This document shows, piece after piece, positions 1 through 49,447 of a stretch of DNA of 49,447 nucleotides. A program made the translations under genes and the position numbers. Each line of letters starts with the position of its first letter. The stretch's first letter is position 1. The stretch is from Flavobacteriales bacterium (GTDB lineage: Bacteria > Bacteroidota > Bacteroidia > Flavobacteriales > UBA7430): assembly GCA_002692065.1 (NCBI GenBank), contig NZJX01000012.1, positions 21,931 to 71,377 on the forward strand. Direction: 5' to 3'. The notes below the pieces were generated by a model. The model did not search any database and was not told where the DNA came from. It saw only the letters and a list, made by a program, of their open reading frames with translations.

Positions 1-1
1 T

Positions 2-2686
2 TCATCACCCTTTGGATGGCATGATACTAATGGATCAGTGGGAAATGAATATACTATAACAAGAGGTAATAATGTTCATGCTTATCCTGATTTATTTGAT
101 TTAAATTATTCTCAAGGCTATGAACCTGACGGTGGCGATTCTTTATTATTTGATTTTCCATTTAACGAAATGGATGAACCTGATCAGTATAGAGAGGCAT
201 CAACAGTTAATTTATTTTATATTAATAATTTAATGCATGACGTATGGTACAATTATGGTTTTGATCCCCAAGCTGGAAATTTTCAATATAATAATTATGG
301 TGAAGGAGGATATTCAAATGATTATGTAGTAGCTGAATCTCAGGATTCAAGTTTGGGTACAAATTTTGCCCTTAATAATGCTAATTTTATGACACCCCCT
401 GATGGCCAAAATCCCAGAATGCAAATGTATATTTATGAAAAATCTGATAATCCATACGATTTATTTACTGTAAATTTTCCTGATTTTTTAGCTGGTAATT
501 ACGAAGTTAATCCAGCAAATGGTTGGGGTGGAGAAGTTACTTCTGAACCAATTACTGGAAATATCGAACATGTTGATGATGGAACCATAAATGGCCATCT
601 TGGGTGTGAGGATTTAACAAATGATTTATTTGGTAAAATAGCATTAGTTAGCAGAGGAACCTGTGAGTTTGGATTAAAGTCATTAAATGCGCAAAATGCT
701 GGAGCAATTGCGGTTATAATTTATAATAATGTAAATGGTATTGTTACAATGGGTGCTGGTGAAGATGGAGCTAATGTTTCTATTCCTTCTGTTTTTATTG
801 ATAAAATTGATGGAGAGTTATTAAGAGATAATTTATTTAGTGGAGAAATAATAGAAGCAACATTTGTCAATAATACCCCACCTGGACCTGATTATCTTGA
901 TACAGATTTTGATAATGGAATTATAGTACATGAGTATGGCCATGGAATTTCAGGAAGATTAGCTGGAATAAACTGTTTAGATAATGATGAACAAGCAGGA
1001 GAGGGTTGGAGTGACTTTTTCTCTTTAGTTATGACAACCAATAGTAATAATTATCCTGAAGAACCAAGAGGAATTGGAACTTATGTAAGTGCTCAATCTC
1101 CTGATGGTAGAGGATTTAGACCTTTTAGATATAGTAGAGACATGACTATAAATCCTGTTACCTATGATTATATTATCACCACTTATATTCCCCATGGATT
1201 GGGATCTGTTTGGACATCTATGTTGTGGGATTTATATTGGAACTTTGTTGATCTTTATGGTTTTAGTGATGATATTTATGAAGGTGAAGGAGGTAATAAT
1301 ATGGTAATGCAATTAGTTATTGATGGCTTAAAACTTCAACCTTGTGAACCGACATTTACAGATATGAGAGATGCAATATTATTAGCAGATCAAATTTTAT
1401 ATGAAGGTAAAAACTCCTGTCTCATTTGGCAAACATTCGCAAGAAGAGGCTTAGGATATTCAGCTGAATCTGGATCCTCTAGCAGTAGGTCTGACGGAAG
1501 AGAAGCTTTTGATATCTTACCCTCATGTTTAAAATCTTTAAAAATACAAAAGACTGGAAATTCATTCGCAAAAGCTGGAGAAAGTATAAACTATGAAATT
1601 AAAATAGATAATCATACTGATGATATTCTCAATAATGTTATAATTAAGGATACACTTGATGCTTCAGTTAGTTTTCAAAATTCGTCTAATTGTGATGTAA
1701 TTGAAAATAATAATATTTTGACGTTTGATATTGGAGAATTACTAGCAGGTGAGTCAAGAACTTGTAATTTTTCTGTTTTAACAGATCCTTTATTACATAG
1801 TGAAGTTTTATTTTTTGATGATTTAGAGGATGGTGATTTTAATTGGAATATTGAATCTGAAACAGAATTATTTTGGGAATTAGAAAATGATAATCCATAC
1901 AGTGGTTCAGATGCTTTTTTTGCCGAAAATTCAACAGAAAGTTATGAATCTCATCTCGAATTATCTCCTTTTTTAGTTCAAGGTCAAAATCCTACATTAA
2001 GTTTTTGGCACGAATATATAACTGAGTCAGGATTTGATGGTGGAACTATATCAATTTCATTAGATGGAACTAATTATGAAGATTTAGGAGAAAATATTAT
2101 CAGAGGAAGTTATAGGGGGCTTTCTCAAGGACCACCTCCACTTGGTGGTAAAAATTCTTATTGGGGAGATAGTCAGGGGTTCATCAATACTTTGGTCGAT
2201 TTAAGTTCTTTTATTGGAGAAAATGTAACAATTAGATTTTCATTTATGACAGATGATGAAAATGGAGAAAATGTTGATATCTATGGTTGGACAATTGATG
2301 ATATAAGTATTATTGACAGATTTCAAGTCTTAAATAAAGCTTGTGTATCTGCTGATAATTATTCATCTGTATGTTCCCAAGTAAAAAATGGAGGTACTTT
2401 AATTAATGAAGAATTTGAAGTTGATATAAAAAATCCAGTTAATGAAAATACTGTTAATGTTTTTCCTAATCCTTCAAATAATTTTTTAGATATAAAACTA
2501 TCGCCTAATTGGGATTCTAAGATTAATATTAAATTATATGATATGAATGGTAAAGTTTTAATAAATAACTTTTATGAGACCACAAATATTAGACTTAAAA
2601 CAGAATTTTTATCTAATGGTATCTACTTTATTGATATTCAAGATTCGAGAAATTTAGTTACCAAAAAAATATCTATCAAGCATTAG
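2..2686 (+). CDS. M36 (fungalysin) family zinc metalloprotease with PA domain and T9SS sorting tail, 5' truncated
   Basis: Secreted endopeptidase, 3' part only. The frame is open to the left edge: the codons before the GTG at 38 read SSPFGWHDTNGS, a conserved M36 stretch, so that GTG is internal and the signal peptide and propeptide lie outside the window. Counting from base 2, a PA domain occupies about residues 170-290 (VSRGTCEFGLK, then NAGAIAVIIYNN). The zinc site HEYGH is encoded at 929-943, followed by the EGWSDFF segment expected to hold the third ligand. A DUF11-like beta repeat (about 515-600), a jelly-roll/MAM-like domain (about 605-780) and a type A sorting tail (VFPNPSNN through GIYFIDI to a basic C-terminus) follow. 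By family knowledge it would be exported through the T9SS and digest extracellular protein. The MORN-repeat gene starts 6 bases downstream. Confidence 0.93.
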   Translation, partial: SSPFGWHDTNGSVGNEYTITRGNNVHAYPDLFDLNYSQGYEPDGGDSLLFDFPFNEMDEPDQYREASTVNLFYINNLMHDVWYNYGFDPQAGNFQYNNYGEGGYSNDYVVAESQDSSLGTNFALNNANFMTPPDGQNPRMQMYIYEKSDNPYDLFTVNFPDFLAGNYEVNPANGWGGEVTSEPITGNIEHVDDGTINGHLGCEDLTNDLFGKIALVSRGTCEFGLKSLNAQNAGAIAVIIYNNVNGIVTMGAGEDGANVSIPSVFIDKIDGELLRDNLFSGEIIEATFVNNTPPGPDYLDTDFDNGIIVHEYGHGISGRLAGINCLDNDEQAGEGWSDFFSLVMTTNSNNYPEEPRGIGTYVSAQSPDGRGFRPFRYSRDMTINPVTYDYIITTYIPHGLGSVWTSMLWDLYWNFVDLYGFSDDIYEGEGGNNMVMQLVIDGLKLQPCEPTFTDMRDAILLADQILYEGKNSCLIWQTFARRGLGYSAESGSSSSRSDGREAFDILPSCLKSLKIQKTGNSFAKAGESINYEIKIDNHTDDILNNVIIKDTLDASVSFQNSSNCDVIENNNILTFDIGELLAGESRTCNFSVLTDPLLHSEVLFFDDLEDGDFNWNIESETELFWELENDNPYSGSDAFFAENSTESYESHLELSPFLVQGQNPTLSFWHEYITESGFDGGTISISLDGTNYEDLGENIIRGSYRGLSQGPPPLGGKNSYWGDSQGFINTLVDLSSFIGENVTIRFSFMTDDENGENVDIYGWTIDDISIIDRFQVLNKACVSADNYSSVCSQVKNGGTLINEEFEVDIKNPVNENTVNVFPNPSNNFLDIKLSPNWDSKINIKLYDMNGKVLINNFYETTNIRLKTEFLSNGIYFIDIQDSRNLVTKKISIKH

Positions 2687-2692
2687 TTATAA

Positions 2693-3352
2693 ATGAAGAT
2701 TTTTATTCTTATTTGTTATTTATTTTTCTTTATTGATCAAATATCTTCTCAAGAATTTAATAGAATAGATGATAATGGATTTAAGCAAGGCTTATGGAAA
2801 AAGAATTATGATTGGGGGGGATTGAAGTATAAAGGTGAATTTATAGATAACAAAGAAGTTGGATTTTTTTTCTTCTATGATAAAAAAGGGAGACTATTTT
2901 CAAAAAGAGAATATATTAATCCTGGAGATACAAGTAATGTAACTATATATATGCCATCTGGCAAAATAGAAGCAGAGGGTAAATTTAAGGGGAAAGTGAA
3001 AATTGGTCTATGGAAATATTTCAGTGATAGCGGTTATTTATTATTTACTGAGGAATATGTTAATGGAGTAAAAAATGGTAAAGAAATAGTTTTTTATTCA
3101 GATAGTTCAATTTTTAAGTCCATAAAATGGAAAAATAATTTTAAAGATGGTGAATCTTTAAAATACTATAAAAATGGAAAAATTCAAGAAGTAAAATATC
3201 ATTCACAAGGATTATTAAATGGAGAGTATATTAATTATTTTTCAAACGGAATAATAAAAATAAAAGGAAATTACAAAAACGGAATTAAAGTTTCAGTTTG
3301 GGAATATTTTGATGAATATTCTAAGTTAATAAATATTCAAGATTTTAAGTAA
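2693..3352 (+). CDS. Secreted MORN-type repeat protein (YwqK-like)
   Basis: 219 residues with an N-terminal signal peptide (hydrophobic residues 2-17, then QISSQ), so probably periplasmic or surface-located. The rest is a tandem series of short beta units of the pattern G-x-W-x-Y-[FY] followed by x-N-G-x-K-x-G (for example GLWKYFSDSG, YYKNGKIQEV, GVWEY-like units near the end). This is the MORN-variant repeat often annotated in Bacteroidota as YwqK-family antitoxin. No toxin partner is visible, and the antitoxin label is inherited rather than functional. It follows the M36 protease by 6 bases and may be co-transcribed with it. The specific role is unknown. Confidence 0.8.
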   Translation: MKIFILICYLFFFIDQISSQEFNRIDDNGFKQGLWKKNYDWGGLKYKGEFIDNKEVGFFFFYDKKGRLFSKREYINPGDTSNVTIYMPSGKIEAEGKFKGKVKIGLWKYFSDSGYLLFTEEYVNGVKNGKEIVFYSDSSIFKSIKWKNNFKDGESLKYYKNGKIQEVKYHSQGLLNGEYINYFSNGIIKIKGNYKNGIKVSVWEYFDEYSKLINIQDFK

Positions 3353-3377
3353 AATTTATGTATTTTAATACTAGATT

Positions 3378-4325
3378 ATGAATAGAATAACAAAATTATT
3401 TAATATAGAATTTCCGATAATTCAAGCTGGTATGGTTTGGTGTAGTGGCTGGGAATTAGCCTCATCTGTAAGTAATTCTGGAGGTCTGGGAATTATTGGA
3501 GCTGGTTCAATGTATCCAAATATATTAGATTCTCAAATTAAAAAATGTAAAAATGCTACAAAACTTCCTTTTGGAGTAAATTTACCTCTTTTATACCCTG
3601 ATATTGATAAACACATTGAAATAATAATAAAAAATAAAGTTCCAATAGTTTTCACTTCAGCAGGATCACCAAAGAGATGGACAAAATTTTTAAAATCTCA
3701 TAAAATTATAATTGTACATGTTGTTTCTAGTTTTGATTTTGCAAAAAAATGTCAAAATGAGGGTGTTGATGCAATTGTAGCTGAGGGTTTTGAAGCTGGT
3801 GGTCACAACGGTCGTGAAGAGACAACATCAATGTGTCTAATTCCAAATATTACAACAAATATTAATATTCCTACTATAGCTGCTGGTGGTATTGCGTCTG
3901 GTAAAGCAATGGCTGCAGCATTTGCTCTGGGTGCTGAAGGAGTCCAAATTGGCTCAAGATTTGTTGCATCAAAAGAGTCTTCAGCACATATTAATTTTAA
4001 AAATGCAATTATTAATTCAAATGAAGGCGATACATCTTTAACTTTAAAAGAATTAACTCCAGTGAGATTATTAAAAAATAAATTTTATGATAAAATTCAA
4101 AATGCTTATTTGAAAAAATCGAATATAGATCAATTAAATAGCTTACTTGGAAAAGGAAGAGCTAAAAAAGGGATGTTTGAAGGAGATTTAGAAGAAGGTG
4201 AACTTGAAATTGGTCAAATTTCGTCAACAATAAATAAAATAAAATCTGCATCAGAAATTTTTGATGAAATTAAAAATGAATTTTATTTAACTTTAAATAA
4301 TTTAAATAATTTAAATATTAAATAA
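3378..4325 (+). CDS. Nitronate monooxygenase / FabK-like FMN-dependent TIM-barrel enzyme
   Basis: 315-residue cytoplasmic protein of the 2-nitropropane dioxygenase family. Visible signatures are the N-terminal FPIIQAGM strand, the glycine-rich SNSGGLGIIGAGSM, the EGFEAGGHNG segment carrying the conserved His near the flavin, and the phosphate-binding part AAGGIASGKAMAAAFALGA followed by GVQIGSRF. These support an FMN TIM barrel. Members oxidise alkyl nitronates or, in the FabK branch, reduce enoyl-ACP; sequence reading alone does not separate them. The C-terminal GKGRAKKGMFEGD segment with a DLEEGELEIGQ helix is common to both. It lies 25 bases after the MORN gene and 77 before the next gene. 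Confidence 0.85.
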   Translation: MNRITKLFNIEFPIIQAGMVWCSGWELASSVSNSGGLGIIGAGSMYPNILDSQIKKCKNATKLPFGVNLPLLYPDIDKHIEIIIKNKVPIVFTSAGSPKRWTKFLKSHKIIIVHVVSSFDFAKKCQNEGVDAIVAEGFEAGGHNGREETTSMCLIPNITTNINIPTIAAGGIASGKAMAAAFALGAEGVQIGSRFVASKESSAHINFKNAIINSNEGDTSLTLKELTPVRLLKNKFYDKIQNAYLKKSNIDQLNSLLGKGRAKKGMFEGDLEEGELEIGQISSTINKIKSASEIFDEIKNEFYLTLNNLNNLNIK

Positions 4326-4402
4326 CAAACTTGTTTAATTCACAGTTATAAGTTGATTTACGTTATTTGTCAATTAAATTTATTTATTAAGTACTATAAG
4401 TT

Positions 4403-5278
4403 ATGATAAGATTTAATTTAAATTTGATATTATTTATTTTTTTGATTAATCCAAAAATTATTCAATGTCAAGAATTTGAATGGTGGAACGAAAAACATGA
4501 CTGGGATGGTACAACTCACTGGTCAGATTATTTAATTATGTCACCTAAATTTTTTGGTCCTAATGCTTTTCCAATACCATTTCCAGAAAAAATGATTGAA
4601 GAAACAAACTTAGATTTAAGTTTCAATTGTCACAGTAATAAAAATGAATTTTCGAAAGATATTTTGAGTAAAATATCCATTCCTTTTGGTTCAAAAGTTA
4701 ATATTAAATTACAAATTAATCCTGTTGAGTATTTTAGTATGGACTCAGTTATTAGAGATAAAAGGTTTATTAGAGACAAAAAATCTAGAGGTTTTTCTGT
4801 TGGAGATCTTCTTTTTGAAACTAAAATGAGATTATATGAAAGAAAAAATTATGAACTAAATATGAATGTTGGCCTAAAAACAGCATCAGGGTCTCAATTA
4901 ATGAATGCAAGATATACAGATTCTCCCTCTTACTATTTTAATATAGTTTGGTTTAATGAGTATTCAATAAATCAAAAATATGATATTGAAACTGGATTTT
5001 TATTAGGGTTATATGTATGGCAAACTAATCTTAATGATTATAGACAGAATGATGCATTATTATCATCTTTTTTAATCAACTTTTCTTTTAAAAATTTTAA
5101 TATTCAGAATACTATACGAGGATTTAAAGGTTATATTGGTAACGGAGATTTTCCAATTTTATATCGTATTAAATTTTCAACAAATATCAAAAATAAAGAG
5201 TTTTTCATATTCAAACAGTATACTTTGAAGGATAATCCATTTAATACTCTTTCCTTTGGAATTTCAAGTAATTTTTAA
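4403..5278 (+). CDS. Secreted or outer-membrane protein of unknown function
   Basis: 291 residues. A signal peptide is clear (residues 5-22 hydrophobic, cleavage near IQCQ). The mature N-terminus is Trp/His-rich (EWWNEKHDWDGTTHW), and the remainder is built from alternating polar and aromatic residues ending in Phe (FNTLSFGISSNF), as in an outer-membrane beta-barrel. I do not recognise a named family. It precedes guaB on the same strand after a 77-base gap, so it may have its own promoter. Barrel assignment is an inference from the strand pattern and terminal Phe. Confidence 0.75.
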   Translation: MIRFNLNLILFIFLINPKIIQCQEFEWWNEKHDWDGTTHWSDYLIMSPKFFGPNAFPIPFPEKMIEETNLDLSFNCHSNKNEFSKDILSKISIPFGSKVNIKLQINPVEYFSMDSVIRDKRFIRDKKSRGFSVGDLLFETKMRLYERKNYELNMNVGLKTASGSQLMNARYTDSPSYYFNIVWFNEYSINQKYDIETGFLLGLYVWQTNLNDYRQNDALLSSFLINFSFKNFNIQNTIRGFKGYIGNGDFPILYRIKFSTNIKNKEFFIFKQYTLKDNPFNTLSFGISSNF

Positions 5279-5299
5279 TAATAAAACTTAATTTTTAAG

Positions 5300-5307
5300 T
5301 ATATTTA
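5300..5307 (+). promoter_or_regulatory. Possible Bacteroidota -7 box before guaB
   Basis: TATATTTA, one mismatch from TAnnTTTG, lies 24 bases before the guaB ATG in the short gap after the preceding gene. No -33 TTG element is evident. Boxes this AT-rich occur by chance, so this is only a candidate. Confidence 0.22.
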
Positions 5308-5331
5308 CATGCAATTATTATAATATTGCAT

Positions 5332-6804
5332 ATGAACAAAAATTCAAGTTCAAAGTTTTTAGAGGGTTTAGCCTACGATGATGTATTATTAAGACCAAGT
5401 TATTCTGAAGTTTTACCCTCTCAGGTAGATATATCCTCAAAATTTTCTAAAAATATTAATCTTAAGGTTCCCATAATTTCTGCCGCAATGGATACAGTAT
5501 CTGAATCTGCCTTAGCTATTTCAATTGCTAGAGAAGGTGGTATAGCAGTAATACATAAAAATTTATCAATTGAGGAACAAGCTAAAGAGGTTATTTTAGT
5601 TAAAAGAGCTGAATCAGGTATGATTTTAGACCCAATTACATTATTAAATAATTCTAAAGTTGTTGATGCAAAAAAAATAATGAGTGAATTTAAGATTGGA
5701 GGTATACCCATATTAAATTCCAAATCAAAACTGGTTGGAATAGTTACTAATAGAGACTTAAGATTTGTTAAAGATAATAATTTATGTATTAATGAAATTA
5801 TGACATCAAATTTAGTAACTACTTCTGATAATACCACCTTAGCTCAAGCTGAAGATATCTTAAAAAAGCATAAAATTGAAAAGTTACCTGTTGTTGATTT
5901 ACAAAATAATTTAATTGGATTATTTACTTATAGAGACATAACAAAAGTTAAAATAAATCCTAATTCAAATAAAGATTCATTAGGAAGACTCAGGGTAGCT
6001 GCTGCGATTGGTGTAACAGATAATGTTAATGAAAGAGTTTCTGCTTTAGTTGAAGCTGGAGTTGATGCAGTTGTGTTAGATACTGCTCATGCTCATTCAT
6101 CGAGAGTAATCAATGTATTAAATCTAATTAAAAATAAATATTTAAATTTGGATGTTGTTGTAGGAAATATTGCTACTGTTGAAGCTGCTAAATTTTTAAT
6201 TGATGCAGGTGCAGATTCAATTAAAGTTGGAATTGGTCCTGGATCTATTTGTACGACCAGAGTTGTCGCTGGTGTTGGTGTGCCCCAATTTTCAGCGATT
6301 CTAGATATTGCAAGTAAGTTTAAGAATTCAAATGTACCAATAATTGCTGATGGTGGAATCAGATATTCGGGTGATATAGTCAAGGCTATTGCTGCAGGTG
6401 CAGATTCAGTAATGCTTGGATCACTTCTAGCAGGAACTGAAGAATCGCCTGGTGAGACTATAATTTATGAAGGAAGAAAGTATAAAACTTATAGGGGAAT
6501 GGGGTCAATTGATGCAATGAAATCAGGTTCAAAAGATAGATATTTTCAAGAAAATGAAAAAAAAACATCAAAGCTTGTACCTGAAGGAATTGTTGGAAGA
6601 GTTGATTATAAAGGTAAATTATCTGAAGTTATATTTCAATATGTTGGTGGATTAAAAGCTGGTATGGGATATGTTGGTGCAAAAAATATAGAAAATTTAA
6701 AAAATAATTCAACTTTTGTAAAAATCACAAGTTCTGGAATAATCGAGTCTCACCCTCACAATGTTACTATCACTAGAGAGGCACCAAATTACAGCAGAAA
6801 ATAG
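5332..6804 (+). CDS. guaB: Inosine-5'-monophosphate dehydrogenase
   Basis: Converts IMP to XMP with NAD+, the committed step to GMP. The ATG at 5332 is chosen; a TTG two codons upstream is in frame but not needed. 490 residues, the normal length. The N-terminal [20 protein letters not shown] is the family hallmark. Two CBS domains span about residues 95-215 ([11 protein letters not shown], then [12 protein letters not shown]). The catalytic loop [15 protein letters not shown] places the active Cys at residue 307, and the flap contains [14 protein letters not shown]. The catalytic barrel continues with [16 protein letters not shown]. It heads a cluster that continues 9 bases later with the periplasmic chaperone genes, an arrangement common in flavobacteria. 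Confidence 0.98.
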
Positions 6805-6813
6805 ATCATTATT

Positions 6814-8883
6814 ATGAAAAAATCAATTATTATAATTTTATCATTATACTTTAATAATCTTTTTAGCCAATCTGATTATCAAAGTATTTTGTCAATTGAT
6901 AATAAAAAAATTAATTACACAGACTTTTTATCAATTTACAATAAAAATAGAAGTGAAATAGAACCTAATTATAAAAATTCAATAGATGAATATTTAGATT
7001 TATTTATAAATTTTAAACTAAAAGTTCATGAAGCTGAATTACTTGATTTAGATAAGTCCGAAAAGTTTATTAGAGAATTAGAAACCTACAGAGATCAGCT
7101 GGCAAAACCATATTTACATGACAAAAAGATTAATCAGGATATCATAAAAGAATCATATGAAAGATTGAAATACGACATAAGTGTAAGTCATATTTTAATA
7201 AAATTAAATGAGTCATCATCACCTGATGACACATTGATGGCATTTAAAAAAATAAATGATATCAGAAATAAATTTTTAAATGGTGAAAATTTTACTGATT
7301 TAGCTAGAAACTATTCTGAGGATCCTTCAGTTTTACAAAATGATGGTTATCTTGGATATTTTACTGCATTTTACATGGTTTATCCATTTGAATCAGCTGC
7401 TTATAACACAAAAATTGGTGATATTTCTAACATTGTTAGAACTAGATTTGGATATCATATTCTATTAATTAATGACAAACGAAAATCTTTAGGTGAAGTT
7501 AAAACTGCACATATAATGATTAAGAGAGACAATAATTCAAAATCAACTAATACTAAAGTTAGAATTAACGAAATTTATAATATGTTGAGTAATGAAAATA
7601 AAAATTTTTCTGACCTAGCTAAAAAGTATTCAGATGATAAATCAAGTTCAATCAAAGGTGGTGAATTGCCTTGGTTTGGAATTAATAGAATGACACCTCC
7701 TTTTGAAAAAGCAGCTTTCGAAATTGATAGTATTGGAGAATTCTCTAAACCATTTGAAACTCAATACGGTTGGCATATTGTTAAATTAATTGACAAGAAG
7801 GTATTAGGAAGTTTTGAAGAAGAAAAAAGAGATATTGTAAATAAAATTGATAAAGATTTTAGAGGGAAAATTAGCAGAAAGAGTTTAATTGAAGATCTTA
7901 AAAATGAATACAGTTACTATGAATTTAAGTCTAATATAAATTTCATGAAAAAAAAAATAGAAAGTTCTGACTCAAATAATAAAAATTTTTCTGTCAATGA
8001 AAATCTTATTATTATAACTTTTGATTCAATTAACTATTATATTAATGATTTTTTAAATTATTATAATAAATTAACTAAATACAATACTTTTGACGAAGTA
8101 TTTGAAATATGGTCTTCTGATAAAATAATTAGATACGAGAATCAAATTCTAGAAGAAAAGTATCAAGATTTTAAAATTTTGATGCAAGAATATAGAGATG
8201 GTATTCTTTTATTTGAAATTACCAACAAAAAAATTTGGGGAAAATCTACCAGCGATTCTATCAAATTAAAAGAATTTTACGCTAAGAATAAAGGAAAATA
8301 TATGACTGAGGAAAAAGTTGTAGTTAATGTCATAAAATCAAATAATATATCATATACTAAAAAGATTATAAAAAGTTTAAATAAGAAAAAAAAATTGGAC
8401 AAAACACTTAATAATATCAGCAAAAAATCAATATCCTACATTGAAGTTGATAATGAATTATTTATTAAAAATGAAATTAAATATTTTGATAGTACAGAGT
8501 TTCAAATAGGTAATTTTAAGTTAATAGACTCAGGAAACAATCAAAGTATAATAATAATTGATGATATCATTTTACCTCAAATTAAAAAACTAAATGAATG
8601 CAAAGGAGAAGTTATTTCTGACTATCAAAAAGAACTTGAAAATAATTGGATTGAAGACCTAAAAAATAAATATCAGTTTGAAATAAATTATAATGTACTT
8701 AATTTAATTAAGGATAATCAAATTGATAAGTTAGATTCCTTAAACAATATTAATTCCCAAAAAAACTATTACAATAATAAATCGTTTAATCAAGCATTTT
8801 TGGAGGCTGGAAAAAAGATGGGTTTTTCAAAATTTAAATACTTTAAATGGAGAGGGAACTTATATTCAACTGAATTAGAATAA
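6814..8883 (+). CDS. Periplasmic peptidyl-prolyl isomerase with two parvulin (PpiC) domains
   Basis: 689-residue exported folding factor. Residues 1-18 form a signal peptide (IIIILSLYFNNLFSQ). A SurA-N-like helical part follows (about 20-120, with ILSIDNKKINYTDFLSIYNK). Two parvulin domains follow: about 125-222 (VSHILIKL, then NDGYLGYFTAFYM, FGYHILLI) and 228-328 (TAHIMIKR, then GGELPWFG, YGWHIVKLID). The last 360 residues are a Lys/Asn-rich region with no domain I can name, ending in FKYFKWRGNLYSTELE. It is followed by a lipoprotein gene sharing one base (TAATG) and then SurA. By family knowledge it would assist outer-membrane protein assembly; which clients it serves cannot be read from the sequence. 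Confidence 0.9.
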   Translation: MKKSIIIILSLYFNNLFSQSDYQSILSIDNKKINYTDFLSIYNKNRSEIEPNYKNSIDEYLDLFINFKLKVHEAELLDLDKSEKFIRELETYRDQLAKPYLHDKKINQDIIKESYERLKYDISVSHILIKLNESSSPDDTLMAFKKINDIRNKFLNGENFTDLARNYSEDPSVLQNDGYLGYFTAFYMVYPFESAAYNTKIGDISNIVRTRFGYHILLINDKRKSLGEVKTAHIMIKRDNNSKSTNTKVRINEIYNMLSNENKNFSDLAKKYSDDKSSSIKGGELPWFGINRMTPPFEKAAFEIDSIGEFSKPFETQYGWHIVKLIDKKVLGSFEEEKRDIVNKIDKDFRGKISRKSLIEDLKNEYSYYEFKSNINFMKKKIESSDSNNKNFSVNENLIIITFDSINYYINDFLNYYNKLTKYNTFDEVFEIWSSDKIIRYENQILEEKYQDFKILMQEYRDGILLFEITNKKIWGKSTSDSIKLKEFYAKNKGKYMTEEKVVVNVIKSNNISYTKKIIKSLNKKKKLDKTLNNISKKSISYIEVDNELFIKNEIKYFDSTEFQIGNFKLIDSGNNQSIIIIDDIILPQIKKLNECKGEVISDYQKELENNWIEDLKNKYQFEINYNVLNLIKDNQIDKLDSLNNINSQKNYYNNKSFNQAFLEAGKKMGFSKFKYFKWRGNLYSTELE

Positions 8884-9731
8884 TGATTATTTTTATTCTA
8901 ATTATTAATATTATGGTCTTATCAAGTTGTAGTTTTAATAATCAAACTAGTAGTGATAAATTAGTTGCAAGATTAGGTGATAATTATCTATATAAATCTG
9001 ATTTAAAACAATTGAATAATTATAATTTAGATCAATATGATAGTATATATATATATACGCAATTTATTGAAAATTGGGCCAAAGAAAATTTAATTCTAAA
9101 TAAAGCCCTGATAAATTTAGATATCAAAGATTTAGAAATTGAAAAAAGAGTAGAAAGTTATAAAAATTCTTTACTTATTCATTCATATGAACAAAATTTG
9201 ATAAAACAAAAGCTAGACACTTTAGTTTCAATTAATGAAATTACAGAATATTACAAAAATCATTTAGATGATTTTATTTTATCAAATAAAATTCTTAAGA
9301 TCATCTTTTCAGAGATAAGTATTTATGCTCCCCAAATTGATTCTATGAAGTTTTGGTTTTTTAATAGTGATAGTATATATTTTGATAAAATAGAAGAATA
9401 TTCTTATCAATATTCAAAAAGGTTATTTTATAATCAAGATGAATGGGTTACAATATATGACCTTGAAGAGTTTTTTGCTAATAAAATTGAATTTTATAAT
9501 TTAACTGATAAAAATAATACTATTTTTATTGAAGATTCATTAAGTTATTTTTTTATTAGATTAACTGATTTTAAAGATGTAGGATCATATGCTCCAGTAG
9601 ATTATGTAAAAAAAGATATTATTGAAATTATCCTTAATAAAAGAAAGTTAAAGATGATTGAAATAATCAAGAATAAATTATTCGATGATGCTAAAAAATC
9701 AAATATATTTGAAATTTATGAAAATATTTAA
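8883..9731 (+). CDS. SurA-N-like lipoprotein lacking a parvulin domain
   Basis: 282 residues with a lipoprotein signal (IIFILIINIMVLSSC, lipidated Cys16). The start of the mature part, VARLGDNYLYKSDLKQL, resembles the SurA chaperone-domain opening of the next gene (IIASVGSHIILKSDLEQQ). Helical segments then cover about residues 50-130, and the C-terminus again looks SurA-like (VDYVKKDIIEIILNKRKL). No GYHI or HILI parvulin signature is seen between them. It overlaps the upstream PpiC gene by one base and the downstream SurA start by 14 bases, so translation is probably coupled. I infer a membrane-anchored chaperone without isomerase activity; its family is not one I can name. Confidence 0.78.
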   Translation: MIIFILIINIMVLSSCSFNNQTSSDKLVARLGDNYLYKSDLKQLNNYNLDQYDSIYIYTQFIENWAKENLILNKALINLDIKDLEIEKRVESYKNSLLIHSYEQNLIKQKLDTLVSINEITEYYKNHLDDFILSNKILKIIFSEISIYAPQIDSMKFWFFNSDSIYFDKIEEYSYQYSKRLFYNQDEWVTIYDLEEFFANKIEFYNLTDKNNTIFIEDSLSYFFIRLTDFKDVGSYAPVDYVKKDIIEIILNKRKLKMIEIIKNKLFDDAKKSNIFEIYENI

Positions 9732-11055
9732 ATTAATTTTTTTATTGTTATTTACTATTGTTAATTTTTCTTTTTCTCAAGAAAAAATTGATGGTATTAT
9801 AGCTTCTGTTGGTAGTCATATAATTTTAAAATCTGACCTTGAACAACAAATTTTGCAATATAAATCACAAGGTGCTTATGTTGATTCTCTTTTTGAAGTA
9901 CAAATATTCGAAGACTTGTTATTTCAAAAATTATTAATTCATAAATCTGAGATTGACAGTATTGAAGTCTCTGATAACGAAATTCAAAATGAATTAAATA
10001 ATAGATTAGAAAATTATATTAATCAGTTGGGTGGAGAGGATCAGCTTGAAAATTATTTCAATAAAAATATATTTGAAATTAAGGACGAAATGTATACTCC
10101 TATTAAAAATTCACTTATTGTTCAAAAGTCTAAGTATGAAATAACTTCATCTATTAAAATAACTCCAACTGAAGTTTATTCATATTTCCAAACTTTTAAT
10201 TATGATAGTTTACCAATAATTAATCAAAAAGTAATAGTTGCTCAAATTTTAAAGTTTCCTCCTCCTACAATCCAATCGATTGAAGAAACAAAAAATAAAT
10301 TAGAAAAGCTAAAGGAAAGAGTCATCAATGGTGAAAGTTTTGCTACTCTAGCAATTTTATACTCTGAAGACCCTGGTTCATCAAGAAATGGAGGTTTATA
10401 TACATCTATTAGGCGAGGAATGTTTGTGAGAGAGTTTGAATCAGTTATGTTCAGTTTAGAAGAAGGTGAGATATCAAATGTGTTTCAAACTGAGTACGGA
10501 TATCATATTCTTAGATTGGAAAAAAGAAAAAGAGATAATGTTGATGTAAGACATATTTTAATGTCTCCGAAAATATCACCTATTGATTTGAATAATACAA
10601 GAGATCTAATGTCTGACATTAGAGATTCTCTGATTTTAAATAAAATATCATTTAGAGAAGCAGCAAAGAATAATTCTGACGATTTAGATACAAAATATAA
10701 TGGAGGTAGATTGATTAATTTATCTGGTGGTGACAGTTTTTTTGAATTACACGAACTTGAAAATTCTATTAAATTAGAGATTGAAAAGTTGAATGAAAAT
10801 GAAATAACTCAACCTCTATATGTTAAATTAGATAATGGTAAAGAAGCATATAGATTATTTAAGTTAATCAAAAGAATTAATTCTCATAAGGCAAACTTAA
10901 AAGATGATTATAAAAAGATTTCTCAAATGGCTTTAGAAAAAAAGAAAAATGATGTTATTTCTAAATGGATTGAAGATGAAATTAAAAAAACTCACATATA
11001 TATTGACGATAAATTTAAATCTTTTAAATTACAATATAATTGGCTAAATATTTAA
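9718..11055 (+). CDS. surA: SurA-like periplasmic chaperone and peptidyl-prolyl isomerase
   Basis: 445 residues from the ATG at 9718. This start is preferred over one 33 bases upstream because it leads straight into a signal peptide (IFKLIFLLLFTIVNFSFSQ). The SurA N-domain follows (IIASVGSHIILKSDLEQQ). Parvulin domain 1 spans about residues 165-270 (VIVAQILKF, then SRNGGLYTSIRRG, YGYHILRLEKR). Domain 2 spans about 275-390 and starts with VRHILMSP; its core is less regular. The final helix (KKNDVISKWIEDEIKKT) is the C-terminal strand/helix that packs on the SurA core. It escorts outer-membrane proteins across the periplasm. It overlaps the preceding lipoprotein gene by 14 bases and ends one base before moxR. 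Confidence 0.93.
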   Translation: MKIFKLIFLLLFTIVNFSFSQEKIDGIIASVGSHIILKSDLEQQILQYKSQGAYVDSLFEVQIFEDLLFQKLLIHKSEIDSIEVSDNEIQNELNNRLENYINQLGGEDQLENYFNKNIFEIKDEMYTPIKNSLIVQKSKYEITSSIKITPTEVYSYFQTFNYDSLPIINQKVIVAQILKFPPPTIQSIEETKNKLEKLKERVINGESFATLAILYSEDPGSSRNGGLYTSIRRGMFVREFESVMFSLEEGEISNVFQTEYGYHILRLEKRKRDNVDVRHILMSPKISPIDLNNTRDLMSDIRDSLILNKISFREAAKNNSDDLDTKYNGGRLINLSGGDSFFELHELENSIKLEIEKLNENEITQPLYVKLDNGKEAYRLFKLIKRINSHKANLKDDYKKISQMALEKKKNDVISKWIEDEIKKTHIYIDDKFKSFKLQYNWLNI

Positions 11056-11056
11056 A

Positions 11057-12019
11057 ATGGAAAAATCTCAAGAAGTTAAAAGTTTAGAAGCTATAAAAGA
11101 TCATTACATTGCATTAAAACAGGAGTTATCTAAAGTAATTATTGGTCAAACTAAAGTAATTGATGACTTAATATTAGCAATTTTTTGTAAGGGTCACGTT
11201 CTCTTGGAGGGAGTACCTGGCTTAGCAAAAACACTCCTTGTAAAGAAGATAAGTGATATTCTAGGTTTAAAATTTTCAAGAATTCAATTTACTCCAGATC
11301 TTATGCCATCTGATATTCTTGGAACGGAAGTATTAGATGAAAATAAGAATTTTAAATTCTTAAAAGGTCCAATATTTTCCAATATCATACTTGCAGATGA
11401 AATTAACAGAACACCACCTAAGACCCAAGCTGCATTACTTGAGGCTATGCAGGAAAAATCTGTGACAATTGCAGGTGTTAATAATAAATTAGATATTCCT
11501 TTTTTTGTTCTAGCCACCCAAAATCCAATTGAACAAGAAGGTACGTATCCATTGCCTGAAGCACAATTAGATAGGTTTTTATTTAATATTAAAGTTGATT
11601 ATCCAAGTTTTAAAGAAGAAATTGATATTGTAAAGAATACTAATGTATTTTCTAATAAGAAATTAAATTTAATTTTAAATTCTGCGAAGATTATTGAAAT
11701 TCAAGATTTAATTGAAAAAATCCCTGTTGCTGATAATGTTATAGAATATGCTGTAAAGTTAGTGTCATCTACCAGACCAAATCAAAAATTTTCTAAAAAA
11801 CAAACTAATGATTATATATCATGGGGTGCTGGTCCAAGAGCCTCTCAATTTCTAATTCATGCAGCAAAAGCTAGATCTGTTGTTAACGGAAAGTTTTCCC
11901 CTGATATTATTGATGTTAAATCTGTTGCTTTATCTGTATTAAGACACAGATTAATATTTAATTATAAAGCTGAAGCCGAAAAAATTACGATAGAAAAGTT
12001 TTTAAATTCAATTTTTTAA
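11057..12019 (+). CDS. MoxR-family AAA+ ATPase
   Basis: 320 residues, typical MoxR length, cytoplasmic. Walker A is GVPGLAKT (residues 52-59), Walker B is ILADEIN (about 112-118) followed by RTPPKTQAALLEAMQE, and sensor 1 is FFVLATQNPIEQEGTYPLPEAQ split across residues near 150-175. The arginine-rich lid part WGAGPRASQFLI is present. MoxR ATPases act as chaperones for folding or metal loading of partner proteins, usually alongside DUF58/VWA genes; none are next to it here. Instead it closes the guaB/PpiC/SurA cluster, one base after surA, as in other flavobacteria. Confidence 0.95.
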   Translation: MEKSQEVKSLEAIKDHYIALKQELSKVIIGQTKVIDDLILAIFCKGHVLLEGVPGLAKTLLVKKISDILGLKFSRIQFTPDLMPSDILGTEVLDENKNFKFLKGPIFSNIILADEINRTPPKTQAALLEAMQEKSVTIAGVNNKLDIPFFVLATQNPIEQEGTYPLPEAQLDRFLFNIKVDYPSFKEEIDIVKNTNVFSNKKLNLILNSAKIIEIQDLIEKIPVADNVIEYAVKLVSSTRPNQKFSKKQTNDYISWGAGPRASQFLIHAAKARSVVNGKFSPDIIDVKSVALSVLRHRLIFNYKAEAEKITIEKFLNSIF

Positions 12020-12035
12020 ATTTTAGACTTATTGA

Positions 12036-13034
12036 ATGAATATTAAAAAAAATTTTAGTTTAAAATTTCACAACACGTTTAAAATAAATGTTAAAGCTAA
12101 TTTTTTTATTGAAGTTTTTTCTAAATCTGATTTATTCAAAATATTTGATAATGATGAATTAGTTAAAATGAAAAAGTTAATCTTAGGAGCTGGTAGTAAT
12201 ATACTTTTTACTAAGAATTTTGATGGTTTAATTTTAAATATTAAAATTAAAGGTATTTCTGAAATTAGAGAAAATTTTATAAAAGTATATAGTGGAGAAA
12301 ACTGGCATAAGTTTGTAATGTGGTCATTAACAAATAATTATACTGGAATTGAAAATTTATCTTTAATTCCTGGAAGTGTTGGTGCTGCTCCAATACAAAA
12401 TATTGGTGCTTATGGTGTTGAGGTCAAAGATGTAATTTATAAAGTTGAAGTCTTTAACATTTATGATAAAAAAATTGAAGTGCTTGACAATAGCGCTTGT
12501 AAATTTAAATATAGAACATCAATTTTTAAAAATGAATTTAAAGAAAAGTATATTATTATATCAGTAATATTTAAATTACAAAGAAATGGTAAACTTAATT
12601 TAGATTATCAAGAACTTAAAAATAAGTTAACCAATATAATCAATCCTACATCAATCAATGTTAGTGAAGCAATAATTTCCATAAGAAAAAATAAACTACC
12701 AGATGTAAATTCAATTGGTAATGCAGGTTCTTTTTTTAAGAATCCAATAATTTCGAAAGATGATTTTAAAAAGTTAATTAAAAAATTCCCATCTATTAAT
12801 TTTAAAATTATCAATGCTAATCATGTCAAAATTTCTGCTGGATGGCTTATTGAATCTTCTGGCTGGAAAGGTTACAAAAAAAATAATTTTGGTGTATACG
12901 AAAAACATGCATTAATTTTAGTTAACTTTGATGATGCAAGTGGTTTTGAAATAAATGATCTTGCCAATAAAATTAAAAATTCTGTTAAAGATAAATTTAA
13001 TATAAATTTAGATACAGAAGTAAATATCTTATAA
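12036..13034 (+). CDS. murB: UDP-N-acetylenolpyruvoylglucosamine reductase
   Basis: Cytoplasmic flavoenzyme that reduces UDP-GlcNAc-enolpyruvate to UDP-MurNAc with NADPH, the second committed step of peptidoglycan precursor synthesis. 332 residues. The FAD-binding part shows LILGAGSNILFT and ENLSLIPGSVGAAPIQNIG followed by AYGVEVKD. The active-site serine lies in GNAGSFFKNP, and the C-terminal substrate loop is SAGWLIESSGWKGYK. The pattern is that of the E. coli-like (type I) MurB with the extra C-terminal region. It starts 16 bases after moxR, with a 9-base gap to the small membrane protein that follows. Confidence 0.96.
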   Translation: MNIKKNFSLKFHNTFKINVKANFFIEVFSKSDLFKIFDNDELVKMKKLILGAGSNILFTKNFDGLILNIKIKGISEIRENFIKVYSGENWHKFVMWSLTNNYTGIENLSLIPGSVGAAPIQNIGAYGVEVKDVIYKVEVFNIYDKKIEVLDNSACKFKYRTSIFKNEFKEKYIIISVIFKLQRNGKLNLDYQELKNKLTNIINPTSINVSEAIISIRKNKLPDVNSIGNAGSFFKNPIISKDDFKKLIKKFPSINFKIINANHVKISAGWLIESSGWKGYKKNNFGVYEKHALILVNFDDASGFEINDLANKIKNSVKDKFNINLDTEVNIL

Positions 13035-13043
13035 ATTCAAAAA

Positions 13044-13226
13044 ATGAAGTTAATAATTATTTCAGTAAGCCTACTTATAATTTCTTTTGCTTTAATTTCT
13101 ATTAAGTTACTTTTCAAAAAAAATGGAAAATTTGAAGGTACTTGTGCTAGTAATAATCCATTATTTAGTAATAAAGACGGTTCCTGTGGCTATTGCGGTG
13201 CAAAAAAAAATGAGATGTGTTCTTAA
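13044..13226 (+). CDS. Small four-cysteine membrane protein (possible NqrM-like)
   Basis: 60 residues: one transmembrane helix (about 2-24), a basic KLLFKKNGKFEG stretch, then cysteines at 34, 48, 51 and 59 in the pattern FEGTCAS-x13-CGYCG-x7-C. A helix followed by four clustered cysteines after a G-[ST]-C motif recalls NqrM (DUF539), needed for metal-site maturation of the Na+-pumping NADH:quinone reductase. Flavobacteria commonly carry a similar small protein annotated only as membrane or secreted. No nqr genes are in the window. It is the last gene of the + cluster, 9 bases after murB, and its stop lies 2 bases from the convergent neighbour's stop. The gene is convincing; the NqrM link is tentative. 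Confidence 0.72.
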   Translation: MKLIIISVSLLIISFALISIKLLFKKNGKFEGTCASNNPLFSNKDGSCGYCGAKKNEMCS

Positions 13227-13228
13227 TT

Positions 13229-13834
13229 TTATTTAACTTTAATATTAATACTGATTGCAACAGATTTTGGTTTCGTATCATAACCAAATGAAAAAAGTAG
13301 TGGGAAATTTTCAAATGATATGTTACTTCCAAATTTGAAATTTAATCCGTGATCGTTTAAATCAATGATGTAAAATTTATTTGAGTAAATTGATTGATTC
13401 TCTGAGCTTACATTTGCATAAAATTTATAAACAAAGTTCTGTACAATTCCAATTCCAGCAAAAAAGTCTAAATCAATTTTTTTAAAATTTAATATCCCAA
13501 TTTCTTGAGGATTTATAATTGTACCAATATTTATCATTTTTAATATATTTTTTTTATCTATGTAACTAGAACTTAATAAAGAATCTGATATTGATATGTT
13601 TCCAATGAATTCATATTTATCGTCAAAATTTAGTCTATTAAATTTTAACTCAAGAAATATTCCAAACTTTTTATTTTTTTTTAATGTATTTAAATTTATT
13701 CCAAAAGGTATTTTTTTGAAGCTAGTTAATAATCCAATACTTGTATAATGATCATTCCTATTAGCTTTAGTTATTAAATTTTGAGAAAAAGCTTCAGAAC
13801 TAATTAAAATCAAAATATAAATTATTTTTTTCAT
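13229..13834 (-). CDS. Secreted beta-rich protein of unknown function
   Basis: 201 residues with a signal peptide (KKIIYILILISSEAFSQ). The mature part alternates polar and hydrophobic residues and contains GINLNTL, FFAGIGIVQNFVY and FKFGSNISFENFPLLFSFGYD, ending in VAISINIKVK, as in a small outer-membrane beta-barrel. No family recognised. It starts 3 bases after mutB ends and is the last gene of the long minus-strand run, so it is probably co-transcribed with the mutase genes although no functional connection is visible. Confidence 0.7.
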   Translation of the reverse strand: MKKIIYILILISSEAFSQNLITKANRNDHYTSIGLLTSFKKIPFGINLNTLKKNKKFGIFLELKFNRLNFDDKYEFIGNISISDSLLSSSYIDKKNILKMINIGTIINPQEIGILNFKKIDLDFFAGIGIVQNFVYKFYANVSSENQSIYSNKFYIIDLNDHGLNFKFGSNISFENFPLLFSFGYDTKPKSVAISINIKVK

Positions 13835-13837
13835 TAT

Positions 13838-15958
13838 TTATTCATTGAGAAGAATTTTCAAAATATTTATTGCAGCCTCAGGTATATTTGTTCCTGGGCC
13901 AAATATGTGATTAATACCAATTTTTTTCAAAAAGTTATAATCTTTATCTGGGATAACTCCCCCTAAAATTATTAAAATATCGTCCCTTCCCATTTTTTTT
14001 AATTTACTAATTAATTTTGGTATTAATGTAATATGACTTCCAGCCAATGACGATATTCCAAGTATATGAATATCGTTTTCAATAGCTTGTTTTGCAACTT
14101 CAATTGGAGTCTGAAAAAGCGGAGCTATATCGACATCAAATCCAACATCTGCAAAAGATGTAGCAACTATTTTAGCACCTCTATCATGTCCATCTTGCCC
14201 CATTTTTGCTATCATAATTCTTGGTCTCCTCCCATTTAATTTAAAAAATTTATTAGTTAATTTCTGTGCAGATTTGAAGTTTAAATTTTTTGATAATTCC
14301 ATAGAGTAAATTCCTGATAATGTTTGTATTTTTGCTTTATACCTTCCATATATTTTTTCACAAGCAAGGGATATTTCTCCAAGTGTTGCTCTATTTTTTG
14401 CGGCATTTATTGCCAGGTCTAATAAATTTTTGTTTCCATTTTTACAAGCATTTTCAATTTCAATTAAATTTTTTCTTACTAAATTATTATTTCTTTTATT
14501 TTTTATTTCTTTTATTTTTTTTACTTGATTTTTTCTAATTAGATTATCATCTATATTAAGTGTGTTTATATCTATTTCTTCATTTATATTGTTGAAATTT
14601 ACACCGATAATTTTATCATTTAAATTATCAATTCTTCCTTGTTTTTTTATTGCTGCTGATTCAATCCTCATTTTTGGAATACCTGCCTCTATTGCCTTTA
14701 TCATTCCTCCCATTTTTTCTATTTCATTAATATGTAACATTGCTTTTTTATATAGCTGTTCTGTCAAATACTCTACATAATTTGACCCTCCCCATGGGTC
14801 AATTATTTTTGAAATATATGTTTCTTTTTGTAGATAAATTTGAGTGTTTCTTGCAATTTTAGCAGAATGTTCACTTGGCAATGCTATAGCTTCATCTAAT
14901 GAATTAGTATGTAAAGATTGTGTTCCACCAAAAACAGAAGCCATAGCCTCACAGCAGGTTCTTGAAATATTATTCATAGGTTCTTGCTTAGTTAAGCTCC
15001 ATCCAGATGTTTGACAATGTGCTCTTAACATTAAAGATTTATTATTTTTTGGTTTAAATTTACTAACCAACTTTGACCATAATAACCTACCAGCTCTTAA
15101 TTTTGCAATTTCCATAAAGTGATTCATTCCTATACCCCAAAAAAAAGATAATCTTGGTGCAAAGCTATCTATATCAAGACCAGATTTTATTCCAGTTTTA
15201 ATATATTCTATTCCATTACATAAAGTATAGGCTAGTTCCAGATCTGCTGGAGCTCCTGCTTCTTGCATGTGATAACCTGAAATGCTAATTGAATTAAACT
15301 TTGGCATATGTTTAGATGTATATTTTATAATATCAGATATTATTTTCATTGAATGATTTGGTGGATATATATATGTATTTCTAACCATGAATTCTTTTAA
15401 GATATCATTTTGGATTGTACCTCTTAATTTACTTATATCTACACCTTGTTCTATTGCTGAGACAATATAGAAGGCAAGAATTGGTAAAACAGCTCCATTC
15501 ATGGTCATCGAAACAGAAATTTTATCTAGAGGAATATCATTAAATAAAATCTTCATATCGTCAACTGTATCAATAGCTACTCCAGCTTTACCGATGTCTC
15601 CAATTACCCTTTCGTGATTAGAATCATAGCCTCTATGAGTTGGTAAATCAAAGGCAACTGATAAACCTTTTTGACCTGATTTTAAATTTTTTTTATAAAA
15701 TATATTTGATTGTTTGGCATCAGAAAAACCAGCATACTGTCTTATAGTCCAAAATTTATTAGTATACATAGAAGAATAGGGACCTCTCAAAAATGGAGGG
15801 GATCCAGATATAAATCCATTAATATCTTTATGGAAATTATTTTGTTCAAAGAAATTAGTTAATTTAATTTCCTCTGCAGATTCCCATTTTTTCTTTTTAA
15901 TTCTTTTTATATCCCTGCTTAAATCAAGTTTAAACTTTGAAAAATCAATCCTTTTCAT
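13838..15958 (-). CDS. mutB: Methylmalonyl-CoA mutase, large (catalytic) subunit
   Basis: 706 residues, normal for the alpha subunit. It isomerises (R)-methylmalonyl-CoA and succinyl-CoA with adenosylcobalamin, in propionyl-CoA metabolism. The substrate barrel shows the hallmark TIRQYAGFSDA, FDLPTHRGYDSNHERV, SISGYHMQEAGA (active-site His) and LRAHCQTSGWSLT. The C-terminal cobalamin domain has KMGQDGHDRGAKIVA, the D-x-H-x-x-G motif with His at residue 591 as the lower cobalt ligand, then GGVIPDKDY. Its start overlaps the end of the small subunit gene by 4 bases. No cobalamin riboswitch precedes the pair. Confidence 0.97.
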   Translation of the reverse strand: MKRIDFSKFKLDLSRDIKRIKKKKWESAEEIKLTNFFEQNNFHKDINGFISGSPPFLRGPYSSMYTNKFWTIRQYAGFSDAKQSNIFYKKNLKSGQKGLSVAFDLPTHRGYDSNHERVIGDIGKAGVAIDTVDDMKILFNDIPLDKISVSMTMNGAVLPILAFYIVSAIEQGVDISKLRGTIQNDILKEFMVRNTYIYPPNHSMKIISDIIKYTSKHMPKFNSISISGYHMQEAGAPADLELAYTLCNGIEYIKTGIKSGLDIDSFAPRLSFFWGIGMNHFMEIAKLRAGRLLWSKLVSKFKPKNNKSLMLRAHCQTSGWSLTKQEPMNNISRTCCEAMASVFGGTQSLHTNSLDEAIALPSEHSAKIARNTQIYLQKETYISKIIDPWGGSNYVEYLTEQLYKKAMLHINEIEKMGGMIKAIEAGIPKMRIESAAIKKQGRIDNLNDKIIGVNFNNINEEIDINTLNIDDNLIRKNQVKKIKEIKNKRNNNLVRKNLIEIENACKNGNKNLLDLAINAAKNRATLGEISLACEKIYGRYKAKIQTLSGIYSMELSKNLNFKSAQKLTNKFFKLNGRRPRIMIAKMGQDGHDRGAKIVATSFADVGFDVDIAPLFQTPIEVAKQAIENDIHILGISSLAGSHITLIPKLISKLKKMGRDDILIILGGVIPDKDYNFLKKIGINHIFGPGTNIPEAAINILKILLNE

Positions 15959-17331
15959 TTTTTTGATAAATTAGTTATTCTTAATTTTTCAATATTTTCA
16001 GATAATCTTTTATAATTTAAAGAATTAGACTTATTATTAATATTATTAATTGAATCCTCTAATTTTTTCTTATTTATTGCTGAAATATTTTCATTTAAAT
16101 CTGGATAGATATTTGTTCCTATTAAATTAATCTTATTTTGTTCAAATAGTTTATTTTGTTTGAGTGAGTTTTTTTCAATTTCTTTTTGGATTATTCTCTT
16201 TTGAACTGATTTTAACCAGCCATCTTTTTTTTCAATAATTCTTATTTTTTTCCAAACTTCTTTACAAATAAAATCAGTAAGATATTCAATATAATATGAA
16301 CCAGATCCTGGATCAATTACTTTACCAAAATATGCTTCCTCTTGAAGGATGAATTGAATATTTTTGGAAATTCTTTTAGAAAATAAGTCAGATTGATCAT
16401 AATAATTACAACTATTTATACAAATTATATCAGAACCACCAATTATAGCTGACATACATTGAGAAGTAGATCTTAAAATATTAGAATATTGGGAAAAAAT
16501 TGTAAATGTTCTGAGAGATGTTTCAGCCCTTAAATTTAACTTTACTTTTTTCTTTTTAAATATCTTTAAAATATTTAACCAAATAATCCGTATTGCTCTA
16601 AATTTTGCTATTTCAAAAAAGTAATTTGTGGAAATTCCAATATTAATTTGTATTTTATTTGCATCTAGTTTTGGTATATTCGTGAAATATTCAATTAATT
16701 CAGAAAAAATAAAAGAAACTTCTTGAATAATATTTGCTCCAAAATTTAAATAATTTTCTCCTTCTATAGTTATTGATTTAAAAAGCTTCAAATCAGATGA
16801 ATACTCTAGAGTATTTTTTATTTTTTTCCAAATATTATTTTCTATTGAGTCATTAATTAAACAGTCCATAAGCGGATCGTATTTTAAAGAACCTGATACT
16901 ATTTTAGGATTAATTTGTTTTTTTCTCAGAATAGTTAAAAATTCATTTGTTAGTTCGTTTAAATTGTCTGATTTGAATGAAGTGTTTATTAGGTTGATAT
17001 ATACATCATTAAATATATTTTTTAAATCAGATATTTTAGGAAATAATAATAAAATGGCATTAGTTCCAGATTCTAGACTTTCTAAAATTTCTTTATTAGT
17101 TATATTTTCAAATTTTTCCTCAATTTTCCAATCTGAATGATTGTGAGTCTTTCCTTTAAATTTTGATGATTTTTGATTGTAGATTGGGCCTAACCTAAAG
17201 TTTTCATTAGTGTCCCAAATTAAATCATCGAATGATTTATTTTCACTTTTTTTAATTTCATTTATAATATTTTCTTTCCATTCCTCTATTGAGAAATTTT
17301 TATAATTTAATTCTTCATTTTTCATTTTCAT
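15955..17331 (-). CDS. mutA: Methylmalonyl-CoA mutase, small subunit
   Basis: 458 residues, the length usual in flavobacteria and shorter than the roughly 600-residue beta subunits of propionibacteria because the cobalamin-binding C-terminal domain is missing. It resembles the barrel of the large subunit in degenerate form: FGANIIQEVSFIFSELIEYF, INIGISTNYFFEIAKFRAIR, LNLRAETSLRTFTIFSQY and EAYFGKVIDPGSGSYYIEYL. It stabilises the heterodimer and has no catalysis of its own by family knowledge. The start shares one base with the ftsB stop (TAATG); a second in-frame ATG lies two codons later, and either could be used. Confidence 0.93.
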   Translation of the reverse strand: MKMKNEELNYKNFSIEEWKENIINEIKKSENKSFDDLIWDTNENFRLGPIYNQKSSKFKGKTHNHSDWKIEEKFENITNKEILESLESGTNAILLLFPKISDLKNIFNDVYINLINTSFKSDNLNELTNEFLTILRKKQINPKIVSGSLKYDPLMDCLINDSIENNIWKKIKNTLEYSSDLKLFKSITIEGENYLNFGANIIQEVSFIFSELIEYFTNIPKLDANKIQINIGISTNYFFEIAKFRAIRIIWLNILKIFKKKKVKLNLRAETSLRTFTIFSQYSNILRSTSQCMSAIIGGSDIICINSCNYYDQSDLFSKRISKNIQFILQEEAYFGKVIDPGSGSYYIEYLTDFICKEVWKKIRIIEKKDGWLKSVQKRIIQKEIEKNSLKQNKLFEQNKINLIGTNIYPDLNENISAINKKKLEDSINNINNKSNSLNYKRLSENIEKLRITNLSKK

Positions 17332-17612
17332 TATTTATTATCAATTATAAAAATTTCTTCATTTTTTTTTTTCATAAAGTATTTTTCTCGAGCAAATTTT
17401 TCAATCCCAGATTCTGTTTTTAAATTTTCAAGCGTTATTGAATCTTTATTTATCTCCTCAATATAGTATTTTTTATCCATTTCTAGTTGTAGTATTTTTT
17501 TATTTAAGTTAATGTGATTAGTTAGTGAATTAGAGTCAAAAAAAATCATCCAAATAGAAAATATTATTATTATGATAAATGATATTCGATTATTCAATAA
17601 AATTTTTTTCAT
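17331..17612 (-). CDS. ftsB: Septum formation initiator (FtsB/DivIC family)
   Basis: 93 residues: a short cytoplasmic N-terminus, one transmembrane helix (about 10-26, ISFIIIIIFSIWMIFF), a periplasmic coiled coil (about 30-65) and the family-specific end GIEKFAREKYFMKKKNEEIFII. The family is part of the divisome core with FtsL and FtsQ. Placement directly before the methylmalonyl-CoA mutase genes is conserved in flavobacteria, although the jobs are unrelated. The gap to the upstream gpmI gene is 46 bases. Confidence 0.9.
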   Translation of the reverse strand: MKKILLNNRISFIIIIIFSIWMIFFDSNSLTNHINLNKKILQLEMDKKYYIEEINKDSITLENLKTESGIEKFAREKYFMKKKNEEIFIIDNK

Positions 17613-17658
17613 TAAGTATCTTTTTAATTAATAATTTAAAGAAATATAAAATTTAATT

Positions 17659-19170
17659 TTATATCAAAGAGTTTCCTGTCATTTCATATGGTTTTTTGAT
17701 ATTCATTAATTTTAATATTGTAGGAGCTACATCTTTGAGAGAACCATTTTTAATTTTTTTATATTTCGTATTTATTAAAATACATGGTACTTGATTACAT
17801 GTATGACTTGTATTTTCGCTACCATCCTTATTAATCATATATTCTGCGTTCCCGTGATCTGCAATGATCATGACAGAATAATTATATTTAATTGCTTCTT
17901 TAACTACATCTTTACAACTTTGATCTGTTATCTCAATAGCTTTTTTTACTGCATTGTACTTTCCAGTGTGTCCAACCATATCAGGGTTGGCAAAGTTTAA
18001 ACATATAAAATCATAACAGTTTTGTTTTATTTCTTTGATTGTCCTTTTTGTGATTAATTTAGCAGACATTTGAGGTTTTAAATCATAAGTTTTAACTTTT
18101 GGAGAAGGAATCAAAATTCTTTTTTCATTTTTGAATTTTTTTTCTCTACCCCCTGAAAAAAAATAACTGACATGAGGATATTTTTCTGTTTCTGCAATTC
18201 TAATTTGTTTGTTATTATTTTTTGATAATACTTCTCCTAAAGTATTTTTTAATTTTTCTTTTTTAAATAGTACATTGATATTTTTGTAAGAATCATTGTA
18301 ATTTGTCATTGTAATCATAATAACATTAATTGGACTCATATTGTGAGATAAAATCTTATTTTGACTAATTGCTTCAGTAATTTGTCGAGATCTATCATTC
18401 CTAAAGTTGAAATTTATAACTACATCTCCTGATTTAATATTATAATTTTTTTTCCTATTATTATCAACTTTGATAATAGGTTTAATGAATTCGTCTGTTA
18501 TACCTTTTTTATACGATTCTAAAATTGAATTTGAAATTATTTTGCTTCTTTCTCCCTCTCCTTTAACTAATAAATCATATGCTAATTTTGTTCTTTCCCA
18601 TCTTTTATCTCTATCCATGGCATAATATCTTCCAATTACACTTACTAATTTAATTTCAGGTGAGTTATTATTTTCTAATTTTCTGATAAATTTAATACCA
18701 TTTTTAGGGTTACTGTCTCTCCCATCTGTAAATCCATGAATATATATCCTTTTTACTCCAGATTGTTTTGCATAATTACATAAGAATAATAAATGATTAA
18801 AATTAGAATGGACTCCACCATTTGATATTAACCCAATAATGTGTAGTGTTTTATTAAAATTAACTAAATATTTAAAATACTTGGTTAAAATATTATTATT
18901 AAAAATTGTTTTTTCTTTTATAGAATTATTTATCCTCAATAAATCTTGATCAACAACTCTACCAGCTCCGATGTTTAGGTGTCCAACTTCTGAATTACCA
19001 AATTGTCTTTTAGGTAGACCAACATGAATTCCATGAGTAAAAAGTTTGCTATTTATTTTATTTTTTTTCAAATGATCAATGAATTGGGTTTTAGAGTTAT
19101 ATATTGCATTAGATTTTTCATTTTTTCCAATACCCCATCCATCAAGAATGATAAGAATTACTTTATTCAT
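17659..19170 (-). CDS. gpmI: Cofactor-independent phosphoglycerate mutase
   Basis: Interconverts 3- and 2-phosphoglycerate in glycolysis and gluconeogenesis using two Mn2+ ions. 503 residues, normal length. Visible sites: ILDGWGIGKNEKSNAI (first metal Asp), FGNSEVGHLNIGAGRVVDQD (catalytic Ser), HGFTDGRDSNPKNG, GRYYAMDRDKRWERT, FNFRNDRSRQI, FANPDMVGHTGKYNAV and ADHGNAE (metal ligands of the phosphatase domain). It overlaps the tsaB stop by one base. Confidence 0.97.
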   Translation of the reverse strand: MNKVILIILDGWGIGKNEKSNAIYNSKTQFIDHLKKNKINSKLFTHGIHVGLPKRQFGNSEVGHLNIGAGRVVDQDLLRINNSIKEKTIFNNNILTKYFKYLVNFNKTLHIIGLISNGGVHSNFNHLLFLCNYAKQSGVKRIYIHGFTDGRDSNPKNGIKFIRKLENNNSPEIKLVSVIGRYYAMDRDKRWERTKLAYDLLVKGEGERSKIISNSILESYKKGITDEFIKPIIKVDNNRKKNYNIKSGDVVINFNFRNDRSRQITEAISQNKILSHNMSPINVIMITMTNYNDSYKNINVLFKKEKLKNTLGEVLSKNNNKQIRIAETEKYPHVSYFFSGGREKKFKNEKRILIPSPKVKTYDLKPQMSAKLITKRTIKEIKQNCYDFICLNFANPDMVGHTGKYNAVKKAIEITDQSCKDVVKEAIKYNYSVMIIADHGNAEYMINKDGSENTSHTCNQVPCILINTKYKKIKNGSLKDVAPTILKLMNIKKPYEMTGNSLI

Positions 19171-19865
19171 TATATAATTAATTTATTTAAATTTTTATTC
19201 ACAAAATTTTTTAAATAAAATGGTTCAAAATAGGCTATATTTTCAAATTTTTTTTGTTTTAAATATTCATATGATATCATAGATAGTGAGGATGCTAATG
19301 GATATATTTTTTCATAAAAAGAAGCATTTTCATTATTTATTATTTTTTGAATTTTAGCTGATCCATTTCCAATAAAATGACATGGGCTTTTTGCTAAAGT
19401 TATGGAGAATGTTTTTTTATCAATTATTTTTGCAGAAGTATGCTCTTTCATATTCAAATTAATATCGTAAATACAAGAGTAAACCTCCATTCTTCTGGCA
19501 TCTATAACAGGAATTAGAGTAGCATTATCTTCAATACAGAAATTATTTAAAAACGTTCTAGTTAGAATCTCAAGAGAATTAAAGGAAATTAGTGGGATTT
19601 TTAGACCATAGCATATTCCTTTTGCAGATGAAATTCCAATTCTTAATCCAGTGAAAGAACCTGGTCCCTTACCGACAGCTACAGCCTCTAATTTTTTTAT
19701 ATTAAATTTATTTTTGAGAAATATATTTTTTATCAGTAACGGAAGTTTTTCATAATGTGAATATGTATTATCATTAAAATCCATGCTATCAATTAAATTT
19801 CCATTTTTTGATAATGCGACTGAACAATTTTGAGTTGAGGTATCAATAATTAGTATTAGACTCAT
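19170..19865 (-). CDS. tsaB: tRNA threonylcarbamoyladenosine biosynthesis protein TsaB
   Basis: 231-residue ASKHA-fold protein needed, with TsaD and TsaE, for the t6A37 modification of ANN-decoding tRNAs. The opening LIIDTSTQNCSVALSKNG and the segment VAVGKGPGSFTGLRIGIS are diagnostic; IPVIDARRMEVYSCIYD is also typical. Cytoplasmic. It starts 11 bases after the HlyD-type gene ends and shares one base with gpmI. TsaD and TsaE are not in this window. Confidence 0.95.
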   Translation of the reverse strand: MSLILIIDTSTQNCSVALSKNGNLIDSMDFNDNTYSHYEKLPLLIKNIFLKNKFNIKKLEAVAVGKGPGSFTGLRIGISSAKGICYGLKIPLISFNSLEILTRTFLNNFCIEDNATLIPVIDARRMEVYSCIYDINLNMKEHTSAKIIDKKTFSITLAKSPCHFIGNGSAKIQKIINNENASFYEKIYPLASSLSMISYEYLKQKKFENIAYFEPFYLKNFVNKNLNKLII

Positions 19866-19876
19866 AGGATTTAATA

Positions 19877-21100
19877 TTATTTTTCAATATAGACTTTAAT
19901 ATCATTTTTTAATATTTTCGATATTGCATTATATGGCTCAATAATTACTTCATCATCTATTTCAAGACCGGATATTATCTCAATTAATTCATTATTTTGA
20001 ATACCTGTTTCAACTTTAATTATTTTTGCTAAACTCTTATCATATTTAAAAACACATTCAATAGTTTTAAATTCATTTTCAGTATTATTTTCAATATCAA
20101 AAATTTCTCTTTTTCTAGTAGTAACCGCTTGAAGAGGGATAGTTTTAATATTACTTCTGAATTCTGTATTAATTTCAACTGATGCTGTCATTCCTGGTCT
20201 AAATGGATAAGTATTAGAACTTACTAAATTACTGTAAGAAGATTTTAAAATTTTAATTTTAACTTGAAAATTTGTTACTTGATCTGCAGATGTTCCAATC
20301 AGGTTTGCTGAATTTGCTATCTCAGAGACTGAACCTCTAAAAGTATATTTATAATATGCGTCAACTTTTATATCAACTGGATCATTTAGTTTTACTCTGA
20401 TGATATCATTTTCACTAACATCAACAACAACTTCCATATTATTTAAATTTGCTATTGTTAAAATTTCAGTACCTGTCATTTGTGCAGTACCAACGACTCT
20501 CTCCCCCCTTTCAACGTTTAATTTAGAGATTGTTCCTTTTAATGGGGAATAAATTGAAGTTCGTTGTAAATTCTTTTCAGCCTCAGATAAAGATGCTTCA
20601 GCGCTTTCAACACTGTATTCTGAAGCTTTTACTCTTAATTTTGCAAGTTCTAGATTATTTAAACTTGTTTCTAATTCAACAGTTGATATTGCCTTTTTTT
20701 TATGCAATTTAACATTTCTATCATATTTCACTATTGCATCATTCATTTGTGTTATCTGTTGAGCTAAATTTGATTTTATATTATTTAGATTGGCTCTAAT
20801 ATTTTTTAAATTAGCATTATATATTTCTGGATTAATTTTAAGTAACAAATCTCCTTGATTTACGTTTTGTCCATCTTTAACATTTAATAAGATAATTTCA
20901 CCAGATACGTCAGGAGAAATATTTACTTCAATTTCAGGTTGAATTTTTCCACTTGCTGAAACACTTTCTGTTATGGAATCTAATTTAACTTTTTGTGTTT
21001 TTACATATATCCTATTTTTTTTGTTGTAGTATTCTGAGGACTTATATACTATGCCAATTAATAATATTATTACAATAACTAAAATTAATTTTTTTTTCAT
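19877..21100 (-). CDS. Periplasmic adaptor protein (HlyD/MacA type) of a tripartite efflux system
   Basis: 407 residues: N-terminal membrane anchor (about 4-20, ILVIVIILLIGIVYKSS), a biotinyl/lipoyl-like half (SASGKIQPEIEVNISPDVSG, then VKDGQNVNQGDLLLKINP), a long alpha-hairpin (about 105-180), the second lipoyl half (IYSPLKGTISKLNVERGERV), and beta-barrel and membrane-proximal domains (PFRPGMTASVEI). It would link an inner-membrane ABC or RND transporter to the TolC channel encoded just upstream, whose stop it overlaps by 4 bases. No inner-membrane transporter gene is adjacent, so that part must lie elsewhere. The proline/glycine pattern is closest to the MacA group. Confidence 0.92.
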   Translation of the reverse strand: MKKKLILVIVIILLIGIVYKSSEYYNKKNRIYVKTQKVKLDSITESVSASGKIQPEIEVNISPDVSGEIILLNVKDGQNVNQGDLLLKINPEIYNANLKNIRANLNNIKSNLAQQITQMNDAIVKYDRNVKLHKKKAISTVELETSLNNLELAKLRVKASEYSVESAEASLSEAEKNLQRTSIYSPLKGTISKLNVERGERVVGTAQMTGTEILTIANLNNMEVVVDVSENDIIRVKLNDPVDIKVDAYYKYTFRGSVSEIANSANLIGTSADQVTNFQVKIKILKSSYSNLVSSNTYPFRPGMTASVEINTEFRSNIKTIPLQAVTTRKREIFDIENNTENEFKTIECVFKYDKSLAKIIKVETGIQNNELIEIISGLEIDDEVIIEPYNAISKILKNDIKVYIEK

Positions 21101-22413
21101 AAGCTAAAATTTAAATTTGAATAAAACTTGTATAGTTGAATCTTAAATATAAAATCATATTTTGCTTGTAGAAGATCAGATTTTGAATTTATTAACTTAT
21201 TTTTAATTTGATTAAATTCAAATGAATTAACAATACCAAGTTCATATTTTTCAATAATATAATTATATTCCTCTTGATTTGATATCAGCACTTTTTCTGA
21301 CGCGATATAGTTTTTGTAGGCAGATAACTGATCGTTGAAGGCTATTTGCATATTTTGTTTTAAATTATTTTTATCTGTTTGAACGCTTAATATAGTATTT
21401 TCAATATTTATTTTACTTTTTTGAATATTATTTTTATTAATCCAATTGTTAAAAATTGGGATGTTTAAACTTAGATAAATTACTGAGTTTCTATTGTTTC
21501 TAATTTGGTCCCAAAATGAGAATAAATAACTTACATTGTCACTAAAAATTGTACCAGCACTCAAGCCAACACTTAAAGAAGGATAAATATTAGATTTTGC
21601 GATTTTGTAATCGATTTTAGAATTAATGATTTTTAGATTTCCGGATTTAATAAGACTTTGATTTTTAAGAGCAATTTTATAATCATTCTCGAGATCATCA
21701 ATTAATATAACAGGAGGAATAGAAATTGAATCAAAAATAATATTCAATTGCATAAAATCATCTAATTCTAATAATTGAGCTAACTGTAATTTAGATAATT
21801 GTAATTGATTTTTTGAGTCTGTGATTTGTTTTTCATCTAAAGCAATTTGAGATTGAATGTTTAATAATTCTCCATAAGATATTAGACCTTCATTGTATAA
21901 ATTACTCAATCGTAATTCTTGTTCTAATGATAAATCAAGTTGATTATTTGCTAGAGTACATAATTCAATGTTAAAAAGAATTTGGAGATAGTTTAAAGCA
22001 ATACTACTTATTAAATTATTTTTAATATTTTCAGTTTCGTATTCATTAATTTTTATTGAATTTTTTGATTTTTTTATCTGGTTAATTTTACTTAAGCCAT
22101 TAAATAATACTATATCAGAATTGTATGAAAAATTCATATTTGAATTAACTTGTTCAATAAAACTGTTACTAAATGGATCTATTGATCTTCCCTGATTTCT
22201 ATTAAATCTTCCATTTGAATTTATTCTGGGTAAAAGGTTTAATTTTGAAAATTTCTCATCAGATTTAGATATTTCTGTGTTTAATTTAGATTGTTTTATT
22301 AAAATATTGTTTTTCAGCGCATAATCAATACAATCTTTAAGTCTCCATACTTTTTGGGACTTAGCATTAAAGCTATTAAATAAAAAGAAAACAAATATTA
22401 AGTATCTAATCAT
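21097..22413 (-). CDS. TolC-family outer-membrane efflux protein
   Basis: The ATG at 22413 is chosen because it leads directly into a signal peptide (IRYLIFVFFLFNSFNAKSQ); the open frame extends upstream, but that extension overlaps the neighbouring gene. 438 residues, typical of TolC. Signatures are VWRLKDCIDYALKNNILIKQ, RINSNGRFNRNQG, the helical repeats with ENNIL/LSLEQELRLSNLYNEG, and the second-repeat pattern YIIEKYELGIVNSFEFNQIKN. It forms a trimeric outer-membrane and periplasmic channel. It pairs with the HlyD-type adaptor downstream (4-base overlap). Confidence 0.92.
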   Translation of the reverse strand: MIRYLIFVFFLFNSFNAKSQKVWRLKDCIDYALKNNILIKQSKLNTEISKSDEKFSKLNLLPRINSNGRFNRNQGRSIDPFSNSFIEQVNSNMNFSYNSDIVLFNGLSKINQIKKSKNSIKINEYETENIKNNLISSIALNYLQILFNIELCTLANNQLDLSLEQELRLSNLYNEGLISYGELLNIQSQIALDEKQITDSKNQLQLSKLQLAQLLELDDFMQLNIIFDSISIPPVILIDDLENDYKIALKNQSLIKSGNLKIINSKIDYKIAKSNIYPSLSVGLSAGTIFSDNVSYLFSFWDQIRNNRNSVIYLSLNIPIFNNWINKNNIQKSKINIENTILSVQTDKNNLKQNMQIAFNDQLSAYKNYIASEKVLISNQEEYNYIIEKYELGIVNSFEFNQIKNKLINSKSDLLQAKYDFIFKIQLYKFYSNLNFSL

Positions 22414-22471
22414 CAAATTATTCTTAGTATTTTTAAATTTGAGAAAAAAAAAATTAAAAAATGATTTTTTT

Positions 22472-22714
22472 CTAATTTTTTCTAATTTTTTTTTGATGTT
22501 TATACCAGAAAAATACAAAAATTGAAATTAATATATATGGAAAAATCATAATATATAATATTCCAGCATTAAGCCCTGACCCTTCAGTAAAACCAGAATC
22601 TATATTAGATTCTGCCACTGCTTTACACATTGAGCATCCTTGTGAATATAATTTTTGAGTAATACAAATCATTATTAAAGTGATAGACGTATAAAGTTTG
22701 TTTGTATTTTTCAT
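22472..22714 (-). CDS. Small membrane protein with an exported CxxC motif
   Basis: 80 residues. A signal peptide or first helix (about 8-24) is followed by GCSMCKAVAESN with Cys27 and Cys30, an ILYIMIFPYILISIFVFFWY transmembrane helix (about 52-70) and a basic cytoplasmic tail (KHQKKIRKN). The CSMC pair would face the periplasm. It lies one base after the DUF420 gene and within the oxidase-assembly cluster with SCO, so a part in copper delivery or oxidase assembly is plausible but inferred only from position. Related small proteins sit in the same place in other flavobacteria; I know of no assigned function. Confidence 0.75.
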   Translation of the reverse strand: MKNTNKLYTSITLIMICITQKLYSQGCSMCKAVAESNIDSGFTEGSGLNAGILYIMIFPYILISIFVFFWYKHQKKIRKN

Positions 22715-22715
22715 A

Positions 22716-23225
22716 TCAAAAATTGTAGTATGGACTTATCATAATATAAACAATCACTCCTGTAAATGTTACATAAATCCATATTGGCATACTCCACTTG
22801 GTGATCTTTTTATGATTTTTAAAATCTCCAATGAAAGCTTTATGAAATGAGAATAATATTAAAGGAAGAACTATTGCAGCTAGTATTATATGAGAAATTA
22901 GAATAGTCAAATAAATATATCTTAATGGATTATCAATTGGAAAATGAGTTTTTATTCCAAAAGAATGAAAAGTAACATATGATAAGATAAAAATAGTTGA
23001 TAGAATAAAAGTTATAATATTTATTAATTTATGAGTATATATCTTTTGTTTTTTTATTGAAATTAACGAAATAACAAGAAGAATAAAACAAATAAAATTT
23101 ATGATTGCATTTAACTTGGGTAATATTTTTACAAAATTAGGAATCGTTTTAGATTGAGGTAAATTATTTAAAAAAATAACTAGGACCAATACTAAAAATG
23201 AAATTAAATAAATAATTTTTTTCAT
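22716..23225 (-). CDS. DUF420 membrane protein (CtaM/YozB-like oxidase assembly factor)
   Basis: 169 residues with a signal-anchor and four further hydrophobic segments (about 5-20, 38-58, 68-86, 107-127, 147-165). Conserved family features are the histidine positions in YVTFHSFGIKTHFP, ISHIILAAIVLPLI and the HKKITKWSMPIWIYVTFTGVIVY C-terminal helix (split here to its two halves HKKITKWSMP and IWIYVTFTGVIVY). DUF420 proteins accompany SCO and heme O synthase genes; CtaM of this group is required for aa3-type oxidase function in Firmicutes. It follows SCO by 5 bases, consistent with an oxidase assembly role. Confidence 0.87.
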   Translation of the reverse strand: MKKIIYLISFLVLVLVIFLNNLPQSKTIPNFVKILPKLNAIINFICFILLVISLISIKKQKIYTHKLINIITFILSTIFILSYVTFHSFGIKTHFPIDNPLRYIYLTILISHIILAAIVLPLILFSFHKAFIGDFKNHKKITKWSMPIWIYVTFTGVIVYIMISPYYNF

Positions 23226-23230
23226 AGATT

Positions 23231-23863
23231 TTATTCTTTAATTAATGTTTTTATATCAATAATTAATTGAGATACTTCCCTGTCATTTGTTCCATCATAT
23301 ACGCCTTTTACATTTCCATATTTGTCAAAACTTGAACGGATATTTCCATATTTGTCAACCAGAATAAAATATTCTGAATGAAGAAAGCCTCCAGGTGCAA
23401 ATTTATCTTCTTTTACACTAATGAAATAACCACTTTTAGCAATCGAATATATATTTTCTTTTTTTCCTGTAAGAAAAAACCAATTAGATTTAGCGTTTAT
23501 TTTTGTTGCATAATCATTAAGCATTTCAACATTATCATATTCTGGGTTAACCGTATATGAAATTAGATTTATTTTATTTACATCAAAATATTTTTGAATT
23601 TTAACCATGTTGTTATTCATTTTAGGGCAAATTGATGGACAGGTTGTGAAAAAAAAATTTACAACTGAAATTTTACCTAAAAAATCATCAGTAAAAACTT
23701 GGTTATTATATTGATCAACAAAAGGATAATTTGGGATTTTGTGAAATATGGTGTCTTTATTTACAATTTCTATTGGACCAACATAAGCAAGGTTTTTTGT
23801 ATTATCATTACAAGAAACTATTAATATAATTAATGATATTTTTATGAAGTTAAATATATTCAT
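23231..23863 (-). CDS. SCO1/SenC-family copper chaperone for cytochrome c oxidase
   Basis: 210-residue lipoprotein (lipobox ILIVSC, Cys18) with a thioredoxin fold. The copper ligands are all present: C75 and C79 in FFTTCPSICPKM, and His162 in GGFLHSEYFILVDKYG. By family knowledge SCO delivers copper or reduces the CuA site of oxidase subunit II. It overlaps the upstream SCO-like gene by 14 bases and is followed by DUF420. Its C-terminal part aligns with that upstream gene, indicating an old duplication. Confidence 0.95.
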   Translation of the reverse strand: MNIFNFIKISLIILIVSCNDNTKNLAYVGPIEIVNKDTIFHKIPNYPFVDQYNNQVFTDDFLGKISVVNFFFTTCPSICPKMNNNMVKIQKYFDVNKINLISYTVNPEYDNVEMLNDYATKINAKSNWFFLTGKKENIYSIAKSGYFISVKEDKFAPGGFLHSEYFILVDKYGNIRSSFDKYGNVKGVYDGTNDREVSQLIIDIKTLIKE

Positions 23864-24560
23864 TTTTTAATTTGAGTTCTCTTTGATACTCAGCTAGGAG
23901 TAGTTTTATATCTTCCAGTAGTAATTTTATTTCAAATTTACTTAATACATCATAGACATATATTATTTTATTTTTTTTATTAAATCCTGTTCTTATTCTT
24001 CCTTCTTTGTCGCATATAATAATTTTCCCTGAAAATGATTTTTTTTCAGCAATAACGTTTGAGATTTTACCTACCCATATGTTTTTTTGCATAAATTTTT
24101 CAAAACTATCTTTAGGAAGTTTAATGTCAAAGTATTTATCTATATTCGTGTTGTTTTTATTCGAATTTGAGGTACTATCAGATTCAATTTGAAAATTTAA
24201 GTAATAAATTGAATCATATTTATTTAATTTTGACCAAATCTCACTTTCAATCATGAAATTTATAAGATTATTTTTAAAAGTATCAGGTTCTGAGGTTGCA
24301 AAAATTAACTTAATATTTCCATTGAAATCAGAAAAATCTAATGAATCATTTACACTAAAGTTTTTTATAAAGTGGTATCTATTATAATCATTTCTTTTTT
24401 CATCAAGAAGTGGAATATAATTATCTGTTGAGTCAGATAATATTGGTAAATAAACAAAATTGTGTTTACCAGAGGTTAAATAAAGGTATAAAAATGAAGG
24501 TAAGAACAAAATTGAAAATAAAATCAACCATTTAGTTAAATTAATTTTTTTATTTTTCAT
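23850..24560 (-). CDS. SCO-like membrane-anchored protein without copper ligands
   Basis: 236 residues with an N-terminal membrane anchor (about 10-28, KWLILFSILFLPSFLYLYL) and a soluble domain. No CxxxC is present: the only cysteine is Cys183, and the SCO histidine is absent. The C-terminal stretch at 181-204 (IICDKEGRIRTGF, then KKNKIIYVYD) aligns with 167-190 of the neighbouring SCO (ILVDKYGNIRSSF, then DKYGNVKGVYD), 11 identities in 24 columns by eye, and FNGNIKLIFATSEPD sits where SCO has LGKISVVNFFFTTCP. This is a degenerate thioredoxin fold. It sits between subunit IV and SCO with a 14-base overlap into SCO. A scaffolding or SCO-partner role is inference. Confidence 0.75.
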   Translation of the reverse strand: MKNKKINLTKWLILFSILFLPSFLYLYLTSGKHNFVYLPILSDSTDNYIPLLDEKRNDYNRYHFIKNFSVNDSLDFSDFNGNIKLIFATSEPDTFKNNLINFMIESEIWSKLNKYDSIYYLNFQIESDSTSNSNKNNTNIDKYFDIKLPKDSFEKFMQKNIWVGKISNVIAEKKSFSGKIIICDKEGRIRTGFNKKNKIIYVYDVLSKFEIKLLLEDIKLLLAEYQRELKLKNEYI

Positions 24561-24562
24561 AG

Positions 24563-24847
24563 TTAAATTAGTTCACCAGCTTCAGTTAATAAAATAAATA
24601 ATAAATAAGGAATCAAAATAAACGCCGGGAATGCTAATGTAAATATGAAGTTTCTTCTTTCATGTTTCACATGCATGAAGTAAGCAATAATGTAGTAAGC
24701 TTTTACTAGCGTTAAAATTATAAAAGTCCACTTAAGAACTTGATAACTTACGGGTTTAAATATTCCAAGTCCAACTTCAATTCCAGTTAGAATTAAAAGA
24801 ATTAAAAAGACAATCCATATTTGCTTAGTTGAATGATTATTTTCCAT
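24563..24847 (-). CDS. Cytochrome c oxidase subunit IV family protein
   Basis: 94 residues with three transmembrane helices (about 10-27, 36-56, 69-90) and the short conserved connectors TGIEVGLGIFKP and YIIAYFMHVKHERRNF. It matches the prokaryotic subunit IV family, a small non-catalytic membrane subunit of heme-copper oxidases. It follows the second subunit III by 10 bases and precedes the SCO-like gene by 2. Confidence 0.92.
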   Translation of the reverse strand: MENNHSTKQIWIVFLILLILTGIEVGLGIFKPVSYQVLKWTFIILTLVKAYYIIAYFMHVKHERRNFIFTLAFPAFILIPYLLFILLTEAGELI

Positions 24848-24857
24848 TATGTTTTTT

Positions 24858-25682
24858 TTAAATTAAATAAAAGAAAGTGAATACGAATACCCAAACTAAA
24901 TCAACAAAATGCCAATAAAGTCCTACTTTTTCAACCATTTCGTAATGTCCTCTTCTTTCATATGTTCCAAAAAGAATATTTATAAAAATTATTATATTCA
25001 GAATAACACCAGAAAAAACGTGAAAACCATGAAAACCTGTAATGAAAAAAAAGAAATTAGCAAATTGAGGTAATCCGTATTCATTGACAATCATATTTGC
25101 ACCATAAATCTTTTTTGAGTTTTCTTTTAAATTTAGAATTAAATCTTTCTCAGTGATATATTTTTCAGCACCTATTCTTAATATTTCATAATCATAAGTT
25201 TTTCCCACGATTTTTTCCCCAGAGTTTATTACTTTAGCTACACTTCCGTCTGCAAGTTGGATTGATCCATCATGAGTTCCGTGAATAAAGTGCATCCACT
25301 CCCAAGCTTGAGATCCCAGAAATATTGCTCCACCAATTATAGTCAAAAACATCCATACTGCAACTTTATTTTTATTCATTAATTTTCCATGATGAACTGC
25401 TAGGACCATAGTAACTGAGCTCATAATAAGTATAAATGTCATTAGTGCAACATAGAGTAAAGGTTGATCTCCTTTTATACCAGGGAAATGGGTAAATACG
25501 TGTTCTGCAAGAGGCCATGATTCAGAGTATTTAAATCTACAAAAGCCATATGCGCCTAAAAAACCTGAAAAAGTAAGTGCATCTGTAAGTAGGAAAAACC
25601 ACATCATCATTTTACCATAACTAGCATCAAAAGGTTTTGCCCCTCCTCCCCATACGTTATTTTCTTTTGAAATTGTCGACAT
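24858..25682 (-). CDS. Cytochrome c oxidase subunit III
   Basis: 274 residues. Helices carry the subunit III signatures KMMMWFFLLTDALTFSGFLG, SQAWEWMHFIHGTHDGS, TGFHGFHVFSGVIL and VGLYWHFVDLVWVFVFTFFY. Between the third and fourth helices lies a soluble insert of about 60 residues (roughly 125-185), usual for Bacteroidota but absent in proteobacterial subunit III. It is the second of two adjacent subunit III genes. The 53-base gap upstream contains a good -7 box (25707-25714), so it may be transcribed separately as well as by read-through. Subunits I and II are not in the window. Confidence 0.95.
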   Translation of the reverse strand: MSTISKENNVWGGGAKPFDASYGKMMMWFFLLTDALTFSGFLGAYGFCRFKYSESWPLAEHVFTHFPGIKGDQPLLYVALMTFILIMSSVTMVLAVHHGKLMNKNKVAVWMFLTIIGGAIFLGSQAWEWMHFIHGTHDGSIQLADGSVAKVINSGEKIVGKTYDYEILRIGAEKYITEKDLILNLKENSKKIYGANMIVNEYGLPQFANFFFFITGFHGFHVFSGVILNIIIFINILFGTYERRGHYEMVEKVGLYWHFVDLVWVFVFTFFYLI

Positions 25683-25706
25683 AAGATTTTAATTAAAAAG
25701 ATTTTA

Positions 25707-25714
25707 CAAAGATA
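25707..25714 (-). promoter_or_regulatory. Bacteroidota-type -7 promoter box before oxidase subunit III
   Basis: On the minus strand the sequence is TATCTTTG, an exact TAnnTTTG match, 24 bases before the subunit III ATG, inside one of the few real gaps of the long minus-strand run. No -33 TTG box is evident. It suggests an internal promoter for the oxidase genes. Confidence 0.4.
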
Positions 25715-25735
25715 TGAGATTAATAATACTTTAAA

Positions 25736-26302
25736 TTAAACAACTAATAAAAAAACAAATAAAAATATCCACAATACATCAAGAAAATGCCAAAAAGTTA
25801 CACCTAATTCTAAACCTAATATATTATTTGAACTATATCGCTTATTTCTTGAATTAAGATACATGATAAATATTGTAACTAAACCTGCAACAATATGCAA
25901 TAAATGCATTAGTGTTATTGCATATACAAATGATCCAGACGCATGACTTCCATTACCAGTAAAATAAATCCCCATGTCATACATTTCTCTCCAACCTAAA
26001 AATTGAAAAAAACTAAACATTAGTCCAAGAATTAAAGTGAAAAATAAATAATTACTAATGGAAGAAAAATTATTTAATTTTGCATTTAAGATAGCTTTAT
26101 GAATTGTAAAACTACTTAACAAAATTATTAAGGTACTCAATGAAAAATAAAATGGTAAATCAAATTCAAACCAATTACCTTCACCTTTTCTGACTATATA
26201 ACCAGATGTAAAACTCGCAAAAAACATTGCCATACTGACCATTGATATGTAAAGTAAGGGTTTTCTAGTTTTAAATTTTATATTTTTGTCATCTTCGTTC
26301 AT
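25736..26302 (-). CDS. Heme-copper oxidase subunit III (short paralogue)
   Basis: 188 residues with five predicted helices. ISMVSMAMFFASFTSGYIVR, FLGWREMYDMGIYFTG, ASGSFVYAITLMHLLHIVAG and LELGVTFWHFLDVLWIFLF are subunit III signatures, but it is shorter than the neighbouring copy and lacks its insert. Tandem subunit III genes of unequal size between ctaB and subunit IV are a regular flavobacterial arrangement; the split may give two copies per complex or serve different oxidases. Its start overlaps the ctaB stop by 4 bases. Confidence 0.92.
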   Translation of the reverse strand: MNEDDKNIKFKTRKPLLYISMVSMAMFFASFTSGYIVRKGEGNWFEFDLPFYFSLSTLIILLSSFTIHKAILNAKLNNFSSISNYLFFTLILGLMFSFFQFLGWREMYDMGIYFTGNGSHASGSFVYAITLMHLLHIVAGLVTIFIMYLNSRNKRYSSNNILGLELGVTFWHFLDVLWIFLFVFLLVV

Positions 26303-27219
26303 AGTATTAGATATTTGTCAATTAAATAAATTATTTGAATTGTTGGTAGATAAATTAAACTTCCAATCATTAGTTTTTTTGCCGAAATGAAGTCGCAATT
26401 TTTGAGTAAATTATAAGCCTGAAAATACATATAAAGACCAGTTGCAAAAATAAATAAAGCTCCAAATATGCTCAAATTTAACTCACTCCTTATTCCTATA
26501 TATGGAAAGATGAATGGAATTATTGAAACTGGAATTAACCAAATTGTATATAACAATGCGTGGAATGCTGAGTTCTCATCTTTCATTTTAGACGGTAACA
26601 TATTTATTCCTGCTTTTTTATAATCCTCATCTAATATCCATGCAATAGACCAAAAATGAGGAAATTGCCATAAAAATTGTATCGCAAATAATGTTAGTGC
26701 TTCAATGCTAAATTCATTAGAGTAAGCAATCCATCCTATCATAAATGGAGAGGCACCTGGGAGAGCTCCTACAAAAACTGCAATTGGACTAATTTTTTTA
26801 AGAGGTGTATATATCATAACATAAATGATCAACGCAATTAAACCAAAAATTGCACATTTAAAGTTTAAATTATAAAGTATTAATATTCCAAATAATCCTA
26901 ATATGCTTGAAAAAACTAATCCTTCTATTTTTTCTAATCTACCAGATGGAATTGGTCTTTTTTGAGTGCGACTCATTAGTTTATCAGTTTTTTTTTCAAA
27001 AACTTGATTGAAACCGTTGGAGGAAGCTACAACAAAAAAACCACCGAGAAATAACATTAAAAAATTCAACCAATTAAATACTTCACAAGCTAAAAGATAT
27101 CCAACTAGAGACGAAAAAACCACTGTAGCGGAGAGTCTAAATTTTGCTAATTGAGAATAATCTTTAATTTTATTTTTCAAATTCTTAGATTGTGTATGCA
27201 AAAATAAGTAATTGATCAA
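26299..27219 (-). CDS. ctaB: Heme O synthase (protoheme IX farnesyltransferase)
   Basis: 306-residue UbiA-superfamily membrane enzyme that transfers farnesyl to protoheme, giving heme O for the oxidases. Helices alternate with the substrate motif NGFNQVFEKKTDKLMSRTQ followed by KRPIPSGR, typical of CtaB/CyoE, and IGWIAYSN, FLWQFPHFWSIAWI and EDYKKAGINMLP in the second half. The first Asp of the usual Asp-rich box is Glu, as in other Bacteroidota. It lies 15 bases after the DUF389 gene and overlaps the oxidase subunit gene by 4. Confidence 0.96.
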   Translation of the reverse strand: MINYLFLHTQSKNLKNKIKDYSQLAKFRLSATVVFSSLVGYLLACEVFNWLNFLMLFLGGFFVVASSNGFNQVFEKKTDKLMSRTQKRPIPSGRLEKIEGLVFSSILGLFGILILYNLNFKCAIFGLIALIIYVMIYTPLKKISPIAVFVGALPGASPFMIGWIAYSNEFSIEALTLFAIQFLWQFPHFWSIAWILDEDYKKAGINMLPSKMKDENSAFHALLYTIWLIPVSIIPFIFPYIGIRSELNLSIFGALFIFATGLYMYFQAYNLLKNCDFISAKKLMIGSLIYLPTIQIIYLIDKYLIL

Positions 27220-27234
27220 AATTAATTAAAACAA

Positions 27235-28626
27235 TTATCTATTTTTTTCTTCAATTATTTCAATACTATCTATGTCTAATCTTAATCTTAACCAGTTATT
27301 TAATTTATTAGGATAATTATTATCTTTTTCCCATCTTGTAATTAAAATTGGTATAGTATCTATCGAAGTGCTATCAATTAATATAGAGTTTGAAAAATAC
27401 ATACTAACTAGTTCAGGATATAAAACAAATATTTCATTTTTTAGTTGGTCCCAATCATAATTATTTTTATTAGATAATTTAATTTTATTATTAAGACTGT
27501 CAATAATTTTATTTTTAGATTGAAGTTCTTTATAATTTAATTCATATAGATCCTTAATAATTCCTGTTTTGACCTCCTTAGTTATAGTTCCTGTAAGTTC
27601 TTCTTTATTATCTTTATTCTGTATTATTTTTAGGTTCGTATTATTAAGATCATAATCATTTAATTTGTTTTTCCAGACCCATATAATATCATCTGGAACT
27701 TGTTTACCTATCATAAAAATTTCAATTTCAGATCCACTCTTATCATAATTATATTTTTCATTTATTATTTCACTACCTTTATATTCAAGAACATTTTTTG
27801 AAAAAAATTTAGCTCTGCTTTCAAAAATTGACTTTTTGGTAATTTTAATAAATAGGAATGCACTTGGAATTATAACAATTGCACAAAATGTTATTATATA
27901 TCTTTTAACTCTCTTTTCAGTTGATTTATCAACAAAAGATATTAGTGGAAAGTTAAGATATCTAACAATTATCAAAGTAGAAATTGTTATGAAAACTGAA
28001 TTGAGTAAAAAAAGATATATCGCTCCAAAAAAATAGTTTAAATTCCAATGTGCTAAACCATAACCAGCAGTACATATTGGTGGCATAAGTGCAGTAGCTA
28101 TTGCAACTCCTGGTATTACAGTGTTTGAATTTTTTCTACTTACTGATATTATTCCAGCCAGTCCCCCAAAAATTGCGATTAGTACATCTAAAAAAGTTGG
28201 TTGAGTTCTTAAAAGAAGTTCAGACTGAGCTTCATTTAATGGAGTGATAAAAAAGAAAATAATTGAAGTTGTTAAACTAACTAGTAAAGCAATCAAAAAG
28301 TTTTTCACTGATTCTTTTAAATTATCAAGATCGTTAGTACCAACTGTTAATCCTACACCCAATATGGGTCCCATTAATGGAGATATTAGCATTGCTCCAA
28401 TTACTACAGCAGATGAATTTATATTTAAACCTACTGAGCATATTACAATTGAACAAATTAATATCCAAACATTATATCCTTCGAACTTAATTTCAGATAA
28501 AATTTTATTTCTTATTTCATTGTGATTAATTTTATCATCATTAAACTTAACAGTTTCTCTTAGAATTTCTATGATATCTGAAAATAGTTTTTTGATTCTA
28601 TTAAGAATATTATTATTAGAATTCAT
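27235..28626 (-). CDS. DUF389 membrane protein
   Basis: 463 residues. The DUF389 core of six or so helices occupies about 50-260 with the signatures GLNINSSAVVIGAMLISPLM (then GPILGVGL), GGLAGIISVSRKN and VIPGVAIATALMPPICTAGYG, characteristic of the family. The C-terminal 200 residues are a soluble domain of alternating beta and helix, including a coiled-coil stretch (about 370-395, KIIDSLNNKIKLSN). Function is unknown; the family is thought to be a small-molecule transporter or channel. Adjacency to manC recurs in flavobacteria. Confidence 0.88.
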   Translation of the reverse strand: MNSNNNILNRIKKLFSDIIEILRETVKFNDDKINHNEIRNKILSEIKFEGYNVWILICSIVICSVGLNINSSAVVIGAMLISPLMGPILGVGLTVGTNDLDNLKESVKNFLIALLVSLTTSIIFFFITPLNEAQSELLLRTQPTFLDVLIAIFGGLAGIISVSRKNSNTVIPGVAIATALMPPICTAGYGLAHWNLNYFFGAIYLFLLNSVFITISTLIIVRYLNFPLISFVDKSTEKRVKRYIITFCAIVIIPSAFLFIKITKKSIFESRAKFFSKNVLEYKGSEIINEKYNYDKSGSEIEIFMIGKQVPDDIIWVWKNKLNDYDLNNTNLKIIQNKDNKEELTGTITKEVKTGIIKDLYELNYKELQSKNKIIDSLNNKIKLSNKNNYDWDQLKNEIFVLYPELVSMYFSNSILIDSTSIDTIPILITRWEKDNNYPNKLNNWLRLRLDIDSIEIIEEKNR

Positions 28627-28648
28627 TTAATTAAAATATTTAAAATTA

Positions 28649-29701
28649 TTAAGATATTTCTTTAATATACTCTTTTAGTTTATGTTCGTTTTCCTTTTTT
28701 ATAAGCAGAAGTGAATCATTTGTATCAATTAAAATATAATCTTTTAAACCATCGATAATTAAATTTCTATTGGATCTTGAAAATATTAAATTATTTTTCG
28801 AATTAAAAATTTTGATATTTTTTCCCAATATAGCATTATTATGATTTTCTTTTTTTATCACTGAGAAAATTGATTTATAAGTCCCCAGATCATTCCATTC
28901 AAAATCACATTTCATTACAAATACATTTTTTTCTTTTTCAAGTATACCATAGTCAATAGAGATATTATTTAATCCTTTATATAATTTTTCAATAAACTTT
29001 TTTTCTTTGTCAGTTTCAAAAAAATATTTAAATGAAGAAAATGATTCATGTAAATACTTCATATTTTTTCTAAAACTATTAATAATAGTTTTAGAATTCC
29101 AAACAAAAATTCCAGAATTCCAGAGGTAGTTTTCTTTTTTTATAAATTTTTTTGCAGTTTTAAGATCTGGTTTTTCAGTAAATCTTTTTACTTCATAAAT
29201 ATTGTTCGAGTTATTTTGATTATATTCAATATATCCATAATTTGTATCAGGCCTGGTAATACTTATTCCAAGAGTCATTAAAATATTTTTTCTTGATACA
29301 TGATTAATTGCTTTGTTTAATATTTTGAATAATTCGCTTTGATTTTTTATAAGATGATCAGATGGAGAAATAATTAGATTTGCATTTCTATTGATGTGAT
29401 GAATTTTATATGTTGCATATGCAATACAAGCTGCTGTGTTTTTCATCATTGGTTCACATAAAATTTGATTTTCGTGAATTTTAACAGATTTTTTAACTAG
29501 ATACTTATAGTTTTGATTTGTAACAATATAAATATTTTTTTTAAAACAAATTTTATTTAGTCTTTTAAAACTTTCTTGAAATAAATTCAAACCTCTATCT
29601 ACAATATCTATAAATTGTTTAGGATTATTTTTTTTACTAATCGGCCACAATCTACTTCCTATTCCTCCAGCCATTATTATACAGTAAATATTTTTTTTCA
29701 T
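28649..29701 (-). CDS. manC: Mannose-1-phosphate guanylyltransferase
   Basis: 350 residues, single-domain form without the phosphomannose isomerase half. It makes GDP-mannose from mannose-1-phosphate and GTP for surface glycans. The nucleotidyltransferase motif MAGGIGSRLWPISKKNNPKQF opens the protein (split here as MAGGIGSRLWPIS and NNPKQF). EPMMKNTAACIAYAT, ISPSDHLI, TRPDTNYGYIEY, RFTEKPD, WNSGIFVW and CDFEWNDLGTY follow in order. It overlaps the stop of the tiny lipoprotein gene upstream by 4 bases (ATGA), suggesting coupled translation. Confidence 0.94.
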   Translation of the reverse strand: MKKNIYCIIMAGGIGSRLWPISKKNNPKQFIDIVDRGLNLFQESFKRLNKICFKKNIYIVTNQNYKYLVKKSVKIHENQILCEPMMKNTAACIAYATYKIHHINRNANLIISPSDHLIKNQSELFKILNKAINHVSRKNILMTLGISITRPDTNYGYIEYNQNNSNNIYEVKRFTEKPDLKTAKKFIKKENYLWNSGIFVWNSKTIINSFRKNMKYLHESFSSFKYFFETDKEKKFIEKLYKGLNNISIDYGILEKEKNVFVMKCDFEWNDLGTYKSIFSVIKKENHNNAILGKNIKIFNSKNNLIFSRSNRNLIIDGLKDYILIDTNDSLLLIKKENEHKLKEYIKEIS

Positions 29702-29832
29702 TTTAAATATATTAATTTAGTAGTTTTGATACCGGGACAATCGCATGATTTCAAAATTGAACATGAAGAAACAAAAAGCATAATAGATACAAAAAGTAAA
29801 AAAGTATAGATGAATTTAGTTATTTTAAACAT
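29698..29832 (-). CDS. Very small lipoprotein (44 residues) preceding manC
   Basis: Short frame read directly from the reverse strand. It starts with ATG at 29832 and ends in TGA at 29698-29700, sharing ATGA with manC. The protein begins MFKITKFIYTFLLFVSIML, continues FVSSCSILKSCDCPGI and ends KTTKLIYLK. A basic start, about 15 hydrophobic residues and a lipobox FVSSC (Cys24) make a complete lipoprotein signal; the mature part is 21 residues with CDC after SILKS. Small flavobacterial lipoproteins with a Cys-Asp-Cys-Pro motif exist near this locus type, which supports reality. No Shine-Dalgarno, as for all genes here. It is short enough to be missed by usual length cut-offs; function unknown. 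Confidence 0.68.
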   Translation of the reverse strand: MFKITKFIYTFLLFVSIMLFVSSCSILKSCDCPGIKTTKLIYLK

Positions 29833-29872
29833 ATAAGAAGATTTTTAATAATAGTTAAAATAAATATTTATA

Positions 29873-29880
29873 TAAATTTA
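29873..29880. promoter_or_regulatory. Self-complementary -7-like box in a divergent intergenic region
   Basis: TAAATTTA reads the same on both strands and differs from TAnnTTTG by one base. It lies 22 bases before the mlaE start and 40 before the lipoprotein/manC start, in the only spacer between two divergent transcription units. It may serve either or both, but the whole spacer is AT-rich and chance cannot be excluded. Confidence 0.22.
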
Positions 29881-29902
29881 CATTTAATTTTAAAAATAAT
29901 CT

Positions 29903-30643
29903 ATGAATTTAATTTCATATATAGGTAAATATTTTCTTTTTTTAATTGAAATTTTTAAAAAAAATGAAAAAAAAATAATTATATACAAGACAACAATAGA
30001 TGAAATTTATAATCTCGGTATTAAATCTATTTCATTTGTTATTTTTGTTTCTATGTTTGTTGGTGCAGTAGTAACAATTCAAACTACTGCAAATATGGAA
30101 GGAAGTTGGATGCCAAGAACATTAATTGGCTATGCAACAAGAGATGCAATAATACTTGAATTTTCCCCCACGATAATTAGTCTTTTATTAGCAGGTAAAG
30201 TAGGATCAAATATTGCCTCATCTATTGGATCAATGAGAATAACTGAACAAATAGATGCTTTAGAAGTTATGGGAGTTAATCCAGTATCTTATTTGATTAA
30301 ACCAAAAATATTTGCCATGGTATTATTTAATCCAATTTTAATCTCTTTGAGTATGATTATTGGAATTATTGGAGGTTTATTTGCTGTTATTTTGTCTGGA
30401 GATTGTACTATTTCTGAATACGTATCCGGATTAAAATACAGTTTTGTCCCATATAAAACATTTTACGCTCTTGTTAAAACTATTTTATTTGCATTTATAA
30501 TATCTTCAGTTTCCTCATTTTTTGGCTTCAATGTCAAGGGAGGAGCACTTGAGGTTGGAAAATCAAATACTAGAGCTGTTGTCTTTAGTTCTGTATTGAT
30601 AATAGTTTCAAATTATATTTTAACTCAATTATTACTCAGTTAG
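29903..30643 (+). CDS. mlaE: MlaE-type ABC transporter permease
   Basis: 246-residue inner-membrane protein of the MlaE/DUF140 family, moving phospholipids between inner and outer membranes. The family signatures VSMFVGAVVTIQTTANME, SPTIISLLLAGKVGSNIASS, GSMRITEQIDALEVMGVNP and LKYSFVPYKTFYALVKT are all present, and the final helices include SSFFGFNVKGGALEVG. It is directly followed by the ATPase gene with no spacer. The usual substrate-binding MlaD/MCE gene is not adjacent. Confidence 0.95.
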   Translation: MNLISYIGKYFLFLIEIFKKNEKKIIIYKTTIDEIYNLGIKSISFVIFVSMFVGAVVTIQTTANMEGSWMPRTLIGYATRDAIILEFSPTIISLLLAGKVGSNIASSIGSMRITEQIDALEVMGVNPVSYLIKPKIFAMVLFNPILISLSMIIGIIGGLFAVILSGDCTISEYVSGLKYSFVPYKTFYALVKTILFAFIISSVSSFFGFNVKGGALEVGKSNTRAVVFSSVLIIVSNYILTQLLLS

Positions 30644-31390
30644 ATGGTCGAAATTAATAATTTAAGTAAATCTTTCTCAAATAACAAAGTCTTGAATGAT
30701 ATTTCATTTAAATTTGATAGAGGAGTTACTAATTTGGTAATAGGTAAGAGTGGTTCTGGTAAAACTGTTTTACTAAAATGTTTACTATCATTATATAAAA
30801 TTGATTTTGGGGAAATAAAGTTTGATGGTTTAAATATTAAAAATATTTCAAATAAAAAACTTAGAATTTTAAGAAAAGATATTGGAGTAGTTTTTCAGGG
30901 TGGAGCTTTATTTGATTCAATGAATATTGAGGAAAATATCATGTTTCCTTTACATATGTTTTCAAATTTAAGTTTTGATGAAAAAAAATATCAAGTTAAT
31001 AAATGTCTCAAAAGAGTTAATTTAATTAATAAAAACAAATTATTTCCCTCCGAAATCAGTGGAGGGATGAAAAAGAGAGTTTCCATAGCGAGAGCAATAG
31101 TATTAAGTCCTAAATATTTGATTTGTGATGAACCAAACTCGGGACTGGATCCGTATACTTCAATATTGATTGATAACTTATTACAAGAAATAACTTATGA
31201 AAATAATATGACAACAATAATTAATACTCACGATATGAATTCATTAATGCAGATTGGTGACAAAATTTTATATATTAACAATGGCCTGGTAGTTTGGGAA
31301 GGTAACAAGGATCAAATATTAGACTCTACCAATCATGAATTAAATAAGTTTGTTTTCTCTTCAAGACTTTTTAAAAAAATTAAACTTTAA
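30644..31390 (+). CDS. mlaF: MlaF-type ABC transporter ATP-binding protein
   Basis: 248 residues. Walker A is IGKSGSGKTVLLKCLL, the Q-loop is VVFQGGALFDSMN, the signature is SEISGGMKKRVSIARAIV (the GGM variant typical of MlaF), Walker B is YLICDEPNSGLDP and the switch His lies in INTHDMNSLMQIGD. It would energise lipid transport with MlaE, whose stop codon immediately precedes its ATG. A strong hairpin terminator follows its stop. Confidence 0.95.
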   Translation: MVEINNLSKSFSNNKVLNDISFKFDRGVTNLVIGKSGSGKTVLLKCLLSLYKIDFGEIKFDGLNIKNISNKKLRILRKDIGVVFQGGALFDSMNIEENIMFPLHMFSNLSFDEKKYQVNKCLKRVNLINKNKLFPSEISGGMKKRVSIARAIVLSPKYLICDEPNSGLDPYTSILIDNLLQEITYENNMTTIINTHDMNSLMQIGDKILYINNGLVVWEGNKDQILDSTNHELNKFVFSSRLFKKIKL

Positions 31391-31396
31391 GCATAA

Positions 31397-31423
31397 AAAA
31401 AGCTCCTCTAAGAGGAGCTTTTT
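31397..31423. terminator. Bidirectional intrinsic terminator
   Basis: Perfect inverted repeat AGCTCCTCT/AGAGGAGCT (31401-31409 and 31411-31419), extended by A:T pairs to 31397-31423 and flanked by A and T runs. It lies between the convergent ends of mlaF and the T9SS-exported protein gene, and with poly-T on either strand it can end transcription in both directions. It is the clearest hairpin in the window. Confidence 0.88.
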
Positions 31424-31443
31424 AATTTAGTTTTTATTGAAAA

Positions 31444-33351
31444 TTATTTTATGAAGACTTTTTTGGTAATTTCAGTTTTTTCTCCATAAATATTTATAAA
31501 ATAAACTCCGCTGTTTAGGTGAGATAGATCAAATTTACTATTCAAAATACCATTTATATTTTGCTCAAATAAAATTTCTCCAATCATATTACTAACTTCA
31601 ATTTTATTTATATTTTGATTTTCACATGATACTGAAAACACTCCATTTGAAGGGTTTGGATATATACTTAGATCATTATTATTATTAATTTTGTTAGTGG
31701 ACATAGCTGTACCATATCCATTTAAACCTAATCTAATTGCATATGCTTCACCATTAGTATAAAGTTGAGCATCACTAGGTAGATAAATCGTGCTTGCTGA
31801 TGCAGGTTGAACTACAGTTTCATCATCTAAAACTCTAAAATGATTTGCTCCACTATTTGAAAATAGCTCAATACAAGCAATGTAAATTCCAGGACTCAAC
31901 GTTGTTTTTGGCATTGGACACCAAACCATCCCTGCTGATATGTCAGCAGACGTAATCTCAACTCCATCTGTATTTTCTACATATCTGTCAAAAATATCTA
32001 TTGCCGTCGGTTCTACATTCCATGTATCAAAATCCATTAAAAATGGATAGATAGTACCACCTGGTCCAGGAGTAAATGTTGTTGTTGATGTATTTTGCAA
32101 TAAAACTTCAAATCCAACTAGGTCGGTTTCTTCAGTTATTTCATACCATGTCATAAGTACTAAACCATCTGGGTCATCTGTAAATGAGTTAGTCCCAGTA
32201 GATGTAAGATTAGAAATGTCATCACTGTAAACATCAATACCATCCATTGAGAAAAGATTATTTGTTATTTCCATTGTTCTTGAAAATGTATTGTTAAAGT
32301 AATTTACACCATCTGCTGATTCATTATCTGATGTTGCAGCAAAAGATAAATCATAAGTTCCAGTGCTAAGATTTTGATTTGTAAATACTTCATTTAATGA
32401 TACTGAGCTATCACTTTCTAATAAAGCCTGATTCAATGAAGAACTTTCCATGACAGTATTACCATTAAGAGTAACTAATGCAGATATATTTACATTTGAT
32501 TGATCTGCATATCCGAAGTTATAAATATTTCCACCAAGGATAAGTGAATCAACCTGATCAGAAGGTGTTCTTCCATATTCTGTTCCATTTGGTGTCATTA
32601 ACCAAGAAGATGTAAGTTCAATATCATCGGCTGGTTGTTCAACTATTGCAGCATCATCAATGAACCACGCATATCCCCAGGTACCTGTCCAATGAAATCT
32701 TATCCATACTTGCTCTTGATTGGCAGCAGATGGACTTATATTTATTCTCCAAAGTGTTGGGTTATCACCAACATTTGCTTGAACTGTACCTGATAGGTCA
32801 GGGAAAACTTCATAAACATTAGAATTAGTACTAGCATCAAAATTAGGAGTTAATTCTGGCCAATCAGTATTATTAGTGCTTGTGACTACGAAACATCTTT
32901 CAGAATTGTAGCTTTGGTACCATGTTTCAAATTGAAGAACTATATTTGGATTAGAGGAGAGATTAATTGGACTTGCAGTTGTCATCCAAGAATCCTCAAT
33001 TTCAGCTCCTCCCTCTTCACCACCATATTCATCTGAATCTAACATAGCACAACCATTATCATAAGTCGAAGAAAGAATAGTAGCTATTTGATAAGATCCA
33101 CCACATGAGAGATTTGTTCCTATTTCCCAGTCAAGATTACAAGCTGATGCGTCATGATCAACAACCCATGTTGAAGGATCTGAAAAATCGTCAGACCATA
33201 TTGGGTTTGATTTTGACTTGTGTAAATCAGAGATTTTCTTTGAAGATAAGTTTTCATTTAATTGCTTTAATTTTTTAAAATTTTGACTTTGTGAAAAGTT
33301 AAATAAAAAAATCACATTAAAGACAAGGAGGGAGAATTTTAAAGTTTTCAT
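31444..33351 (-). CDS. T9SS-exported surface or secreted protein with a jelly-roll domain
   Basis: 635 residues. After the signal peptide (about 3-22, FSLLVFNVIFLFNFSQSQ) comes a short charged linker, then a MAM/concanavalin-like jelly roll (about 48-235; IWSDDFSDPSTWVVDHD through FHWTGTWGYAWFIDDAAIV). A CARDB-like beta domain follows (about 240-365, with YNFGYADQSNVNISALVTL), then another beta domain (about 370-550), and a type A sorting tail (SIYPNPSNGVFSVSC, then GVYFINIYG and a basic end KKVFIK). No catalytic motif is seen; adhesion or matrix binding is a guess. It lies just after the terminator and 44 bases before gcvP's stop, same strand as gcvP. Confidence 0.9.
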   Translation of the reverse strand: MKTLKFSLLVFNVIFLFNFSQSQNFKKLKQLNENLSSKKISDLHKSKSNPIWSDDFSDPSTWVVDHDASACNLDWEIGTNLSCGGSYQIATILSSTYDNGCAMLDSDEYGGEEGGAEIEDSWMTTASPINLSSNPNIVLQFETWYQSYNSERCFVVTSTNNTDWPELTPNFDASTNSNVYEVFPDLSGTVQANVGDNPTLWRINISPSAANQEQVWIRFHWTGTWGYAWFIDDAAIVEQPADDIELTSSWLMTPNGTEYGRTPSDQVDSLILGGNIYNFGYADQSNVNISALVTLNGNTVMESSSLNQALLESDSSVSLNEVFTNQNLSTGTYDLSFAATSDNESADGVNYFNNTFSRTMEITNNLFSMDGIDVYSDDISNLTSTGTNSFTDDPDGLVLMTWYEITEETDLVGFEVLLQNTSTTTFTPGPGGTIYPFLMDFDTWNVEPTAIDIFDRYVENTDGVEITSADISAGMVWCPMPKTTLSPGIYIACIELFSNSGANHFRVLDDETVVQPASASTIYLPSDAQLYTNGEAYAIRLGLNGYGTAMSTNKINNNNDLSIYPNPSNGVFSVSCENQNINKIEVSNMIGEILFEQNINGILNSKFDLSHLNSGVYFINIYGEKTEITKKVFIK

Positions 33352-33395
33352 TTTTTTGTTTTATTAATATTAGCAAGCGAATTTAACTTATATTA

Positions 33396-36263
33396 TCAAA
33401 TTTTCCAAGAACTCTCTAAATAGTTTTCAATAGGTTGACATGTACATATCAAATTTCTATCACCTAGAGCTTGGTTAATTCTTTTTACAGTTGGCCAAAA
33501 CTTTGTATCATATTTTTTTTTGTGAGGGAAACTAGCTGTTTCTCTTGAATAGTTGTATTTCCAATTGTCAGATATAAATTCTTCAATCACATGAGGTGCA
33601 TTTTTGAGTGGACTATCAGAAAGTGAAGTGTTCCCATTTATAATATCATTAATTTCTTGTTTAATTGATATAAGTGCTTCACAATAATCATCAATCTCTT
33701 TTTTATTTTCACTTTCAGTAGGTTCTATCATTAGTGTACCAGGAACTGGAAATGATACTGTTGGAGCATGAAAACCAAAATCCATAAGTCTCTTACAAAT
33801 ATCTTCTACATCTACGTTTGCTAATGCTTTAATATCTCTACACTCAATTATAAATTCATGAGCAACAGTTTTATTTTCTCCAGTGTAGAGGATTTTATAA
33901 TTTTGCTCAAGTTTACTTTTCATGTAGTTTGCATTTAGTATTGCAACTTTTGTTGAGTTAGTCAGTCCTTCGGAACCCAACAACTTAATATATGCATAGG
34001 ATATGAGTAAAATTAAAGAAGATCCAAATGGAGCGGAAGAAACAGAAGATATTCCATTTTTTCCACCACAGTTAACCAAAGGATGATTTGGTAAAAAATC
34101 AATTAATTGTTTGGCAACTCCTATAGGTCCTGAACCTGGACCTCCTCCTCCATGAGGTATAGCAAAGGTTTTGTGCAGATTTAGATGACATACATCTGCT
34201 CCAATTTCAAAAGGTGAGGTTAAACCAACCTGTGCATTCATGTTGGCACCATCCATATATACTTGTCCTCCATGTTTATGAATTAAATTTGTAATTTTTT
34301 TTATAGATTTTTCAAATACACCATGAGTTGAGGGATAAGTTATCATTAATACAGCAATTTTTTTTGAGTATTTTAATACTTTTTCATTTAAATCGTTTAA
34401 ATCAATATTACCCATACTGTCACACTTAATTACTACTACATTTAAACCAGCCATTACTGCTGATGCAGGATTTGTACCGTGGGCAGAAGCTGGAATTAAG
34501 GCAATATTTCTGTGAGTTTCATTTTTTGATTTAAAGTATTTTCTAATTACCATTAATCCTGTATATTCTCCTTGTGCTCCAGAATTAGGTTGGAAAGAGA
34601 TTTTTGAAAAGCCTGTAATTTTACATAAGTCTCTTTCTAATTCATCTATTATAATTTTGTATCCTTTTGTTTGATTTTCTGGAGCGAAAGGATGAATATT
34701 TGAGAAGTTAGATTCATTTAGAGGAATTAGTTGCGTGGCAGAATTTAATTTCATTGTACAAGAACCAAGAGGAATCATTGAATTATTTAGTGCTAAATCT
34801 TTATTTTCCAATGATTTAATATATCTCATCAGTTCAGTCTCTGAATGAAAAGAGTTGAAAACTTTATGTTTGAGGAAGTCATCTTTTCTTAAGTAACTTT
34901 CATCAATGATCAAATCTTCATTTATTTTTTTTAATTTGATAAATTTTCTATTGTAAGCTGAATAAAAAATATCTAATATAGCATTAATATCATTCAAAGT
35001 AGTTGTTTCATTTAAGCTAATTCCAATTTTGTCTTTTTGATATCTGAAATTAATTTTACTTTTTAAAGCTTTTTTCTTGATTGATTGAATTTTATCTGTT
35101 TTTACTGATATTGTATCAAAGAATTGATAATTTAATTGATTTATTCCTATTTTAGAGAGGTGAACATTTAGAGTATTAGCTAATTTATTTAACTTATTTG
35201 ATAAATATTTTAAACCACTGGGGCCATGATAGATAGCATACATCCCTGCCATTATAGCAAGTAAAACTTGAGATGTACAAATATTAGATGTAGCTCTTTC
35301 TCTTCTTATATGTTGTTCTCTCGTTTGAAGAGCCATTCTGTAAGCATTTTTATTATTACAGTCTTTAGATATTCCAATAATTCTTCCTGGAATAGATCTT
35401 TTGTAATCTACTTTAGTTGCAAAAAAAGCTGCATGAGGACCTCCATAACCTAATGGAATTCCAAACCTTTGGGTTGAACCAACAACTACATCTACATCCC
35501 AGTTTCCTGGGGGGTCAATTAATGATAGAGAAAGAATATCTGCAGCTATAACTACTTTTATCTTGTGTTTAATTAATTTATTTGATAATTTTTTTTGGTA
35601 GTTTAATTCTCCATCGACATCTGGATATTGAATTAAAACACCAAAGAAATCATTTGAGAATTCAATATTTTCATAATCACCAATAATTATTTCTATGCCC
35701 AATGGTTCTGATCTAGTTTTTATAACTGATAAAGTTTGGGGCAGACATCTATTTGAAACAAAAAATTTATTTGAATTAATTTTATCATCAGATTTTTGAT
35801 TAAATAACATGATCATTGCTTCAGCTGCTGCAGTTGATTCATCCAAAAGAGAGGCGTTTGCAATTTCCATTCTAGTTAAATCAGTTACCATAGTTTGGAA
35901 GTTCAATAGAGCTTCGAGTCTACCTTGAGAAATTTCAGCTTGATACGGTGTGTAAGAAGTATACCAGCCAGGATTTTCTAATATATTTCTTTGAATTACA
36001 CCAGGTGTACAAGTTGGATTGTAGCCCATCCCAATAAATGATTTAAACTGTTTATTTAGATTTGAAATTTTTTTTAATTTACTCAAAAATTCATTTTCGG
36101 ATAGGGGATTATCAAGTTGGAGTTTTTCTTTAAGTCGTATTTCTTTAGGAATTGTCTTGTTTATGAGATCTTCTATGCTGTTTAAACCAATAGTTGATAG
36201 CATACTTTCAATTTCTGTTTTATTTAGACCGATATGTCTATTTTCAAATAGATCTGTATTCAT
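33396..36263 (-). CDS. gcvP: Glycine dehydrogenase (aminomethyl-transferring), P protein
   Basis: 955-residue cytoplasmic PLP enzyme, the fused alpha/beta form normal in bacteroidetes. It decarboxylates glycine and passes the aminomethyl group to the lipoyl H protein. The N-terminus RHIGLNKTEIESMLSTIG and FIGMGYNPTCTP are typical; the C-terminal half has the PLP lysine, Lys698, in HLNLHKTFAIPHGGGGPG, as well as NSGAQGEYTGLMVIR and AHGTNPASAVMAG. The other glycine-cleavage proteins (GcvH, GcvT) are not in the window. A promoter box lies 14 bases before its ATG. No glycine riboswitch fits in the 79-base divergent spacer. Confidence 0.98.
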   Translation of the reverse strand: MNTDLFENRHIGLNKTEIESMLSTIGLNSIEDLINKTIPKEIRLKEKLQLDNPLSENEFLSKLKKISNLNKQFKSFIGMGYNPTCTPGVIQRNILENPGWYTSYTPYQAEISQGRLEALLNFQTMVTDLTRMEIANASLLDESTAAAEAMIMLFNQKSDDKINSNKFFVSNRCLPQTLSVIKTRSEPLGIEIIIGDYENIEFSNDFFGVLIQYPDVDGELNYQKKLSNKLIKHKIKVVIAADILSLSLIDPPGNWDVDVVVGSTQRFGIPLGYGGPHAAFFATKVDYKRSIPGRIIGISKDCNNKNAYRMALQTREQHIRRERATSNICTSQVLLAIMAGMYAIYHGPSGLKYLSNKLNKLANTLNVHLSKIGINQLNYQFFDTISVKTDKIQSIKKKALKSKINFRYQKDKIGISLNETTTLNDINAILDIFYSAYNRKFIKLKKINEDLIIDESYLRKDDFLKHKVFNSFHSETELMRYIKSLENKDLALNNSMIPLGSCTMKLNSATQLIPLNESNFSNIHPFAPENQTKGYKIIIDELERDLCKITGFSKISFQPNSGAQGEYTGLMVIRKYFKSKNETHRNIALIPASAHGTNPASAVMAGLNVVVIKCDSMGNIDLNDLNEKVLKYSKKIAVLMITYPSTHGVFEKSIKKITNLIHKHGGQVYMDGANMNAQVGLTSPFEIGADVCHLNLHKTFAIPHGGGGPGSGPIGVAKQLIDFLPNHPLVNCGGKNGISSVSSAPFGSSLILLISYAYIKLLGSEGLTNSTKVAILNANYMKSKLEQNYKILYTGENKTVAHEFIIECRDIKALANVDVEDICKRLMDFGFHAPTVSFPVPGTLMIEPTESENKKEIDDYCEALISIKQEINDIINGNTSLSDSPLKNAPHVIEEFISDNWKYNYSRETASFPHKKKYDTKFWPTVKRINQALGDRNLICTCQPIENYLESSWKI

Positions 36264-36277
36264 AAATAATTTTTTTT

Positions 36278-36285
36278 CAAAATTA
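36278..36285 (-). promoter_or_regulatory. Bacteroidota-type -7 promoter box before gcvP
   Basis: On the minus strand it reads TAATTTTG, an exact TAnnTTTG match, with 14 bases between the box and the gcvP ATG. It sits in the spacer shared with the divergent UbiA-like gene. No convincing -33 element. Confidence 0.42.
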
Positions 36286-36329
36286 CTAGAATAGTTTTAA
36301 TAAAAATAAAAGATATATTTATTTATATT

Positions 36330-36337
36330 TAAATTTG
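36330..36337 (+). promoter_or_regulatory. Bacteroidota-type -7 promoter box before the UbiA-like gene
   Basis: TAAATTTG, an exact TAnnTTTG match, ends only 5 bases before the ATG at 36343. If used, the transcript would be leaderless or nearly so. No -33 element is seen. Confidence 0.33.
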
Positions 36338-36342
36338 TTAAC

Positions 36343-37185
36343 ATGAATTTTATAAATACCTCAATAAGATTTTTGATCTTTTCAAATATCTATGTTTCTT
36401 TCTCAGCAAGTATTTTAGCATATTTGAGCTTTAGTCTGAGAAATTCATCAAATTTTAATTATGTATTTTTTGTTTTTTTTTCAACATTATTTTTATATAA
36501 TTTCAATCGACTAAAAAAAAAATCTATTGATCTTCAAAAAAAAAGAAACCACTTTATTGAAAAAAATTATAAAAGTCTGATTTTATTTACATTAGTTACA
36601 TTAATTATTTCATTAACTCTGTTTAATTTTGTGAAGTGGCCAAATTGGATTATATTTCTTTTGATGATTATATCAATTTTATATTCAATTGACATCAAGT
36701 TTAAAAATAAAATTATTCTCAGAAAATTCAGAAATATTCCATATATAAAGATTTTTTTAATATCATTTACGTGGTCATGTATAACAGATTTAATACCTTC
36801 ATTGATAATTGAAAATAAAATTAACTATAATACTTTAATTCAACGTTTTTTATTTGTAATTTCAATAACAATTCCCTTTGATATTAGAGACAAAAATATA
36901 GACTCAAATTATTTAAAAACATTACCGCAAATATTTGGAAAAAATAAATCTTTACTAATATCAATTTTTTTGATTTTTGTTTGTGAAGTATTAGTTTTTT
37001 ATCAATTTTTCTTTTTAAAATCAATTAGCTTAAAAAATTTTCTTGTTATTTATTTTTCTTATGAAATATCTATTGTTTTAATTTACATATATGATAAAAT
37101 TCAAAAAAATTTTTTTATGGACTTTACATATGACGGGTTACCAATAATTATGGGATTATTATTTTTTTTATCTAACTTAAATTAG
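36343..37185 (+). CDS. UbiA-like membrane protein with a degenerate first Asp-rich motif
   Basis: 280 residues with about eight hydrophobic segments. The second UbiA motif is recognisable as IPFDIRDKNIDSNYLKTLPQ, followed by IFGKNKS, as in prenyltransferases (D-x-x-D then KTLP and G). The first motif, normally N-D-x-x-D-x-x-x-D, is replaced by LYNFNRLKKKSID, so pyrophosphate binding there is probably impaired. Flavobacteria carry a family of such proteins with no known substrate. It precedes kynU by 27 bases, but kynU seems to have its own promoter. UbiA superfamily membership is fairly secure; enzymatic activity is doubtful. Confidence 0.7.
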   Translation: MNFINTSIRFLIFSNIYVSFSASILAYLSFSLRNSSNFNYVFFVFFSTLFLYNFNRLKKKSIDLQKKRNHFIEKNYKSLILFTLVTLIISLTLFNFVKWPNWIIFLLMIISILYSIDIKFKNKIILRKFRNIPYIKIFLISFTWSCITDLIPSLIIENKINYNTLIQRFLFVISITIPFDIRDKNIDSNYLKTLPQIFGKNKSLLISIFLIFVCEVLVFYQFFFLKSISLKNFLVIYFSYEISIVLIYIYDKIQKNFFMDFTYDGLPIIMGLLFFLSNLN

Positions 37186-37187
37186 TT

Positions 37188-37195
37188 TAAATTTG
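37188..37195 (+). promoter_or_regulatory. Bacteroidota-type -7 promoter box before kynU
   Basis: TAAATTTG, an exact TAnnTTTG match identical to the box before the preceding gene, lies 17 bases before the kynU ATG and just after the stop of the UbiA-like gene. It suggests that kynU-kmo are transcribed on their own. No -33 element seen. Confidence 0.42.
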
Positions 37196-37212
37196 CTTAA
37201 ATTATAAATTAA

Positions 37213-38481
37213 ATGGAATTAGATTTTTCAGAAAAATTTGCAAAAAAAATGGACAGAGATGACCAACTAAACTCGCTAAGAAACTTATTTTATTTTCCAA
37301 AATTTAAAAATAAAGATTGTATATACTTTAATGGGAACTCTTTGGGGCTTCAACCAAAAGACTCGAAACTGATTTTAAATAAAGAGTTTGAAGATTGGGC
37401 AAATATGGGAGTAGATGGTCATTTTAAAGCTAAAACACCTTGGATATCATATCACAAGATATTTACAAATTCTATTTCAAATTTATTGGGTGCTAAAAAC
37501 GAAGAAGTTATAGTAATGAATTCTTTGACTGTAAATCTACACTTATTATTTTCATCATTCTATAGACCAACTAAAGATAGATATAAAATTTTATGTGAAT
37601 CAAATTTATTTCCATCTGATAGATTTGTAATCGAAAGTCAAATAAAATTTCATGGTTTTGATATAGATGATGCTTTAATAGCTGTTACTCCGAGGAAAGG
37701 AGAATATATTATTAGAGAAGAGGACATAGTTGAAAAAATCAAAAATAATTCAGGACAAATTTCTTTAGTTTTTTTAGGGGGTGTAAACTATTACACCGGT
37801 CAAGTCTTTGACATGCAAATGATTTCAAGATATGCAAGAAAATATGGAGCTAAAATTGGTTTTGATTTAGCTCATGCAATTGGAAATGTTAAGTTAAAGT
37901 TAAATGAATGGGGAGTAGATTTTGCAGCTTGGTGTTCCTATAAATATCTAAATTCAGGTCCTGGAAATGTCGGAGGAGCTTACATTAACAAAAAATATCA
38001 TAAAAAGGATTTATTTAGACTGGCTGGATGGTGGGGGCACAAAGAAAAATCAAGATTTAAAATGGGTGAAAATTTTCATCCAATTTTAACTGCTGAAGCT
38101 TGGCAGTTAAGTAATGCTCCAATATTTGGTATGTCTGTTCATAAAGTTGCTTTGGATATTTTTGATGAAATAGGAATCGAAAAATTAATTTTGAAGTCAA
38201 AAAAATTAACAAATTATTTAGAATACGTAATTAACCTTCTTTTTGATGAATCTAAAAAATTTAATGCAAAAATCATTACTCCAAGTCAATCAGAAAAAAG
38301 AGGTTGTCAATTATCAGTTTTAATTAATCATAATGCAGATATATTATTTAAAAACATATCTAATTTAGGTGTTAAAATTGACTACAGAGAGCCAAATGTA
38401 TTAAGAATTGCTCCGGTTCCTCTTTATAATTCATTTTATGATATTTATTTATTTGGTGAAAAGTTAAAATTATGTCTTTAA
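37213..38481 (+). CDS. kynU: Kynureninase
   Basis: 422-residue PLP enzyme that cleaves kynurenine or 3-hydroxykynurenine to (hydroxy)anthranilate and alanine. Signatures: YFNGNSLGLQPKDS, VVDF-type segment DGHFKAKTPWISYH, FLGGVNYYTGQVFDM, GFDLAHAIGNVKLKLNEW, and WCSYKYLNSGPGNVGGAYI with the PLP lysine at Lys244, then GWWGHKEKSRFKM. It overlaps kmo by 10 bases, forming a two-gene module of the kynurenine pathway, which leads to NAD+ in organisms that also carry tryptophan 2,3-dioxygenase and 3-hydroxyanthranilate dioxygenase. Those genes are not here. Confidence 0.97.
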   Translation: MELDFSEKFAKKMDRDDQLNSLRNLFYFPKFKNKDCIYFNGNSLGLQPKDSKLILNKEFEDWANMGVDGHFKAKTPWISYHKIFTNSISNLLGAKNEEVIVMNSLTVNLHLLFSSFYRPTKDRYKILCESNLFPSDRFVIESQIKFHGFDIDDALIAVTPRKGEYIIREEDIVEKIKNNSGQISLVFLGGVNYYTGQVFDMQMISRYARKYGAKIGFDLAHAIGNVKLKLNEWGVDFAAWCSYKYLNSGPGNVGGAYINKKYHKKDLFRLAGWWGHKEKSRFKMGENFHPILTAEAWQLSNAPIFGMSVHKVALDIFDEIGIEKLILKSKKLTNYLEYVINLLFDESKKFNAKIITPSQSEKRGCQLSVLINHNADILFKNISNLGVKIDYREPNVLRIAPVPLYNSFYDIYLFGEKLKLCL

Positions 38482-39818
38482 ATAAAAAAAATATAACTGT
38501 TGTAGGAGCAGGTTTAGTTGGTTCATTATTATCTATTTTTCTAGCTAATCGAGGCTATAATATAAATGTTTATGAAAGGAGAAAAGATAAAAGAAAGAAT
38601 ATTGATTTTTCTTCAAGATCTATAAATTTAGCTCTTTCACATCGAGGTTGGAAAGCTTTAAATAAAGTTGGATTAGAAAATAAAGTAAAACAAATTTCTA
38701 TCCCAATGTATCGTAGAGTTATGCATTCAATAGATCGAAAACTAACTTTTCAACCATACGGTAAAAAAAATCAGGCAATTTTTTCTGTTCCAAGGGGAAA
38801 ATTAAATACTTTACTTGTTAATACAGCTGAAAAATTAGAACTAGTTAACTTTTATTTTAACAAAAAATGTATTGATATTGATTTGGAAAAGTCCATTTCT
38901 AAATTTGAAGATACTTTAACTGAAAGTATTATATCTGTTAGCTCTGATCATATAATTGGTGCAGATGGATTTTATTCCAAAGTAAGAAGTGTAATGCAAA
39001 AAACTCATAGATTTAATTATCAACAAAAATTTATAGATCATGGTTATAAAGAAATTGAAATACCTCCAAATGCTGATGGAACTCATAAACTAGAGCTAAA
39101 TGCATTACATATATGGCCTAGAGGCAATTTTATGTTGATTGCATTGCCAAATCTTGATGGAAGTTTCACATGTACATTATTTTTTCCTTATGAGGGAGAA
39201 ATTTCTTTTTCATCATTGGAGACAAATGATCAAATTTTTAATTTTTTCAAAAAAACATTTCCAGATGTATTAGATTTAGTACCAGATTTAATTGATCAAT
39301 ACAAAACTAATCCAACATCACCCCTAGGAATAATTAGATGTTATCCATGGGTTATTAACGATAAAGTATTATTAATTGGAGATTCATCCCATGCTACCGT
39401 TCCATTTTATGGTCAAGGTATGAATTCAGGATTTGAAGATTGTTATATTTTTGATCAACTTATTGATAAATATCAAAATAATTGGACTAACTTATTTGAT
39501 AAATATCAAAATGAAAGAAAAAAAAATGGTGATGCAATTCAGGATTTATCTATGTATAATTTTATTGAGATGAGAGATAGGACTGGTGATGATAATTTTT
39601 TATTACAAAAAAGAATCGAAAAAAAATTTTCAGAGAAATATCCAAATAAATGGTTACCACTTTATTCGATGGTTACTTTTTCTGATATATCTTATTCAGA
39701 GGCATTAAAAATTGGGAAAAAGCAAGAAAACATCATGAAAAAGATTCTTGTAACACCTAATATTGAAAAAAGATGGGATTCAATTGAAATAGAGAACAAA
39801 ATTTTAGATTTATTGTAA
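38472..39818 (+). CDS. kmo: Kynurenine 3-monooxygenase
   Basis: 448-residue FAD-dependent hydroxylase that converts kynurenine to 3-hydroxykynurenine with NADPH and O2. The FAD fold opens with ITVVGAGLVGSLLSIFLA; FSSRSINLALSHRGW is the KMO-specific segment; IGADGFYSKVRS and VLLIGDSSHATVPFYGQGMN (then SGFEDC) are the DG and GD motifs. Length is normal. It starts inside kynU, so the two are translated together. With kynU it points to the eukaryotic-like tryptophan-to-NAD route found in many flavobacteria. Confidence 0.97.
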   Translation: MSLNKKNITVVGAGLVGSLLSIFLANRGYNINVYERRKDKRKNIDFSSRSINLALSHRGWKALNKVGLENKVKQISIPMYRRVMHSIDRKLTFQPYGKKNQAIFSVPRGKLNTLLVNTAEKLELVNFYFNKKCIDIDLEKSISKFEDTLTESIISVSSDHIIGADGFYSKVRSVMQKTHRFNYQQKFIDHGYKEIEIPPNADGTHKLELNALHIWPRGNFMLIALPNLDGSFTCTLFFPYEGEISFSSLETNDQIFNFFKKTFPDVLDLVPDLIDQYKTNPTSPLGIIRCYPWVINDKVLLIGDSSHATVPFYGQGMNSGFEDCYIFDQLIDKYQNNWTNLFDKYQNERKKNGDAIQDLSMYNFIEMRDRTGDDNFLLQKRIEKKFSEKYPNKWLPLYSMVTFSDISYSEALKIGKKQENIMKKILVTPNIEKRWDSIEIENKILDLL

Positions 39819-39824
39819 TTTTTT

Positions 39825-40451
39825 TTATCTAAGATCAATAATTTCAAAGTCTTTGTATGCATCTATATCAAATTTAAAAACAGAGTCGGGTAAATTAATT
39901 TCATTAAACTCCTTAATCTTATATTCAATAATTGAGGAGTTATTTCCAAATTGACTTAGTTTATTAATTTGATATTTTTTTGTATTGATTACTAATTCAA
40001 TTTTTGAATAATCAACTTCATCAATATTTTCTGGTATTAAGTCTATAGTAGTATATTCATCAGTTTTATTAACTAATTTGAAAATAAAACCTTCCTCATA
40101 AAGTTTAAGTAAATTAGATGGTGTCATTGCATTTTCATCATCAAATTCAATTTCAGATATTTGAACTTCTTTATCATCAATTAAAATAGTCCAAACATTT
40201 TCTCCATCGCTAATTTGTTGAATTTCCAAAAAGTTAAAAATATATTGATCGTCTTTAATGATTATATCACCATTAGAAGATTCATATATATTTTCATCTG
40301 AATTAATTAAATTGTAATCAAATTTAATTTTGACTCCCATATATGAGTCAGTTTTATTGCTCACTGAATCTAATAAAATCCTGATGTCATTATCACTTTG
40401 AGCATTTGCTAATTGAATGGATAAAAACAAAAACAGTACAAATTTATTCAT
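39825..40451 (-). CDS. lolA: Periplasmic outer-membrane lipoprotein carrier protein LolA
   Basis: 208 residues from the ATG at 40451. This start is preferred over one 60 bases upstream that overlaps ftsK because it begins a signal peptide (NKFVLFLFLSIQLANAQ). The LolA fold is an open beta-barrel: VSNKTDSYMGVKIKFDYNL, NGDIIIKDDQYIFNFLEIQ, DGENVWTILIDDKEVQI and IDLIPENIDEVDYSKIEL match its order of strands. It carries lipoproteins from the inner membrane to the outer membrane. LolA directly after ftsK is a standard flavobacterial order; the gap here is 52 bases. Sequence conservation is low, so the call rests on order and strand pattern. Confidence 0.82.
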   Translation of the reverse strand: MNKFVLFLFLSIQLANAQSDNDIRILLDSVSNKTDSYMGVKIKFDYNLINSDENIYESSNGDIIIKDDQYIFNFLEIQQISDGENVWTILIDDKEVQISEIEFDDENAMTPSNLLKLYEEGFIFKLVNKTDEYTTIDLIPENIDEVDYSKIELVINTKKYQINKLSQFGNNSSIIEYKIKEFNEINLPDSVFKFDIDAYKDFEIIDLR

Positions 40452-40503
40452 AATTTTCAAAATTACATTTAAAATATTTAATATTAAATATTTTAATAAA
40501 GTT

Positions 40504-42870
40504 TTAATCATTCATATTATCTAGTAATTTATTTAAAGAAATTTCATCTTGAATTAAAACTTGTCTCGGTCTACTTCCTTCATAGGGGCCAATAATATTT
40601 GCAGCTTCCAATTGATCAATTATTCTCCCAGCTCTATTATAACCTAATTTTAATTTTCTTTGAAGGAGTGATGCTGACCCTTGTTGATGAATAACAATAA
40701 TATTTGCAGCTTCTTTAAATAAAATATCTCTGTCATCGATGTCAACATCATTCGAATTAATGTTATTATTTTCTGACTCGTATTCAGGAAGTTCAAAAAT
40801 TGATGAATAACCTATTTGATTTCCAATGAAATTTGTTAATTTTTCAACTTCTTGAGTATCTATAAATGCACATTGAAGTCTGGTAATGTTGTTACTATCT
40901 GATATTAACATATCTCCTCGACCAATTAATTGATTTGCTCCAGAACTATCTAAAATTGTTCTAGAGTCTATTACTGAAGATACTCTAAATGCAATTCTAG
41001 TTGGAAAGTTTGCTTTTATAGTTCCTGTTATGATATTTGTTGAGGGTCTTTGAGTCGCAATAATTAAATGAATACCAATAGCTCTAGCTAATTGAGCTAG
41101 TCTAGCTATTGGGGTTTCAATCTCTTTTCCAGCTGTCATTATTAAGTCAGCAAATTCATCAATTACCAAAATTATATATGGTAAAAATCTGTGACCATTA
41201 TTTGGATTTAATCTTCTTTGGGTGAATTTTTCGTTATACTCCTTAATATTTCTGACCTGGGCTTTTTTGAGAAGATCATATCTATTATCCATTTCAATAC
41301 AAAGAGAATTCAAGGTATTTACAACTTTACTTGTATCTGTTATAATAGATTCGTCACTATTAGGTAATTTTGCAAGGAAATGTTTTTCAATATTATTATA
41401 TAATGTTAATTCAACTTTTTTAGGGTCCACCAATATGAATTTTATTTGGGAAGGATGTTTCTTATAAAGTAATGATGCTAAAATTGCATTCAATCCAACA
41501 GATTTCCCCTGTCCTGTTGCCCCTGCCATTAAAAGATGTGGCATTTTTGAAAGATCAACTACATATGTTTCATTTGAAATTGTTTTTCCCAAGGCAATTG
41601 CCAATTCAAATTTTGAGTTTTTAAATTTTTCTGATGCTAATATTGATTTCATTGATACTATACTTGGGTTACTATTTGGAACTTCAATACCAATAGTACC
41701 TTTTCCTGGAAGTGGAGCAATAATTCTTATCCCTAGAGCTGCAAGACTCAAAGCTATATCATTTTCTAAACCTTTAATTTTAGAAATTCTGACTCCTGGT
41801 GCTGGGATTATTTCATATAAAGTAACAGTAGGTCCAACTGTGGCTTTAATTTTGGAAATTTCAATTTTATAATTATTGAGAGTATTTACAATTTGGTTTT
41901 TATTTTCTTCTAATTCCTCTTTATTAATTGTTAGTGAAGAGTTAGGATAATCAATCATTAAATTTAATAAGGGGAACTTATAATTTTTTAAATCTAAAGT
42001 TGGATCATAAGGTCCAATTTCATTTTTAGAATACTTAGTATTTTTTTCATCATTTTTTTCATCATTTTTAATTTCAATATCAAGTTTTATTTCATCATTT
42101 TTTTCATTGTCACTTTCTATTGAATTATAATTTAATTTACCATCATAATTAGAAATTTCTTGGTTATTAAATTCATCAAAATCATTAAATAGCTTTTCTT
42201 TAGAAATAGCTATAGATCTGACAATATCTGATACATTTATTGATTTTTTTTCATGATTAATTGTTTTCAGTTTTAATTTACGAAAAAAACTGAAAAAATT
42301 CTTTAATGCTGGTGCTAAACTATCAGGAGTCCACTTGAAGTAAATACTAAAAAAAATAATTAATGAAAAAATTAGTACTATAAATATTCCAATTTTACCT
42401 ATTTGTATTAGAAACCAATTTGAAATAATTTCACCACCGATCCCACTCAATAAAATTTTTTTCGGAAACAGAGTCCCAAAAAATAAAATTAACCATAAAC
42501 TAAAAAAGATAATTGTTTTAAAAATTCTTGATAATTGTATATTTTGGAGATTTAATATTGTTTTGAAACTAAAAATAAATATGAAAATGGGGATAAAAAA
42601 AGATGCAAAGCCAAAAAATTTATAAATGAATATATGACCTAAAATAATTCCAATCTTTCCAAGAAAACCATTAATTTTTATTTCGTCATTACTAAAAAAA
42701 TCATAGTAACTCATATTTATTACATCATAATCAGTCTTCCAATTAATGTAAAATGAGGAAAATGACAAAAATAGAATTAAACCAATTGATATGAATAAAA
42801 AAGAAACTGTAATTTGAGTATTTTTATCATTTAAATTTAGCAGCTTGGGATATTTATTAAAGTTTTCCAT
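40504..42870 (-). CDS. ftsK: DNA translocase FtsK
   Basis: 788 residues. The N-terminal domain has four transmembrane helices (about 20-190), and a linker rich in Asn, Asp, Lys and Glu follows (about 205-290, including KNDEKNDEKNTK). The alpha/beta motor contains Walker A MAGATGQGKSVGLNA, FILVDPKKVELTLYN and Walker B ILVIDEFADLIM. The gamma winged helix, which reads KOPS-like sites, ends the protein (GSASLLQRKLKLGYNRAGRI, then IDQLEAANIIGP). It pumps chromosomal DNA during septum closure. The linker is encoded by a short tandem DNA repeat (see findings). Confidence 0.96.
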   Translation of the reverse strand: MENFNKYPKLLNLNDKNTQITVSFLFISIGLILFLSFSSFYINWKTDYDVINMSYYDFFSNDEIKINGFLGKIGIILGHIFIYKFFGFASFFIPIFIFIFSFKTILNLQNIQLSRIFKTIIFFSLWLILFFGTLFPKKILLSGIGGEIISNWFLIQIGKIGIFIVLIFSLIIFFSIYFKWTPDSLAPALKNFFSFFRKLKLKTINHEKKSINVSDIVRSIAISKEKLFNDFDEFNNQEISNYDGKLNYNSIESDNEKNDEIKLDIEIKNDEKNDEKNTKYSKNEIGPYDPTLDLKNYKFPLLNLMIDYPNSSLTINKEELEENKNQIVNTLNNYKIEISKIKATVGPTVTLYEIIPAPGVRISKIKGLENDIALSLAALGIRIIAPLPGKGTIGIEVPNSNPSIVSMKSILASEKFKNSKFELAIALGKTISNETYVVDLSKMPHLLMAGATGQGKSVGLNAILASLLYKKHPSQIKFILVDPKKVELTLYNNIEKHFLAKLPNSDESIITDTSKVVNTLNSLCIEMDNRYDLLKKAQVRNIKEYNEKFTQRRLNPNNGHRFLPYIILVIDEFADLIMTAGKEIETPIARLAQLARAIGIHLIIATQRPSTNIITGTIKANFPTRIAFRVSSVIDSRTILDSSGANQLIGRGDMLISDSNNITRLQCAFIDTQEVEKLTNFIGNQIGYSSIFELPEYESENNNINSNDVDIDDRDILFKEAANIIVIHQQGSASLLQRKLKLGYNRAGRIIDQLEAANIIGPYEGSRPRQVLIQDEISLNKLLDNMND

Positions 42871-43007
42871 AATATTAATTCTAAAATAAATAAAAACTAT
42901 AGTATATTATATAATTTAATTGAGTTTTATTCACTGATATATAAACAATTTTATGAAATTATTTTAAAGTTAAATTTATATTATATTTATACTTTCGAAA
43001 AAAAATT

Positions 43008-45071
43008 ATGAGTAAATTAATTTTTAAAGTTATTATACTAATCCCTTACATAGTTATTTCTCAGATTCAGATTCCAAAATGCAATTTTGATTCTTTAGAA
43101 CTAAAACGATATAATTCTGAAAATTATTATGAAAATATAATGAAATTAAATAAACAGTTTAAAAATTTTTTAAAAAACTATAATAATAATTCAAACATAT
43201 TCACAATTCCAGTTGTATTTCATGTTCTAGAAAACCCTGAAATTGATGATATGAATATTTCAAATGAGGATATTCATAATCAATTAGAGATTTTGAATGA
43301 TGCTTACAATTTTAATCAGTTTGATTCATCATTAGTTCCATCTGAATTTCAATTAAATATTGGAAACCCTCAAATAGAATTTTGTATTGCATCTGTTGAT
43401 CCTTGGGGTTATATTACTAATGGAATTAATAGAATTCAAACAGATGTAAATATTTTTTCATCATCATCAGACAACATTAAATATACCAATCAAGGTGGTT
43501 CGGATTCATGGAATACGCAAAATTATTTAAATATTTGGATTGGGAATATAACAACTGGTATTTTAGGTTATGCAGATAGACCTAGTTCAAGTAATCCAGA
43601 TAATGAAGATGGAGTAGTAGTTGGATACAAATATTTTGGCGAATCTAGTCATCAAGAATATGGAATGGGTAAAACTTTAATCCACGAAGTTGGACATTAT
43701 TTTAACCTAATTCATCCCTGGGGTATGGGTAATTGTGAAAATTTTAATGATGGTGTATCTGATACTCCAACTTCTGAATCTGCATATTATGGTAATCCTT
43801 CTTATCCACAATTCTCATGCAATTCAAGTGATATGTTCATGAATTATATGGAATATGTAAATGACTCATCAATGGTTATGTTTTCTCAAGGTCAAGTTGC
43901 CAGAATGCATTTTGCTATAAATATGTTCAGGTATTCCTTACTAGAGTCAAATGGTTGCGGAATACCTTCGTTAATCGTTGAAACAAATTTAAATCATTGC
44001 ACCCAGTATGACTCTCAGGATGGATCAATAAATTTAAATATACTTTCAGGTGTTGAACCATTCCAATTTTTTTGGGGGGACGGGTTTGATCAAAATAGTT
44101 TATATAATTTGTCTGTAGGTGATTATAATGTAATTATTATTGACTCAATAGGACAAGAACTAGATCTAGATATTAATATTTCATACTACGGAAATGTTTA
44201 CGATTCTGATAATTTTGAATCTTATAATGTAGATTCTCCATTTTTTTTACAATCAGATAATTGGCTTCCGCTATGCGAGGATTCTTTTTCAGCAAATATA
44301 TACGATATTTCCCCAGTTGAGGGATACCAATATCTAGAAATTAATTCCAATGATGGGTCAAATTCTTTCAAGAGAGAAATAGTAAATACAGGTATAAATG
44401 CTTATAATATATCATTTAAATTATATGTCCCAACCAGTAGATCTGCATCATTTTCCATTTATCACGATTTATCTTGCAATAATCTTGATCGATCATATAA
44501 AGTTAATTTTAGTGGAAATGGATTGGGAGATGTTATTAATAACGACATAAATCTAAATTTTTCTTTTTTTAATAATCAATGGTTTGAACTAAGCCAATTA
44601 ATTGACTTAGATAGAAACATTGTTGAATTATACATTAATAATAATTTTTTATTGGATTGGCAATTTAATAGTTCAATACATAATAATTATAATTATAATC
44701 AACTTGGAGGAATTGTTTTTCATTCTGATACTGATTCTATAAATCATCTCCATTATTTTATTGATGATTATAAATTAATTCTAAACGAAAATTCAGATTT
44801 ATACAACTTTAGTGAAAGTAATGTCTCAGATATTAAATTATATCCAAATCCAACAAAAAAATATTTTAAGTTAGATTTTGGAAATTTTTTTGATATTGAT
44901 ATTAATATTAAATTAGTAAATAATCTTGGTCTAACTTTGTTTGAAAAATTACATAATCCAATTAATGGCAAAATTTTACATTTTGATTTAAATAATTACC
45001 CAAAAGGAATTTATTTTTGTATTTTAAGATCTTCAAATTTAAATAAAACTTTCAGAGTTATGTCCTATTAA
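43008..45071 (+). CDS. M43 (pappalysin/cytophagalysin) family zinc metalloprotease with T9SS sorting tail
   Basis: 687 residues. After the signal peptide (about 3-19, ending VISQIQ) a propeptide and the catalytic domain follow. The extended zinc motif is HEVGHYFNLIH (His226, His230, His236, Glu227), with NYMEYV as the Met-turn. VVFHVLEN and FCIASVDPWG open the catalytic domain. A SprB-type repeat stretch (about 330-390) and a jelly-roll domain (about 400-590) come next, then a sorting tail (LYPNPTKKYFKLDF, then GIYFCILRSS). It is secreted through the T9SS and cleaves extracellular protein. It heads a + strand group with queE one base later. Confidence 0.94.
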   Translation: MSKLIFKVIILIPYIVISQIQIPKCNFDSLELKRYNSENYYENIMKLNKQFKNFLKNYNNNSNIFTIPVVFHVLENPEIDDMNISNEDIHNQLEILNDAYNFNQFDSSLVPSEFQLNIGNPQIEFCIASVDPWGYITNGINRIQTDVNIFSSSSDNIKYTNQGGSDSWNTQNYLNIWIGNITTGILGYADRPSSSNPDNEDGVVVGYKYFGESSHQEYGMGKTLIHEVGHYFNLIHPWGMGNCENFNDGVSDTPTSESAYYGNPSYPQFSCNSSDMFMNYMEYVNDSSMVMFSQGQVARMHFAINMFRYSLLESNGCGIPSLIVETNLNHCTQYDSQDGSINLNILSGVEPFQFFWGDGFDQNSLYNLSVGDYNVIIIDSIGQELDLDINISYYGNVYDSDNFESYNVDSPFFLQSDNWLPLCEDSFSANIYDISPVEGYQYLEINSNDGSNSFKREIVNTGINAYNISFKLYVPTSRSASFSIYHDLSCNNLDRSYKVNFSGNGLGDVINNDINLNFSFFNNQWFELSQLIDLDRNIVELYINNNFLLDWQFNSSIHNNYNYNQLGGIVFHSDTDSINHLHYFIDDYKLILNENSDLYNFSESNVSDIKLYPNPTKKYFKLDFGNFFDIDINIKLVNNLGLTLFEKLHNPINGKILHFDLNNYPKGIYFCILRSSNLNKTFRVMSY

Positions 45072-45072
45072 A

Positions 45073-45711
45073 ATGTCTGGAATTACAATTCATAAAAAAG
45101 ATATCAAAAAAGGATTATCACTTCCTGTGATGGAACATTTCTTTTCAATACAGGGAGAGGGTTTTCATTCCGGTAAAGCCTTTTATTTTATAAGAATTGC
45201 AGGATGTGATGTAGGATGTAGTTGGTGTGATGTAAAAGAAAGTTGGGAGATTGAAAATCATCCAGTTTATGACATTCATCAGATTTTGAAATTTATTACT
45301 AATTCAAAAGTAAATAGAGTAGTAATAACAGGAGGTGAACCATTGATGTATTATTTAGATCCCCTTTGCATAAAATTAGCTAAAAAAGGAATTCTTACTC
45401 ACATTGAGACTTCTGGTTCTCACCCTATATCAGGAATTTGGGATTGGTTTACACTTTCACCTAAAAAAAGAAAACTACCTAATGAAGAAAGCTACCAAAA
45501 AGCAAATGAGTTAAAAATTATTATTTCTAGATTAAATGACTTAAAATTTGCCGAATCTCAGGCTTCAAAAGTCTCCAAAGATTGTAAACTTTTTCTTCAA
45601 CCAGAATGGTCGAAAAGTCATTTGATATTACCTATAATAATTAAATATGTAAAAGATAATCCGAAATGGAATATTTCTCTACAAATTCATAAATTCATGA
45701 ATATTTTATAG
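45073..45711 (+). CDS. queE: 7-carboxy-7-deazaguanine synthase (radical SAM)
   Basis: 212 residues. The radical SAM motif C-x3-C-x2-C lies in IRIAGCDVGCSWCDVKESW. It contracts the ring of 6-carboxy-tetrahydropterin to 7-carboxy-7-deazaguanine, a step towards queuosine. FSIQGEGFHSGKAFYFI and VVITGGEPLMY are further QueE marks, as is the C-terminal VKDNPKWNISLQIHKFMNI. The chain is of the shorter, Bacteroidota type. It is spaced one base from each of its neighbours in a four-gene cluster, whose other members are functionally unrelated. Confidence 0.94.
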   Translation: MSGITIHKKDIKKGLSLPVMEHFFSIQGEGFHSGKAFYFIRIAGCDVGCSWCDVKESWEIENHPVYDIHQILKFITNSKVNRVVITGGEPLMYYLDPLCIKLAKKGILTHIETSGSHPISGIWDWFTLSPKKRKLPNEESYQKANELKIIISRLNDLKFAESQASKVSKDCKLFLQPEWSKSHLILPIIIKYVKDNPKWNISLQIHKFMNIL

Positions 45712-45712
45712 A

Positions 45713-47602
45713 ATGAAATTTATATTTTTATTAATCTCATTTAGTATATCATTTTGTTCATTTTCACAAAGGACGACTTGGTCTAAAAAGTCAGCAAAAA
45801 TTTACAAAAATGCGCAGTATCATGTTAGGATGAAAAAATATAAAACTGCAAAACTTTTATTAAAAGATGCAATTAGAATAGACAATAACTTTATAGAAGC
45901 ATGGATTTCACTTGGAGAAATTAATTTTATTTTAAATCAAAAAAAAGAAGCTATTGATGTTTACAATCATGTTATAAATATAGATTCATTCAATTTTCCC
46001 TCAATATATTATAAACTTGGAAAAATTCAATATTCAATTGGTAAATATGAAAATGCTATCAAAAATTTATCTAATTATATTGATTTTAATAATATTTCTC
46101 CAGAATTTAAAAAAAATGCTTTAAGTATAATAAAATCCTCTAAGTTTGCTAAAGATGTAATCTTGAATCCAGTTACTTTTGATCCAGAAAGTTTAGGTCC
46201 AAACATTAATTCTGATTATGATGAATATTTACCAGCAATATCTGCTGATGGAACAAAATTAATATTTACAAGGTCTAAATATTATGATGGAAAAAGAAAT
46301 GAAGACTTTTACTATTCTGAGTTTGATGGCGATAGTTGGAGTTTATCAAAAGATTTTGGAGAGCCTATTAATTCCGAACTTAATGAGGGAGCTCAATGTA
46401 TAAGTCCAGATGGTAAAATATTATATTTTACTGCTTGTGGTAAATTTAACACATATGGGGGGTGCGATTTATATAAGTCATATTTTAAAAATAATGTATG
46501 GTCTGAACCAATTAACTTAGGTTCAAATATTAATTCTAAATTTTGGGAATCTCAACCTAGTATATCCGCTGATGGAAATAGACTTTTTTTTGTTTCAAAC
46601 AGAGATGGTGGATTTGGAGGAAAGGATATTTGGATGTCATATAAAAATTTATCAGGAGAGTGGTCAACACCAATTAATCTTGGAATAAAAATTAACACGT
46701 CCAAGGATGAAATCTCACCTTTTATACATTTTGATAATCAAACCTTGTATTTTTCTTCTAAAGGTCACCTTGGAATGGGAGGCTTTGATGTTTTTTATTC
46801 AAAATTAAGTAAAAGTGGTGATTGGAATGAAGTTAAAAATATTGGTTATCCTATAAATTCTCATCTTGATGAAAACTCAATGATTGTTGCTAAAGACGGA
46901 AGAACTGCATATTTTACTTCAATTAATTCTAATTCAAATCTTGACATCTATTCTTTTGAACTTCCCATAGAATCAAGAGCAATGAATGTTGCTTATTTTA
47001 ATGGTAAGATTTTTGACGGAGAAACTAACCTTCCAGTTGAATGTAATTTAGAGTTAATTAATTTAGATACAGGAGATACATTCATGGATTCAGAGAGTCA
47101 GTCGGACGGTAGCTATTTTTTTTGCTTACCTTCAAATTCTAATTTTGCCTTAAATATAAATAAAGAATTATATCTTTTTCATTCTGAGAATATATCCATT
47201 GGTGAAAAAGGTTCTATATTAATGAAAAATTATAAACTATATAAATTGAAAGTTGGTAATAAAGTAAAACTAGATAATATATTTTTTAAATTTAACTCAT
47301 ATGATCTATCTGATAAATCAATTACTGAAATTAATCAAATAATTACTTTTATGAATGATAATCCATTTTTAAAAATTGAAATAGGAGGACATACAGATAA
47401 TATAGGTAGTAAAAAATATAACCTTGAATTGTCATCAAAAAGAGCAAAGTCTTTAAAATATATATTAATTAAAAGAGGAATTGATGAAGATAGAATAGAA
47501 ACAAAAGGTTATGGTATGAATTTTAGTTTAAATTCTAATTTGACTAAAGAAGAAAGATTATTAAATAGAAGAACTGAATTAAAAATAATATCAATAAAAT
47601 GA
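45713..47602 (+). CDS. PorE-like periplasmic/outer-membrane protein: TPR, PD40 propeller, CRD and OmpA domain
   Basis: 629 residues with four parts. Signal peptide residues 1-20 (cleaved at SFSQ; no good lipobox as Phe precedes Cys). TPR region about 28-145 (AKLLLKDAIRIDNNFIEAWI, then YYKLGKIQYSIGKYENAIK). PD40/WD40-like propeller about 155-410, with recurrent LFFVSNRDGGFGGKDIW-type repeats. A carboxypeptidase-regulatory-like domain about 425-495 (GKIFDGETNLPVECNLELI). OmpA C-terminal domain about 520-629 (IEIGGHTDNIGSKKYN, then LSSKRAKSLK), which binds peptidoglycan. This order equals that of T9SS component PorE; other OmpA-PD40 proteins in the phylum share it, so identity needs comparison. 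It overlaps HMG-CoA lyase by 4 bases (ATGA). Confidence 0.85.
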   Translation: MKFIFLLISFSISFCSFSQRTTWSKKSAKIYKNAQYHVRMKKYKTAKLLLKDAIRIDNNFIEAWISLGEINFILNQKKEAIDVYNHVINIDSFNFPSIYYKLGKIQYSIGKYENAIKNLSNYIDFNNISPEFKKNALSIIKSSKFAKDVILNPVTFDPESLGPNINSDYDEYLPAISADGTKLIFTRSKYYDGKRNEDFYYSEFDGDSWSLSKDFGEPINSELNEGAQCISPDGKILYFTACGKFNTYGGCDLYKSYFKNNVWSEPINLGSNINSKFWESQPSISADGNRLFFVSNRDGGFGGKDIWMSYKNLSGEWSTPINLGIKINTSKDEISPFIHFDNQTLYFSSKGHLGMGGFDVFYSKLSKSGDWNEVKNIGYPINSHLDENSMIVAKDGRTAYFTSINSNSNLDIYSFELPIESRAMNVAYFNGKIFDGETNLPVECNLELINLDTGDTFMDSESQSDGSYFFCLPSNSNFALNINKELYLFHSENISIGEKGSILMKNYKLYKLKVGNKVKLDNIFFKFNSYDLSDKSITEINQIITFMNDNPFLKIEIGGHTDNIGSKKYNLELSSKRAKSLKYILIKRGIDEDRIETKGYGMNFSLNSNLTKEERLLNRRTELKIISIK

Positions 47603-48447
47603 TACAAATAGTTGAAAGTCCAAGAGATGCAATGCAAGGAATATCAAAGTTTATTTCAACCAATAAAAAAGTAGACTATATCAATAGATTATTGAAAGTA
47701 GGATATCATACTGTTGATTTTGGGTCTTTTGTAGCCCCAAAATTTATGCCTCAGATGAGAGATAGTGCTGAAGTTCTTTCAAATATAGAAATTGGAAATA
47801 GTAATACAAAGCTTTTATCAATAGTAGCTAACAAAAGAGGAGCTGATTTAGCATGTTCATTTAATAAAATTGATTATTTAGGTTTCCCATTCTCAGTATC
47901 TGAGATTTTCCAAAAAAAAAATACTAATAAAACTATCGATCAATCTTTAGTATTAGTTGATAAAATTCAAAATTTATGTTTATCTAAAAATAAAAAACTT
48001 GTTATTTATCTATCCATGGCTTTTGGAAATCCATATGGAGAAAAATGGAATAATGAAATAGTTTTTAAATGGACAGAAAAAATTGTCAATATGGATATCG
48101 AAATATTGTCTCTTTCCGATACAATTGGCTCTTCAGATGAATTTAGTATTAAATCTATTTTTAGAATTCTAAAAAATGAATTTAGTAAAGTTGTTTTTGG
48201 TGCCCATTTTCATACTAAATTAAATAATTGGAAAGAGAAAGTTGAGTCTGCTTTCAGTTCAGGTTGCGAAAGGTTTGATACTGCGATTATGGGGTATGGA
48301 GGATGTCCAATGGTTAATGATAAAATGATAGGGAATTTACCAACTGAAAAGTTAATTACATTTTTAAATGAAAAAAAAATTAGTCATAATCTTAACCTAC
48401 TCTCTTTTGAAAGTGCTTATAATTCAGCAATTGAGTTATTTAAATAA
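47599..48447 (+). CDS. mvaB: Hydroxymethylglutaryl-CoA lyase
   Basis: 282 residues, a cytoplasmic TIM-barrel enzyme that splits HMG-CoA into acetyl-CoA and acetoacetate, the last step of leucine breakdown. The catalytic start VESPRDAMQGI (Arg-Asp), DFGSFVAPKFMPQMRDS, the metal histidines in FGAHFHTKLNNW, and the cysteine loop in MGYGGCPMVNDKM are present. The Asp in DFGSF replaces the Glu seen in human HMGL, as usual in this clade. Its ATG overlaps the PorE-like gene's stop. Confidence 0.94.
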   Translation: MIQIVESPRDAMQGISKFISTNKKVDYINRLLKVGYHTVDFGSFVAPKFMPQMRDSAEVLSNIEIGNSNTKLLSIVANKRGADLACSFNKIDYLGFPFSVSEIFQKKNTNKTIDQSLVLVDKIQNLCLSKNKKLVIYLSMAFGNPYGEKWNNEIVFKWTEKIVNMDIEILSLSDTIGSSDEFSIKSIFRILKNEFSKVVFGAHFHTKLNNWKEKVESAFSSGCERFDTAIMGYGGCPMVNDKMIGNLPTEKLITFLNEKKISHNLNLLSFESAYNSAIELFK

Positions 48448-48503
48448 TTAATATAAATTAATGAAATAATTATATCTATTAATTTTGAAAATTGTATTTA
48501 CTT

Positions 48504-49067
48504 TTAAAAATCAAAATTATTTAATTTATTGTATAATTTAGCAATTGGTAATCCTACTACATTAAAATATGATCCAATAATTTTAGTTATTCCAATTGCT
48601 CCAATCCAGTCCTGAATCCCATATGCCCCCGCTTTATCAAATGGATTATAGTTGTCAACATAAAATTCAATTTCAGATGTTTTTAATTTTTTAAAGTAAA
48701 CTTTTGTTGAATCAGTAAACGAAATTTTATTATTAATTGATTTTAAGCAGACACCAGTTAATACTATATGAGAAGAGTTAGAAATTTTTTGGAGCATTTG
48801 AATTGCTTGTATTCTTGAGTCAGGTTTACCTAAAATAATATTGTTGTGTATCACAATTGTGTCTGCTGTCAATAGGATTTCATCATCTTTAATATTTTTA
48901 TAGCTGGCAGCCTTAAGATTTGCTAGATATTCCGCCACATAGAGTGGTTTAATATTATTTGGATATTCCTCATTAATATCAATTTTTTTTACTTCAAAAT
49001 TGATGTTTAAAATTTTGAGTAATTCTTTTCTTCTTGGAGATTTTGAGGCAAGTATTAATTTTTTCAT
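48504..49067 (-). CDS. maf: Maf-family nucleoside triphosphate pyrophosphatase
   Basis: 187 residues from the ATG at 49067. This start is chosen because it leads immediately to the family's N-terminus KKLILASKSPRRKELL; a start 33 bases further up would only add a non-conserved extension inside the upstream gene. The other Maf motifs are LLTADTIVIHNNIILGKP, VLTGVCLKSINN, YNPFDKAGAYGIQDWIGA and IIGSYFNVVGLPIAKLY. It hydrolyses non-canonical or dTTP/UTP nucleotides to monophosphates and is linked to septum control in other bacteria. It follows the UbiA gene by one base. Confidence 0.94.
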   Translation of the reverse strand: MKKLILASKSPRRKELLKILNINFEVKKIDINEEYPNNIKPLYVAEYLANLKAASYKNIKDDEILLTADTIVIHNNIILGKPDSRIQAIQMLQKISNSSHIVLTGVCLKSINNKISFTDSTKVYFKKLKTSEIEFYVDNYNPFDKAGAYGIQDWIGAIGITKIIGSYFNVVGLPIAKLYNKLNNFDF

Positions 49068-49068
49068 T

Positions 49069-49447
49069 TTAATTAAAAAAAAACAATGATAAAACTCCAA
49101 TAACTATAACTAAGTTATTTAAGTTTAGAATCCTATCATAATCATTCGAATTTGAAGCCTTATAAACAAGTAAATTTAACATTGATATCGGAAGAATCAA
49201 AAGAAATATAGAATATAAAATTGCATAAATATTATTTTTAAATATGTATGTTGTTATAAAAATTATGCAAAAACATAAGAAAATAGTTAACCATTTAATA
49301 AATTCTTTAGTTTTATTTATTCCCCAAATTATTGGTAAAGTTTTTATATTGTGAAGCTTGTCCCCTTTTAAGCCTCTGAAATCTTTTACAATTTCGTGAA
49401 TTAGAGTTAAAATAAATCCAAACATTGTATAAACAAATAATATACTG
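49069..49447 (-). CDS. UbiA-family prenyltransferase, 5' truncated by the window edge
   Basis: The C-terminal part only: the frame stays open to base 49447, reading SILFVYT before MFGFILTLIHEIVKDFRG. The second UbiA motif is clear (EIVKDFRGLKGDKLHNIKTL), followed by PIIWGINKTKE and three to four hydrophobic helices ending in VLSLFFFN. In flavobacteria the gene next to maf is usually annotated geranylgeranylglycerol-phosphate geranylgeranyltransferase; the substrate here cannot be read from this fragment. The first Asp-rich motif lies outside the window. Confidence 0.85.
   Translation of the reverse strand, partial: SILFVYTMFGFILTLIHEIVKDFRGLKGDKLHNIKTLPIIWGINKTKEFIKWLTIFLCFCIIFITTYIFKNNIYAILYSIFLLILPISMLNLLVYKASNSNDYDRILNLNNLVIVIGVLSLFFFN

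Follow-up and report, generated by a model that had tools for sequence, protein, structure and literature searches.

Proteins of the SCO family (SCO1/SenC, PF02630; BsSco, 1xzo, and the B. anthracis protein 4hde are solved members) are commonly regarded as copper and thiol proteins, and in humans both SCO1 and SCO2 retain the copper ligands. A ligand-free member is known from plants—HCC2, an SCO homologue in which all three copper ligands are missing, that acts in UV-B tolerance and whose knock-out causes no significant drop in COX activity (PMC3971200), with a normal SCO, HCC1, kept beside it. This plant case was the only one returned by our search of the open-access literature for ligand-free SCO proteins in bacteria. 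An account of SCO genomics by Banci et al. from 2007 (cited in PMC9145763) may mention motif-less bacterial forms. Among proteins encoded near bacterial SCO genes, B. subtilis CtaM (DUF420) is required for functional oxidases and has been proposed to export copper, which Sco would then bind (PMC13344008).

Here we describe a protein, hereafter X, encoded in a window of 49,447 nucleotides (the whole stretch of DNA analysed) from a Flavobacteriales bacterium. Among named genomes, the closest to it are marine Flavobacteriales genomes reconstructed from metagenomes and a single-cell genome that carries the label Cryomorphaceae (AG-903-K14). X and the SCO encoded next to it show the same state as the plant pair—one protein without ligands, one with them—whereas in the human pair the ligands are present in both proteins. 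The likeness to HCC2, which is mitochondrial and not operon-linked, is one of ligand state and does not imply orthology; because the ligands were also lost independently within the Bacteroidota (see below), convergence is the likely explanation.

The oxidase operon of the window

X is encoded on the minus strand within an oxidase operon that runs from a UbiA-family prenyltransferase (26299–27219; PF01040, E 1.3e-54; haem O synthase, CyoE/CtaB, is a name given by context) through two COX3-family proteins (25736–26302, PF00510, E 1.6e-12; and subunit III proper, 24858–25682, PF00510, E 9e-14) and subunit IV (COX4_pro, 24563–24847; PF03626, E 2.7e-15) to X itself (23850–24560, 236 aa). The next gene encodes an SCO of 210 aa (23231–23863; PF02630, E 3.2e-25), a predicted lipoprotein (lipobox IVSC, C18), and the two reading frames overlap by 14 bases (23850–23863). 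The original prediction had this overlap and the coordinates and strand of X right. Downstream lies a DUF420 (CtaM-like) gene (22716–23225; PF04238, E 5e-37), whose product is a membrane protein unrelated to X and serves here as context only. The cassette closes with an 80-aa membrane protein (22472–22714) that has no Pfam match, carries a CSMC or CAMC motif behind a signal sequence and is conserved in this closing position in nearly all relatives; it is possibly a copper-binding assembly protein.

Subunit II of the window genome contains the CuA motif CNKVCGGAHYNM; there is thus a CuA site to load, which should require an SCO to deliver the copper. Elsewhere in the same genome, away from the oxidase operon, lies a gene for another SCO that has all ligands (contig C16, L123:3565–4236).

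Homology, fold and missing copper ligands

The original prediction had taken X for an SCO paralogue lacking copper ligands, on the strength of a C-terminal resemblance to a neighbour that it considered a normal SCO, and had named an unrelated predicted fold as grounds for giving this up. BLASTP between the two proteins aligned the C-terminal part with 18 of 44 positions identical (E 1e-6 for the pair), and profile–profile comparison with hhalign extended the similarity further: the X family matched partner SCOs at E 2.1e-12, and a profile of ten X proteins matched a profile of ten operon SCOs (single-copy, membrane-anchored) from relatives over the full length at E 1.6e-32. Judged by these profiles, X is closer to the membrane-anchored operon SCO of relatives than to the SCO next door. 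When the X profile was run against PDB chains with hmmsearch, in search of a known oxidase subunit, the only match was an SCO, 4hde (E 6.5e-5); subunit III of the window oxidase likewise found no close oxidase structure in the PDB. AlphaFold, given X rows only, predicted a thioredoxin fold, with pLDDT 71 from 10 rows rising to 80.7 (pTM 0.75) from 32 rows. Foldseek against the PDB ranked BsSco (1xzo) first for the 10-row model, and for the 32-row model its three best hits were a Bacteroides disulfide isomerase, ResA and BsSco, with 4hde also matched. Taken as profile and fold evidence, these results confirm X as a real SCO homologue that shares with the family its thioredoxin fold, membrane anchor, place in the oxidase operon and full-length profile similarity. 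It differs from the family in lacking the CxxxC motif and the ligand histidine and in being missed by the Pfam model—no Pfam or NCBIfam model recognises X and its 31 relatives as a family, and a direct PF02630 scan fails. The matches of X to ATPase_2, SPC25, Rotavirus_VP1 and hyd_TM1266 fell below cut-off and are attributed to chance.

To count ligands, we used one alignment of 109 proteins (32 X, 31 partner SCOs, 31 single-copy operon SCOs and 15 other SCOs). All three ligands, two cysteines and a histidine, are absent from every X protein (32/32) and present in every partner (31/31), single-copy operon (31/31) and other SCO (15/15). In the window SCO they correspond to C75 and C79, the invariant CxxxC, here CPSIC (minus strand, 23627–23641), and to the invariant H162 of GGFLH (minus strand, 23378–23380), which bears out its description as normal. 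The place of CxxxC is taken in X by residues 90–94, SEPDT (minus strand, 24279–24293), by profile–profile alignment, with cysteine in 0 of 32 X proteins in these columns, and the distal histidine is replaced, mostly by glycine or serine. The single cysteine of the window protein, C183, occupies a site unrelated to CxxxC and is not conserved (the 93%-identical orthologue L002 has no cysteine at all), and its only histidines, H33 and H63, both precede the domain, so the original prediction's reading of one misplaced cysteine and no matching histidine stands.

What X keeps lies elsewhere. The fold residues D170 and R176 (window SCO numbering) are retained throughout the 109-protein alignment, including all 32 X. 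Across the 32 X only P21, D184 and R190 are invariant, and L14, L38, D217, E224, Y225 and K230 are nearly so; these positions fall in the membrane helix, the last hairpin and the C-terminal helix. The first of these elements is a predicted N-terminal transmembrane anchor (residues 4–29, minus strand, 24474–24551; model helix 3–29) with the invariant P21, common to single-copy operon SCOs; the last is a helix of residues 208–235 (minus strand, 23856–23939; the same span in the model) with LLAEY and a basic tail, which the neighbouring SCO does not have.

Distribution of X and repeated ligand loss

Families and genera are referred to below by codes (f1, f3, f17, g101 and so on). Family f3 of the order Flavobacteriales encodes X in all 40 sampled genomes, and X also occurs in families f11, f13, f14 and part of f1, so the pairing with SCO extends well outside the window genome; the original prediction would have fallen had the pair been confined to that genome. 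In every X locus seen, X directly follows cox4 inside the oxidase operon, and among the loci read it was found only with that operon; the order cox4–X–SCO–DUF420, with cox3 before cox4, holds in nearly all of them, and a ligand-bearing SCO (CxxxC) follows X in 31 of 31 loci uncut by a contig end. Against the 93%-identical orthologue, dN/dS is 0.135 for X, 0.182 for the partner SCO and 0.097 for DUF420, in keeping with the earlier view that X is retained rather than decaying. Two other layouts were also seen. One locus (L102:2311–3903, genome G195) has the order ligand-free SCO, small cysteine protein, ligand-bearing SCO; no X branch in the trees is longer than that of its ligand-free protein, which may have lost its ligands separately. 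In family f35 (L115 and L116) the small cysteine protein stands between cox4 and SCO, and the stretch gave no match to DUF420.

Families f7, f8, f9, f12, f15 and part of f1 instead have one operon SCO with all ligands, and this single protein unites features that X and its partner divide. The C-terminal AEY motif with basic tail is present in 31/32 X and 26/31 single SCOs, and in 0/31 partner SCOs; an N-terminal LPxxY-type membrane motif is present in 24/32, 20/31 and 1/31, respectively. By this division, X has inherited the position of the membrane-anchored SCO and the chemistry falls to the partner, though the same split could also have come about simply because the partner lost its tail. 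In two trees the X proteins group as one clade (100/98 for all 21 X in one; 82/97 with 14 X in the other), but their branches are long, and attraction among them is possible. Trees placing X and its own partner in one clade, the outcome expected if the neighbouring SCO had been duplicated in tandem within one lineage, were rejected (p-AU 0.0003 and 0.0006), and the two copies are therefore old.

Ligand-free SCOs at the same operon position also occur outside the X clade, in other orders of the class: in family f17, in genus g101 of family f23, and in family f21. All 60 of 60 such loci, with or without ligands, have cox3, cox4 and DUF420 alongside. Sampling of g101 and f17 began with thirty loci chosen for their similarity to a ligand-free query, to which most others were then added. 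Of the operon SCOs from 61 g101 genomes, 23 have all ligands, 6 have the cysteines without the histidine, and at least one cysteine is missing from 32; the figures for 51 f17 loci (G614 included) are 32, 6 and 13. As proportions the f17 figures are approximate, since eight genomes of that family gave nothing beyond weak matches and are excluded. On a tree built without the ligand columns, six changes of cysteine state are needed, five of them forced by well-supported branches. The cysteines were thus lost independently at the same operon position, with at least five to six changes on one tree, and the resulting genes are under purifying selection (dN/dS 0.06–0.16). Operon SCOs that keep CxxxC and have lost the ligand histidine (L211, L213, L216, L228, L233, L234, L276 and L280–L282) are apparent intermediates toward the ligand-free state.

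In these other orders, each ligand-free genome examined has another SCO match, adjacent or elsewhere, except G689 (82% complete), and five of five unlinked second SCOs checked by sequence carry CxxxC. The ligand-free protein is often without a neighbouring partner there, the second SCO being often unlinked, and tight pairing is not general outside Flavobacteriales. Seven f17 genomes with only one SCO kept the ligands in every case (7/7), which is weak evidence because these genomes are related to each other.

Possible roles of X in oxidase assembly

Since the same loss has occurred several times in related bacteria, with the gene left intact in the same operon, X seems to do a copper-free job. 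We consider it about an even prospect that X is a pseudo-SCO that contributes to oxidase assembly without copper, likely by docking the ligand-bearing partner. This role is our inference; what the analysis shows is homology, predicted fold, ligand loss, selection, linkage, feature split and repeated independent loss. Docking was one of the roles that the original prediction had offered, beside heterodimer partner and regulator. X would have given up copper binding while retaining those elements of the operon SCO by which it is held at the membrane and at the oxidase (the transmembrane helix, the juxtamembrane stretch, the last beta hairpin and the basic C-terminal helix), while copper and thiol chemistry would be done by the ligand-bearing SCO from the next, overlapping gene. 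Most likely X would then sit at the maturing oxidase and either position the partner SCO or hold subunit II open during CuA loading; on the simplest reading, it would be a membrane-held scaffold that contacts the partner or the oxidase and brings the partner SCO to subunit II.

A permanent place on the mature enzyme, with X as an accessory subunit either of the aa3 oxidase itself or of the supercomplex that this forms with alternative complex III, contributing a membrane-anchored periplasmic domain, is a rather unlikely alternative. It would account for the constant position directly after cox4 and for a membrane-anchored protein that needs no cofactor; however, the genes that follow, SCO and DUF420, encode assembly factors, X itself derives from one, and no PDB chain beats 4hde as a match to X, a comparison in which subunit III also lacks a close oxidase structure. 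Quite unlikely, too, is that X has left the oxidase for a part in sensing or in the response to redox, copper or light stress, along the lines proposed for plant HCC2, which lacks the same ligands and serves UV-B tolerance rather than COX activity—X stays strictly with the oxidase operon in the loci read and has no conserved cysteine, methionine or histidine able to sense. We regard as more doubtful again a true SCO/pseudo-SCO heterodimer that tunes the partner's copper transfer or redox state without contact with the oxidase: the genes are adjacent and overlapping, and a ligand-bearing SCO is always near X in Flavobacteriales, but in other orders ligand-free SCOs often have no neighbouring partner.

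Binding of another cofactor or metal through new residues is very improbable, for although H33, in the juxtamembrane stretch GKHNF, recurs in many X, none of the invariant residues across the 32 proteins is a histidine, cysteine or methionine. Least credible of all is that X is a duplicate in the course of decay and loss. Fast evolution and long tree branches would fit this, but X is intact in 32 loci at dN/dS 0.05–0.15 and present in all sampled genomes of one family, which contradicts pseudogene decay, and ligand-free versions have been kept independently in other orders.

Returning to the docking role, a broader form of it, to which we give somewhat less than an even chance, is that the oxidase-operon SCO of Bacteroidota serves a core function, docking or structural, for which copper is not needed, and that this is what selection preserves. 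Copper binding would then become dispensable once a second SCO takes it over, so that pseudo-SCOs would have arisen again and again, one of them occurring throughout the sampled genomes of a large family of Flavobacteriales. In any case, a protein without a Pfam or NCBIfam family gains a concrete identity, as a core protein of a large bacterial group and an SCO without copper ligands. Together with the repeated, independent loss of ligands at one operon position, it would separate a scaffolding role of SCO from the copper role, and it offers natural mutants in which the former can be tested.
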